From NCBI GenBank assembly GCA_019638635.1, contig JAHBTM010000011.1, positions 1 to 50,856 on the forward strand: a stretch of DNA of 50,856 bases. Reading direction: 5' to 3'. The position numbers and the translations under genes were made by a program. How positions within the stretch are numbered: position 1 is the first letter of the stretch; each line of letters opens with the position of its first letter. Positions 1 through 50,856 of the stretch are shown in pieces. The notes below the pieces were generated by a model. That model saw only the letters and a list, made by a program, of their open reading frames with translations. It was not told the DNA's origin and made no database searches. Origin of the DNA: Ferruginibacter sp. (lineage in GTDB: Bacteria > Bacteroidota > Bacteroidia > Chitinophagales > Chitinophagaceae).

Positions 1-767
1 CCTGGCTCAATATCGGATTATTTGAAAGCGTAGTGTTTGGGCGCAGCAATCGGTTCGATTTTCAATACCTCAACCCCATTATTTTCTTCCGTCACATAGA
101 AGGCACCGTGGGCAGCCCCGATAATGCGGTTGCCGGCCTCGATTTCAAAGCCAACGTGGCACATAAATTTCAATTCTACGGCCAGTTGCTGATGGATGAA
201 TTTATTATTAATAATATTCGCAAAAACAAAACCAGCTGGACGAACAAATTTGGATTTCAGTTAGGCGGAAAATATGTAGATGCCTTTGGCATCAACAACC
301 TTGATCTGCAGGTTGAAATGAATCGTGTAAGGCCATTCACGTATTCACACAATAACCTGGTGGCAAACTATACGCACTACAACCAACCGCTGGCGCATCC
401 GCTCGGAGCCAATTTTCAGGAATTTATCGGGATTGCCCGCTATCAACCGGCTCCGCGCTGGTATGTAATGGGCCGTGCATTTTATTATTACAAAGGTTTA
501 GACACTGCCGGAGTGAATTTGGGAGGAAATATTTTTCTGGATAATAAAACCCGTCCGTCTGACAATGGCTTTACCACCGCCGGAGGAAATAAGTTAACGG
601 TGTTCAACGGCATTCTGGATGTTACGTATGAATTGCGTGAGAATGTGTTTATCGATTTGGGTTTTCAACAACGCTTCTTCAAAACACCCGGAACTTCTAC
701 TCAATCCACAACCATCGTTACCGGGGGCATTCGGGTAAATATGCCCAGACGAAACTATGATTTCTGA
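1..767 (+). CDS. RemB/Wzi-like outer-membrane beta-barrel protein, C-terminal part
   Basis: The reading frame is open from the left edge of the window, so the N-terminus lies outside; about 254 residues are visible. The visible part is rich in alternating aromatic and polar residues, as in outer-membrane beta-strands, and ends in the aromatic residue Phe. The stretch FGRSNRFDFQYLNPIIFFR followed by a GSPDN motif and GLDFKAN resembles the gliding-motility protein RemB of Flavobacterium and the capsule-assembly Wzi-like barrel family. The family is thought to sit in the outer membrane and to take part in surface polysaccharide or adhesin display. It ends seven bases before the convergent porT gene. 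The barrel assignment is fairly secure; the RemB name is from recalled motif similarity and less so. Confidence 0.6.
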   Translation, partial: WLNIGLFESVVFGRSNRFDFQYLNPIIFFRHIEGTVGSPDNAVAGLDFKANVAHKFQFYGQLLMDEFIINNIRKNKTSWTNKFGFQLGGKYVDAFGINNLDLQVEMNRVRPFTYSHNNLVANYTHYNQPLAHPLGANFQEFIGIARYQPAPRWYVMGRAFYYYKGLDTAGVNLGGNIFLDNKTRPSDNGFTTAGGNKLTVFNGILDVTYELRENVFIDLGFQQRFFKTPGTSTQSTTIVTGGIRVNMPRRNYDF

Positions 768-773
768 TAATGC

Positions 774-1502
774 TTACTCTACCGTAAGTGAGAAAGTAAT
801 GGTGCGCGCGTTGATTTTATCAATCGTGCTGGAGAATTTATAGGATTCATCCCGCACATGCACATTCCTGAAGCCATATCCCAGTTTCAGTTCCGGTGAT
901 AATACGAATACCGGGAAATAAATATGGAAACCAATTCCGGCTTCAATGCCGTAATCCAGTTTATCTAAGCGTATCATCCCCTCGGTACTTTTCTTGTCTT
1001 TGTTGGCTGCCATATCATACTCAATTTTACCGCCACCAAACATGTACACCCTCAGGTTATTGATACGGTCGCTCTGAAACTTAAGTTGTAATGGTAAACT
1101 CAATGTGATGCCTTGTACCTTCTTCAACATCAACGTATCTTCTCCTATGCCACGGTTAGGTGTGGGGAGAAAATATTGAAAAGCCTTTTCGGTAAATACG
1201 AGGTTAATAGGGTACGTACGCAAACTAAAATGTTCGCTCAAACGCAAATTCACCAGCCAGGCCAGATTAATACCTGTACTGTTGATGCTTTCAATACCCT
1301 TGATGCTGTCGCTGGTAATAAATGTTGGATGGCGCGTGAAATTGTAATGCGCCTTATTCATGCCCACCATAATTCCAAAGTGGAATTTTTTTTCATCATG
1401 CTCTTCCTGATTGAGATAGCGTAGCTGAGCATCAGCCTGCGCCCCTATAAACACCAGCAAGATGCAGGTACACATTATTTTTCTCCGCAATAAATACTGC
1501 AT
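774..1502 (-). CDS. porT: PorT family outer-membrane protein of the type IX secretion system
   Basis: This encodes a 242-residue protein with a signal peptide (basic MQYLLRRK, hydrophobic core, cleavage near ADAQ) and a beta-barrel-like body. PorT/SprT is an outer-membrane component needed for type IX secretion in Porphyromonas and Flavobacterium. Length, the N-terminal HFGIMVGMN pattern and the C-terminal amphipathic strands fit this family. It directly follows ubiE, a gene order common in Bacteroidota. Two starts are possible. The first Met at 1502 overlaps ubiE by 28 bases and supplies the basic signal-peptide region. A second ATG at 1475 overlaps the ubiE stop as TAATG but would leave a signal peptide with no positive charge, so the first is preferred. 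Two proteins with type IX sorting domains are encoded elsewhere in the window. Confidence 0.8.
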   Translation of the reverse strand: MQYLLRRKIMCTCILLVFIGAQADAQLRYLNQEEHDEKKFHFGIMVGMNKAHYNFTRHPTFITSDSIKGIESINSTGINLAWLVNLRLSEHFSLRTYPINLVFTEKAFQYFLPTPNRGIGEDTLMLKKVQGITLSLPLQLKFQSDRINNLRVYMFGGGKIEYDMAANKDKKSTEGMIRLDKLDYGIEAGIGFHIYFPVFVLSPELKLGYGFRNVHVRDESYKFSSTIDKINARTITFSLTVE

Positions 1503-2218
1503 ATTCCGAATGTCATTTTTTGGATGGTTGTATTTCTGAAACCCACACTTTCAAGCACACGGGTAAAATTTTTCCCTTCCGGAAATTTATCAATAGACTC
1601 ATCAAGATATTGATACGCTGTCGAACTTTTCGAAAACAAATGAGCCATAAGCGGACAAATCGTTTTCATATACAATTGGTAGAACGGTTTGTACAGTGGT
1701 GAGGTGGGTTTGCTGAATTCAAGCACTACCAGTTTTCCTCCGGGTTTCAACACCCTTCTAATCTCCGCTAATCCTTTTTCGAGGTGCTGAAAGTTTCGCA
1801 CTCCAAATGCAACAGTTACAGCGTCAAACGTATGGTCATTAAAGTTTATTGTTTCACTATCGCCCTTTAACAACTCAATCACATGGCTCAATCCGGCGCT
1901 GTGTACTTTCTTACGGCCAACGTCTAGCATGCCTTCGCTGATATCAATGCCCTTGATTTGTTCCGGTTTTAGCAAACGCGATGCCATAATCGCCACATCT
2001 GCCGTACCGGTTGCTACATCTAATATTTTTTGTGGAGCTGCTTCTCTGAGTGTGAGTATGGCTTTCTTCCTCCAGCGTTTGTCGATGCCCATACTCATAG
2101 AGCGGTTCAGAAAATCGTAGTTGCCCGCAATATGGTCGAACATTTGTTCCACCTGATGTTTCTTCTCCAGCCCCGATGAACGATCCGGCACCACCCGGTC
2201 ATGTGCATATTGCGCCAT
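1475..2218 (-). CDS. ubiE: Demethylmenaquinone methyltransferase (UbiE/MenG)
   Basis: This 247-residue class I SAM-dependent methyltransferase should carry out the last step of menaquinone synthesis, C-methylation of demethylmenaquinone; Bacteroidota use menaquinone rather than ubiquinone. The family signature is visible: MFDHIAGNYDFLNRSMSMGID near the N-terminus, the SAM-binding glycine motif DVATGTADVA around residue 65, and the FGVRNF motif around residue 138. Length matches the family. It is translated just before porT, with overlapping reading frames, so the two probably form one transcription unit. A TATCTTTG promoter box lies seven bases before the ATG, suggesting an almost leaderless message. 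Confidence 0.93.
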   Translation of the reverse strand: MAQYAHDRVVPDRSSGLEKKHQVEQMFDHIAGNYDFLNRSMSMGIDKRWRKKAILTLREAAPQKILDVATGTADVAIMASRLLKPEQIKGIDISEGMLDVGRKKVHSAGLSHVIELLKGDSETINFNDHTFDAVTVAFGVRNFQHLEKGLAEIRRVLKPGGKLVVLEFSKPTSPLYKPFYQLYMKTICPLMAHLFSKSSTAYQYLDESIDKFPEGKNFTRVLESVGFRNTTIQKMTFGICSIYCGEK

Positions 2219-2225
2219 AAAAGAG

Positions 2226-2233
2226 CAAAGATA
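2226..2233 (-). promoter_or_regulatory. -7 promoter box for ubiE-porT
   Basis: TATCTTTG on the minus strand fits the Bacteroidota -7 consensus TAnnTTTG. Only seven bases separate it from the ubiE ATG. No convincing TTTG -33 element was found at the usual distance. Confidence 0.5.
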
Positions 2234-2289
2234 ACAGAGTTTGCCGCAAGGTGAAACGAAACGAGTTTATTATGAGTATTTTTACAATT

Positions 2290-2931
2290 ATGCAGATTAA
2301 AAAGGCCAGTTACCTCATCAGCAGTCCGGATTATGAAAAGTGCCCGCCACCCAACCGGCCGGAGTATGCATTTATCGGACGAAGCAATGTGGGCAAGTCG
2401 TCACTGATTAACATGTTATGCCAGTCGGATAAACTGGCCAAAACATCAGGCTCGCCGGGAAAAACCCAGATGATCAATCATTTTGAAATAGAAAGTACCG
2501 GAGAACGCACCGAAGGCGTGTCGGAATTGTTCCGCTGGTATCTGGTAGATTTACCGGGCTATGGTTTTGCAAAAGTGAGCCAAACCAGCCGTCGGCGATG
2601 GGAACAAATGATTGAACAATACCTGCGCAAGCGCGAAAATATTTCCATGGTTTTTGTCTTGATCGATTCAAGACATTCGCCCCAAAAAATAGACCTGGCA
2701 TTTTTGGATAAACTGCGTACCTGGGAGGTACCCGTAACCGTTGTATTTACCAAAACAGATAAGGTGAATCAACGCACCGTAAGTGAAAATGTAAAACAAT
2801 TCGGCGAAGCCCTCAAAAAAACATGGCAGTTTTTACCGCAGTTCATTGTCACCAGTGCTGTAAAAAAGCATGGGCGACAAAAACTCTTAAGTGTATTACA
2901 CGAGTTAAACCTGCAGTGGGAGGGTGCTTAG
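2290..2931 (+). CDS. engB: Ribosome biogenesis GTPase YihA/YsxC (EngB)
   Basis: This GTPase is needed for late assembly of the large ribosomal subunit. All G motifs are visible: the P-loop GRSNVGKSS, the G3 motif DLPGYGFA, the G4 motif TKTD, and a C-terminal SAVKK as G5. The start at 2290 (MQIKKASYLISS) gives 213 residues and matches the usual beginning of the family. An ATG at 2272 and a GTG at 2251 in the same frame would add residues that homologues normally lack. It is divergent from ubiE and its end overlaps the convergent YkuK-like gene by four bases. Confidence 0.93.
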   Translation: MQIKKASYLISSPDYEKCPPPNRPEYAFIGRSNVGKSSLINMLCQSDKLAKTSGSPGKTQMINHFEIESTGERTEGVSELFRWYLVDLPGYGFAKVSQTSRRRWEQMIEQYLRKRENISMVFVLIDSRHSPQKIDLAFLDKLRTWEVPVTVVFTKTDKVNQRTVSENVKQFGEALKKTWQFLPQFIVTSAVKKHGRQKLLSVLHELNLQWEGA

Positions 2932-3401
2932 TTCACCACTTTATTCGCACAACTACTGCTGGCAAAAGCCTCCGGTTTGGCTTTAAAGGCAAAGCCCATA
3001 CCCAGGATGTAGCCGGTGGCTTCCCGTAACGCTTCATTGCTTTTGAACTGAGGGTTGGTGTTGATGTCGGCATGCACTTCCATGTCTACATCATAGCGAG
3101 TAAACAAATCACACAGCTCATACGCAATTTCAATACTCTTAGCCACTTCCGTTAGCATGCGTTCCTTGATGCTGAAAGGCTGCTTCGTTTTTTCGTTGTG
3201 AATAAACATAAAGCCTCCATGCCCTTCACGCAAAAAAACAATTACGGTGGCAAATTCTGTTTCATGGCCTTTCACCTGGCTATCAGTGCCAATGCACACT
3301 TTCAAGTGGTAGCCTTTTTCTACTTCTCGTTGAATGGCACTTTCTACGGCTTGTTTAATCGGGAGATTCAAATAATCCCCGTTGAATTTTCTCCAAAGCA
3401 T
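2928..3401 (-). CDS. YkuK-type ribonuclease H-like protein (DUF458)
   Basis: This 157-residue protein belongs to the YkuK/DUF458 family, predicted to have an RNase H-like fold. Key residues are visible in the first strand, CIGTDSQV around residues 37-44, where the Asp would be the first acidic ligand, and in the later motif VHADINTN around residue 110. A conserved tail includes GMGFAFKAKPEAFASSSCANK. The biochemical activity of this family is not settled to my knowledge, so only a possible nucleic-acid-processing role can be stated. The gene is convergent with engB, with a four-base overlap of coding ends and no terminator hairpin between them. Confidence 0.8.
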   Translation of the reverse strand: MLWRKFNGDYLNLPIKQAVESAIQREVEKGYHLKVCIGTDSQVKGHETEFATVIVFLREGHGGFMFIHNEKTKQPFSIKERMLTEVAKSIEIAYELCDLFTRYDVDMEVHADINTNPQFKSNEALREATGYILGMGFAFKAKPEAFASSSCANKVVN

Positions 3402-3810
3402 ATGTATAGGGGTTTCCTAAATGTAAAACTTTTTTTCAGGGAAACCTGCAAAGGAGTTGCTAACAGGGTGTTATTAAATTATGAAGTAAGGGACGCATCG
3501 GGTGTTTATCGAATCGATCCACCTGTGCTGTTATATCGGGGCTGTGCACTACTACAACCCGGCTCAACAGGAGTTCCGGCCATATATTACAAGTCCGGTC
3601 CCGAAAGCTTTCAGGATCCGGCAGCCCGTTAGCATCTTATCCATCTTCAGCCATGCTGTTTTAGGGTATGCGTAGGCGTTATATTAAATTGTGTATCATG
3701 GTGTGTAGAACTGTTTGAATACAGCTGCACTCCGGCAGGTTCTACATTATATCATCAGCCTGCTTCATCAATCGCTATACAATCATCATGCGGTTGTTCA
3801 CATCCTTCCA
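3402..3810. other. Intergenic region without a recognised gene
   Basis: About 400 bases between the start of the YkuK-like gene and the terminator of the protease gene. An open frame from the complement of the YkuK-like gene runs into this region, but it lacks family resemblance. No RNA gene or repeat was recognised. Promoter signals for the YkuK-like gene should lie near 3402-3450, but no exact TAnnTTTG box was seen. Confidence 0.5.
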
Positions 3811-3845
3811 TAAAAAAAGGGGCCGGCCCCTAACGCCAACCCCTT
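3811..3845 (-). terminator. Rho-independent terminator of the metalloprotease unit
   Basis: On the minus strand AAGGGGTTGGC pairs with GCCGGCCCCTT (two G-U pairs), with a seven-base loop, followed by a run of seven T. It lies 20 bases after the protease stop codon. Confidence 0.8.
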
Positions 3846-3864
3846 ACTTACACATGAATCTACC

Positions 3865-5439
3865 TTACTGTTTTATAATACGTTCTACTTGTTTCTGACT
3901 TTGAGATACCATTTTCAAAATGTACATACCTGAAGGATGGTTGCCCATGCGAATCAGGTGCGCTCCCGCATTTCCGTTTCCGGAGCTCAGGATGCGTCCG
4001 TTTACATCGGTCAGGATGTAGCGGTAGGTTTCGGTGGATTGTACCACAATCTGATCACGCACCAGCGTACTCACCGTGGCTAAACGCGTGTTTTCGTTGC
4101 CTTTGAGTACAAAGGTGTTCGAGTATCCGTTTTCGTGGATAACGGTTCTTACTTTTATCCGATAGAAGATATTGCCACTCATCGCCGGTCGATAACTGTA
4201 TTCCGTGTAATGTGCCGGCACTTCCGTTAAGATTTGGAACTGACTGCCATCAGTAGAATACTCAATGGTGATGTTTTCTATGGGTTCGTCGGCTACAATA
4301 TTCCAGCGCAGGTTGTGCATCTTATTGGCTTCAAAACCGGTTAAGGTTATGGAACGAATTGGCAATGCACCTTTGGCACCGGTGAGTGTGTATGAACCCA
4401 AACTGCCATAATTGTTGATGTTTGTATTTCCCGCACCGGATACGGCAAAGTAATACGTACCGGCTTGAAGGAAGGTGTCAATCACCACATTCATTTTTTC
4501 CTGCGGGTTATATAGGGCGATGCGATTGCCCGATGCATCAAAAATTTCTATCTGCACATCCAGGTTTGCTCCATTGTTGCTGTTATTTAATCCAAAGGGT
4601 TTGGCCTCTAAATGCACACTTCCCGCTGTGGGATTATCATAACGGAACATATCTCTGTCGGTATTGGTGCTGATAATGCCTTCAATGGAAAAAGTAGGTG
4701 CCAGGGCGGTGGCTGATTCGTTCACCTCATTGGAATAGTCATCGGCACGGTATCCAAAACCGTTGATGGTTGTAATAATGGTGAGGTTGTCTTGCACCAG
4801 TCCGCATCCGTACGGAGTGGGACCAGAATTCCAGCCGGTCATATTTCTGTAATAACTGTTACCCATTACCGGCGCCCAGCTGGTTTCACCGGTACCGGTT
4901 CCCATGGCGTACGTTTCTATAAGCTGACAATTTGAATCGTATGTACTTTGATGCGATAATCCTATGGTGTGTCCGGTTTCGTGTGTAATACACTCTGCAA
5001 TGTATTTGCTGTTGTTGTTCAAACGGTCGGTGAATACAAAGGCTGGCGCATCATCTCCCCACGTAAACGAGCCAATGTATGCAATACCCCCTACACCAGG
5101 GCTCCACGCACTGGTAGGCGTCACGATTACGCGCATACGCTGATTCAACGGAGCATTTAAAAATACAGTAGAATCTGTAGTGATGTTGATATCGAATGGC
5201 CTGAAATCTTCTGCTACGCGATGAAATATTTCATTGATTTTTTCGGCTGTTAACCCAGAAGGCGCACAGGCAATCGGATGGCTGCCATTCCAGAACGGAT
5301 ACTGTACAAAATGTCCGTCGAAATCAAGATAAATGGTAGCTGAAGCAGCAGGATAGCTGCTCATGCGTGGCTGAGCTTTCACGGCCGCCGACAGGCAACA
5401 CAGGAAAACCAGTATCAGGATTTTGGAAAAGTTTTTCAT
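3865..5439 (-). CDS. Secreted metzincin-type metalloprotease with type IX sorting domain
   Basis: The 524-residue product has a signal peptide (residues 1-23, ending VKAQ). Its catalytic region contains the zinc motif HETGHTIGLSH at 153-163, the long HExxHxxGxxH form typical of metzincins. There is no long propeptide between the signal peptide and the catalytic region. The middle (about 265-355) looks like a beta-sandwich bacterial pre-peptidase C-terminal (PPC) type domain. The last 80 residues (TDVNGRILSSG, HPSGMYILKM, ending ERIIKQ) form a type A sorting domain for type IX secretion. The enzyme is therefore expected to be exported, then released or anchored at the cell surface. The small secreted protein encoded 60 bases upstream is probably in the same transcript. 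The substrate is unknown. Confidence 0.85.
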   Translation of the reverse strand: MKNFSKILILVFLCCLSAAVKAQPRMSSYPAASATIYLDFDGHFVQYPFWNGSHPIACAPSGLTAEKINEIFHRVAEDFRPFDINITTDSTVFLNAPLNQRMRVIVTPTSAWSPGVGGIAYIGSFTWGDDAPAFVFTDRLNNNSKYIAECITHETGHTIGLSHQSTYDSNCQLIETYAMGTGTGETSWAPVMGNSYYRNMTGWNSGPTPYGCGLVQDNLTIITTINGFGYRADDYSNEVNESATALAPTFSIEGIISTNTDRDMFRYDNPTAGSVHLEAKPFGLNNSNNGANLDVQIEIFDASGNRIALYNPQEKMNVVIDTFLQAGTYYFAVSGAGNTNINNYGSLGSYTLTGAKGALPIRSITLTGFEANKMHNLRWNIVADEPIENITIEYSTDGSQFQILTEVPAHYTEYSYRPAMSGNIFYRIKVRTVIHENGYSNTFVLKGNENTRLATVSTLVRDQIVVQSTETYRYILTDVNGRILSSGNGNAGAHLIRMGNHPSGMYILKMVSQSQKQVERIIKQ

Positions 5440-5499
5440 GGCTCTTTGTTTTTGCCCGTTTCACCGGGCCGGATTGGATTGGATATATTGTACACAAGG

Positions 5500-5949
5500 T
5501 TACAGGCACTGCTGTAACACGGTAGTCGTTTCTATTTTTACCAGTGAATAATTCCCTTTGGCATCACGCTTCATTTCATACCCATCGGTGCTTTGAGGAT
5601 GCATGATCCGTCCGGTGTATGTGATGCTGTTATCGGCATGCGTTTGGCGTGAAATCATCAGAATCGCTTTATCATATCGAACCGATTCTATGGCAATGCT
5701 TTGCAGGTTATCATACGGTTTTACTGAACTGATCACACGACCTGAAAACTGAAAATTCGGTTGAAAGGAGATTTGGGCGTAACTGCCGGGAACATATTGG
5801 AAGCTTTTTTCAAGCAAGGCACTGCTGAAGGTTACCGTAGCCGGAGCCTGTTCAAAAACAGCCTTAGTACGGGGCGCTATCTGAGCAAAACTGATTGAAC
5901 TATTCAGTATTAGAATAACAACCAACCACTTTTTACACATTGTTTTCAT
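5500..5949 (-). CDS. Small secreted protein preceding the metalloprotease
   Basis: This encodes 149 residues with a clear signal peptide (MKTMCKKWLVVILILN, cleavage near SFAQ). I do not recognise a family. After cleavage the protein is about 125 residues of beta-rich sequence with a single cysteine in the C-terminal tail (QQCL). It ends 60 bases before the protease gene on the same strand, and no terminator is visible in between, so co-transcription is likely. Because the protease lacks an evident propeptide, this protein could be a separately encoded inhibitor or folding partner; that is inference from position and size only. Confidence 0.7.
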   Translation of the reverse strand: MKTMCKKWLVVILILNSSISFAQIAPRTKAVFEQAPATVTFSSALLEKSFQYVPGSYAQISFQPNFQFSGRVISSVKPYDNLQSIAIESVRYDKAILMISRQTHADNSITYTGRIMHPQSTDGYEMKRDAKGNYSLVKIETTTVLQQCL

Positions 5950-6038
5950 GGTAAAAGATTTTTCTGGATAAATGGATATACCCTTAGGAAACGTAACAAC
6001 GGTTCCTTTAGTATATGCAACACCCGAAAAATTTTACC

Positions 6039-6401
6039 TTAATACTGGCCCGTACTGAGCATGACCAGCGTGCACGCCTCAATGGTCTGGATTCCTTTAG
6101 CCGCTGCCATACTGAGCAGTTCAGCGTTTTCAGTACCCGGATTGAAAATGATGCGCCGGGGATGCAAGGAGAGGATGTAATCGTAATAGGGTTGCTGGTT
6201 GGCGGGGTTCAGGTAGAGCGTAACGGTATCTACGTCATCGTAAAGTTCCTTAGTATTTTTCACATCTACTCCCAAAACGGTTTCGTTTCTGCGGCCAATG
6301 GCAATGACCGGATGGCCGAAACGTTGTAATTTCTCCAAGGCCAGATAGCTATAACGGTTTGGATTAGACGAAGCACCGAGGATTAAAGTTTTCTTTTTCA
6401 T
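6039..6401 (-). CDS. CoA-binding (YccU-like) domain protein
   Basis: A 120-residue single-domain protein of the CoA_binding_2 Rossmann type. The nucleotide-binding start MKKKTLILGASSNPNRYSY and the motif FNPGTEN around residue 88 are characteristic. The family binds CoA in structural studies, but its cellular role is unclear. The ATG at 6401 overlaps the stop of the upstream DCC gene as ATGA, which supports this start over an in-frame ATG 51 bases upstream. It is the last gene of a tight minus-strand cluster behind the pyruvate dehydrogenase E2 gene, a link that could suggest CoA metabolism but does not prove it. Confidence 0.85.
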   Translation of the reverse strand: MKKKTLILGASSNPNRYSYLALEKLQRFGHPVIAIGRRNETVLGVDVKNTKELYDDVDTVTLYLNPANQQPYYDYILSLHPRRIIFNPGTENAELLSMAAAKGIQTIEACTLVMLSTGQY

Positions 6402-6817
6402 GACGGGTCTTTTAAAAATCTTGACTGAATGGACGGAGTAGGCATCATACATTGATCTTTTTTTCCGAACCAGCTATATCGGTAACGGCCAATGATATTG
6501 TACACGCCATCGCGGATAAAAGGAGGAACTATAATGAATGCATACATCAGTGGCCAGGCACCTTTTAAATGTCGCGCAACACGCAAGGCTGCCGTAGAGC
6601 GTTTATACACCTTATGGTTCTCAATGAGGATGAACGTTTTCAGTTCATCGGGAATACTGAATTTTTTCAGGAGCGATTGGGCAGATGCACTTTGCAAAGA
6701 GGCGAAACGATACCGTGCCGCGGGATCTCTACGGATGATGAACTGTACCGCCCCGCTGCATAAGTTACATACGCCATCAAATAAAATGACCGGTCCGTCA
6801 TTGGCAGTCATACGCAT
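6398..6817 (-). CDS. DCC family thiol-disulfide oxidoreductase-like protein (DUF393)
   Basis: A 139-residue protein with the defining DGVCNLC motif at about residues 14-20, which gives the DxxCxxC signature of the DCC1-like family. A second conserved part, the SLQS motif near residue 40, is also present. Members are predicted thioredoxin-fold proteins; their substrates are mostly unknown. It starts five bases after the E2 gene stops and overlaps the CoA-binding gene by four bases, so the three are almost certainly co-translated from one transcript. A second Met at residue 3 is an equally possible start. Confidence 0.87.
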   Translation of the reverse strand: MRMTANDGPVILFDGVCNLCSGAVQFIIRRDPAARYRFASLQSASAQSLLKKFSIPDELKTFILIENHKVYKRSTAALRVARHLKGAWPLMYAFIIVPPFIRDGVYNIIGRYRYSWFGKKDQCMMPTPSIQSRFLKDPS

Positions 6818-6822
6818 TGAAT

Positions 6823-8427
6823 TTAAACCAGCATCCGCACCGGTTGTTCCATCATGGCTTTCAGGGTTTGCAGGAAGGCTGCACCTAGGGCGCCATCTAC
6901 ACTGCGGTGATCACAACTGAGGGTAACCGTCATTACCTGGGTTATGCCAAATCCGTCGCCTTGTTTTACTACCAATTCCTTTATGCGCCCAATGGCCAGG
7001 ATGCAGCTATCCGGCGGGTTGATGATAGCAGTAAAGGAATCTATATCCATCATGCCCAGATTGGAAATGGTAAAGGTGTTTCCTGAAAACTCCTGAGGCT
7101 GTAATTTTTTGTCGCGCGCTTTACCATACAATTCCTTAGTTTCTGCGGCAATTTGCGAAAGGGTTTTATGATCGGCAAAACGAACCACGGGCACAATCAA
7201 ACCATCCGTAACTGCTACTGCAGTGCCAATATGTATGTGGTGGTTATGTCGTATGAAATCGCCCATCCAGCTGCTGTTTACATCGGGGTGTACGCGTAAG
7301 GCAGCAGCGCAGGCTTTAATAATCATATCGTTGAAAGATATTTTCACCGGGCTCACCGCATTCATGGCTTCACGGGCTGCTATGGCATTGTCCATGTTTA
7401 TTTCCATGGTCAGATAAAAATGCGGTGCCGTGTACATACTTTCACTCAGGCGGCGTGCAATGGTTTTACGCATTTGCGACAGTGGGGTGTCAGTATAACG
7501 TTCTTCCATACCCGCAGTTGTAACGGCGGCCACTCCCGCAGAAGCAGGTGTAGCTGTTTTACCGGGTTGATAGGATTCCACATCTTTTTTGGTGATTCTG
7601 CCTCCATCTCCCGAACCGGATAGGGCCGAGAGGTCAATGCCCTTATCTGCTGCCATTTTTTTGGCAAGTGGAGATGCCTTAATGCGTCCGCTATCAGAAA
7701 CATTGTTTTCAGCTTCCGCAGGTTCAGTAGCAGCGGGAGCAGTGGCAGCAGCGTGAGGCGCTGCAACTTTTGGAGAACCACCGGATGTTTGTGTTTGTTT
7801 TTCATACTCCACATATGCCGTAACATCTGTTCCCGGTTTTCCAACAATGGCAATAATTTCATTCACCTTAGCGGCTTTACCGGCTTCTACGCCCACATAC
7901 AACAAGGTGCCCGCTTCATATCCTACCACTTCCATGGTGGCTTTATCGGTTTCTACTTCGGCCAATACATCATCACTTTTAACCGTATCGCCAACTTTTT
8001 TATGCCAGGCAACAATTTTTCCTTCCGTCATGGTATCGCTCAATAAAGGCATACGGATTTCTTTGGCTCCGGCAGGGAGCTGAACCACTTCAGTTGCAGG
8101 AGCCTTCTCCTTGACGGGTTCCGGTGCTTTTTCCTTTTGGGTGCTGCCGGTAGCAGGTTGCTCGTTCAGCAACTGCTGATAATCTTCTCCTTTTTTACCA
8201 ATAATGGCCAGAATACCATCAATAGGTACTGATTTCCCTTTATCAACCCCTATATACAAAATGGTTCCCTGCTGATAACTTTCCAGTTCCATGGTGGCTT
8301 TGTCAGTTTCCACATCGGCCAATACATCACCGGGCTTTACGGTATCGCCCACCTTTTTATGCCAGGCAGCAATCACCCCTTCTGTCATGGTATCACTCAA
8401 TCTGGGCATACGAATCACTTCAGCCAT
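6823..8427 (-). CDS. pdhC: Pyruvate dehydrogenase complex E2, dihydrolipoyl acetyltransferase
   Basis: The 534-residue protein has the domain order of E2 enzymes. Two lipoyl domains carry ETDKATMEL and ETDKATMEV, with the lipoylated lysines near 43 and 162, separated by an Ala/Pro/Lys linker. An E3-binding peripheral domain lies at about 248-287 (ASPLAKKMAADKGIDL, GSGDGGRITKKDV). The catalytic core covers about 305-534, with the DHRSVDG active-site motif near 506-512. It transfers acetyl groups from lipoamide to CoA in the cytoplasm. An oxo-acid dehydrogenase of another type is possible, but the two lipoyl domains and motif set best fit pyruvate. The E1 and E3 genes are not in the window. Confidence 0.92.
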   Translation of the reverse strand: MAEVIRMPRLSDTMTEGVIAAWHKKVGDTVKPGDVLADVETDKATMELESYQQGTILYIGVDKGKSVPIDGILAIIGKKGEDYQQLLNEQPATGSTQKEKAPEPVKEKAPATEVVQLPAGAKEIRMPLLSDTMTEGKIVAWHKKVGDTVKSDDVLAEVETDKATMEVVGYEAGTLLYVGVEAGKAAKVNEIIAIVGKPGTDVTAYVEYEKQTQTSGGSPKVAAPHAAATAPAATEPAEAENNVSDSGRIKASPLAKKMAADKGIDLSALSGSGDGGRITKKDVESYQPGKTATPASAGVAAVTTAGMEERYTDTPLSQMRKTIARRLSESMYTAPHFYLTMEINMDNAIAAREAMNAVSPVKISFNDMIIKACAAALRVHPDVNSSWMGDFIRHNHHIHIGTAVAVTDGLIVPVVRFADHKTLSQIAAETKELYGKARDKKLQPQEFSGNTFTISNLGMMDIDSFTAIINPPDSCILAIGRIKELVVKQGDGFGITQVMTVTLSCDHRSVDGALGAAFLQTLKAMMEQPVRMLV

Positions 8428-8485
8428 AATATCACTTTTATTAATATTGAAGCCCGAAATTAATGTAAAATGAATAAAGAAAGCG

Positions 8486-8500
8486 CCGTTTTAAAAACGG
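8486..8500 (-). terminator. Weak hairpin after dnaX
   Basis: CCGTT and AACGG flank a short A/T loop just after the dnaX stop, followed on the minus strand by CGCTTTCTTTATT. It could act as a weak terminator between dnaX and the E2 gene, but the T tract is interrupted. Confidence 0.3.
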
Positions 8501-8501
8501 T

Positions 8502-10262
8502 TCAATAATGCAGCGAAAGTTTCAATTCATCTTTCAGCAGGGCAACCAGCGGATATGCTTCCGCTAACTTCTGAAACTGCTGGCGCGGACCCATCACATG
8601 CTCTGTAGGCGCGTTATGGGTTTCGTTCTCCTCCAGCAAAAACTGAAAGGTGAGTTTACGGTTATTATATGCTTGCTGAAAGTAATCTATCCACTTTACT
8701 TTTTCCGATTCAATGAATGTTTGTTGCAAACCCGAAGTAACCTTTATCTGAAACATAGAATCTGAAATGGGAGAAACTTCTGCTGTTTTAAAATGAAACT
8801 GCGCCGCGTTTTTTTCAGTAAACAATGTTTGTGTGAACTGTTCCCAATGGTGTTGTAGTGATTCCTGTGTAAGAGGTATTTGCTGAGCGTTGGCCTTATT
8901 TTGAACTTGTACTTTTTCTTTAATCTTTTTCAGGCTCAGTGTGGGAGAGGCCGGCTTCGGTGCAACGTCTTTGGTTTCTGTGTTAACCGGTTTTGTAGTT
9001 GTGGTTTCAACATACAATTTAGGTGCAGGCGTTTTAGCTGCTACGGGCACTTTCCCGGCAGGGGCAGTAACCGGTAATGGTTGGGGGCCAATGGTGCGGA
9101 AGGCAAGAACCTTATTGCTATGCGCTATTTTTTTTTTTGAAACCCCATCTTCTTCTACCAGTTCCAGTGCTTGTTGCAGGTAACACAGTTTAATAAGGGT
9201 GAGTTCAACCTGAAGTTTTTTATTGCGTGCCTGTTTGTATTGTACGGAAGATTCGGTGAGCACATTCAATGCAGAAAGCAACCATCCCATCGACATCTCC
9301 TTCGCCGTACTGAGGAAGGTGGCTTTAAAATCTTCTGCCACTTCCAGCAATGCCACCGATTTTTCATCCATGCTAACCAACAAGTTTCGGATGAATTCAG
9401 CAAAGCCATCTAGAAACACATCGCCCTCAAAACCTTTCTGGTTAATTTCTTCAAACAACAGCAGTATATGGGGTAGTTGCTGTTGTTTAATCATTTCAAT
9501 CAATTTAAAATAATACGCTTCATCCAGTATGTTGAGGTGTTCCAGAGTATTAGCGTACTCCAGTTTACCATTTGTAAAACTGACAATTTTATCGAGCATA
9601 CTCAAAGCGTCGCGCAGGCATCCTTCACTCTTCATAGCAATCACATGCAGGGCTGCATTTTGTGCTTCTATGTGTTCCTTTTCACAGATTTCCCGCAAAT
9701 GATGCACGGTATCATCCGGCGTGATGCGTTTAAAATCGAATATCTGGCAACGGCTCAGGATGGTGGGCAATATTTTATGTTTCTCGGTAGTAGCGAGGAT
9801 GAAAATGGCGTACGGAGGAGGTTCTTCGAGTGTTTTCAAAAAGGCGTTGAAAGCCGCAATGCTCAGCATGTGTACCTCATCTACAATATATACTTTGTAT
9901 TTACCGGCCTGAGGGGCAAAGCGCACTTGCTCCACCAGCGAACGGATATCATCCACGGAGTTGTTGCTGGCAGCATCCAGTTCATGGATATTCATGGAAG
10001 TGCCATTGTCAAATGAAATACAACTGTTACAGGTGTTACACGCTTCGGTATCGGAAGTGCGGTTTTCGCAGTTGATGGTTTTTGCCAATATGCGGGCGCA
10101 GGTTGTTTTACCCACACCACGCGGCCCACAGAATAAAAAGGCATGCGCCAGTTGGTTCTGACGGATGGCATTTTTCAATGTGGTGGTGATATGTGATTGC
10201 CCGATAACCGTATTAAAATTCTGCGGACGGTATTTACGGGCCGATACTACAAACTTTTCCAT
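8502..10262 (-). CDS. dnaX: DNA polymerase III clamp-loader subunit gamma/tau
   Basis: The 586-residue protein is the ATPase of the replicative clamp loader. Visible motifs are the Walker A GPRGVGKTT (46-54), a zinc-binding cysteine cluster CNTCNSC near residue 80, Walker B VDEVHML and the TLEEPP motif. The clamp-loader core ends near residue 370, and a Pro/Thr/Lys-rich linker leads to a tau-specific C-terminal domain. An uninterrupted A11 run (plus-strand T 9128-9138) encodes S375-K376-K377-K378-I379 exactly at the end of the core. Losing one A gives a stop right after K378; gaining one gives Asn-Ser-Ala-stop. This could yield a gamma-length product, as transcriptional slippage does in Thermus dnaX. 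The gene lies upstream of the E2 gene on the same strand. Confidence 0.95.
   Translation of the reverse strand: MEKFVVSARKYRPQNFNTVIGQSHITTTLKNAIRQNQLAHAFLFCGPRGVGKTTCARILAKTINCENRTSDTEACNTCNSCISFDNGTSMNIHELDAASNNSVDDIRSLVEQVRFAPQAGKYKVYIVDEVHMLSIAAFNAFLKTLEEPPPYAIFILATTEKHKILPTILSRCQIFDFKRITPDDTVHHLREICEKEHIEAQNAALHVIAMKSEGCLRDALSMLDKIVSFTNGKLEYANTLEHLNILDEAYYFKLIEMIKQQQLPHILLLFEEINQKGFEGDVFLDGFAEFIRNLLVSMDEKSVALLEVAEDFKATFLSTAKEMSMGWLLSALNVLTESSVQYKQARNKKLQVELTLIKLCYLQQALELVEEDGVSKKKIAHSNKVLAFRTIGPQPLPVTAPAGKVPVAAKTPAPKLYVETTTTKPVNTETKDVAPKPASPTLSLKKIKEKVQVQNKANAQQIPLTQESLQHHWEQFTQTLFTEKNAAQFHFKTAEVSPISDSMFQIKVTSGLQQTFIESEKVKWIDYFQQAYNNRKLTFQFLLEENETHNAPTEHVMGPRQQFQKLAEAYPLVALLKDELKLSLHY
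9128..9138 (-). promoter_or_regulatory. A11 slippery run inside dnaX
   Basis: Eleven consecutive A residues on the coding strand, followed by TAGCGCATAG. In the main frame this reads Ser-Lys-Lys-Lys-Ile. Both other frames reach TAG within four codons, giving predicted products of 378 or 381 residues. That slippage happens is inferred; the run and the stops are read directly. Confidence 0.6.
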
Positions 10263-10300
10263 GCGGCTCCTGAATTAAATAGTTATTCTGAACAGCGAAT

Positions 10301-11473
10301 TTACGACAATATAGGGTGTCTTTTGAATTCCTTCAGCGGATCGAACAAACAACGGTAGGTAGTGAGTATTCGGCTGCGTTCTACACGGCCCAGGCCCTCG
10401 GCCACATTCAGCATTTTGGGGTTAAAATCACCAATCCACTGCATTTCGTAATGCTCATATGGCACCTGATTGCTCATGATTACTTTTTGTGCTTCCCCTA
10501 TAAAATAAGCATCCAGTCCTTTACCCTGCCATTCGGGTACAATGCCAAAGACCAATCCGGTGAGTTTTTTATTTTTTCTTGTTTTCTTCAACCAGAGGAA
10601 ATACAGTTTATGTAATACATCAAACTTACCGTGTAAATGTTTGAACCATTGATTCAGGTCGGGAAGGTTCACAAAAATGCCGGCGGGTTCATTTTCACAA
10701 TACAAAAACCACATGCCTTTTTCATCCATAACCGGTTTCATTTTCCGGAACATGATCAACACCTGATCTTTCGATAACTTTTTCAACCCTCCATGGCCGG
10801 CCCACGCTTTGTTGTACACGGTAACAAAATCTTCCGCATATTTTTCAAGTTGATTTTTCCGAATCATTTCAGCACGAAAGCGTCCGTCTTTTTCCCAAAG
10901 GGCATGACGTTTAATGATTTTGGGGTCGATGGATTGTTTGAGGTTCATCGACAGGCAAATTTGATGGAAGAACGGTTTGAATCCGTAGTGCTCCAGCAAA
11001 TCTTTGTAATATGGCGGGTTGTAATTCATCCCGTACAGGGGCTCAGTAAACCCTTCGGTTACCAGTCCCCACCATTTGTCTCTTTCTCCGAAATTAATGG
11101 GTCCATCCATAGCTTCCATACCTTGTGTAATCAGCCATGAGCGGGCATTATCGAGCAGCAGGTCGGCTGCATCCTGATGGTTGATACATTCAAAAAAGCC
11201 CATGCCTCCAACAGGCATATCATCTCCTTTGTTCTTATAACGGTTATTCGTAAACGCAGCAATGCGTCCGGCGGGTTTTTCGTTTATCAACAATACCCAG
11301 CGCTGTACCGTTCCATAGCGGAAAGTTTTATTTTTTTCAGGATCGAATACGGATATGATTTCATGGTGCAAAGGTTCAATCCATTGTGGGTCGTTGGCAT
11401 ACAGGATCTTCGGTACCTGCAGGAACCATTTTTGGCTGAGTGCATCTTGTACCGGTATAATCTGCATGTTCAT
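10301..11473 (-). CDS. GNAT-like acyltransferase domain protein
   Basis: A 390-residue cytoplasmic protein with no signal peptide. The C-terminal half has the pattern of a GNAT fold, with a stretch near residue 320 reading FGIVPEWQGKGLDAYF that resembles the acetyl-CoA-binding loop (Q/RxxGxG/A), and the N-terminal half contains the conserved block GPINFGERDKWWGLV. Such long two-part proteins are common in Bacteroidota and are usually listed as N-acetyltransferases of unknown substrate (YghO-like). A hairpin terminator separates it from frr upstream, so it is probably transcribed on its own or by read-through. Met3 is an alternative start. Confidence 0.72.
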   Translation of the reverse strand: MNMQIIPVQDALSQKWFLQVPKILYANDPQWIEPLHHEIISVFDPEKNKTFRYGTVQRWVLLINEKPAGRIAAFTNNRYKNKGDDMPVGGMGFFECINHQDAADLLLDNARSWLITQGMEAMDGPINFGERDKWWGLVTEGFTEPLYGMNYNPPYYKDLLEHYGFKPFFHQICLSMNLKQSIDPKIIKRHALWEKDGRFRAEMIRKNQLEKYAEDFVTVYNKAWAGHGGLKKLSKDQVLIMFRKMKPVMDEKGMWFLYCENEPAGIFVNLPDLNQWFKHLHGKFDVLHKLYFLWLKKTRKNKKLTGLVFGIVPEWQGKGLDAYFIGEAQKVIMSNQVPYEHYEMQWIGDFNPKMLNVAEGLGRVERSRILTTYRCLFDPLKEFKRHPILS

Positions 11474-11490
11474 CTTTACATCCTCTGAAT

Positions 11491-11517
11491 GAATAAAAAA
11501 CCGGCAGGAAGCCGGCT
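11491..11517 (-). terminator. Rho-independent terminator after frr
   Basis: On the minus strand AGCCGGC, loop TTCCT, then GCCGGTT form a stem followed by a run of T. It lies about 30 bases after the frr stop and just before the start of the acetyltransferase-like gene. Confidence 0.8.
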
Positions 11518-11544
11518 GGGTTTCAATACAAAAGGGGTGTAGTG

Positions 11545-12108
11545 TTACACCACCATAATTTCTTTTTCTTTTGCGCTCAGGTGTTTTTCTATCAGGTTGA
11601 TGAATTTATCGGTCACTTCCTGCACCGATTTTTCTGCATCTTTACAAGCATCTTCACTTAAGCCGTCTTTCTGCAATTTTTTGATTTGTTCGATGGAATC
11701 TCTTCGTATATTCCTTACCGATACCTTGGCGTGTTCACCTTCGCTGTTGCAACGTTTCACCAGTTCTTTTCTCCTTTCTTCGGTAAGAGGCGGTAGAAAC
11801 AGCCGGATGATGGCTCCGTCGTTTTGAGGGTTAATACCAATGTTCGATTGTTGTATCGCCTTTTCAATGGGTTGAATCATATTCTTTTCCCAAGGTTGCA
11901 GGGTGATGGTTCTGGCATCGAGTACAGAAACATTGGCTACCTGTTGAATTGGTGTAGGGTTGCCGTAATATTCCACCATAATACCGTCGAGCATGGCCGG
12001 ATTGGCCTTGCCGGCACGTATTTTAACCAGTTCACTCTCGAGGTGTTCTACAGCCTTCGTCATTCCTTTATCCGTAATGCTCAATATCGATTGTATGTCT
12101 TCTGCCAT
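11545..12108 (-). CDS. frr: Ribosome recycling factor
   Basis: The 187-residue protein splits post-termination ribosomes together with EF-G. Length matches the family (185 in E. coli). Conserved stretches include the VRAGKANPAMLD-like motif (here KIRAGKANPAML, residues 30-41), VEYYGNPTPIQQVANV, and PPLTEERRKELVK around residue 107. A TAGTTTTG box 18 bases before the ATG is a likely promoter, and a terminator follows the gene, so it is probably monocistronic. Confidence 0.96.
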   Translation of the reverse strand: MAEDIQSILSITDKGMTKAVEHLESELVKIRAGKANPAMLDGIMVEYYGNPTPIQQVANVSVLDARTITLQPWEKNMIQPIEKAIQQSNIGINPQNDGAIIRLFLPPLTEERRKELVKRCNSEGEHAKVSVRNIRRDSIEQIKKLQKDGLSEDACKDAEKSVQEVTDKFINLIEKHLSAKEKEIMVV

Positions 12109-12125
12109 AATTTTAAAATTGGATA

Positions 12126-12133
12126 CAAAACTA
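12126..12133 (-). promoter_or_regulatory. -7 promoter box for frr
   Basis: TAGTTTTG on the minus strand matches TAnnTTTG, 18 bases before the frr ATG. No clear -33 element. Confidence 0.4.
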
Positions 12134-12186
12134 TAAAAACTGCCGTTAAAATAATCGGATAAAAAAAGGGTGGAGGATGTAGCTAG

Positions 12187-13308
12187 TTATTCTGCTTCCA
12201 CAGGGTCAGAGGCCAGAGAGAAAATTTTGCGTGTTCTCACCGCATTTTCATTCCGGTTGCCCAGCGCGCGCTGACGTACTTTCTGGCGCAGGTAGTACAC
12301 CCATCCTGTTAAGGCAGAAGCTACCGCAAATACAATAAGCAACAAGGCTGTAGGACCAACAGGGTTCAGTGCTACTGCCAGTGCAATGAAGGCTATGCTG
12401 AAACCCGTGCAGGTGAGCGTTATTTTTTTATGAGAGAAACCCAAATCGAGCAAAAAATGATGAATATGGTTTCTATCAGGACTGAACGGAGAACGCCGTT
12501 GCATTAAACGGATGCCAAAAACACGCAGTGTATCAAATAACGGAACCATTAGAATGGAGAACCCTATGGCAGCGGAAGATTCAAAATAAATTTTTGAGGT
12601 GGGATCGGCCGCTACGTTGATGAACTTAATAACCAGAATAGCATTTACAATACCCAGGAGGAGGGAGCCGGTATCTCCCATAAAAATTTTTGCAGGAGAA
12701 AAATTATAAATCAGGAAACTGAGGATGCTGCCTGCCAGTGCAAAAGCCAATACTGAAAACAACAGGTAATCGGCAAAATAAAAATAGGTGCCAAAAATGA
12801 GCGTGGTAATTAGTCCAAGGCTGCCGGCTAGTCCGTCAATGCCATCAATCAAATTAAAGGAATTGGTAATAACCACAATGGTAAAAAACGAAAGTACAAT
12901 ACTGGCAATGTTGGGCAATTCGTAAATACCCAGGAAGCCGTGCATGTTGTTGATTTGAATACCGCCAAATTTGATGAGGATACCGGCGGCTATCAATTGG
13001 CCAATGAATTTTTTACTGGCAGAGAGTACGAGGATATCATCCTTCATCCCCAGAAAAAAGATTACGATGGCGGCGGCGGCATAAAACTGTAGTTCCGCTG
13101 CGAGGTTGGCCGGAACACCCATCAGGGCCCCCATGATAAAACCTGCAAATATGCCCAATCCACCTAAAGTAGGAATGACCACTTTGTGCACTTTTCGCTC
13201 ATCAGGTTCATCAAACAATTTCTTATCCTTGGCTATTTGAATAATAACGGGAATGGCAAAATAGGTGATCAAAAATGCTAAAACCGCACTTAATATAATG
13301 TTATCCAT
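12187..13308 (-). CDS. WecA/MraY-type polyprenyl-phosphate glycosyl-1-phosphate transferase
   Basis: A 373-residue multi-pass membrane protein with about ten or eleven hydrophobic segments. Catalytic family motifs are visible on the cytoplasmic loops: the MKDDIL aspartate pair near residue 88, NLIDGIDGLAG near 151, FMGDTGSL near 209, and DRNHIHHFLLDLGFSHKK near 280. The HIHH arginine/histidine loop is the WecA/TagO type rather than the MraY peptidoglycan enzyme. It should attach a sugar-1-phosphate from a UDP-sugar to undecaprenyl phosphate, starting O-antigen, capsule or another surface glycan. No other glycan genes adjoin it, so the polymer cannot be named. The C-terminal 40 residues are a charged cytoplasmic tail. 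Confidence 0.88.
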   Translation of the reverse strand: MDNIILSAVLAFLITYFAIPVIIQIAKDKKLFDEPDERKVHKVVIPTLGGLGIFAGFIMGALMGVPANLAAELQFYAAAAIVIFFLGMKDDILVLSASKKFIGQLIAAGILIKFGGIQINNMHGFLGIYELPNIASIVLSFFTIVVITNSFNLIDGIDGLAGSLGLITTLIFGTYFYFADYLLFSVLAFALAGSILSFLIYNFSPAKIFMGDTGSLLLGIVNAILVIKFINVAADPTSKIYFESSAAIGFSILMVPLFDTLRVFGIRLMQRRSPFSPDRNHIHHFLLDLGFSHKKITLTCTGFSIAFIALAVALNPVGPTALLLIVFAVASALTGWVYYLRQKVRQRALGNRNENAVRTRKIFSLASDPVEAE

Positions 13309-13529
13309 GCGAGTAGATTAAAGGCAATCTCAATGTAAAAGTACCGAAATTGGTTAGCAGTTTTAACCTTTTACATAGAAAAACCCTGAATTCGAGCCTT
13401 TAAATTATAATAATTTTCCATTTTCTCCTATAATTCTTTAAAAATGAAATTTTTAGTGGTTGGTTCATGGTAAGGGCCTGTGGAAAGGTTCATCTGTTTA
13501 TTTCGTGAATTTCGTTGCACTTTTTAAAG

Positions 13530-13537
13530 TAGGTTTG
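13530..13537 (+). promoter_or_regulatory. -7 promoter box for the transketolase gene
   Basis: TAGGTTTG matches TAnnTTTG, 22 bases before the ATG. A TTG at 13515 is too close to be a normal -33 element. Confidence 0.4.
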
Positions 13538-13559
13538 CACCATCTTTTTAAAACTGCAC

Positions 13560-14402
13560 ATGAAAAATATTGCCGAACTGGAAGCGATGGCCACACAGGT
13601 GCGCCGCGACATTGTAAGGATGGTACATGCCGTTCAGAGTGGTCATCCGGGCGGATCGCTGGGATGCACTGAATTTTTAACCGCCCTCTATTTTAAAGCG
13701 ATGAACCGGAAAATGCCTTTTCATATGGATGGCATATGGGAAGATTTGTTTTTCCTCAGCAACGGGCACATCACTCCGGTATATTATAGTGTGCTGGCTC
13801 GTGCAGGTTATTTCCCTACAGAAGAATTAAAAACGTTCCGCAAAATCAACAGCCGGTTACAGGGGCACCCCACCACGCATGAAGATTTGCCGGGCGTGCG
13901 CATAGCCTCCGGGTCGCTGGGCCAGGGAATGAGTGTGGCAGTGGGCGCAGCAAAAGCCAAAAAGCTCAATGGCGATGCCACACTGGTGTATTCATTACAT
14001 GGCGACGGAGAGTTAAACGAAGGTCAGAATTGGGAGGCCATTTTATTTGCGGCACACCATCGTATAGATAATCTGATAGCTACCATTGATGTAAACGGAC
14101 AACAAATTGATGGCTCCACCCATCAGGTAATGAACCTTGATCCTTTAAGTGATAAGTTCAAAGCGTTCAATTGGGAAGTGATGGAAATGGAAGGCAACAA
14201 GATGCAGGCCGTGGTAGACGGATTGGAACGAGCTAAAACACTCACGGGCAAAGGAAAACCGGTGGTGATACTGATGAAAACCGATATGGGTCACGGGGTT
14301 GATTTCATGGCCGGAACCCATGAATGGCATGGCATTGCTCCCAATGATGAACAATTGGAAAAAGCTTTGGCGCAATTGCCGGAAACCATCGGCGATTACT
14401 GA
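13560..14402 (+). CDS. Transketolase, N-terminal subunit
   Basis: The 280-residue protein corresponds to the thiamine-diphosphate-binding N-terminal half of transketolase. Visible are SGHPGGSLGCTEFLTALYF (residues 25-43), SNGHITPVYYSVL, GSLGQGMSVAVG, and the TPP/metal motif GDGELNEGQNWEA with a downstream Asn. The split form needs a separate C-terminal subunit with the pyrimidine-binding and transketolase-C domains. That partner is not next to this gene: the next gene is convergent and unrelated. Function is in the non-oxidative pentose phosphate pathway in the cytoplasm. Confidence 0.9.
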   Translation: MKNIAELEAMATQVRRDIVRMVHAVQSGHPGGSLGCTEFLTALYFKAMNRKMPFHMDGIWEDLFFLSNGHITPVYYSVLARAGYFPTEELKTFRKINSRLQGHPTTHEDLPGVRIASGSLGQGMSVAVGAAKAKKLNGDATLVYSLHGDGELNEGQNWEAILFAAHHRIDNLIATIDVNGQQIDGSTHQVMNLDPLSDKFKAFNWEVMEMEGNKMQAVVDGLERAKTLTGKGKPVVILMKTDMGHGVDFMAGTHEWHGIAPNDEQLEKALAQLPETIGDY

Positions 14403-15623
14403 TTACCGTAAGTGTACCGGTTGGCGGGAGGCACGATAAGCCGGCAACCATGAAGCCAGCAATGAAATAGACAAGGCCGTGGCGGCTACCATCAGAAAAT
14501 CGGTAGCCAGCAGCTTCACCGGAAAGTGGCTGATGAGGAATGAATCTCCCTGCATCGGTATAAGTTTAAACTCTATCTGCAAAAAACAAATGATGGTTGC
14601 CAGTGTAATTCCTGCTGCTGCGCCGATGAAACCCAGTAGCAATCCTTCACTCATAAAAATCTGCTGAATTTTTCTGTTGGAACTTCCCAGGCTTTTCAGG
14701 ATAGAAATATCCCGCTTTTTTTCAAGTACCAGCATGGTAAGGGCGCTGATCATATTGAAAGCAGCAATAATCAGGATGAGGGTGAGTACGGCATAAATGG
14801 CCCACTTTTCTGTTTTCATGGTATTAAACAAACTGGTGTTTTGCTCGTACCGGTTCAACACTTTCATTTCGGGCCCGGCAAAATGTTGCAATGTTTTCTT
14901 CAATTTTTCAGGATGTGCATCCGGGTTCAATTGAATATCCATAGAGGTGTACACATGGTTGGGCAGGGCGAGTTGCTGACGCACAAAGGGCAGGTTGGTG
15001 AGGGCAATGGTATTATCAAACTCCTGTTGAATGGTGAATGAGCCGGATGCCACCACATTGCCTTCGCTCATCGACGACAGCGGATCGTTGGATGTATTGC
15101 CTGCTTTTGGGAGAATTACTGTGGTAGGCATATATTCATACAATGCTCCGATGACAATGCCGGTAGCCTGCCGTATACCGGAGCCCATCACCAACATGGG
15201 TTCGTCTGCGGTTCCGGTTTCATAGTTCCCTCTTGTAATTTTATCAGCCACATTGCTCACGCGCGTGTAGTTTTCGTCTACGCCTTTCAGAAAGATAACG
15301 GTTTGTGATTCTCCGTGTTGCAACAGGGCTTTTTCTTCCAGCACGAGTGATGCGGCAGCCACTCCGGGTGTGGATCGTATCTTTTCAATCATCTCAGGTG
15401 TGAGGGTGATGGTTTTACCGCGGGCGGGAACAATTTTTATATCGGTATAGAAGGTGGCATACAATGAACGTACGAGATCTTCAAAACCGTTGAAAACGCT
15501 CAGCACCAGAATTTGGCAGCAGGTGGCAAAGGCAATTACGGAAGCGGTTACCCATGAAATGATTTGAATGGCATGGGCCGATTTTTTTGCCCTGAAGTAT
15601 CGCCATGCAAATGTAAATATCAT
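14403..15623 (-). CDS. LolC/LolE-like ABC transporter permease (FtsX family)
   Basis: The 406-residue protein has one transmembrane segment near the N-terminus (about 20-45), a large periplasmic domain (about 50-270) and three C-terminal transmembrane segments, the layout of MacB/LolC/FtsX permeases. The opening FAWRYFRAKKSAHAIQIISW is typical of LolC/E-type proteins, and the cytoplasmic coupling stretch SILKSLGSSNRKIQQIFMSEG is present. In proteobacteria this family extracts lipoproteins from the inner membrane with the LolD ATPase; no LolD gene is nearby. It follows rbfA by 12 bases and is probably co-transcribed with it. Confidence 0.85.
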   Translation of the reverse strand: MIFTFAWRYFRAKKSAHAIQIISWVTASVIAFATCCQILVLSVFNGFEDLVRSLYATFYTDIKIVPARGKTITLTPEMIEKIRSTPGVAAASLVLEEKALLQHGESQTVIFLKGVDENYTRVSNVADKITRGNYETGTADEPMLVMGSGIRQATGIVIGALYEYMPTTVILPKAGNTSNDPLSSMSEGNVVASGSFTIQQEFDNTIALTNLPFVRQQLALPNHVYTSMDIQLNPDAHPEKLKKTLQHFAGPEMKVLNRYEQNTSLFNTMKTEKWAIYAVLTLILIIAAFNMISALTMLVLEKKRDISILKSLGSSNRKIQQIFMSEGLLLGFIGAAAGITLATIICFLQIEFKLIPMQGDSFLISHFPVKLLATDFLMVAATALSISLLASWLPAYRASRQPVHLR

Positions 15624-15635
15624 AACAAGGATAGG

Positions 15636-16010
15636 TTACTGAGGAGATTGCTTATCATCTTTATCCCTGATTTCTTTAAACAGTTGCTCCATTTTATCTA
15701 CATATTCCAGGGTGTCGTCGATATAAAACTGCAGCACAGGCATTGTTCTAAACTGATGCCTCACGCTGGTGGTCAGCATTTTTTTGATTTCATGCGCCTT
15801 ATCCTGAATGGTTTTCATGGCTTCCGGCACATCAGGCACTTTAAAAAAGCTCAGGTAAATTCTGGCTTCGTGCAAGTCGGGTGTAATTTTTACAGAGGCA
15901 ATAGACACCATGCCACCGTGAATCATGGATAAGCCCAAACGCTGAAAAATAGAATTCATTTCTTTTTCAATCACGGCGGCTACCTGCTTTTGTCTTTTTC
16001 CTTCTATCAT
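15636..16010 (-). CDS. rbfA: Ribosome-binding factor A
   Basis: The 124-residue KH-domain protein helps mature the small ribosomal subunit. The N-terminal helix MIEGKRQKQVAAVIEKEMN, the central VSIASVKITPDLHEARIYLSF and the C-terminal PVLQFYIDDTLEY match the family. It heads a two-gene unit with the Lol-like permease. It is divergent from the ABC exporter, with 65 bases between the starts. Confidence 0.93.
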   Translation of the reverse strand: MIEGKRQKQVAAVIEKEMNSIFQRLGLSMIHGGMVSIASVKITPDLHEARIYLSFFKVPDVPEAMKTIQDKAHEIKKMLTTSVRHQFRTMPVLQFYIDDTLEYVDKMEQLFKEIRDKDDKQSPQ

Positions 16011-16062
16011 TGCTCAGGGTTAAAGTGTAAATTTAATTACTTTAAAGGAGTATTATCTTCAT

Positions 16063-16070
16063 TAATTTTG
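16063..16070 (+). promoter_or_regulatory. -7 promoter box for the ABC exporter
   Basis: TAATTTTG matches TAnnTTTG and ends five bases before the ATG, so a message starting at the usual distance would have almost no leader. Confidence 0.45.
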
Positions 16071-16075
16071 CCCCG

Positions 16076-17899
16076 ATGAGGAATTTGCAGGCAATTTTCA
16101 AGTATATCAAAAACTATCCGGGCCTTGTAGCGGCCTATTTTAGTTTTAATATCTTATCGGTTGTATTCAGTGTGGTATCGCTGGGTATGCTTGCACCCTT
16201 CCTGATGTTGATCTTTAAGCTGGATGGGGATGTGTTTGAAATGGTGAGTGGCAAAGGGTTGAATCCGGTGAATCATATAAAGTTGTATGTATCGAAGATG
16301 GTGGAAGAGCCGGGCGGTGCGGAGAAGGCCTTGCTCTTCATTTGTGTAATAATTTTTATTGCGATTATATTAAAGAACACATTTGCTTACCTCAGCCTGT
16401 ACTATCTGAACCCTATTCGTAACCGCATCTTAAATGATATGCGCACGAATATGTACAATAAAATTTTGCGTTTACCCATTGGTTTTTTCAGTGATCAGCG
16501 CAAGGGCGATGTTATGAGTCGTTTTTCGAACGACATCAACGACCTGGAAGTATCCACCATCAGTGTATTGGAAAGTTTATTTCGGGAACCAATCACCATA
16601 TTATTGTACTTCTCCTATCTGGTGATGTTGAGTCCGCAGTTAACATTGTTTCTGGTATTATTCCTTCCGGTAGCGGGGTTCATACTCGGCAGGGTGGGTC
16701 GTTCCCTGAAAAAGAAAAACCAACGGGTATTGCAGCAGTTCTCCAATATGTTTTCCACGATTGAAGAAACGTTGGGTGGGATACGGGTGATTAAAGCGTT
16801 TAATGCGGAACGTAAGGTGAAACAGCGTTTTGATGAACAATCAGAAACCATCTACCGGTTGAAGAATAAAGCCAATCGCCGAAGAGATTTAGCCTCTCCG
16901 TTATCAGAGGCCATGGGAGTAACGGCGGTTTTATGCATCTTGTTTTATGGCGGACGATTGATACTGAACAACGATGCAGGCATTGGTTTAAGTGCGGAAG
17001 ACTTCATCACCTACATTGCATTCTTTTCACAACTCATTCAACCGTTGAAAGGATTGTCAACCGCTTCTTTCAACATACAAAAGGGGGCTGCCAGTATTGA
17101 GCGCATTGAAAAACTCATACAAACCAAAGAAGAAATTACAGATGCGCCAAACGCCAAAGTGCTGGAGTCTTTTGAACATTCCATTGAATTCAGGAATGTA
17201 AGTTTTGCATACGATGATAAAGTGATTTTGAAAGACATCAACCTGGTCATACCCAAAGGAAAAACGGTGGCGTTGGTGGGCAGCAGTGGAGCGGGGAAAA
17301 GTACACTGGCCGATTTGGTGCCCCGGTTTATTGAAGCTACAAGCGGAGAGGTATTGATAGATGGGGTATCGGTGAAGGATTACACCATACAGTCTGTTCG
17401 GAGTAAGATGGGCATTGTAACACAGGAGGCGATCCTCTTCAATGATACCATCGCCCAAAACATTGCATTGGGAGTAGATCTTGCATCGCGCGAAGCAGTA
17501 GAGCAGGCTGCAACCATTGCCAATGCGCATACATTTATTTTGCAGAAAGAGCATGGGTATGATACATCGGTAGGAGAACGAGGCAGTAAATTAAGTGGCG
17601 GTGAGCGCCAGCGCATCACCATTGCCCGGGCGGTTATGAAAAATCCACCCATATTAATTTTAGATGAGGCCACTTCTTCGCTGGATACGGAGAGTGAGCG
17701 TTTGGTACAAGAGGCCATTCATCAATTGATGAGTCATAGAACCTCTTTGGTGATTGCGCATCGTTTAAGTACGGTACGTTACGCGGATGAAATCATTGTG
17801 TTACAAAAAGGAGTGATTACTGAACGCGGCACACACGATCAACTCATAGCACAGGGCGGCTTGTATAAAAAACTGATTGATATGCAGGAAGTGCAATGA
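16076..17899 (+). CDS. MsbA-like ABC exporter, permease fused to ATPase
   Basis: The 607-residue protein has an N-terminal six-helix exporter domain (about 1-340) and a C-terminal ATPase domain. ATPase motifs are Walker A GSSGAGKST (about 402), the signature LSGGERQR (about 507), Walker B ILILDEATSSLD and the switch His in VIAHRLSTV. The type is that of lipid A flippase MsbA and related multidrug or lipid exporters of the inner membrane. The substrate cannot be told from the sequence. It stands alone between rbfA (divergent) and the large type IX protein (convergent). Confidence 0.9.
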   Translation: MRNLQAIFKYIKNYPGLVAAYFSFNILSVVFSVVSLGMLAPFLMLIFKLDGDVFEMVSGKGLNPVNHIKLYVSKMVEEPGGAEKALLFICVIIFIAIILKNTFAYLSLYYLNPIRNRILNDMRTNMYNKILRLPIGFFSDQRKGDVMSRFSNDINDLEVSTISVLESLFREPITILLYFSYLVMLSPQLTLFLVLFLPVAGFILGRVGRSLKKKNQRVLQQFSNMFSTIEETLGGIRVIKAFNAERKVKQRFDEQSETIYRLKNKANRRRDLASPLSEAMGVTAVLCILFYGGRLILNNDAGIGLSAEDFITYIAFFSQLIQPLKGLSTASFNIQKGAASIERIEKLIQTKEEITDAPNAKVLESFEHSIEFRNVSFAYDDKVILKDINLVIPKGKTVALVGSSGAGKSTLADLVPRFIEATSGEVLIDGVSVKDYTIQSVRSKMGIVTQEAILFNDTIAQNIALGVDLASREAVEQAATIANAHTFILQKEHGYDTSVGERGSKLSGGERQRITIARAVMKNPPILILDEATSSLDTESERLVQEAIHQLMSHRTSLVIAHRLSTVRYADEIIVLQKGVITERGTHDQLIAQGGLYKKLIDMQEVQ

Positions 17900-18110
17900 T
17901 TGGAGTACTGTAACAAAACCTTCGTACCGCGAACTCCCTTACATTTTAATTTAGATATATCACGCCAACTAACACGTAAGTGCATCCGTGCCAGTAAGGT
18001 ACGAGCCAGCAAAATCTTTAGGTTTTACAATGTAAGAAGTTGATACATCCTACATGATACAACTGGTTAATATGTACCAATACCGGGTGAAGGTTAATGC
18101 GCAAAAGTTA

Positions 18111-18140
18111 TAATAAAAATGGGGAGCAAATTGCCCCCCT
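18111..18140. terminator. Terminator between exporter and secreted-protein gene
   Basis: GGGG-A-GC, loop AAATT, GC-C-CCCC forms an imperfect hairpin. On the minus strand it is followed by ATTTTTATTA, and on the plus strand by TTTCTTATT, so it could serve both convergent genes. It lies 21 bases after the stop of the minus-strand gene. Confidence 0.6.
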
Positions 18141-18160
18141 TTCTTATTAATTTAGATCAA

Positions 18161-21043
18161 TCACTGCTTTATTATTGAGATCGTTTCTCTTTTATTGTTT
18201 CTGTTGAGTTCAATATAATACACACCTTTGGCCCAGCGGCTACAATTGATGGTGTGTGTTGTTGCTACAGATTGAAGTTGAACACTTTGTTTATACATAA
18301 CTCTTCCTTTAGCATCGATCACTTTAATACCTGCAACTGAAGATGCACCCGGCGGTAAAGTAACAGTAAAAGTGTTGTTTACCGGATTAGGATAAATTGC
18401 GAATGAGGTTCCTGTTTGTGTTTCTTCAATGATTACTTCTCTTTCTGCTGAGTAGGTTGTTGTTGAATTATGTACTACTCTTAAGCGATAAAAGTTAGAG
18501 CCTACAACCGGAGATGTATGAAGGTATGAATAGGCGTTTGGCCCACTTCCGCCTGCAGGATCCCGCTCATTTAAAGTTGTGAATGATCCGCCTTCAATGC
18601 GGTGTTCAAGAATGTATTTCAAAATGTTATTCTCGTATCTGCCTTCCCAGTTGATTCGCGATTGATTGTTTTCAAACACAGCATTAAAACTCACCAGTTC
18701 AAAAACAGGAGTGGGTGGTGGAGGTGGAGGCGGTGGAGTGAAATCTTGTTTCACGATGGTGTGAACAACATTGGTAATAATGGGCAAATTATAGTCGAAG
18801 AAAATGGCAGCACTATTACTAACGGTGTCGCCTACCTGTAATCCGGGTCTTGCCTTAATTCTGAAACTGATGTAACCATGACTTTCCGGTTCATTTGTTA
18901 AACTATCTACCAGCAGGATATTGTTAAACCTTGCTTCAAGCACATTTCCGGAAACCACTTTAACTGTTGCAGGATGACTCGTACCAATCACGTAAATACT
19001 ATCAGGATATAATTTATCGCTGATCGTATCTCTAATCACCACGGTAAACGCTGTATCTGTACCGGTGTTTTGGAAGCGTATGGTGTAATGCAGGAATTTG
19101 CCCTGGTTCAGTTCCGGAATGGAAACGTAGCCACCGAAATGCTCGGCTTTGTCATTGGGATCGTAGGAGCCAGTGACGGTTTCAGTATTGATGGTGTAAT
19201 TATCCGCAGGCGTCTGATCTCCTGTGCTGTCAATATACACCTGACTGATTAGTTGATCGCCATTGTTTAATATAGGAGGAGTTGCTAATTGCAAATGGAT
19301 ATCAATCATTCCTGTTTCTCCCATTGCAATGGAGGGGATAATCCATCTGATCGTATCACCGGAACGAGATGTTGGAGGAATGGATGCGTTTACAAAATAT
19401 GCTCTGTGATCCTTAATATAGGTTAACTCTTTGTTTGTTTCATTGACGGTTCCTTTGTTGTTGTATTTAATTGTATAAGTTGCATCAAAACCGGGTCGTA
19501 ATTCTGTTTGCGGAATTACATACGCCATACAGTCGTGTATGTTGGGAATGAATGTTAATGCAAAATCAACGGTGTCCCTCTGATTATAGTTATTGAATTG
19601 CACAATTGCAGATGCGGGTGTAATATTGAAATAAGGATAATTGGTCTCCGCTATTAGTGTGTAACGACCGGTATCAACATAGGTTTGATAGTTGCCTCCT
19701 ATAGGAAGAACCGATTCTGCAAAACCAGTTTTGGTGATCTTGATCCGTGCATGATCATAGAGTGGTTCACCGGCATCTTTAATGCCGTTAGTATTTTCAT
19801 CAATAAAAACCTGACCAACAATTGTATTGAGTGGAGAAAGTTTTAATATCCAGAAATCCATTTTGCCTTTACTCACCGGGGCATCACCGTTTAAAACTGG
19901 ATTCCCCACATTCGGGGCATTGGTTTGTCCGCATAAAATGTAATCGCCTGAGCCGGTTATTTTAATAGCATTAAATATAGTAGTATCACTAATGTAATCG
20001 TGTTGAGTTCCATATATATACTTAGCATTCATTCTGCCAACCATTAACAATCCTGCATGTGAGCTGAAATACTGATTATAATCTGAACTTCCGGCACCAA
20101 TCACAACCCCATTAGACACAGCAATCCCGTGTCTTTCAGCAAAAGCTTCTTTGTTATAATTTGAAACAGGATATCCCGATTGTGAAAATCGATAAGATGT
20201 GAATGAAGAGGTATTATCCGGATTTAACCAATAAAATGCTTCATAAATTACGTCATTCCAGGGTGCTCCAGCCGGGGTTACTGCTTCCATAGAAAAATAT
20301 GTGTTCGCATTATCACGAATCATAGAATATGCTTGTGTTCCCTTTAGATCTTGTAAATAATTAACTGTAGAACCGTCTGATGTTACGTCACAAATGTAGC
20401 CTCTTAAATGCGGGGCAATAGTATTAGGAAGGGGTACACCCATGTAAATGGAGATGAAACTTGTTGTTGAGATAAATGCACGTAAAGTTTGATCGGGCAT
20501 TTCTACAATGCTAAAGCCTTCATCGTGTTTTGTAAATGATGAAGGCATTTGTGGGTCAAGGCATTTCTCCCACAGTAAATTTCCATTTTCATCTATTTTA
20601 ATTAACCATGCATCTGTGTGGTTACGGTTAGGGATACCTGACATTACTTGTCCGTTGGTGGAGAGAGAAGTCCCTATCACCGCATAGCCTCCGTTACTTA
20701 CACGAACCGCTTGTGATCCATGATCATACAATGTGCCGCCATAACATTTGCTCCAGATAATATTGCCGGCCTGATTGAATTTGGTTATCCAAAGATCACC
20801 ACCTCCTCTGCTATCCGTAATGTCACCGTTGTTGGAATTTGTATATCCTGTACACAGAAAGCCTCCGTCAGGTGTTGCGATAACAGCATTATAATAATCT
20901 GTTCCTGTGCCTCCCACAGATTTCTGCCAGATCAAATCACCGAATTCATCCAGTTTAATGATCCACGCATCCGAGGAATCTGTACTCCCGTGGTGCCCGG
21001 ATACATTCAAATCATTGGAGTGAGATAATCCAACAACAATCAT
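18161..21043 (-). CDS. Large type IX-secreted protein with DUF7619-like and sorting domains (5' end frameshifted)
   Basis: The uninterrupted frame from the first ATG gives 960 residues. Residues 1-400 carry repeats of the type ILWxKxxGGTxxDxxxxV...GGYxxxGxT, a propeller-like pattern. About 408-500 resemble a SdrD B-like domain (GQVFIDENTNGIKDAGEP), and about 625-765 a DUF7619-like domain (SYDPNDK, LHYTIRFQNTGTDTA, FFDYNLPIITN). A proline run lies at about 769-778, and the last 80 residues are a type A sorting domain (YPNPVNNTFTVTLP, ending ETISIIKQ). The frame continues upstream of this ATG with another clear repeat but has no start there; the signal peptide is in another frame (see the next entry). 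The gene may be a recent pseudogene, or the sequence may lack a base. The role is unknown; it is expected to be a cell-surface or secreted protein. Confidence 0.85.
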   Translation of the reverse strand: MIVVGLSHSNDLNVSGHHGSTDSSDAWIIKLDEFGDLIWQKSVGGTGTDYYNAVIATPDGGFLCTGYTNSNNGDITDSRGGGDLWITKFNQAGNIIWSKCYGGTLYDHGSQAVRVSNGGYAVIGTSLSTNGQVMSGIPNRNHTDAWLIKIDENGNLLWEKCLDPQMPSSFTKHDEGFSIVEMPDQTLRAFISTTSFISIYMGVPLPNTIAPHLRGYICDVTSDGSTVNYLQDLKGTQAYSMIRDNANTYFSMEAVTPAGAPWNDVIYEAFYWLNPDNTSSFTSYRFSQSGYPVSNYNKEAFAERHGIAVSNGVVIGAGSSDYNQYFSSHAGLLMVGRMNAKYIYGTQHDYISDTTIFNAIKITGSGDYILCGQTNAPNVGNPVLNGDAPVSKGKMDFWILKLSPLNTIVGQVFIDENTNGIKDAGEPLYDHARIKITKTGFAESVLPIGGNYQTYVDTGRYTLIAETNYPYFNITPASAIVQFNNYNQRDTVDFALTFIPNIHDCMAYVIPQTELRPGFDATYTIKYNNKGTVNETNKELTYIKDHRAYFVNASIPPTSRSGDTIRWIIPSIAMGETGMIDIHLQLATPPILNNGDQLISQVYIDSTGDQTPADNYTINTETVTGSYDPNDKAEHFGGYVSIPELNQGKFLHYTIRFQNTGTDTAFTVVIRDTISDKLYPDSIYVIGTSHPATVKVVSGNVLEARFNNILLVDSLTNEPESHGYISFRIKARPGLQVGDTVSNSAAIFFDYNLPIITNVVHTIVKQDFTPPPPPPPPTPVFELVSFNAVFENNQSRINWEGRYENNILKYILEHRIEGGSFTTLNERDPAGGSGPNAYSYLHTSPVVGSNFYRLRVVHNSTTTYSAEREVIIEETQTGTSFAIYPNPVNNTFTVTLPPGASSVAGIKVIDAKGRVMYKQSVQLQSVATTHTINCSRWAKGVYYIELNRNNKRETISIIKQ

Positions 21044-21192
21044 TGTTCCATCTGGATTGAGGAGTATATCTTTTGCAATGTCTCTGTTGGTGCCACCATA
21101 GCCTTTCGACCATAAGATGCTGGGCCTTATCTGGGATTGTGCTGTAAATACGCCTTGAGCAACAGCCCAATCAATACGAATAAATTTCGCAT
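21044..21192 (-). pseudogene. Frameshifted signal peptide and first repeat of the type IX protein
   Basis: Read on the minus strand, an ATG at 21192 encodes MRNLFVLIGLLLKA, a typical signal-peptide start, but this frame reaches TAA at 21129-21127. In the neighbouring frame, which is the frame of the 960-residue protein, the sequence continues FTAQSQIRPSILWSKGYGG and then NPDGTMIVVG without a stop. Restoring one base near 21148-21153 would join the signal peptide directly to the AQSQ cleavage region and the first repeat. No homopolymer lies at the break, so simple slippage is unlikely. The full gene would then run from 21192 to 18161 and encode about 1010 residues. Confidence 0.8.
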
Positions 21193-21338
21193 GTTTATTG
21201 ATTTTAAAAATTGATTGAAAGGGGCGGACTGTTGAATTAAAATCGTTATAAAGTTAATAATAAAAATAATATTAATATAAATATGCCTGTTTTCGACTCA
21301 TAAGTGCAACACATATTATTTTATCAATCACCACAAAT

Positions 21339-21365
21339 AAAAAAACCACCTGCAAGAGGTGGTTT
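21339..21365 (-). terminator. Rho-independent terminator after the DksA-like gene
   Basis: On the minus strand AAACCACCT, loop CTTGC, AGGTGGTTT, followed by further T. It lies about 20 bases after the stop codon. Confidence 0.85.
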
Positions 21366-21385
21366 CAATTTATCAGTAGAAATGA

Positions 21386-22354
21386 TTATTTAGAGCGACT
21401 CATTTTTGCAGCAATGGATAACGTAGCGTGGGGCACGGCACGTAAACGCGCCTTATCAATTAACTGGCCTGTTTCACGACAAATACCGTAGGTTTTATTT
21501 TCAATGCGCACTAATGCTTTTTCCAGGTGGTCAATGAATGTAATCTGGCGGCTGGCCATCTGGCTTAATTGTTCTCTCTCCATGCTCAGGCTTCCATCTT
21601 CCATCGTCATGTAACGATTCTCACTTTCGTCTCCACCCATTTCATCTTTACGGGTAATCAGTCCTTGTAGGTAGTTCAATTCTTTTTTAGCGGCTTCCAG
21701 TTTTCTGGAAATCAATTCGCGAAATTCAGCCAACTCATTGTCGCTGTAACGTACAATCGACTTGCCTTTATCTTCAGAGGGTTTATCCAATACAGATTTC
21801 ATGAATTCAGGGTTATAGGGTTTAGATGTTTTGGTAGCTATTTTGGGCAATGAAACCGGTTTGGCCGGTGCCACTTTAATGTCTTTTACATTTTTAGGGG
21901 GCAATGTTTTGGTGGGTTTTGATGCCACAGGTTTAGCGGGTGCTTCTTTACGGGCAACAGCGGCTTTGGGCGCGGGCTTTGCTGCCGGTGCCGGTTGAGC
22001 TGGCGACGTAGACTTTTTGGCCGGTGCTACTGGGGCCGCTTTTTTTACAGGGGCCGTTTTAGTTGCCGGGGTGGCTTTTTTTACCGGAGCCGGAGCTGCT
22101 TTTTTCGGGGCCGGTGCAGCCTTTTTAGCCGGTACAGCTTTTTTCACCACAGCAGGGGCCGCCTTTTTGGGAGCCGGAGCCGCTTTCTTAGGAGCGGGCG
22201 CTGCTTTTTTAGGAGCAGCCTTCTTTGCCGGAGCCGCTTTTTGAGGTGCCGGAGCGGCTTTCTTAGCCGGTGTAGCTTTCTTTACAGGAGCGGCTTTTTT
22301 GGCCGGAGCTGCTTTTTTCGGGGCCGGTTTGGCTATTTTCTTTTTAGTTGCCAT
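21386..22354 (-). CDS. DksA/TraR-like protein with histone H1-like Lys/Ala/Pro repeat tail
   Basis: The 322-residue protein has two parts. Residues 1-170 are almost only Lys, Ala, Pro and Val in repeats such as KKAAPAPKKAAPA, similar to histone H1 and AlgP tails and likely to bind DNA or RNA. Residues 195-322 resemble DksA/TraR regulators: a coiled-coil region (ISRKLEAAKKELNYLQG) and a C-terminal segment YGICRETGQLIDKARLRAVPHATLS. In classical DksA the latter is a four-cysteine zinc finger; here only the first cysteine is kept and the others are Thr, Ser and Ala. Transcription control through RNA polymerase is therefore possible but unproven. The start overlaps the end of ileS by 11 bases, so the two are likely co-expressed. 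Confidence 0.85.
   Translation of the reverse strand: MATKKKIAKPAPKKAAPAKKAAPVKKATPAKKAAPAPQKAAPAKKAAPKKAAPAPKKAAPAPKKAAPAVVKKAVPAKKAAPAPKKAAPAPVKKATPATKTAPVKKAAPVAPAKKSTSPAQPAPAAKPAPKAAVARKEAPAKPVASKPTKTLPPKNVKDIKVAPAKPVSLPKIATKTSKPYNPEFMKSVLDKPSEDKGKSIVRYSDNELAEFRELISRKLEAAKKELNYLQGLITRKDEMGGDESENRYMTMEDGSLSMEREQLSQMASRQITFIDHLEKALVRIENKTYGICRETGQLIDKARLRAVPHATLSIAAKMSRSK
21955..22340 (-). repeat. Low-complexity repeat encoding KKAAPA units
   Basis: The DNA for the Lys/Ala/Pro tail consists of degenerate repeats of about 15-24 bases (units such as AAGAAAGCCGCTCCGGC and variants). Such tracts can change length by recombination or replication slippage. Confidence 0.8.
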
Positions 22355-25300
22355 TTGTTTTGCTGATTTTTTGAACGTTTACGGTTAAAGTCGCATCGTT
22401 TATTTCTATCGCTATACCTTCTGAAATTTCAGGTTCAAACTCAATAGTATCCGCTAAAATTTCGCGGCAAATATAGTCTTTAAATTGAATCAATGAAGGT
22501 TGCAGGGCTTCATTCTGACTGATTTTAACCGATATTCGGTCGGTTAGTTCAAATTGAAGGTCTTTACGTACATTTTGAATCCTGTTAACCAATTCACGGG
22601 CATTGCCTTCATGTAACAAATTTTCAGTCAGGGTGATATCTAACGCCACCGTCAACGACCCCTTCGAAGCTACTTCATATCCCGGGATTTCATCGGTGAA
22701 TATTTCTATATCCTCTTCATTTACAACAAGTTGATCGTTATCAAGGGTAAGGGTGAGTCCGCCGTTTTGCACCTGATTGATCTGCTCATTGGTTAACTGC
22801 TCAATGGCGGTTGCAGCGAGTTTCATCTTCGGTCCCAACTTTTTACCCAACGATTTAAAGTTGGCTTTGGCTTTTTTACGGATGAAATCATTGCCGGCAT
22901 CCAGGATTTCAATTTCCTTGATGTTTGTTTCTGCCATAATAATATGTTCCACCTTCCGGATGCCCTCGGCCATTTCTTTATCGAGTGCCGGAACAATGGC
23001 TTTTTGCAAGGGCTGACGCACCTTAATATTTACTTTTTTACGCAAGGATAGTATTAGTGATGAGGCATCCTGAGCCAATTCCATACGTTTTTCCAAAGCC
23101 TGATCAATCATTTGTACATCAGCAACAGGATACAATACGTGGTGTATAGAACCTGCATGGATTCTTCCGGTAACCTGGTTCAGGTTGCGGAACATCCAGT
23201 CTGCAAAGAATGGCGCAATCGGTGCCATCAGGGCACTCAGTGTTTCGAGGCATTCGTACAGGGTTTGATACGCACTGATTTTATCGGCTTCATATTCTCC
23301 TTTCCAGAACCGGCGCCTGCATAAACGAACATACCAGTTGCTGAGGTGTACATCTACAAATGTTTCAATATCCCTTCCAGCTTGTGTGGGTTCGTAATCA
23401 TCAAAATATCCGGTAACACGTTGTATCAGGCTATGGAGCGAGGAGAGAATCCATCGATCCATTTCCGGCCTTTCATTTTCGGGTATGCGTGGCTGTTCGT
23501 AACGGAATCCATCCACGTTGGCATACAACACAAAAAATTGATACGTATTATACAAGGTGCCGAAAAATTTTCGTTGAATTTCGCGAATCCCTTCTGCATC
23601 AAATTTCAGGCTATCCCATGGAGAGGCATTGGTGATCAGATACCATCGGGTAGCATCTGCCCCAAACTGATCTAATGTGCTGAACGGATCCACCACATTG
23701 CCCAGGCGTTTGCTCATTTTATTTCCATGCTTATCCAACACCAGTCCGTTGCTTACAACCGTTTTGTAAGCCACACTATCAAACAGCAACACCCCCAGTG
23801 CATGCAAAGTATAGAACCAGCCACGGGTTTGATCTACGCCTTCGGCTATAAAATCGGCCGGGAAATTTTCTTTAAAGGTTTCTTCATTTTCAAAAGGATA
23901 ATGCCATTGTGCATACGGCATGGCTCCACTATCGAACCACACATCTATCAAATCGGGTACGCGGTACATGCGTTTACCACCGTTGCTTACCAGTACAATT
24001 TCATCCACAAACGGTTTATGTAAATCTTTCACACCCGTTAAAAATGCTGCGTTGGTGCCATCATTCAACTGTTGATGTGCTTTTTGAATTTCATCATTTA
24101 ACTGACGAATGCTGCCGATACAAATCATCTCTTCTCCATCTTCCGTTTTCCAGATGGGAAGCGGAGTGCCCCAATAACGGCTGCGGCTCAAATTCCAGTC
24201 TACCATATTTTCCAGCCAGTTTCCAAACCTGCCTGAACCGGTGGAAGCGGGTTTCCAACGGATGGTTTTATTTAGTTCAATCATCCGGTCTTTTACGGCT
24301 GTGGTTTTAATAAACCAGGCATCCAACGGGTAGTAAATGATGGGCTTATCGGTTCGCCAGCAATGCGGATAATTGTGTTCGTACTTTTCAACTTTAAACG
24401 CTCTGTTTTCCAGTTTCAGTTTTACGGCGATGTCTACGTTTACATCTACATATGCGGCATCATCTTTATAATTCTTAACAAACCTTCCACTGAATTCGCC
24501 GGTGCCCTCAATAAATTTACCTTCACGGTCTACGAGGGTGAGGATACCTAAACGGTTTTGTTTGCCTACTTTAAAGTCATCTGCACCAAACGCAGGGGCC
24601 GTATGTACAATGCCGGTTCCATCTTCTGTGGTTACAAAATCTCCGGTAATGATGCGGAACGGATCGGCATCGGGCGTTGTTTCTTTAATTTTTTCCAGTG
24701 TGTTCGATTCAAACGGAAGCAGTTGCTCGTAGCGTGCGCCGGCCAACTCACTGCCTCTAACGGTAAGGAGTACACGCCATGGTACTGATTTGTCTCCCTG
24801 TTTGTAAGCCTGCTCATCCGCATCCTGTTGTTCAGCTTTAAAGAACGATGGCAGGAGTGCGGTAGCCAGCACCACATGTACCAGTAATCCGGTATACGGG
24901 TTGAATGTTCTCACGAGGCTGTATTCAATATCCGGGCCCACCGTTAAGCCAAGGTTGGAGGGAAGGGTCCATGGGGTAGTGGTCCAGGCCATGAAAAACA
25001 CATCCTGATTACCGGAGGCTTCAAACAACTTTACCGTTTGCTCATGGGCAATGGCTTTAAACATCGCCACAGCACTGGTATCCTTTACATCTTTATATGT
25101 GCCCGGTTGGTTGAGTTCATGACTGCTCAATCCGGTACCTGCGGCAGGAGAATACGGTTGAATGCTCACACTCTGATAGAGGTAACCTTTTTCGTACAAC
25201 CGGCTCAGGCACCACCACAAACTTTCAATATAATTGTTTTCAAAAGTTACGTAGGGTTCCTTCAGGTCAACCCAATATCCCATACGCTGGGTGATGTCAT

Positions 25301-25706
25301 CCCATAAACTTTTATACCGCATCACAGCTTCACGGCAGCGTGCATTGTATTCCTCCACAGTAATTTTTACACCAATATCTTCTTTAGTAATGCCCAGTTC
25401 TTTTTCAACCCCCAGTTCAACCGGAAGTCCGTGTGTATCCCAACCACCTTTTCTTTTTACCTGAAATCCCTGCATGGTTTTATAGCGACAAACCAAATCT
25501 TTCAGTGTGCGGGAAATTACATGGTGAATACCCGGCATGCCGTTGGCACTGGGCGGACCTTCATAGAACACAAAAGAGGGGCGTCCGGCCCTCAATTCGA
25601 TGCTTTTTTCAAATGCATGCTCCGTTTTCCAGGCTTCCAGCATTGTTTCGGCGATGGAGGGAAGGTTCAATTGGGTATATTCCGGGTATTTGGCAGACAT
25701 ATTCAA
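22344..25706 (-). CDS. ileS: Isoleucyl-tRNA synthetase, type 2
   Basis: The 1120-residue class I synthetase charges tRNA-Ile. The editing domain shows TTTPWTLPSN (242-251) and GTGIVHTAPAFGADDF (363-378), and the KMSKR loop is at 663-667. The ATP-binding HIGH motif is replaced: the segment PPSANGMPGIHH at 51-62 places GIHH where HxGH is expected. That swap has been reported in some IleRS2 enzymes with extreme mupirocin resistance. The length and the absence of a C-terminal cysteine zinc-binding motif also fit IleRS2. Met3 is an alternative start. A TAACTTTG promoter box lies 22 bases upstream, and the DksA-like gene follows with overlap. Confidence 0.95.
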   Translation of the reverse strand: MNMSAKYPEYTQLNLPSIAETMLEAWKTEHAFEKSIELRAGRPSFVFYEGPPSANGMPGIHHVISRTLKDLVCRYKTMQGFQVKRKGGWDTHGLPVELGVEKELGITKEDIGVKITVEEYNARCREAVMRYKSLWDDITQRMGYWVDLKEPYVTFENNYIESLWWCLSRLYEKGYLYQSVSIQPYSPAAGTGLSSHELNQPGTYKDVKDTSAVAMFKAIAHEQTVKLFEASGNQDVFFMAWTTTPWTLPSNLGLTVGPDIEYSLVRTFNPYTGLLVHVVLATALLPSFFKAEQQDADEQAYKQGDKSVPWRVLLTVRGSELAGARYEQLLPFESNTLEKIKETTPDADPFRIITGDFVTTEDGTGIVHTAPAFGADDFKVGKQNRLGILTLVDREGKFIEGTGEFSGRFVKNYKDDAAYVDVNVDIAVKLKLENRAFKVEKYEHNYPHCWRTDKPIIYYPLDAWFIKTTAVKDRMIELNKTIRWKPASTGSGRFGNWLENMVDWNLSRSRYWGTPLPIWKTEDGEEMICIGSIRQLNDEIQKAHQQLNDGTNAAFLTGVKDLHKPFVDEIVLVSNGGKRMYRVPDLIDVWFDSGAMPYAQWHYPFENEETFKENFPADFIAEGVDQTRGWFYTLHALGVLLFDSVAYKTVVSNGLVLDKHGNKMSKRLGNVVDPFSTLDQFGADATRWYLITNASPWDSLKFDAEGIREIQRKFFGTLYNTYQFFVLYANVDGFRYEQPRIPENERPEMDRWILSSLHSLIQRVTGYFDDYEPTQAGRDIETFVDVHLSNWYVRLCRRRFWKGEYEADKISAYQTLYECLETLSALMAPIAPFFADWMFRNLNQVTGRIHAGSIHHVLYPVADVQMIDQALEKRMELAQDASSLILSLRKKVNIKVRQPLQKAIVPALDKEMAEGIRKVEHIIMAETNIKEIEILDAGNDFIRKKAKANFKSLGKKLGPKMKLAATAIEQLTNEQINQVQNGGLTLTLDNDQLVVNEEDIEIFTDEIPGYEVASKGSLTVALDITLTENLLHEGNARELVNRIQNVRKDLQFELTDRISVKISQNEALQPSLIQFKDYICREILADTIEFEPEISEGIAIEINDATLTVNVQKISKTNGN

Positions 25707-25728
25707 TATTTCATCAAAAAATGGTGTG

Positions 25729-25736
25729 CAAAGTTA
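25729..25736 (-). promoter_or_regulatory. -7 promoter box for ileS
   Basis: TAACTTTG on the minus strand matches TAnnTTTG, 22 bases before the ileS start. Confidence 0.45.
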
Positions 25737-25884
25737 ATGAAACCAAAGGCTGCATAGCACACAAGTTTTCAAACCAAAAAGGGGCGATTTCTGTTAAAAA
25801 AGAAAGGAGTTTTCCACAGTTTGGAAGGGTTGGCACAATATTGGTTTAAAAATGACCAAATGCTCACCTTAAAATTAAAATAGT

Positions 25885-26340
25885 ATGAAGAACCTTCTTT
25901 TAACGATGGTATCCATCATCCTGATCGGTTTCACCGTAAACGCACAAGGAAAGAAAAAAGCCACTGATAAACAGCCGGTTGTACCTGATGTAATACAGGC
26001 ATCGTTTAAAACGCAATATCCGGATGTAGCTGAAGTACGCTGGAATAAAATGCACAGTGGTAACTATCAGTCGGTCTTCACTAATGCCTCAGGCAGGGAA
26101 CAAACTACCGAATTCAATGCGGCCGGTGAAATAGTGCGCACCAAAATTGCTTTTTCTTCCGAGGGTGTGGATGAACACCTGATGGCGGCCATCCATGAAA
26201 AATATGCCGATGCCACGGTTACTGCACTCACTAAATATGAGTTAGCCGGTGTGCCTGCTTATTATAAAGTAAAGATTCAAACGGCCAATCAGTCTCAGAA
26301 AGATATTCTGATGAGTGAAGAAGGGGCCATCACCGAATAA
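25885..26340 (+). CDS. Secreted PepSY-like (BLIP-like fold) protein
   Basis: A 151-residue exported protein with a signal peptide (MKNLLLTMVSIILIGFTVNA, cleavage after NAQ). The mature part shows two related segments, VIQASFKTQYPDVAEVRW and LMAAIHEKYADATVTAL, as in the PepSY-like domain of Bacteroidota periplasmic proteins. Function is not established for the family; it resembles beta-lactamase-inhibitor-like folds. It is convergent with a PepSY membrane protein gene, and a strong terminator lies between them. The shared PepSY theme may be coincidental. Confidence 0.8.
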   Translation: MKNLLLTMVSIILIGFTVNAQGKKKATDKQPVVPDVIQASFKTQYPDVAEVRWNKMHSGNYQSVFTNASGREQTTEFNAAGEIVRTKIAFSSEGVDEHLMAAIHEKYADATVTALTKYELAGVPAYYKVKIQTANQSQKDILMSEEGAITE

Positions 26341-26373
26341 CGTTTTTTGCTGGTTTAGGGTTTTATTAGGGTA

Positions 26374-26407
26374 AAACGGGGGTAATCTTACTCCCGTTTA
26401 TTTTTTT
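26374..26407 (+). terminator. Rho-independent terminator after the PepSY-like gene
   Basis: AAACGGG...CCCGTTT with an inner GGTAA/TTACT extension, followed by A and seven T. It overlaps the stop codon of the convergent gene. Confidence 0.85.
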
Positions 26408-27516
26408 GCCATCCGTTTTTTGCGGGTTCGGTTCCACCAAATGATGATTCCTGAGGCCGGAAAAAATGTTCCGAGCAAACATGCAACGAATCCGATGAAT
26501 TTAGAGGGTTGTCCGAATACCGATGCGGTATGCACAGGTTTAAACTGTGCACGCACTTTCTGCCCGGTATTTTTATCATTATATTTTTCAACGCTAACCA
26601 CCTGGTTCGTGTATGGATTCACGTTATATACGTCTTTTTCCACATCAGTGTGGTAGTGGGGTTGCAACGCCGCAATGCTGATGGGTTGCTGTGGTTTCGA
26701 TGGGAGCGTTATTTGATAATAGGGCGAGGCCGCCTGTTGTTTTACTGTGCGCAAGGCCAGTTCTACGGCGCCGTACACCGGTTTGCCTGTTTCAATGGCA
26801 ATAGGTTTTGATTGCACCATCTGCGTGCCCGTGAGGGTGTAAATTCCTTTGTTGAACCATTCAAATGACCAGGCCAATCCGGTTCCTGCCAGAATAAAAA
26901 GAATGATAGCTGAGTAAAATCCCAACACCACATGATAATCGTAATTCATCCTTTTAAAACCGGTTCCCGGTTTCCATTTCAATCGTTGCCATAACATAGC
27001 CTTGTTTTTTGGCCACCACAAGATGATGCCCGTAATTAAAATGAATAAAAACAGTAGGGTGGAAGTGCCCACGATCCATTTACCGGTTTCACCTCCCAAC
27101 ATCCAGCGGTGGAGGTTCATCACCATAAAAAAGAACGATTCCCGATGATTGTATACCGCTGCAATGTCGCCGGTGCAGGGGTTGATGAATACGGTTTCCG
27201 TAGGTGGACGATTACCCGGTATTTTCACTGTGGTAGCGGAATTGGAGGGGATGGTGATTTCAGTATTTCGTCTGGGATCTTCGTATATTTTAATACTTTT
27301 TGCCTTCACCTGCAGGGTAGATTCCACCAGGTTGATTAAGGAATCGGCAGGTATCCTTTCGGTAGATACGGTGTGGTTGAAATAGCGTTTTGGGTGCAGC
27401 CCATGCTGCATTTCTTTCTCGTACACCAGGATAGCACCCGTAAGGCAGGTAATCATCACCACTAAGCCGGTAGATATGCCCAGGTAGAGGTGAATGCGTC
27501 TGAAAAATATCTTCAC
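26398..27516 (-). CDS. PepSY-associated transmembrane protein (iron-regulated type)
   Basis: The 372-residue inner-membrane protein has the typical PepSY_TM layout: a first transmembrane helix (HLYLGISTGLVVMITCLTGAIL, about 8-30), a PepSY-containing periplasmic region, a helix around 145-165 with LHRWMLG before it, another around 195-220, and a final helix at about 340-360 (GFVACLLGTFFPASGIIIWW). Conserved His and Trp residues resemble those of the family sometimes found with siderophore receptors and reductases. It may reduce or take part in uptake of an iron complex, but no receptor gene is near. The AraC regulator lies 120 bases upstream on the same strand. Confidence 0.85.
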   Translation of the reverse strand: MKIFFRRIHLYLGISTGLVVMITCLTGAILVYEKEMQHGLHPKRYFNHTVSTERIPADSLINLVESTLQVKAKSIKIYEDPRRNTEITIPSNSATTVKIPGNRPPTETVFINPCTGDIAAVYNHRESFFFMVMNLHRWMLGGETGKWIVGTSTLLFLFILITGIILWWPKNKAMLWQRLKWKPGTGFKRMNYDYHVVLGFYSAIILFILAGTGLAWSFEWFNKGIYTLTGTQMVQSKPIAIETGKPVYGAVELALRTVKQQAASPYYQITLPSKPQQPISIAALQPHYHTDVEKDVYNVNPYTNQVVSVEKYNDKNTGQKVRAQFKPVHTASVFGQPSKFIGFVACLLGTFFPASGIIIWWNRTRKKRMAKK

Positions 27517-27639
27517 GTGTTCAAAAATTGTATGCCACGCAAGGTAATTTGGGTTGTTGTTTGGGGTTTACAGAATAAGGAAAAACCATTACGATGAACG
27601 GAATAGTTTAATAACAGGGAGACAAAAATGGTTGCCTGA

Positions 27640-28590
27640 TTAGTTTCTCAGCAGCAATTCGCATGGTTTTAAACCTGTATGCTTTTTGAAAGCAGTGCTG
27701 AAGTGGGAGATAGAAGAGTATCCCAGCAGCATCGATACTTCCGTTACGCTGAGTCCTTTTTCGTAGAGCAGGTACTTGGCGTGGTCCATCCGCTGGCTTT
27801 GGTAAAATTCAAAAATGGTGCAACCATAAATTTCTTTAAACCCTTTTTTGAGGTAACACTCGTTCATGGCTACTTTTCTGCTGAGGGTTTTAATGGTGAT
27901 GGGGTTGCCGATGTGTTCGAGCAGCAGTTCTCTTGCATGTGCAATTTTATCGCGGTCGGCCTCGTTGGAAAGAAACTTACAGGTGAAAACCGGTTCTTCT
28001 TTCTCGCCAATCATGCACTCCAGGCTGTTGAGCAGTAAAAGCTGTATCTGTGCACCCACGTACAATTGTTCCAGGGTACCGTTATATGGGTGTTGAAGCA
28101 GGGCTTCCAGTGTCATTCTCGATTTACCGCACACGGGCACCGTTCTTACAAAGGAGTGGGGATGGGTGCATCCTAACACCTCATCAGAAAATGTGCGGTG
28201 ATGTTGAGGAGATGATTGGTTTCGAAGAAATGCGGTTAAATATTTTTCGGAAAAAGTGCAGGAAACCACATCTATACATTCTGTACGCTCTCCGCAATGG
28301 TCTACGCCATTCAGGGAGCAATTATCACAGGAAGTGTTTTTTGCCCGGCAGTACATATTGCCTGCTATGCAGAAGGTGAGTTCCAGGGAACCCGTACCGT
28401 CAGCTTTTTTGGGGGAATAAACCACTTTTCCGGCATCCTCAAAATTCCAATGGGGTAACTTTCGGATGCGTTGAACATTGAGGTGGTACAATTCGGGTAC
28501 AGTCCGCTCCGTTTCCTGCAACACTTCCCATTCATGCTGAAGGGCAGGCACTAAATCGGTTGGTGAAAACAGGGACTGATGCACTTTCAT
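27640..28590 (-). CDS. AraC family transcriptional regulator with cysteine cluster
   Basis: A 316-residue regulator (from ATG 28590). The last 100 residues form the AraC double helix-turn-helix domain: LSRKVAMNECYLKKGFKEIYG and SVTEVSMLLGYSSISHFSTAFKKHTG. The N-terminal part carries seven cysteines within 38 residues, spaced C-x6-C-x6-C-x2-C-x7-C-x5-C-x5-C, unusual for this family and suggestive of metal or iron-sulfur sensing. A TATATTTG promoter box at 28600-28607 lies inside the longer open frame, which argues for the ATG at 28590 over that at 28638. It may control the downstream PepSY membrane gene; this is inferred from position. Confidence 0.88.
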   Translation of the reverse strand: MKVHQSLFSPTDLVPALQHEWEVLQETERTVPELYHLNVQRIRKLPHWNFEDAGKVVYSPKKADGTGSLELTFCIAGNMYCRAKNTSCDNCSLNGVDHCGERTECIDVVSCTFSEKYLTAFLRNQSSPQHHRTFSDEVLGCTHPHSFVRTVPVCGKSRMTLEALLQHPYNGTLEQLYVGAQIQLLLLNSLECMIGEKEEPVFTCKFLSNEADRDKIAHARELLLEHIGNPITIKTLSRKVAMNECYLKKGFKEIYGCTIFEFYQSQRMDHAKYLLYEKGLSVTEVSMLLGYSSISHFSTAFKKHTGLKPCELLLRN

Positions 28591-28599
28591 ATTGAGGCG

Positions 28600-28607
28600 C
28601 AAATATA
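28600..28607 (-). promoter_or_regulatory. -7 promoter box for the AraC regulator
   Basis: TATATTTG on the minus strand matches TAnnTTTG and lies nine bases before the preferred ATG at 28590. Confidence 0.45.
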
Positions 28608-28775
28608 CAACCCCGCTGCCGTAAATCATCTTACCCATTGATTTTGAACACTTACAGCGAGTGCTTTAACATAGTTTCAACACATCCTTTTTTTGTTTCA
28701 TTTTACCCGGCAACGTATATGAATAAATAGTGTAAAAAATAGTGGCGGAAACGAGGAGTCGAAGGGGTAAAAACA

Positions 28776-28806
28776 TTGGTGGTTCGGGCTATTTTTTGTA
28801 CATTTG
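28776..28806 (+). promoter_or_regulatory. Promoter of gyrB
   Basis: TTG at 28776-28778 and TACATTTG at 28799-28806 are 20 bases apart, a good fit to the Bacteroidota TTTG...TAnnTTTG promoter. It leaves a leader of about 40 bases. Confidence 0.55.
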
Positions 28807-28833
28807 TACATTGGAAAATTTCCATATTATTAA

Positions 28834-30831
<1,998 letters not shown>

Positions 30832-30921
30832 AGAACCTCGTGTTGAGATTGGGCATTCCCGATATTTTATCGTAGCTTGTCCATCAGTCAACCCATTATT
30901 ATTCATATAAAACATTGAACT

Positions 30922-31122
30922 ATGTCAAAAATGTTAACGGCCTATTGCATGAAAACAAAGGAAAAAGATTGTCCGATGCATAATGCAGTCATTACAAAAA
31001 CCGCACGCGGGGGCTATATGGCTCAAGGCGATGACGGTAAAGGAAATAAAATGACCACCATGCTGTCGGAAGCGCGTGCATTGGAAGCGGTAAAGGATGG
31101 TGTGGCTAAAAAAGGCTGGTAG
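30922..31122 (+). CDS. Small conserved protein of unknown function (66 residues)
   Basis: A short protein reading MSKMLTAYCMKTKEK at its start, with a later TKTARGGYMAQG and GNKMTTML, ending in KKGW. The spacing of YC-x-K-x-K, TK-x2-G and GxKM recalls the DUF5679 type found in archaea and some bacteria, but the cysteine pair of a zinc ribbon is missing. It has no signal peptide and is basic. It is 90 bases after gyrB and followed by a strong terminator. Its codon usage and terminator support a real gene. No function can be given. Confidence 0.75.
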   Translation: MSKMLTAYCMKTKEKDCPMHNAVITKTARGGYMAQGDDGKGNKMTTMLSEARALEAVKDGVAKKGW

Positions 31123-31144
31123 AAAAATGTATTCAAAAGAAAAG

Positions 31145-31169
31145 GCTGTTGGAAACAACAGCTTTTTTT
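31145..31169 (+). terminator. Rho-independent terminator after the 66-residue gene
   Basis: GCTGTTG, loop GAAA, CAACAGC, then seven T. It ends at the stop codon of the convergent mfd gene. Confidence 0.88.
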
Positions 31170-34100
31170 ATGCGTGTTGCTGAACGAAGGCCAGCATTTT
31201 TTGTAGAAAACGGTACACCTCACTCATGGAGGTTATATCATCCACAATCAACATACCGTTTTTACCTACCTGCTTCAATCGTCCTTTATTGGTGCCCTGT
31301 TGTAAAAACAGTAGGATGTGGTTGAAGGTATGGCTTTGGAAGTACGGGGAATCCGGATTACCCACGAAATAACATTTCAGCACCTCATTTTTGAGCAATA
31401 ACTTTTCAAAGCCGAGTTCAACGGCTATTTTTCGTGTACGCACTGTGGTAAACAGATCTTCTACCGGCGGTGGAACGGGTCCGAAACGGTCTTGCAATTC
31501 AGCATGAAATGTTTGAAGGGCGGGTTCATCTGTACAGTCATCCAATCGGGCGTATAAGCTTAACCGTTCGGTAATGCTTTCTACATAATGATCGGGAATG
31601 AGGATTTCCAAATCTGTATCTATCGTACAGTCTGATACAAAATCATCCTGACGGTCAATTTCATCTTTAAACAGGTTCCTGAATTCTTTTCTTTTGAGTT
31701 CCCGGATGGCTTCATCGAGGATTTTATGATACATCTCAAATCCTATTTCTGCAATGAATCCGCTTTGTTCACCCCCAAGGAGGTTTCCGGCTCCGCGAAT
31801 ATCGAGGTCGCGCATGGCAATCTGAAATCCGCTACCCAAATCACTGTACTGTTCAAGTGTGGTCAGTCTTTTTCTGCTGTCTACGGGCAATGTACTCACG
31901 GGTGGGGATACCAGATAGCAAAATGCTTTTTTATTGCTTCTGCCAACACGTCCGCGCAACTGGTGCAAATCGCTCAGGCCAAACTGATGAGCATTGTGGA
32001 TGATGATGGTGTTCACGTTGGGAATGTCTACACCGCTTTCCACTATGTTGGTGCATACCAGTACATCGTATTGTTTGTCCATGAAATCGAGGATGGTATC
32101 TTCCAGTTTATCTCCTTCCATTTGTCCGTGTGCATAGGCTATGCTCAGGTCAGGACAAAGCCCCTGCAGCAGTCCCTGCATTTCTTTCAGGCTGTTTACA
32201 CGGTTGTGGATGAAGAACACCTGGCCGCCCCGTTCGGTTTCATAGTAAATAATATCTCTGATGGCATCTTCATTGAATACCATCAGTTCGGTTTGTATAG
32301 GCTGACGGTTGGGAGGAGGTGTGTTGATGATGCTCAGATCGCGCGCGCCCATTAAGCTGAACTGTAATGTACGTGGGATAGGCGTTGCCGTTAGGGTGAG
32401 GGAATCCACCGTTGCCCGGAGTGATTTCAATTTTTCTTTTGCAGCCACCCCAAATTTCTGTTCTTCATCAATGATCATCACGCCCAGGTCTTTGAATTTG
32501 ACATCTTTCCCCAGCAGGGCATGCGTGCCAATGATGATATCCACTTTTCCTTCTTCCAGTTTTTTAAGGGTTTCTTTCTTTTGCTTGGTTGATTTAAACC
32601 GATTGATAAAATCAACGGTTACCGGAAAGTCTTTTAAACGATCACTGAAGGTTTTGTAATGCTGGTAGGCCAGGATGGTTGTGGGTACCAGTACAGCCGC
32701 CTGCTTCCCGTCGGTACAGGTTTTAAACGCAGCACGTATGGCAATTTCTGTTTTGCCGAAACCCACGTCCCCACAAACCAAGCGGTCCATCGGTGCAGGT
32801 TTTTCCATATCTTTTTTTACATCTTCACTGGCTTTGGCTTGGTCTGGAGTGTCTTCATAAATAAAACTGGCTTCCAGTTCGGTTTGCAGGTAATTGTCGG
32901 GGGCGTGTGCATATCCTTCACGTGCTTTCCGTTCAGCGTACAAACGAATTAGGTCGGTGGCAATATCTTTTACCTGCTTTTTGGTTTTTTCTTTCAGTTT
33001 CTGCCAAACATCACTTCCCAGTTTATTCATCTTGGGTACAGCACCTTCTTTTCCGCTGTACTTGCTTATTTTATGCAGGGAGGAAATGTTTACATACAGT
33101 AAATCGCCATCCTTATATTGTATTCTAACGGCTTCCTGTATACGCCCGTTATTGTCTATTTTTTGCAAACCACTGTACACCCCTACACCATGGTCTATGT
33201 GCGTTACATAATCTCCGGGTTGTAATTCCCTCAGTGTTTTTAACGTGAGGGCTTTATTTTTACTGAACGCCTGTTTTACACGGTATTTGTGATAGCGTTG
33301 AAAGATTTGATGGTCGGTGTAACACACTAATTTATTGTCGTGATCAATAAATCCTTCATGAATGGAAATAGGAACGGGTACAATATCCAGTCCGGCATTC
33401 AGGTCAGTGAAAATGCTGTGTAATCTTTCTAATTGTTTGGCGCTTTCAGCAAAAATGTACAAGCCATATTGTTGATCGCGGTATTGGGTCAGGTCTTTAA
33501 TCAGCATATCAAACTGCCGGTTGAATGCAGGTTGAGCCTGGGTGTTAAACTTCAAAACATTTTTGATGGAACCATCAGAGAAGTAGGGTTTACCCCATTC
33601 GAGAACATGCCGTTGCCGGATGGATTGTTCCAAGGATACAGCTGTGGCAAAATCTTCGGGATGCAAAGCCTGTTTCATCAACGACGCTTGATCCGTATCC
33701 GTTGCTTCATTCACCTCTATTGATTCCGATTCTAGGGACAGTGCCATGGCAAGATCTTCTTCCTGCTGTTCAATTTTTTCACGAATGAAATTGAAATCTT
33801 CTGTCCATATTACGGTATTCTCCGGCAGGCTGAGGGTGAGCAGGGTTTTTTCACCGGTGGTGGTTTCTGATTCAATATTCGGGATGATATTAACCTGTAA
33901 TAATTTCCGCTCGCTCAATTGAGATTCCGGATCAAAGATGCGGATGCTATCAACCTCATTTCCAAACAATTCTATCCGGTAAGGTTTTTCGTTTCCGAAA
34001 GAGTAGATATCGAGTATCCCCCCGCGCACAGCGAATTGTCCGGGTTCATACACAAAGTCGGTTGATTGAAAGCCCAATTCTACAAAACGTTGGAGCATGG

Positions 34101-34578
34101 CTTCTACATTCAATACCTCGGCTTGTTTAATCGATATAATATTTCGGGTAAGCGTTTCCGGTAGTGATACTTTCTCAAACAGTGCCTCCGGGTAGGTAAC
34201 CATCATTTTTTTATTTCCGCCTGCGGCCCAGCGTGTGAGGGCTTCTGTACGCAACATCACATGGCTGGGGTTCAGCAGCCTGTAATTTTTTTTGTTCTTA
34301 AATGAAGAGGGGAAATAAAAAAGCTCCAGCGCGTGTGTAATGTTTTCAAGCGTATTGTGGAAGTAAGCGGCTTCTTCGGCATCGCGCAATATGATGAGAT
34401 GGTTTAACTGTGAAACCAGTTGATGTGATTGCACAGCAGCCACTACAAATGCAGCGGCACTTCCGTTCAAACCGGTCAGTTGTATGTATTGCGGAGCAGA
34501 CATAGTAATCCGGTCTGCAATCGAAAAGCAGTGGGGGTTGTTCAGGTACCTGTTTTTCAGATCATCCAGGTTTATCAT
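31168..34578 (-). CDS. mfd: Transcription-repair coupling factor
   Basis: The 1136-residue protein removes RNA polymerase stalled at DNA damage and recruits UvrA. It has an N-terminal UvrB-like region, an RNA polymerase interaction domain around 460-530 (ELQPGDYVTHIDHGVGVY), then the translocase module: Walker A GDVGFGKTE (about 605), Walker B DEEQKFGV, and motifs such as TATPIPRTLQ, VESGVDIPNVNT and QLRGRVGRS. The C-terminal domain starts around 990. Length matches the family. A promoter box lies 26 bases upstream. Confidence 0.95.
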   Translation of the reverse strand: MINLDDLKNRYLNNPHCFSIADRITMSAPQYIQLTGLNGSAAAFVVAAVQSHQLVSQLNHLIILRDAEEAAYFHNTLENITHALELFYFPSSFKNKKNYRLLNPSHVMLRTEALTRWAAGGNKKMMVTYPEALFEKVSLPETLTRNIISIKQAEVLNVEAMLQRFVELGFQSTDFVYEPGQFAVRGGILDIYSFGNEKPYRIELFGNEVDSIRIFDPESQLSERKLLQVNIIPNIESETTTGEKTLLTLSLPENTVIWTEDFNFIREKIEQQEEDLAMALSLESESIEVNEATDTDQASLMKQALHPEDFATAVSLEQSIRQRHVLEWGKPYFSDGSIKNVLKFNTQAQPAFNRQFDMLIKDLTQYRDQQYGLYIFAESAKQLERLHSIFTDLNAGLDIVPVPISIHEGFIDHDNKLVCYTDHQIFQRYHKYRVKQAFSKNKALTLKTLRELQPGDYVTHIDHGVGVYSGLQKIDNNGRIQEAVRIQYKDGDLLYVNISSLHKISKYSGKEGAVPKMNKLGSDVWQKLKEKTKKQVKDIATDLIRLYAERKAREGYAHAPDNYLQTELEASFIYEDTPDQAKASEDVKKDMEKPAPMDRLVCGDVGFGKTEIAIRAAFKTCTDGKQAAVLVPTTILAYQHYKTFSDRLKDFPVTVDFINRFKSTKQKKETLKKLEEGKVDIIIGTHALLGKDVKFKDLGVMIIDEEQKFGVAAKEKLKSLRATVDSLTLTATPIPRTLQFSLMGARDLSIINTPPPNRQPIQTELMVFNEDAIRDIIYYETERGGQVFFIHNRVNSLKEMQGLLQGLCPDLSIAYAHGQMEGDKLEDTILDFMDKQYDVLVCTNIVESGVDIPNVNTIIIHNAHQFGLSDLHQLRGRVGRSNKKAFCYLVSPPVSTLPVDSRKRLTTLEQYSDLGSGFQIAMRDLDIRGAGNLLGGEQSGFIAEIGFEMYHKILDEAIRELKRKEFRNLFKDEIDRQDDFVSDCTIDTDLEILIPDHYVESITERLSLYARLDDCTDEPALQTFHAELQDRFGPVPPPVEDLFTTVRTRKIAVELGFEKLLLKNEVLKCYFVGNPDSPYFQSHTFNHILLFLQQGTNKGRLKQVGKNGMLIVDDITSMSEVYRFLQKMLAFVQQHA

Positions 34579-34604
34579 ATGCTCTATTCAACTTCAGGCG
34601 GCTG

Positions 34605-34612
34605 CAAAGATA
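34605..34612 (-). promoter_or_regulatory. -7 promoter box for mfd
   Basis: TATCTTTG on the minus strand matches TAnnTTTG, 26 bases before the mfd ATG. The 93-base gap is shared with the divergent reductase gene. Confidence 0.45.
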
Positions 34613-34671
34613 TACATCTCATCCGGTTGCCGATACGTAAATCATTATTTTAATGTAACTTCCTGCTGATT

Positions 34672-35418
34672 ATGGGCAATCAGCAATGGCATACCGGACG
34701 AGTGATTCGAATTGAATCAGCGGCAGAAGGAACCCGGAGGTTCTTTGTACAGGTCCATGGGATGGAGGCTTTCCATTTCAAGCCCGGTCAGTTTGTTACA
34801 TTAGATTTGCCCATTCACGAGAAACCCAATAAGCGCTGGAGGAGTTACTCTATTGCCAGCTGGCCGGATGGTACCAATGTATTTGAATTGTGCATTGTGC
34901 TGTTGGAGGGTGGAGCCGGCACACGGTATTTATTCAATGAAGTAAGTGTAGGGCATGAATTGCATTTTATGGGTCCGTTAGGTGTATTTACTTTACCTGA
35001 ACCCATTGAGAAAGAATTATTCTTCATTTGTACGGGTACAGGCATCGCACCGTTTCGCAGTATGCTTCACCATATTTCGATGCACAATATTCCGCACCGC
35101 GGCATTCATTTATTGTTCGGTACACGAAGGAAAGAGAATTTGTTGTATTACGAAGATATGCGTCATCTAACAGAAATCATTCCTCACTTTCATTACTGGC
35201 CCACATTATCACGCGAGGAATGGGAAGGTAAAACAGGATATGTACACCAGATTTATGAAGATATCCTCAAACCAAAAATTGCGGAAGCAGGATGTGCCGA
35301 AGAATGTAAAGTGGCTTTTTACTTGTGTGGTTGGAAGGACATGATCGACGAAGCCAAAAAACGCATCCAGGAATTAGGCTTCAACAGAAAGTGTATTCAT
35401 CAGGAGTTGTATGGATAA
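34672..35418 (+). CDS. Ferredoxin-NADP reductase-like flavoprotein
   Basis: The 248-residue single-domain-pair protein has an N-terminal FAD-binding barrel with the RSYSIAS motif (about 57-63) that binds FAD, and a C-terminal NAD(P)-binding domain with CTGTGIAPFRSML and YLCGWKDMIDEAKK. It should move electrons between NAD(P)H and an acceptor in the cytoplasm. The partner, possibly a ferredoxin or flavodoxin, is not encoded nearby. The ATG at 34672 is supported by the start of the barrel right after it. Confidence 0.87.
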   Translation: MGNQQWHTGRVIRIESAAEGTRRFFVQVHGMEAFHFKPGQFVTLDLPIHEKPNKRWRSYSIASWPDGTNVFELCIVLLEGGAGTRYLFNEVSVGHELHFMGPLGVFTLPEPIEKELFFICTGTGIAPFRSMLHHISMHNIPHRGIHLLFGTRRKENLLYYEDMRHLTEIIPHFHYWPTLSREEWEGKTGYVHQIYEDILKPKIAEAGCAEECKVAFYLCGWKDMIDEAKKRIQELGFNRKCIHQELYG

Positions 35419-35471
35419 AGGGAATGGATGGATGAAAAATAAGGCCAATCGATTTTAATTCTGATTTCAAA

Positions 35472-36926
35472 TCATATTTTAGAAAGTAACTCCAAAACTT
35501 TCGCCCTCACCTGTGCCATGGGAGTACGTTCCTGGCGCATATCATCGCGATAACGAATGGTAACCGTCTGGTCTTCTTTGGTCTGATGATCTATGGTAAC
35601 ACAGAACGGGGTGCCGATGGCGTCCATCCGGCGGTATCTTTTACCAATCGCATCCTTTTCTTCATAAAAGCATTGAAAATGTGGCCGGCATTCATTCATC
35701 AGTTCGCGGGCAATTTCAGGTAATCCGTCTTTTTTCAACAGCGGTAGAATAGCCAGTTTCACGGGAGCGATGGCAGCTGGTATTTTCATCACCACACGGC
35801 TGTCGTTGGAACCATCTTCTTTTGTCCAGTGTTCCTCCTGATAGCTCAGGCTGATAACGGTAAGGAATAAACGATCTAACCCGATAGAGGTTTCTACTAC
35901 ATAGGGAATATAATTTCCTATGGGTTTACCGTCTTCATTCAAATCGTTGTCGAAGTATTGTATTTTCTTCTTGCTGTATTCCTGATGTTGCTTCAAATCA
36001 AAATCGGTACGGCTGTGGATGCCTTCCAGTTCCTTCCAACCAAACGGAAATTCAAATTCAATATCCACGGCAGCATCCGCATAATGCGCCAGCTTTACGT
36101 GATCGTGGTAACGCAGTTTATCTGCAGGAATTCCGATACTTTCAAGCCATTTCTTTCTGTGTTCTTTCCAGTAACTGTACCATTCCATTTGTGTGCCGGG
36201 GCGTACAAAAAACTGCATTTCCATCTGCTCAAACTCCCGCATGCGGAAAATGAACTGGCGCGCTACAATTTCATTCCTGAAAGCTTTCCCTGTTTGCGCA
36301 ATGCCAAACGGAATTTTCATACGACCCGTTTTTTGCACATTCAGAAAGTTTACAAAAATCCCCTGTGCCGTTTCAGGGCGAAGGTAAATGGTATCAGCCT
36401 CGCCGGCTACACTGCCCATTTGCGTACTGAACATCAGGTTAAACTGACGCACATCCGTCCAGTTACAGGTTTTACTTACCGAACATTTTATCTGGCGGCT
36501 TTCTATCAATTGTTTCAATCCGTCGAAGTCATTCGCTGCCAGCAGTTGGTCCATCATATCCAACAATATTTTCCCTTCTGCTTCCGGTAAAGTTTCAGCA
36601 TACAATTCCAGCAAATGATCCACCCGATAGCGCTTGTTGCTGTCTTTGTTATCAATCATCGGATCGCTGAAGTTATCTACGTGTCCGCTCGCTTTCCATG
36701 TAGTGGGGTGCATGAAAATAGCAGCATCAATCCCCACAATGTGATCATGCATTTGCGTCATGCTTTTCCACCAGGCATCTCTCAGGTTTTTTTTGAGTGG
36801 AGCACCCATTTGTCCGTAATCATACACGGCACTCAAGCCATCATACAATTCGGATGACTGAAATATAAACCCATACTCTTTGCAGTGTGCAATGATATCC
36901 TGAAATAACTGAGCGTCGTTTGCCAT
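35472..36926 (-). CDS. glyS: Glycyl-tRNA synthetase
   Basis: The 484-residue class II synthetase of the single-chain (alpha2) type charges tRNA-Gly. Motif-type segments are FRNEIVARQFIFRMREFEQME (motif 2 region) and VVETSIGLDRLFLTV (motif 3), with the start ending in the SELYDGLSAVYDYGQMG pattern common to this family. The anticodon-binding domain occupies the last 110 residues. A TATCTTTG promoter box lies seven bases before the ATG. It is unlike the alpha-beta GlyQ/GlyS form of many other bacteria. Confidence 0.94.
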   Translation of the reverse strand: MANDAQLFQDIIAHCKEYGFIFQSSELYDGLSAVYDYGQMGAPLKKNLRDAWWKSMTQMHDHIVGIDAAIFMHPTTWKASGHVDNFSDPMIDNKDSNKRYRVDHLLELYAETLPEAEGKILLDMMDQLLAANDFDGLKQLIESRQIKCSVSKTCNWTDVRQFNLMFSTQMGSVAGEADTIYLRPETAQGIFVNFLNVQKTGRMKIPFGIAQTGKAFRNEIVARQFIFRMREFEQMEMQFFVRPGTQMEWYSYWKEHRKKWLESIGIPADKLRYHDHVKLAHYADAAVDIEFEFPFGWKELEGIHSRTDFDLKQHQEYSKKKIQYFDNDLNEDGKPIGNYIPYVVETSIGLDRLFLTVISLSYQEEHWTKEDGSNDSRVVMKIPAAIAPVKLAILPLLKKDGLPEIARELMNECRPHFQCFYEEKDAIGKRYRRMDAIGTPFCVTIDHQTKEDQTVTIRYRDDMRQERTPMAQVRAKVLELLSKI

Positions 36927-36933
36927 AAGGCTG

Positions 36934-36941
36934 CAAAGATA
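36934..36941 (-). promoter_or_regulatory. -7 promoter box for glyS
   Basis: TATCTTTG on the minus strand matches TAnnTTTG and lies seven bases before the ATG. Confidence 0.48.
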
Positions 36942-37075
36942 ATAGTTCCGCCTTTTCTGCTGTAATTTTTGATAGGTGAAAACGGCGTTGTTGGAATTGC
37001 TACATTTTTCTTAAAGGCTGTAAAAACGGATGGTTTCACCGCCACTTTGTATATATTGCTTGTGAATTATCTGTT

Positions 37076-38125
37076 TTGTTCCCAATTAAGAATATACGCT
37101 TATTTGTGCTGTGTTTGTGGTGTGCGGGTTTGTCGTGCACACAAAAGCCATCACCCGATAAAGAAATCCAGCGCGCTTTTTATTACTGGAAATCCGTTCT
37201 GCACATTACGCCCGAAGTGTTCGATATGTTGGATTCGATGCGGGTGCAAACTTTGTATGTACGTTATTTTGATGTGGGCTGGGATCCGGCCAGGCAACAA
37301 CCCGTTCCACTGGCACCAATCCGGCCTGGAAAGTATGAGCGACCATTTAAACCGAGCCAATCCATTATTCCCACGGTTTTCATTACCAACGAAACCATGC
37401 TCAGGATAAATGATGCACAAATTCCAACCCTGGCTGCCGATATACTTCAACTGATTGCTTCCACCCATACTATACTTGGAGTCAATCCATCCCCACAGGT
37501 TCAGATGGATTGCGATTGGAATGCCTCTTCAAAAGACCGTTATTTTTCACTGCTCCGGCAACTGCAAGCACTCGATTCCACGCATGTGTATTCAGCCACC
37601 ATTCGGTTACACCAGTTGAAATATGCTCAAACCACCGGTGTGCCGCCAGTGTCACGTGGGTTGCTGATGTGTTACAACATGGGAAATATCAAAGATCCGG
37701 CAACTTCAAACTCTATCCTCGATCCGAAGGAAGTGAAACGGTATACCAACGGGTTTAGTACCTACGCTTTACCGTTAGATGTGGCATTTCCTTTATTTGG
37801 GTGGACAGTCCTCTTCAGGAACCAGCAATATGCAGGACTGATACAGCTAACAGACCGTAAAGCCATAGAAGGTGTTTCATTCAGTTTGGGTAACAACCGC
37901 TTCCGGGTTTTAAAAGATACCACGCTGTTCGGATATACGTTACTGAAAGACGACCTGCTGCGGGTAGAAGATAGTGCGGTGCCAGACATCCTGCATGCAG
38001 CCACACTTTTACGCGATAAATTAACCGGCGATCCATTTACGGTATCCCTCTATCATCTGGATACATTAATTTTAAATAAATACACCACCCATGAATTGGA
38101 AGCTGTTTACAATAGTTTGCGTTAG
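37076..38125 (+). CDS. Predicted lipoprotein, possible TIM-barrel fold, function unknown
   Basis: A 349-residue protein with a lipoprotein signal: basic KNIR, hydrophobic LFVLCLWCAG, and the lipobox GLSC at 18-21. The rest contains alternating strand-helix elements, including VRYFDVGW, IPTVFITNE, VQMDCDW and SRGLLMCYNMGN, compatible with a TIM barrel of the glycoside-hydrolase kind; the Asp-Cys-Asp in VQMDCDW sits where such enzymes often carry acidic residues. This is inference. The start used is TTG at 37076; the frame is open upstream but offers no ATG there. Its end overlaps the next gene by 35 bases, so the two are translationally linked. Confidence 0.7.
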   Translation: MFPIKNIRLFVLCLWCAGLSCTQKPSPDKEIQRAFYYWKSVLHITPEVFDMLDSMRVQTLYVRYFDVGWDPARQQPVPLAPIRPGKYERPFKPSQSIIPTVFITNETMLRINDAQIPTLAADILQLIASTHTILGVNPSPQVQMDCDWNASSKDRYFSLLRQLQALDSTHVYSATIRLHQLKYAQTTGVPPVSRGLLMCYNMGNIKDPATSNSILDPKEVKRYTNGFSTYALPLDVAFPLFGWTVLFRNQQYAGLIQLTDRKAIEGVSFSLGNNRFRVLKDTTLFGYTLLKDDLLRVEDSAVPDILHAATLLRDKLTGDPFTVSLYHLDTLILNKYTTHELEAVYNSLR

Positions 38126-40472
38126 CGTTTCGCTTTCTGCTGTTCCTCAGAATATGATTGGTTGCGGCCCCGATGTAGATCCGTACGATTACTACGCGCA
38201 CTTCTTTAATGCCGATCAGTGGGAGGGAGATAAAACCTACCGTCCGTTTTATTATACTGGGAACGCCTTTTTATATGATGGGTTTGAATCGGATCCTGCC
38301 GAAGAACAGTTGATAGATGAATGGGTAAAGTACACCGGGCCTTCGGTTTCCTCAACAGATGCCGGCAGCTTCATCATGGGTAATTACCTGACTCAAATGA
38401 GCGAGTTGTATCAACAATTAGGAAAAAAGAAACCGATACTGTCCGACACTTCCTTTGCACAAAACAGCATGACGAAGTATTTCATAAAGAGAAAAGACCG
38501 GGAAGGGTTGCAATACCTCATCTATGCCAAAAAAGTTGAACCCTATGTTACGGGCGATGCGTATGATTGGGATGCGATGGACCGGGACAGCTTCCAAATG
38601 GATGCTTTATTTACAATGGGTTTAGGATTATACAAAACAGCTAAAAAAGATTTTTATAAACTCAGGTATGCGTATCAGTTAGTAAGGCTTGCCCATTACA
38701 ATGAACAGTATGCACAGGCAGTGAAACTATACGACAGCCTCGTGGCACCCAATCATTACCCTTCTGTATTGCAACACCTCAGCCTGGCGCAAAAGGGTGG
38801 GGCTTTGTACAAGTTGGGCAGGCGGGAAGAATCAGCATATATTTTTAGTCGTTCGTTTAATGCATCCATGGCCCGCCGGGAATCCAATTACCTGAGTTTC
38901 AGATGGAGTGTGGATCCCACTCAACCGATGGATACCTACCTGGCGTATTGTAAAAATGATGCAGAACGCGCAGATATGATGGCACTGTTTGGATTTGCAA
39001 CCTATGGCCCCGCCAGGCACATCATGGAAGAGATGTACCGAATAACACCGGCCTCACCGGCACTGGAAGTACTGGCAGTGCGTGAAATAAACAAAGCAGA
39101 AGAAACATTTTATTCGCCCTATCTGCATGGTAAGAAAGGGGGGTATAATTTTTATTATTTCTGGGAAGACGATGAATCGGTTAGAACCATGCAGGAAAAA
39201 CAGCAGGATGTTTTTGCACTAGCTGATCTTATGGCTACACTCTCCAGGGATGCACGGGTAAAAAACAAAGGACTGTATGCTACCGGTGCCGCCTACCTGT
39301 ATATGATGGTGCAGGATTTTGCCCGCGCTAACCAAATGATTCAGGAAGGCGAACGTTACCGGATGAGCGCAAAAGTAAAAGATCAATGGACCTTCACCCG
39401 GTTGATGATTGCATTAAATGAGTCTACGGTGATGGATGCAGCAACCGAAGAAAAAATACTACCCTCTTTACAATGGGCACTGCAAAAGGCATTGGATGAA
39501 AAATACAGAAACGGTATTCAGTATGAGCAACCCCAACAATGGATTCAGCTGTACCGAAACCTGATGAACGTAATACTGGCCAAAAAATATAATGCAGAAG
39601 GCAACCGCTTGAAAGAGGCACTGGCAGTGGGTGCAGCGTATTTTATTTATGGAGATGGTGCCGGTATAGGATATGTGCGGAATACACTTACAGCCGGTGA
39701 CGTACATGCAATGTATAATTTGTACACAGAGCAAAACCCTTCGGCTTTTAACCGCTTTATCATTCAAAACAACTCTATCCGCCTTACTGATGTAATTGAT
39801 TTTGCAGGCACCGCTTACCTGCGTGAACATGATTTTAAAAATGCAGTGGCATGGTTGGAGAAGACATCTGAAGGAGCTTACAGAATTGACAAAAATCCGT
39901 TCATTGATTTGCTGTACGACAGAGAAAGCCCCCTGCCTGAAGAACACACCATTACCACTAAACTGGAATTTGCCCGGGAGATGTTGCGCTTGCAACAGTT
40001 GAGCAGTGTGCAATCGAAAGATCAGGCAGCTCACTTATATAAACTGGGACTGGGTTTATATAATATGTCGTATTACGGCTACGCATGGGAGTTAGTGGAG
40101 TATTTCCGCTCGGGAACGGATGGGTATTTCATTCCTGAAGATGCCGATTATTTCAAAAGAGAGTATTATGGGGTATTTGCAGCGCATGAAACGTTTAAAA
40201 ATGCCATGGAGGCTACGAAAGATAAAGAGATGAAAGCGCGTTGCCTGTTTATGATGGCCAAGTGTGCGCAGAAGCAGGTACAGCAACCTCAATACCACTG
40301 GAGAAACGTGTATGAGCATTACAGCAATGCCTACAAGCTATACGATATTGATTTTAAAATGAATCAACATTTTCCCGAGTTAATTTCGAAGTATGGGAAA
40401 ACACGTTTCTATCAGGAGGCGTATAACAGTTGCAGTTACCTGCGCGATTTTGTTCAACGGCAATCACGTTAA
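38091..40472 (+). CDS. Large predicted exported helical-repeat protein, function unknown
   Basis: The 793-residue protein starts with a hydrophobic signal (MNWKLFTIVCVSVSLSAVP) followed soon by a cysteine in MIGCGPDVDPYDYYAHFF; a lipoprotein or periplasmic location is likely. The rest is mostly helical with short repeated helix pairs such as LYKLGRREESAYIFSRSF and AQAVKLYDSLV, resembling TPR-like repeats, which usually bind other proteins. No catalytic motif was seen. It overlaps the upstream lipoprotein gene, which suggests a joint envelope function. I do not recognise a named family. Confidence 0.75.
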   Translation: MNWKLFTIVCVSVSLSAVPQNMIGCGPDVDPYDYYAHFFNADQWEGDKTYRPFYYTGNAFLYDGFESDPAEEQLIDEWVKYTGPSVSSTDAGSFIMGNYLTQMSELYQQLGKKKPILSDTSFAQNSMTKYFIKRKDREGLQYLIYAKKVEPYVTGDAYDWDAMDRDSFQMDALFTMGLGLYKTAKKDFYKLRYAYQLVRLAHYNEQYAQAVKLYDSLVAPNHYPSVLQHLSLAQKGGALYKLGRREESAYIFSRSFNASMARRESNYLSFRWSVDPTQPMDTYLAYCKNDAERADMMALFGFATYGPARHIMEEMYRITPASPALEVLAVREINKAEETFYSPYLHGKKGGYNFYYFWEDDESVRTMQEKQQDVFALADLMATLSRDARVKNKGLYATGAAYLYMMVQDFARANQMIQEGERYRMSAKVKDQWTFTRLMIALNESTVMDAATEEKILPSLQWALQKALDEKYRNGIQYEQPQQWIQLYRNLMNVILAKKYNAEGNRLKEALAVGAAYFIYGDGAGIGYVRNTLTAGDVHAMYNLYTEQNPSAFNRFIIQNNSIRLTDVIDFAGTAYLREHDFKNAVAWLEKTSEGAYRIDKNPFIDLLYDRESPLPEEHTITTKLEFAREMLRLQQLSSVQSKDQAAHLYKLGLGLYNMSYYGYAWELVEYFRSGTDGYFIPEDADYFKREYYGVFAAHETFKNAMEATKDKEMKARCLFMMAKCAQKQVQQPQYHWRNVYEHYSNAYKLYDIDFKMNQHFPELISKYGKTRFYQEAYNSCSYLRDFVQRQSR

Positions 40473-40487
40473 AAGCACAGAGGCACA

Positions 40488-40519
40488 TAAAAAAAGAGCC
40501 AGATCTTTCGAAATGGCTC
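40488..40519 (-). terminator. Rho-independent terminator after nrdJ
   Basis: On the minus strand GAGCCA and TGGCTC flank a 12-base loop and are followed by at least seven T. It lies about 25 bases after the nrdJ stop. Confidence 0.75.
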
Positions 40520-40545
40520 CTTTAAGCGGTTAGTTCTCGTCTTTA

Positions 40546-43500
40546 CTAACTACATCCAAGACTATTACCACAATTCAGGCATTTGTAGCATGTGCCGCTG
40601 CGCACGGTGATGTGTCCGCAAACGTTACAAGCCGGCGCATCTCCCTGCATCGATTTGTTGGCAGCACTTACCGCATCCATTCCCATTTTGGGAGCGGTGC
40701 TTTTTACGGAAGTGGTGGTGCTTACCAAACGCACGGTACTCATTTCGGGCAGTTGTTCACCAATGGTGGGTGGTGTTACGTTATCCCATTCTTTGGTGCC
40801 GGTATTTTCAAGTTCAGGCTTTTCCAGTACATGAACTAAATCAGTACGTCCAAGGTATTCATACGCCAGACAACGGAACATGAAATCTATAATTGACGTA
40901 GATGATTTGATGTTCGGGTGATCAACCATGCCACTAGGTTCAAAGCGGGTGAATACAAATTTCTCAACATATTCTTCCAGCGGAACGCCATATTGCAATC
41001 CAATGGACACAGCGATGGCAAAGCAGTTCAACATGCTGCGCATGGTGGCTCCTTCCTTCGACATATCAATGAAAATTTCACCTAATGTACCATCATTGTA
41101 CTCGCCTGTACGCAGGAACAGTGCCTGTCCGTTGATTTTTGCTTTTTGAGTAAAGCCTTTACGCTTTGCCGGTAGGGAACGTCTTTCAACAATCATGGCC
41201 AGTTGGCGCTTCAGGGAAGTATCAGCACTTTTCTGCACACGGTTATTGATTTCTTCCAGCAACTCTTCCACCGTTAGTTTATCCATTTCAATGAATGAAG
41301 GGGATGATTGCGTAACTACATTTTCTGCTTCGGCTTCTTTATCAGATTCTTTTTTCTTTTTGTCGGATTTATTGCTGAGCGGCTGACTGAGTTTTGAACC
41401 ATCACGGTAAAGCGCACACGCTTTTAATCCGAGTTCCCAGCTTAAACGATATGAATCAGCAATATCTGCTTCAGTAGCCTCGTTGGGCAGGTTGATGGTT
41501 TTACTGATAGCCCCACTCAGGAAAGGTTGTGCTGCAGCCATCATACGGATGTGGCCATGGGCGTGTATGTAACGCTCACCAATGGTACCGCATTTGTTGG
41601 CGCAATCAAATACCGGCAGGTGCTCCGGTTTCAGGTGGGGTGCCCCTTCAACAGTCATCGTACCGCAGGTGTACACATTGGCTTCTTCAATTTGCGCATC
41701 CGTGAAACCTAAAGCTTCCAGCATGCTCCAGCCAAAATCATTGTATTGTGCAGGTGCAAATCCTAAGCGTTGCAGGCAAGCCTCACCCAAGGTATATACA
41801 TTAAATATGAAGCCCAGTTCAAAGGCACTGCCCAAAGCCGCATTGAGTTTTTGCAGGTCATCGGTGGTAAATCCTTTTTGTAACAATGTTTCTTCATTGA
41901 TGTAGGGTGCGCCTTTCAGTGTAGCGTGTCCTTTAGCATAATGAACAATATCTGTAATTTCCTGTTCGGAGTATTTCAGATTCCTCAATGCCTGAGGAAC
42001 GCTTTGGTTGATGATTTTGAAGTATCCGCCACCGCTCAGTTTTTTAAACTTCACCAGTGCAAAATCGGGTTCCACACCGGTAGTATCGCAATCCATCACC
42101 AAGCCAATGGTTCCGGTAGGTGCAATCACAGTGGTTTGTGCATTTCTGTATCCGAATTTTTCGCCCAGGCGTACGGCATCATCCCATGCTTTGGTAGCTG
42201 ATTTCAGCAAATAATCCGGACAGTATTTTGCGTGTATGCCCTGCGGTTTAATCTCCAATCCATCGTACGCATCCATTGCATCGTATGCAGCAGCACGGTG
42301 GTTGCGCATTACACGCAGCATATGCTTTTTATTGGCTTTGTACTCGCGGAAGGGCCCAAGGAAGGCAGCCATTTCAGCAGATGTTTTATATGCCGTTCCC
42401 GTCATAATTGCGGTGATACCTCCGGCAATGCCACGGGCTTCTTCACTATCGTATGGAATACCACTTACCATCAACAGGCTACCCAGATTGGCATATCCCA
42501 AACCAAGGGTGCGGTAATCAAAACTCAGTTGTGCCACTTCTTTTGAAGGGAACTGTGCCATCAATACAGATATTTCCAGCACTACAGTCCATAAACGGCA
42601 AGTGTGTTCAAATCCGGCTACATCAAACTGGTTGGTATCTTCATTAAAGAAACGGCGCAGGTTTACACTGGCCAGGTTGCATGCGGTGTTGTCAAGGAAC
42701 ATATACTCGCTGCATGGGTTAGACGCGCGGATGGGGCCTCCTTCCGGACAGGTATGCCATTCGTTGATGGTCGTATCGTATTGTGTACCCGGATCAGCAC
42801 AACGCCAGGCGGCATAGTTGATTTGGTTCCACAGGTCGCGGGCCTTCACGGTTTTCATGGTTTGTCCGGTGCTGCGCGCCTTCAGTTCCCACTCTCCATC
42901 GGCATCCAGTAACTTGAAAAAACTGTTGGGAATTCGTACAGAATTATTACTGTTTTGTCCGCTCACCGTACGGTATGCTTCGCCTTCATAATCGCTGGGA
43001 TAACCGGCATCTATAAGGGCGGCTACTTTTTTCTCTTCGTTTACTTTCCAGTTTACAAATTCTAATATTTCGGGGTGGTCCAAATCGAGGCACACCATTT
43101 TGGCAGCCCTGCGGGTAGTTCCTCCGCTCTTTATAGCACCGGCCGCACGGTCGCCAATTTTCAAAAAGCTCATCAGTCCGCTCGAAGTTCCACCACCGCT
43201 GAGCTTTTCGCCTTCACCACGAATGCTGCTGAAGTTGGTACCTACACCACTGCCATATTTGAAGATACGGGCCTCACGTACCCAGAGGTCCATGATACCA
43301 CCTTCATTGACTAGATCATCTTCCACACTTAATATAAAGCAGGCATGAGGTTGAGGGCGCTCATACGCCGACGTAGATTTTTTCAGTTTACCATCGGCCT
43401 GATCAACGAAATAATGGCCCTGAGGTTTTCCGGTGATGCCATACACTTCATGCAAACCGGTGTTGAACCATTGCGGACTGTTCGGTACACATGCCTGATT

Positions 43501-43884
43501 GAGGATGGAGTACACCAGTTCGTCGTAGAATATCTGAGCATCAGTTTCGGAAGCAAAATAGTTGTTGCGTTCACCCCATACCCTCCAACAATGCGCCATA
43601 CGATGGGCAACCTGTTTTACGGAAGTTTCTCTTCCGGTGGTTCCGTCAGGCTGAGGTACACCGGCCTTACGGAAATACTTTTGCGCGAGGATATCTGTAG
43701 CAATCTGGCTCCATGCTTTAGGAACCTCTACATTATCCATTTGAAATACCACCTCACCGGATGGATTCTTGATTACGGAAGTCCGGTAGTCGTATTCAAA
43801 CATTTCATACGGACTCACCCCGTCGCGGGTGAATTGGCGGCTAAACTGTAGGGCGTTTGCCGTTGTGGGTGTTTTAATGGGCAT
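40546..43884 (-). CDS. nrdJ: Adenosylcobalamin-dependent ribonucleotide reductase (class II)
   Basis: The 1112-residue enzyme reduces ribonucleotides to deoxyribonucleotides using a B12 radical. The catalytic barrel shows NPCSEYMFLDNTACNLASVNL (about 390-410), GVGTNFSSIRGEGE, and APTGTIGLVMDCDTTGVEPD. The C-terminal 30 residues hold a zinc-ribbon-like cysteine set, CNVCGHITVRSGTCYKCLNCG, which includes the reducible thiols used to regenerate the active site. Length matches the long vitamin B12-dependent type. The upstream region has DnaA-box-like sites. No cobalamin riboswitch or NrdR box was recognised there. Confidence 0.95.
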   Translation of the reverse strand: MPIKTPTTANALQFSRQFTRDGVSPYEMFEYDYRTSVIKNPSGEVVFQMDNVEVPKAWSQIATDILAQKYFRKAGVPQPDGTTGRETSVKQVAHRMAHCWRVWGERNNYFASETDAQIFYDELVYSILNQACVPNSPQWFNTGLHEVYGITGKPQGHYFVDQADGKLKKSTSAYERPQPHACFILSVEDDLVNEGGIMDLWVREARIFKYGSGVGTNFSSIRGEGEKLSGGGTSSGLMSFLKIGDRAAGAIKSGGTTRRAAKMVCLDLDHPEILEFVNWKVNEEKKVAALIDAGYPSDYEGEAYRTVSGQNSNNSVRIPNSFFKLLDADGEWELKARSTGQTMKTVKARDLWNQINYAAWRCADPGTQYDTTINEWHTCPEGGPIRASNPCSEYMFLDNTACNLASVNLRRFFNEDTNQFDVAGFEHTCRLWTVVLEISVLMAQFPSKEVAQLSFDYRTLGLGYANLGSLLMVSGIPYDSEEARGIAGGITAIMTGTAYKTSAEMAAFLGPFREYKANKKHMLRVMRNHRAAAYDAMDAYDGLEIKPQGIHAKYCPDYLLKSATKAWDDAVRLGEKFGYRNAQTTVIAPTGTIGLVMDCDTTGVEPDFALVKFKKLSGGGYFKIINQSVPQALRNLKYSEQEITDIVHYAKGHATLKGAPYINEETLLQKGFTTDDLQKLNAALGSAFELGFIFNVYTLGEACLQRLGFAPAQYNDFGWSMLEALGFTDAQIEEANVYTCGTMTVEGAPHLKPEHLPVFDCANKCGTIGERYIHAHGHIRMMAAAQPFLSGAISKTINLPNEATEADIADSYRLSWELGLKACALYRDGSKLSQPLSNKSDKKKKESDKEAEAENVVTQSSPSFIEMDKLTVEELLEEINNRVQKSADTSLKRQLAMIVERRSLPAKRKGFTQKAKINGQALFLRTGEYNDGTLGEIFIDMSKEGATMRSMLNCFAIAVSIGLQYGVPLEEYVEKFVFTRFEPSGMVDHPNIKSSTSIIDFMFRCLAYEYLGRTDLVHVLEKPELENTGTKEWDNVTPPTIGEQLPEMSTVRLVSTTTSVKSTAPKMGMDAVSAANKSMQGDAPACNVCGHITVRSGTCYKCLNCGNSLGCS

Positions 43885-43982
43885 ATAAATTAATTAGTCA
43901 GTTAGGTAAATAAATATCTCATGTGAGGAGAACGAAAATATCTTTTCAAAACCAACTCTCACAGTCTATTCTATCAACAGCT

Positions 43983-44058
43983 TGTGGAAAAGTAAAATCT
44001 ATTTTTTAGGAGTACACGGTGATATTGAATTGCGTGCGTTGTCCACGAATGTGGATAG
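43983..44058. promoter_or_regulatory. Cluster of DnaA-box-like sites upstream of nrdJ
   Basis: TGTGGAAAA (43983-43991) and TGTGGATAG (44050-44058) each differ at one position from the reverse DnaA box TGTGGATAA. TTGTCCACG (44039-44047) differs at two positions from TTATCCACA and forms a TCCAC-GAAT-GTGGA inverted repeat with the last site. An A/T run follows at about 44059-44083. The region lies between nrdJ and dtd. Origin function is not claimed. Confidence 0.4.
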
Positions 44059-44142
44059 ATAAAAAATTTTTTTTTTGAAAATTCAGTCCAAACCTCCTAC
44101 CCAAATTTAATCAAAAAAAAGAGGGTTTTAAAGCCTGCCGGT

Positions 44143-44150
44143 TAACTTTG
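44143..44150 (+). promoter_or_regulatory. -7 promoter box for dtd
   Basis: TAACTTTG matches TAnnTTTG and ends eight bases before the dtd ATG. Confidence 0.48.
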
Positions 44151-44158
44151 CTTCATAT

Positions 44159-44611
44159 ATGAGAACAATCATACAACGGGTAACAGAAGCATCCGTTCAT
44201 ATCGGCGGAAAACCGCATGCTGCCATAGGTTTAGGCTTATTGGTGCTTGCAGGTTTTGAAGCGGCCGACCACTCCGAAGAGGTGAACTGGATGGCACATA
44301 AAGTGTTGAATCTGCGCCTGTTCAATGATGAGCAAGGCGTACCCAATTATAGTGTGGTGGATCAACAGGGATCTATCCTCGTGGTGAGTCAGTTTACACT
44401 ACACGCGCTTACTAAAAAAGGAAACCGCCCCAGCTATATCAAAGCGGCCCGTCCGGAAACGGCTATACCTTTATATAACGAATTTGTAGATGTATTGAAA
44501 CAACAACCGGGCATTACAATAGCCACCGGAGTTTTTGGAGCCGATATGCAGGTGCATCTTGTAAACGATGGACCGGTAACCATTTTTGTTGACAGTTTAA
44601 ACCGAATGTAA
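44159..44611 (+). CDS. dtd: D-aminoacyl-tRNA deacylase
   Basis: The 150-residue protein removes D-amino acids wrongly attached to tRNA. The two family motifs are visible: SQFTL at 77-81 and NDGPVT at 136-141 (consensus NxGPVT). The start MRTIIQRVTEASV is typical. One base separates its stop from the MazG-like gene, so the two are in one operon and together look like a small quality-control unit for tRNA and nucleotides. Confidence 0.95.
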   Translation: MRTIIQRVTEASVHIGGKPHAAIGLGLLVLAGFEAADHSEEVNWMAHKVLNLRLFNDEQGVPNYSVVDQQGSILVVSQFTLHALTKKGNRPSYIKAARPETAIPLYNEFVDVLKQQPGITIATGVFGADMQVHLVNDGPVTIFVDSLNRM

Positions 44612-44612
44612 A

Positions 44613-44933
44613 ATGACTATTCAGGAAGCACAACAATCCGTAGATACATGGATAAAAACGTATGGTGTCAGATATTTTGATCCACTCACAAACTTGGGCA
44701 TTTTAATGGAAGAAGTGGGAGAGTTGTCGCGCATCATGGTACGTACTTACGGAGAGCAATCTTCCAAGAAAACAGATGAGGGTGTATTGGAGGATGAAAT
44801 GGCGGATGTATTATGGGTATTGCTCTGTCTGGCCAATCAAACAGGGGTTGATTTAACCCGGGCACTTCATCAAAATATGGAGAAGAAAACGCAAAGAGAT
44901 AGCCGCAGGCATTTCGACAATGAAAAATTATAA
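44613..44933 (+). CDS. MazG-like nucleotide pyrophosphohydrolase
   Basis: The 106-residue all-helical protein shows the metal-binding pattern of the MazG/dUTPase superfamily: EEVGELSR (residues 33-40, ExxE-type) and EDEMADVLWVLLCLAN (about 60-75, ExxD-type). Such enzymes split nucleoside triphosphates into monophosphate and pyrophosphate. The substrate is unknown. It follows dtd by one base and is translated from the same message. Confidence 0.87.
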   Translation: MTIQEAQQSVDTWIKTYGVRYFDPLTNLGILMEEVGELSRIMVRTYGEQSSKKTDEGVLEDEMADVLWVLLCLANQTGVDLTRALHQNMEKKTQRDSRRHFDNEKL

Positions 44934-45191
44934 AATGGTTTTTAGAAACAATACAGGAGGTTAACGTTAAAAAATAATCGGTCGTGCCAAACCATCTAAT
45001 GAAAGTTTGATTGAGTCTATCCTGATGCATTCAATCTGTAGTGGGAAGATGCGATTTGCCCGTTCATAATGCATTCATCCGGTATTGCAATGCACCACAT
45101 CTGCATACGTATATCCATATATACATTTTGATTTGATAACGAGCACGAAAAGCGCTTTAATTGGAATATACGTGAAAAAGATTGTTTCAGA

Positions 45192-45199
45192 TACCTTTG
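45192..45199 (+). promoter_or_regulatory. -7 promoter box for the PhoD-like gene
   Basis: TACCTTTG matches TAnnTTTG, 23 bases before the ATG at 45223. This supports that start over the in-frame ATG at 45085, which lies upstream of the box. Confidence 0.42.
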
Positions 45200-45222
45200 C
45201 GGTTCATATCAAAAATATTAGT

Positions 45223-46581
45223 ATGAAATTTTTGGGTTGGATAATAGGCATGTTTTGTGTGTGGCATGCCGGTGCTCAATCAGCAGGCCCGTTGGTGAGT
45301 GGCCCCTGGGCAGGCAATGTAACTTCTCGCACGGCGATGATTTGGCTGGAGGTGAATCAACAAACAGAAAAAGTGAGCGTGCGCTACAAGAAGCAATACC
45401 ATCCGGCTGATTCATTTAAAACTGTTGAATATCGCGGTGCATTACAGAATGCGTTTAATCCGGTAAAACTGGAGATGAACGGTCTGGATTTCAATACCAC
45501 GTATCAGTATGAATTAGTTATTGATGGAATAACCCTGAACGATGCCGGTTATACCTTTACTACACTGGATTTGTGGAAGTATCGTAAACCAGCGCCAGAT
45601 TTCACCTTTCTTACCGGAAGTTGTGCGTACTTCAATGAACCGGTATACGACCGACCCGGTAGGCCATATGGCAGTGATTCCACCATTTTTAAAACCATGT
45701 CAGAAATACCGGCGGCTTTTAACTTGTGGCTGGGCGATAGCTGGTACACCCGCGAAGTAGATTTTTCTTCGCCCTGGGGAATGAATTACCGGGTAGCACT
45801 CGATCGCAGCCGACCGATACTTCAACCGTTATTAAAGGCCATGCCACAGTATTTTATTTGGGATGACCATGATTACGGTCCGAATGATGCAGGTAAAAGT
45901 TTCATTCATAAACAGGAAAGCCGCGATATATTCAAAAACTATACACTCAACCCATCTTATGGAAGTGATGGCAAGGGCATCTATACACAAATCAGTTATT
46001 CAGATGTAGATATATTCATGACCGATAACCGCTATTTCAGAAGTGATGGGCGATATCCCGACAGCATCCATGGAAAGCCCAATCCGGATAAAACGTATTT
46101 CGGTAAAGAGCAGATGGAATGGTTAAAAAATGCTTTGCTGCACAGCCGGGCTACCTTTAAAATCATCGCATCGGGCAGCCAGATGTTAAACTTCGCTACG
46201 AGTTACGATTGCATGTGCCATTATTCATACGAGTTTTATGAATTGATACAATTTATCCGGAATGCTAAAGTAGAAGGCGTACTCTTTTTAACCGGCGATC
46301 GCCACCACAGCGAGGTAATTCAGTTCAACCATGAAGGCCTCTATACATTGTATGATATTACCGTATCACCCCTCACCGCCGGAGTAGGCAGGGTGCGTGG
46401 CAATGAATTAAATAATCCGCAACGTGTGGAAGGCAAGTTGGTAGAAGCCCATAATTTTGGTAAAATCACTATTACCGGAAAAAAAGATGAAAGGGAGCTA
46501 CGCATAGATTTTATGGGAACATACGGTGCTAAACTGGGAAGCTTCAGTGTGTCTGAAAAACAATTAAAATTCAATCGATGA
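45223..46581 (+). CDS. PhoD-like metallophosphatase, secreted
   Basis: From the ATG at 45223 the protein is about 452 residues with a signal peptide (MKFLGWIIGMFCVWHAGAQ). An N-terminal fibronectin-like domain (VTSRTAMIWLEV) is followed by a metallophosphoesterase domain: TGSCAYF, LWLGDSWYTREVDF, FIWDDHDYGPND and LTGDRHHSEV carry the likely metal-binding Asp and His residues. The family covers alkaline phosphatase D and phospholipase D-like phosphodiesterases of the cell envelope. It overlaps the next gene by four bases. Upstream sequence in the same frame from 45085 lacks a signal peptide and looks non-coding. Confidence 0.86.
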   Translation: MKFLGWIIGMFCVWHAGAQSAGPLVSGPWAGNVTSRTAMIWLEVNQQTEKVSVRYKKQYHPADSFKTVEYRGALQNAFNPVKLEMNGLDFNTTYQYELVIDGITLNDAGYTFTTLDLWKYRKPAPDFTFLTGSCAYFNEPVYDRPGRPYGSDSTIFKTMSEIPAAFNLWLGDSWYTREVDFSSPWGMNYRVALDRSRPILQPLLKAMPQYFIWDDHDYGPNDAGKSFIHKQESRDIFKNYTLNPSYGSDGKGIYTQISYSDVDIFMTDNRYFRSDGRYPDSIHGKPNPDKTYFGKEQMEWLKNALLHSRATFKIIASGSQMLNFATSYDCMCHYSYEFYELIQFIRNAKVEGVLFLTGDRHHSEVIQFNHEGLYTLYDITVSPLTAGVGRVRGNELNNPQRVEGKLVEAHNFGKITITGKKDERELRIDFMGTYGAKLGSFSVSEKQLKFNR

Positions 46582-47060
46582 ACATACAATCAGGCTGGTT
46601 TGATTACGACAAACAAAAAGTGATTCAAGCGTTGCGATATCATTTTATCAGCCGCCGCGAAATAAAAATTCTGATGATTTTGGTAAACGTTTTCGCGTTG
46701 CTTTCAGCAGGGTTATTCTTTTTCAAAAAAGTAATGCCACTGGCATTTTTGTTGAGTTCAGTGATGTGGTTTGTACTGATGATTGCATTCTGGTATGTAT
46801 TACCACGCCTCGTATACAAGCGGGCTAAAACGTTTCAAGACCGTTTTCGGGTGAACGTAGAATCCTTTGGCCTGAGCCTGGAAAACCGGCAGGGCAAAAG
46901 AGGTTGGGAATGGACGTCTTTTCAAACATGGATGGAATCACCTCACTTTTATCATTTGTATTTTGATTCCCGTTCTTTCTTCATCCTTCCTAAAGATGCA
47001 TTTGAAGGAGATGATGTGCATGCCGTTAGAAAAATATTTCGGGAACATATAAAAAAGTAA
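46578..47060 (+). CDS. YcxB-like membrane protein
   Basis: The 160-residue protein has two transmembrane segments (about 30-48 and 55-75: LMILVNVFALLSAGLFFF and LAFLLSSVMWFVLMIAFWYV). A cytoplasmic C-terminal domain with the pattern WEWTSFQTWMESPHFYHLYF...FFILPKDAF matches the YcxB-like domain. Function of the family is unknown. The start overlaps the PhoD-like stop as ATGA, indicating coupled translation. Confidence 0.82.
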   Translation: MNIQSGWFDYDKQKVIQALRYHFISRREIKILMILVNVFALLSAGLFFFKKVMPLAFLLSSVMWFVLMIAFWYVLPRLVYKRAKTFQDRFRVNVESFGLSLENRQGKRGWEWTSFQTWMESPHFYHLYFDSRSFFILPKDAFEGDDVHAVRKIFREHIKK

Positions 47061-47101
47061 AGGGCGAGGGTGTATCCGAGTTTCATCCCCCAATCTTCTT
47101 C

Positions 47102-47530
47102 CTACAAACGTTTTGTCATAATATGGTGTGGAATGCCTAATTCCATGAACATTTCCCCTGCTATGTGGTAGCCGGCCCGCTCATAAAATCCAATGGCGGT
47201 ATCTCTTGCGTGCATCATAATTTTTTTATAGCCTTTATCGCGTGCGAGGTTTTCGGCAAAACTCAGGATAGCGGCACCAATACCTTTGCCTTGAAGGTTT
47301 CCGGGTACGGCCATCTGGCGCAGCCGTAAAGTGTCATCATCAACCCTGGTGAGAATACAGCATCCCAGCATATCATCATCATCAAACGAAGCAATCAGAA
47401 TATCTTCTTTTTCCCGGGCCAGTTCATCTTCATTGAATGTGAGTCCGAGGGGCTGGCGCAATATCTGATGCCTCAAAGCAATCATCTGGCGATAGGCATC
47501 TGTGCCGTGATCTATCTGCTTTAATCCCAT
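47102..47530 (-). CDS. GNAT family N-acetyltransferase
   Basis: The 142-residue protein shows the acetyl-CoA-binding motif A of GNAT enzymes, RLRQMAVPGNLQGKGIGAAIL (Q-x-x-G-x-G/A), around residues 69-89, and the following helix and AIGFYERAGY motif around 112-121. The substrate is unknown. It lies alone, convergent with the YcxB-like gene. Confidence 0.88.
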   Translation of the reverse strand: MGLKQIDHGTDAYRQMIALRHQILRQPLGLTFNEDELAREKEDILIASFDDDDMLGCCILTRVDDDTLRLRQMAVPGNLQGKGIGAAILSFAENLARDKGYKKIMMHARDTAIGFYERAGYHIAGEMFMELGIPHHIMTKRL

Positions 47531-47737
47531 GAATTTGAAAATATGAAGTGATAAATGCGAATTAACCCTTCCAATTTACATAAAAAAGCAATTGAACGAA
47601 TGTGCCGGGGTTGCTCGATGGAACCTCCAAATGGGTGCAGAATAGCCCTGTACCAGTAACGGATAGCCCGATTATATGGCCGGAAAATATCCGAAAACAC
47701 AATACAGTAAAGGGTTTCAGGGTTGTTTCAGGATTTC

Positions 47738-47767
47738 TTTGTAATTGTCCCAAAAAACATATTTTTG
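47738..47767 (+). promoter_or_regulatory. Promoter of acpP-fabF
   Basis: TTTG at 47738-47741 and TATTTTTG at 47760-47767 are 18 bases apart, a full match to the Bacteroidota promoter consensus. The leader to the acpP ATG is about 20 bases. Confidence 0.6.
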
Positions 47768-47793
47768 CACCGTACTAACTAAATATTTTAATC

Positions 47794-48030
47794 ATGTCAG
47801 ACATTGCAACAAGAGTAAAGAAAATCATTGTTGACAAACTAGGTGTAGATGAAGCGGAAGTAACTTCAGAAGCTTCTTTCACCAATGATTTAGGTGCCGA
47901 CAGCCTCGACACCGTAGAGTTGATCATGGAATTTGAAAAAGAATTCAACATTTCTATTCCAGATGAGCAGGCTGAAACCATCACTACTGTAGGTCAGGCT
48001 GTATCTTACCTGGAAGAAAACGCCAAGTAA
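47794..48030 (+). CDS. acpP: Acyl carrier protein
   Basis: The 78-residue acidic protein carries growing fatty acids on a phosphopantetheine arm. The attachment motif [15 protein letters not shown] (Ser near residue 38) is present, and the length is typical. It is followed 27 bases later by fabF, the usual partner in fatty acid synthesis. Abundant expression is expected and a near-consensus promoter stands upstream. Confidence 0.97.
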
Positions 48031-48057
48031 TATCTTATTAATCATCACAGGCAAATT

Positions 48058-49311
48058 ATGGCTTTGAAAAGAGTTGTCGTAACTGGATTAGGTGCAATCA
48101 CTCCATTGGGTAAATCGGTTCCGGAATATTGGGATGGATTGTCTCGCGGAGAAAGTGGCTGCGACTTTATCCAACAGCTCGATGTGTCTAAATTCAAAAC
48201 AAAATTTGCCTGTGAGGTTAAAGATTTTGACCCTACAGCTTACCTCGACCGAAAAGAAGCCCGAAAGATTGACCGCTACTGCCAGTTTGCACTCATAGCC
48301 AGCGATGAGGCAGTAAAGGATGCCGGTATTTCCAAAGAAAATGTAAACCCCGACCGTGTAGGTGTCATTTTTGCCAGCGGTATCGGCGGACTCATTACTT
48401 TCCAGGAAGAAGTAACCAATTTTGCTTTAGGAGATGGGACACCACGCTTCAATCCGTTTTTCATCCCTAAGATGATTCTGGACATTGCAGCCGGACAAAT
48501 CTCCATGCGACATGGCTTTCGCGGTCCCAACTTTGCTGTAGTCAGTGCCTGTGCCTCCTCTACCAATGCCATCATTGATGCTTTCGATAACATCCGCCTG
48601 AACAAAGCGGATATTGTTATTACCGGTGGAAGCGAGGCAGTGATCAGTGCTGCAGGAGTGGGTGGCTTTAACGCTATGAAAGCACTCAGCGAACGCAACG
48701 ATGATCCTAAAACAGCCAGCCGTCCTTTTGATAAAGAACGCGATGGTTTTGTAATGGGAGAAGGTGCCGGTGTACTCATTCTTGAAAGCCTCGAACACGC
48801 TTTGGCACGCGGTGCAAAAATTTACTGCGAAATTGCTGGGGGAGGTGCCACTGCCGATGCACATCATATCACCGCGCCACATCCTGAAGGCCTGGGTGCC
48901 AAAAATGTAATGCACGCCGCATTGCAGGATGCGGGTATGCAACCCTCCGATATTGATTATATCAACGTACACGGAACATCTACTCCATTGGGCGATATCG
49001 CCGAAACCAAAGCCATCCTGAGTGTGTTTGGGGAACATGCCTACAATTTGAATATCAGTTCTACCAAAAGCATGACCGGCCACTGCCTTGGAGCTGCCGG
49101 AGCACTCGAAGCCCTGGCATGTATCATGGCTGTTACAAAAGATGTGGTTCCCCCAACCATCAACCACTTCACCGATGATCCCGAACTCGATCCTAAACTC
49201 AACTTCACGTTCAACGAAGCACAACACCGCACCGTAAATGCTGCCCTAAGCAATACGTTTGGTTTTGGCGGACACAATGCATCGGTTGTTATCAAAAAAT
49301 ACAAAGCCTGA
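48058..49311 (+). CDS. fabF: Beta-ketoacyl-ACP synthase II
   Basis: The 417-residue condensing enzyme elongates acyl-ACP with malonyl-ACP. The active-site cysteine lies in VVSACASSTNAI near residue 165; the two catalytic histidines are in NVHGTSTPLGD (about 304) and KSMTGHCLGAAG (about 341). The start MALKRVVVTGLGAITPLG is typical of FabF. It forms an operon with acpP. Confidence 0.96.
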   Translation: MALKRVVVTGLGAITPLGKSVPEYWDGLSRGESGCDFIQQLDVSKFKTKFACEVKDFDPTAYLDRKEARKIDRYCQFALIASDEAVKDAGISKENVNPDRVGVIFASGIGGLITFQEEVTNFALGDGTPRFNPFFIPKMILDIAAGQISMRHGFRGPNFAVVSACASSTNAIIDAFDNIRLNKADIVITGGSEAVISAAGVGGFNAMKALSERNDDPKTASRPFDKERDGFVMGEGAGVLILESLEHALARGAKIYCEIAGGGATADAHHITAPHPEGLGAKNVMHAALQDAGMQPSDIDYINVHGTSTPLGDIAETKAILSVFGEHAYNLNISSTKSMTGHCLGAAGALEALACIMAVTKDVVPPTINHFTDDPELDPKLNFTFNEAQHRTVNAALSNTFGFGGHNASVVIKKYKA

Positions 49312-49561
49312 TTGGGTTGATTGGTTACCATGCTGTTTTCCACTTCAACATTCTTTTTGAGTCAACTGTTTAAAACGTTGTTTGCGCTTCAACGCATGCT
49401 ACATGCCATGCGTATAGGTGCCATTGAAAATATATTTTCCGCCGGGCACCGCAGAAAAAATCAGTACAACCCTGCCGGGTAAAAAATATAAAACCGGTGT
49501 AAGTGTGCAGCGCTGGTCATCCGAAAGCACTCATCATCCCATACATGAAAAAAAGTATTAA
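49312..49561. other. Spacer between fabF and rnc
   Basis: About 250 bases with no recognised gene. It contains an inverted repeat ACGCATG-8 bases-CATGCGT at 49392-49413. No T tract follows, so it is not a clear terminator. A short open frame starting at ATG 49545 encodes only ten residues. Confidence 0.45.
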
Positions 49562-49660
49562 TTTCGGAGAAATTTAATTGTTATCAGTCCGAAGCGCCTT
49601 TTACGAATTTTTATTAAAGAAGACACCCACCTGAAATCTTTCAGAAAGCAACTGAATAAT

Positions 49661-50305
49661 GTGTTGGGTTTTACTCCGGGGGAGTTGTCGCTGTATCGCA
49701 CGGCCCTTAGCCATCGTTCCGTACGGGAAGGGGCAGACGAAAATAATGAACGCCTTGAATTTTTGGGTGATGCGGTTTTGAGCGCGGTGATTGCCCACCA
49801 TCTTTTTAAAAAATATCCATACAAGGGAGAAGGCTTTCTCACTGAAATGCGCAGCAAGATGGTGAACCGTCAGAAGCTCAATGAAATTGCGCTGAAGATG
49901 GGATTAAAAAAAATCACCCTGTACAATAAACATGATAACGCACTCAAAATTTCTCAAATTTTTGGGAACACCCTCGAAGCTGTCATTGGGGCCGTATATC
50001 TTGATTTAGGCTATAATAAAACATTTCGTTGGGTAGAAAAAAGAGTGATACTGCCTTTTCTTTTTACGGAAGATCTCGAAAGTATTGAACTGAATATTAA
50101 AAATAAATTGTACGGTTGGGCCAATAAAAATGGTAAACAACTGGAGTTTGCCACACTGGAGGAAAAAATGGAAAACGGCAGGAGACTGTTTACCATTGGC
50201 GCCACGGTAGATGGTGAAGTGGTTGCACAAGCCAAAGGATTCAGTAAAAAAGATGCGAGTCAGATTGCCGCACAACTCGCGGTTGAAAAACTCGGACTGA
50301 CTTAA
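49661..50305 (+). CDS. rnc: Ribonuclease III
   Basis: This enzyme cuts double-stranded RNA, including rRNA precursors. The signature ERLEFLGDAVLSAV (about residues 28-41) carries catalytic acidic residues. A second catalytic segment is GNTLEAVIGAVYLDLG, and the C-terminal 70 residues form a double-stranded RNA-binding domain (GRRLFTIGATVDGEV, KKDASQIAAQLAVEKL). The only usual start codon is GTG at 49661, giving 214 residues that begin right at the LGFTPGELSLY segment. The frame stays open upstream to 49562 and reads FIKEDTHLKSFRKQLNN just before it, which resembles the N-terminal helix of homologues. A rarer start codon upstream or a small sequence error is likely. Confidence 0.9.
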   Translation: MLGFTPGELSLYRTALSHRSVREGADENNERLEFLGDAVLSAVIAHHLFKKYPYKGEGFLTEMRSKMVNRQKLNEIALKMGLKKITLYNKHDNALKISQIFGNTLEAVIGAVYLDLGYNKTFRWVEKRVILPFLFTEDLESIELNIKNKLYGWANKNGKQLEFATLEEKMENGRRLFTIGATVDGEVVAQAKGFSKKDASQIAAQLAVEKLGLT

Positions 50306-50384
50306 AACACTTATCACCTTCATTTACTTACACATCACAGGTGTAACAGCTTTACACCACACATTCTGCTTCGTTAAATTGTGC

Positions 50385-50392
50385 TAAGTTTG
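50385..50392 (+). promoter_or_regulatory. -7 promoter box for gpsA
   Basis: TAAGTTTG matches TAnnTTTG, 21 bases before the gpsA ATG. Confidence 0.42.
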
Positions 50393-50413
50393 CAGTTCAT
50401 GTACGCATAAGCT

Positions 50414-50856
50414 ATGCAAATAGGAATCTTAGGAAGTGGAAGCTGGGGAACTGCACTGGCCAAATTATTAACCGATAACCACCATGCCATTCACTGGTGG
50501 AACCGAAGCCGCAGTGCCATTGAAGCCATTATGGCCAAAGGGCACAACCCCAATTACCTGCCCACTGCTTCTTTTGACACGTCCAAACTCCACCTCTCCA
50601 CTCAAATGCAGGAGGTTATTGAACAATCAGAGGTTATTGTGGTGGCCATTCCATCCGCCTTTGCAGAAGGGGTGTTGGGCGCACTCGACCGCAAAGCCCT
50701 TGATAATAAAATCATTGTTTCTGCCATTAAAGGAATTTTACCCGGCAACAATCAACTACTGAATGATTTTTTGAAATCAACCTTTGATTTTTCACTTGAA
50801 AATTACGTAACGGTGATGGGGCCGTGCCATGCCGAAGAAGTAGCCGCACAAAAATT
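50414..50856 (+). CDS. gpsA: NAD(P)-dependent glycerol-3-phosphate dehydrogenase, N-terminal part
   Basis: The frame starts at ATG 50414 and runs off the right edge after about 147 residues. The N-terminal nucleotide-binding motif ILGSGSWGTALAKLL (GxGxWGTA), VVVAIPSAF and SAIKGIL, and the conserved VTVMGPCHAEEVA near the end, identify GpsA. It makes glycerol-3-phosphate for phospholipid synthesis, in keeping with the fatty-acid genes just upstream. The catalytic domain lies outside the window. Confidence 0.93.
   Translation, partial: MQIGILGSGSWGTALAKLLTDNHHAIHWWNRSRSAIEAIMAKGHNPNYLPTASFDTSKLHLSTQMQEVIEQSEVIVVAIPSAFAEGVLGALDRKALDNKIIVSAIKGILPGNNQLLNDFLKSTFDFSLENYVTVMGPCHAEEVAAQK

Follow-up and report, generated by a model that had tools for sequence, protein, structure and literature searches.

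It is known for Thermus thermophilus that dnaX is decoded by slippage on a run of nine A, and gamma and tau are made in about equal amounts (PMC5009743, PMC1088944). According to Baranov et al., a large share of genomes shows selection at a run length of nine, and slippage that gives a truncated product is hard to judge by sequence comparison (PMC1088944). The GeneTack survey of 2013 listed 17 two-ORF dnaX genes, of which 12 had poly-A, nine of these A10, and slippage was proposed for them; all 17 were −1 transitions, three Chlorobi are named in its text, and some of the others may be Bacteroidetes (PMC3711429). In E. coli dnaX, the slippery site A_AAA_AAG is accompanied by a stem-loop and, upstream, by an SD-like element (PMC3711429). 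In Caulobacter, too, one gene yields DnaX in two sizes, as proposed here, but its gamma is made by proteolysis of tau and a slippery run is not needed (PMC5009743). The importance of the short gamma is disputed even in E. coli (PMC10850973).

The DNA analyzed here (the window) is a stretch of 50,856 nucleotides from Ferruginibacter sp., and its dnaX gene is organized as follows:

8502 to 10262, minus strand: dnaX, DNA polymerase III gamma/tau subunit, 586 aa plus stop (model matches, Foldseek)
9147 to 10262, minus strand: clamp-loader core (ATPase, lid, collar domain III), residues 1–372, common to the long and the predicted short product (Pfam, profile, pLDDT)
8934 to 9149, minus strand: probably disordered linker, approximately residues 372–443, starting at the A11 run (AlphaFold model)
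8505 to 8933, minus strand: tau-specific C-terminal part, residues 444–586, missing from the predicted short product (AlphaFold model)

The encoded protein matched TIGR02397, the dnaX N-terminal model, with 434.4 bits (cut-off 250) over residues 6–360, and its core matched PF13177, PF22608 and PF12169, with domain III reaching residue 364. The top Foldseek matches of its AlphaFold model, which was built from 85 aligned sequences, were gamma/tau chains of the E. coli clamp loader. In the profile alignment, core profile positions 3–359 corresponded to residues 2–356 of E. coli gamma (1jr3_A), a chain of 373 residues. Residues 11–370 of the model had pLDDT blocks of 88–98, and the last collar helix ended at residue 371. 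The linker behind it showed pLDDT blocks of 44–69 and was modeled without secondary structure up to residue 444, and residues 444–586 formed a second folded part. This tau C-terminal domain weakly matched DnaA domain I (profile E 0.0014; Foldseek E 0.05, prob 0.99); lower in the same weak list stood DciA entries and 5fku_E, a chain of the E. coli polymerase III complex (E 1.3). DnaA domain I and DciA are both partners of the replicative helicase, and the domain may correspond to the polymerase- or helicase-binding region of tau. Downstream of dnaX, the gene at 6823–8427 (minus strand) presumably encodes a protein of the pyruvate dehydrogenase E2 type, in which two lipoyl-like repeats are recognizable.

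A sequence-only reading of the window had placed eleven consecutive A directly after Ser375 of dnaX, where the core ends and the tau-specific part begins, with a stop in either slip frame. The run and its stops are located as follows:

9128 to 9138, minus strand: A11 run, putative slippery site, spanning codon 375 (third base) to codon 379 (first base) (TCA AAA AAA AAA ATA; from the sequence)
9125 to 9127, minus strand: TAG stop reached by loss of one A or gain of two (sequence reading)
9118 to 9120, minus strand: TAG stop reached by gain of one A or by a −1 ribosome shift (sequence reading)

The run was found exactly at this position, and the two ends proposed for the slip frames were reproduced by recomputed translation. 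With A10, the product ends as ...SKKK-stop, immediately after K378 (378 aa, 42.8 kDa); with A12, it ends as ...SKKK-NSA-stop, i.e., after Asn-Ser-Ala (381 aa, 43.1 kDa); and with A11, the full tau is read (586 aa, 66.3 kDa). The TAG stops thus follow the run after 0 and 3 codons, one per other frame. The proposed placement was borne out as well: since the last collar helix ends at residue 371 in the AlphaFold model and the region of about residues 372–443 is of low confidence and unstructured, the A11 run lies at the boundary between core and tau part. A short product would consist of the clamp-loader core and a few further residues.

With Thermus dnaX, as it is described in the cited papers, the window gene has in common a single ORF for tau, a pure A run and close stops in both other frames. 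It differs in the length of the run (A11 instead of A9) and in its location, which is the end of the collar domain at residue 375 of 586 in the window gene and about seven-eighths along the coding sequence in Thermus; moreover, slippage is known to occur in Thermus and is a prediction for the window gene. With E. coli dnaX, the common features are gamma and tau from one gene and an A-rich site behind the core. The window gene differs from the E. coli gene as described in that its A run is pure and longer, no structure signal was detected and stops are close in both frames.

The run is not improbable by chance in a single window. In shuffled versions of the window, 0.62 A11 runs were expected versus 1 observed, and 29 of 100 shuffles held one; likewise, 5 matches of A9 were observed versus 4.34 expected. 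Rarity of the run in one sequence was dropped as an argument because both values are near chance expectation, and the evidence presented below is therefore comparative. In the draft genome (2.57 Mb in 127 contigs), 14 runs of at least ten A were counted on both strands, and the dnaX run was the only A run longer than ten. The second A run of the window, an A10 at 44067–44076 (minus strand; L165), was within no open frame of at least 110 codons. Elsewhere in the same genome, an A10 at G000:C51:22206–22215 (plus strand; L170) lies at about codon 441 of a 502-codon open frame (...SITQKKKFISIP...) and is possibly another slippage site, and an A10 at G000:C91:9073–9082 (minus strand; L174) lies late in an open frame of 352 codons, at about codon 321 (...PTRKKKPLSG...).

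For the comparison, 327 distinct dnaX genes of Bacteroidota were collected from named genome records and from further genomes of the genus, order, class and phylum. The named-record loci were the best 80 of at least 592. In one set of relatives, 54 of 59 genomes matched (G005, G030 and G039 were left out); in another, 156 of 158 matched (G070, G074, G096, G130, G158, G207 and G203 were left out). In the same-phylum set, 116 of 118 genomes matched and 46 were taken, hand-picked to spread over families and thus not a random draw. The same-class genomes G257, G268, G299, G335 and G346 were not part of the sample, L083, L335 and L337 were left out because their core match ended too early, and seven loci identical over 200 bases around the site were merged. 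For each gene, the longest A run was scored in a region of 90 codons that began 15 codons upstream of the end of the core match and extended 75 codons past it. One run-bearing gene, L126, was cut by a contig end, and frame counts therefore refer to 286 of 287 genes; seven of these 286 runs lie beyond residue 390 and may represent another site (L030, L136, L288, L297, L298, L334, L354).

A run of A9–A12 near the core end was present in 287 of the 327 genes. In upstream windows of equal size from the same genes, at least nine A occurred in 0 of 981 cases, and in the next downstream window in 4 of 281. Other open frames of at least 200 codons in the named loci contained eight runs of at least nine A and one of at least nine T in 279,426 bases. 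The run was found in 260 of 283 genes inside the class of the window, named records included, and in 27 of 44 outside this class but in the same phylum. The nearest sets (named records, mostly Chitinophagaceae; same genus or family; the window itself) held it in 105 of 109 genes. An A9 with tau in frame 0 is carried, for instance, by Hydrotalea sandarakina (L048), Terrimonas ferruginea (L022), Segetibacter koreensis (L041) and Flavisolibacter ginsengisoli (L042). The concern that close relatives might break the run by AAG codons, raised along with the original proposal, was thus answered by a run that most of them keep. Exceptions among Chitinophagaceae were Ginsengibacter hankyongi (L013), with A8 followed by G and both other frames still stopping within five codons, and L036, with only A7. 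Overall, 40 of the 327 genes had no run of at least nine A in the core-end region, 17 of them among the 44 genes outside the class. All sampled members of families f49 (L203, L220, L227, L254) and f60 (L213, L219, L233) had neither A9 nor a T run longer than four in this region.

The position of the run was narrowly defined, with a median start at residue 376 in the numbering of the window and the middle 90% between residues 367 and 386. Run lengths of 9, 10, 11 and 12 were observed in 72, 187, 26 and 1 of 286 genes, respectively. The start of the run fell on codon phases 0, 1 and 2 in 68, 114 and 104 genes, and the peptides encoded by it differed (VKKKL, EKKND, EKKSP, VKKKR, EKKKP). The free codon phase indicates that the nucleotide run is kept, rather than one peptide.

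As an explanation that involves no recoding, the run might be a by-product that arises where an A+T-leaning gene encodes a lysine-rich peptide. This is considered very improbable, although several observations are compatible with it. In the remainder of these genes, AAA accounts on average for 70.5% of the lysine codons, an A11 is by itself not rare in the window, and genes without the run are somewhat richer in GC (0.478 vs. 0.421 with the run). The run became less frequent with rising GC: below a core GC of 0.35, it was present in 35 of 37 genes. At a core GC of at least 0.60, it was still present in 7 of 12 genes, which argues that composition alone does not account for it; the variation in peptide and phase likewise speaks against the by-product. 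When synonymous codons were redrawn from each gene's own usage, at least nine A were expected in 91 of 229 run-bearing genes but observed in 229 of 229 (z 20.5). Since this redraw was limited to run-bearing genes (229 of the 230 frame-0 genes), i.e., genes chosen for having the run, the z value is inflated, and the upstream and downstream control windows were relied on instead.

The surroundings of the run were also informative. In 262 of 286 genes, a stop is reached within ten codons after the run in each of the two frames besides the long one. At control positions in frame-0 genes, such a double stop within ten codons occurred in 27% (core) and 25% (tau part). The tau part followed the run in frame 0 in 230 genes, in the frame reached by one additional A (or two fewer; +1A) in 50 genes and in the frame reached by one A less (or two more; −1A) in 6 genes. 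Hence, core and tau part lie in different frames in about one fifth of the genes (56 of 286). That the frames behind the run encode genuine tau was supported by a tau C-terminal profile built from frame-0 genes alone: the frame of at least 60 codons after the run matched it (E < 0.001) in 226 of 230 frame-0, 48 of 50 +1A and 6 of 6 −1A genes. Both the enrichment of double stops and the out-of-frame tau parts count against a mere peptide by-product. These 56 genes may be annotated as truncated or broken dnaX.

The two-ORF poly-A dnaX genes of the GeneTack survey correspond to the +1A default, whereas the −1A form is absent from the 17 genes as its text describes them. The GeneTack arrangement, with tau in another frame than the core, is found in 56 of 286 relatives; in contrast, the window gene is one ORF with tau in frame 0, and a frameshift finder would presumably not flag it.

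The default frame has changed repeatedly. On a FastTree tree of the core proteins, at least 31 changes between default-frame states were counted. Among the 27 coded genera represented by at least two run-bearing genes, 23 were uniform and four were mixed (g61, g103, g142, g147). The uniformly +1A genera were g36 (5 of 5), g78 (3 of 3), g45 (2 of 2) and g89 (2 of 2). In L074, an A9 is found where relatives with near-identical flanks have A10, and the default product changes accordingly. The run cassette is also carried by single-contig genomes, namely L115, L138 and L153, the last of these in the +1A form.

An error of assembly or sequencing in the run length would be a trivial source of such differences, and the genome of the window is indeed a draft of 127 contigs. 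However, A11 keeps the reading frame in the window gene, as A10 does in its sister L085, and the single-contig genomes show the cassettes as well. The uniformly +1A genera together with the single-contig L153 make clear that sequencing error cannot explain the +1A class, and for the window run such an error is regarded as extremely improbable. A DNA-level hypermutable tract, in which replication slippage would vary the run length from cell to cell (phase variation), would fit the unequal run lengths of close relatives such as the window (A11) and L085 (A10), the A9 of L074 amid A10 in near-identical contexts and the mixed defaults in four genera. The uniform default of the other 23 genera, four of them +1A throughout, stands against it. 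dnaX is an essential housekeeping replication gene, and this role was counted against phase variation, too, which is thus given very little credence. The indels in the run rather look like a consequence that is tolerated by two-product decoding. Taken together, the double stops, the free phase and the switching of the default argue for selection for two products.

Two products could also be obtained by programmed −1 ribosomal frameshifting as in E. coli, with the ribosome slipping on A_AAA_AAA of a homogeneous mRNA and stopping after NSA. Several observations are compatible with this unlikely, though not negligible, alternative. A_AAA_AAR was present in the 0 frame of all 286 runs, as it must be in any A9, and was A_AAA_AAG in 48 of these. 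Examination of 30 of the 33 tRNA loci revealed one tRNA-Lys(UUU), as in E. coli; the number of tRNA-Lys genes (two in Thermus, one in E. coli; PMC5009743) was tried as a discriminator and, with this result, proved unhelpful. SD-like motifs were slightly enriched within 20 nt upstream of the run versus control (n = 143; AGGAG 5 vs. 0, AGGA 17 vs. 7, GGAG 16 vs. 11). Ribosome sliding on AAA runs has been reported (PMC4363877). In the window gene, a T follows the run and the 0 frame contains no A_AAA_AAG, but A_AAA_AAA is present; with one tRNA-Lys(UUU), ribosomal frameshifting is thus possible as a contributor there.

Other properties of the cassette are not explained by E. coli-type frameshifting. 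Ribosomal frameshifting needs seven bases, while the 286 genes carry 9–12. No fold signal was detected in folding energies after the run (mean z −0.45 in 142 genes vs. −0.68 in 143 controls; fold and SD-motif analyses were run on every second run-bearing gene), and the window dnaX likewise showed no stem-loop signal there (fold z −0.37). Stops are close in both directions in the 262 genes with double stops, and the six −1A genes need a shift of the opposite sign for tau, which −1 ribosomal frameshifting cannot give. Transcriptional slippage, on the other hand, leads one to expect pure runs of at least nine bases, in any codon phase, with stops in both other frames and with defaults that need a shift of either sign. 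The pure runs of A9–A12 without a structure signal therefore point to slippage of RNA polymerase rather than to frameshifting of the E. coli type.

Thus, the A11 run of the window is likely, with good confidence, to be a Thermus-type site of programmed transcriptional slippage that yields gamma and tau. RNA polymerase copying the run would produce messages with A11 (and A14 and so on) besides messages of other lengths. Translation of messages in the templated frame would give tau of 586 aa, which comprises the core, the linker and the C-terminal domain. In a message longer or shorter by one A, the ribosome would reach a TAG within four codons, and the resulting gamma-like protein of 381 or 378 aa would be the clamp-loader core alone, ending at the start of the linker. 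Gamma and tau would both enter the clamp-loader ring, so that not every DnaX arm would bear the C-terminal domain. Slipping of the polymerase at the run, accumulation of gamma and its role in the ring are inferred steps of this model. The gamma-like product suggested by the sequence-only reading is well supported by the comparison of sequences, and it is very probable that slippage of RNA polymerase lets the cell obtain DnaX in both sizes from this single gene.

A description of the run throughout Bacteroidota was not found in the literature search, which covered the text of the GeneTack survey (PMC3711429) but not its supplement. The window gene seems to join the known kind of poly-A dnaX, and the breadth of its occurrence, the majority of frame-0 genes and the repeated switching of the default seem to be new. 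For most Bacteroidota, the comparison moderately favors a dnaX that is indifferent to its reading frame: slippage would occur so readily that tau and gamma are made whatever frame is encoded, and indels in the run could drift and switch the annotated product.

The combination of run, phase, double stops and default switching allows slippage that truncates a product to be judged by sequence comparison. The presence of a two-product cassette in most of the sampled genes, with a default that switched repeatedly, is evidence for selection of both forms. If the frame-indifferent reading is true, a slippage cassette in a core replication gene has persisted through most of a phylum, and having both DnaX forms would be under long-term selection.
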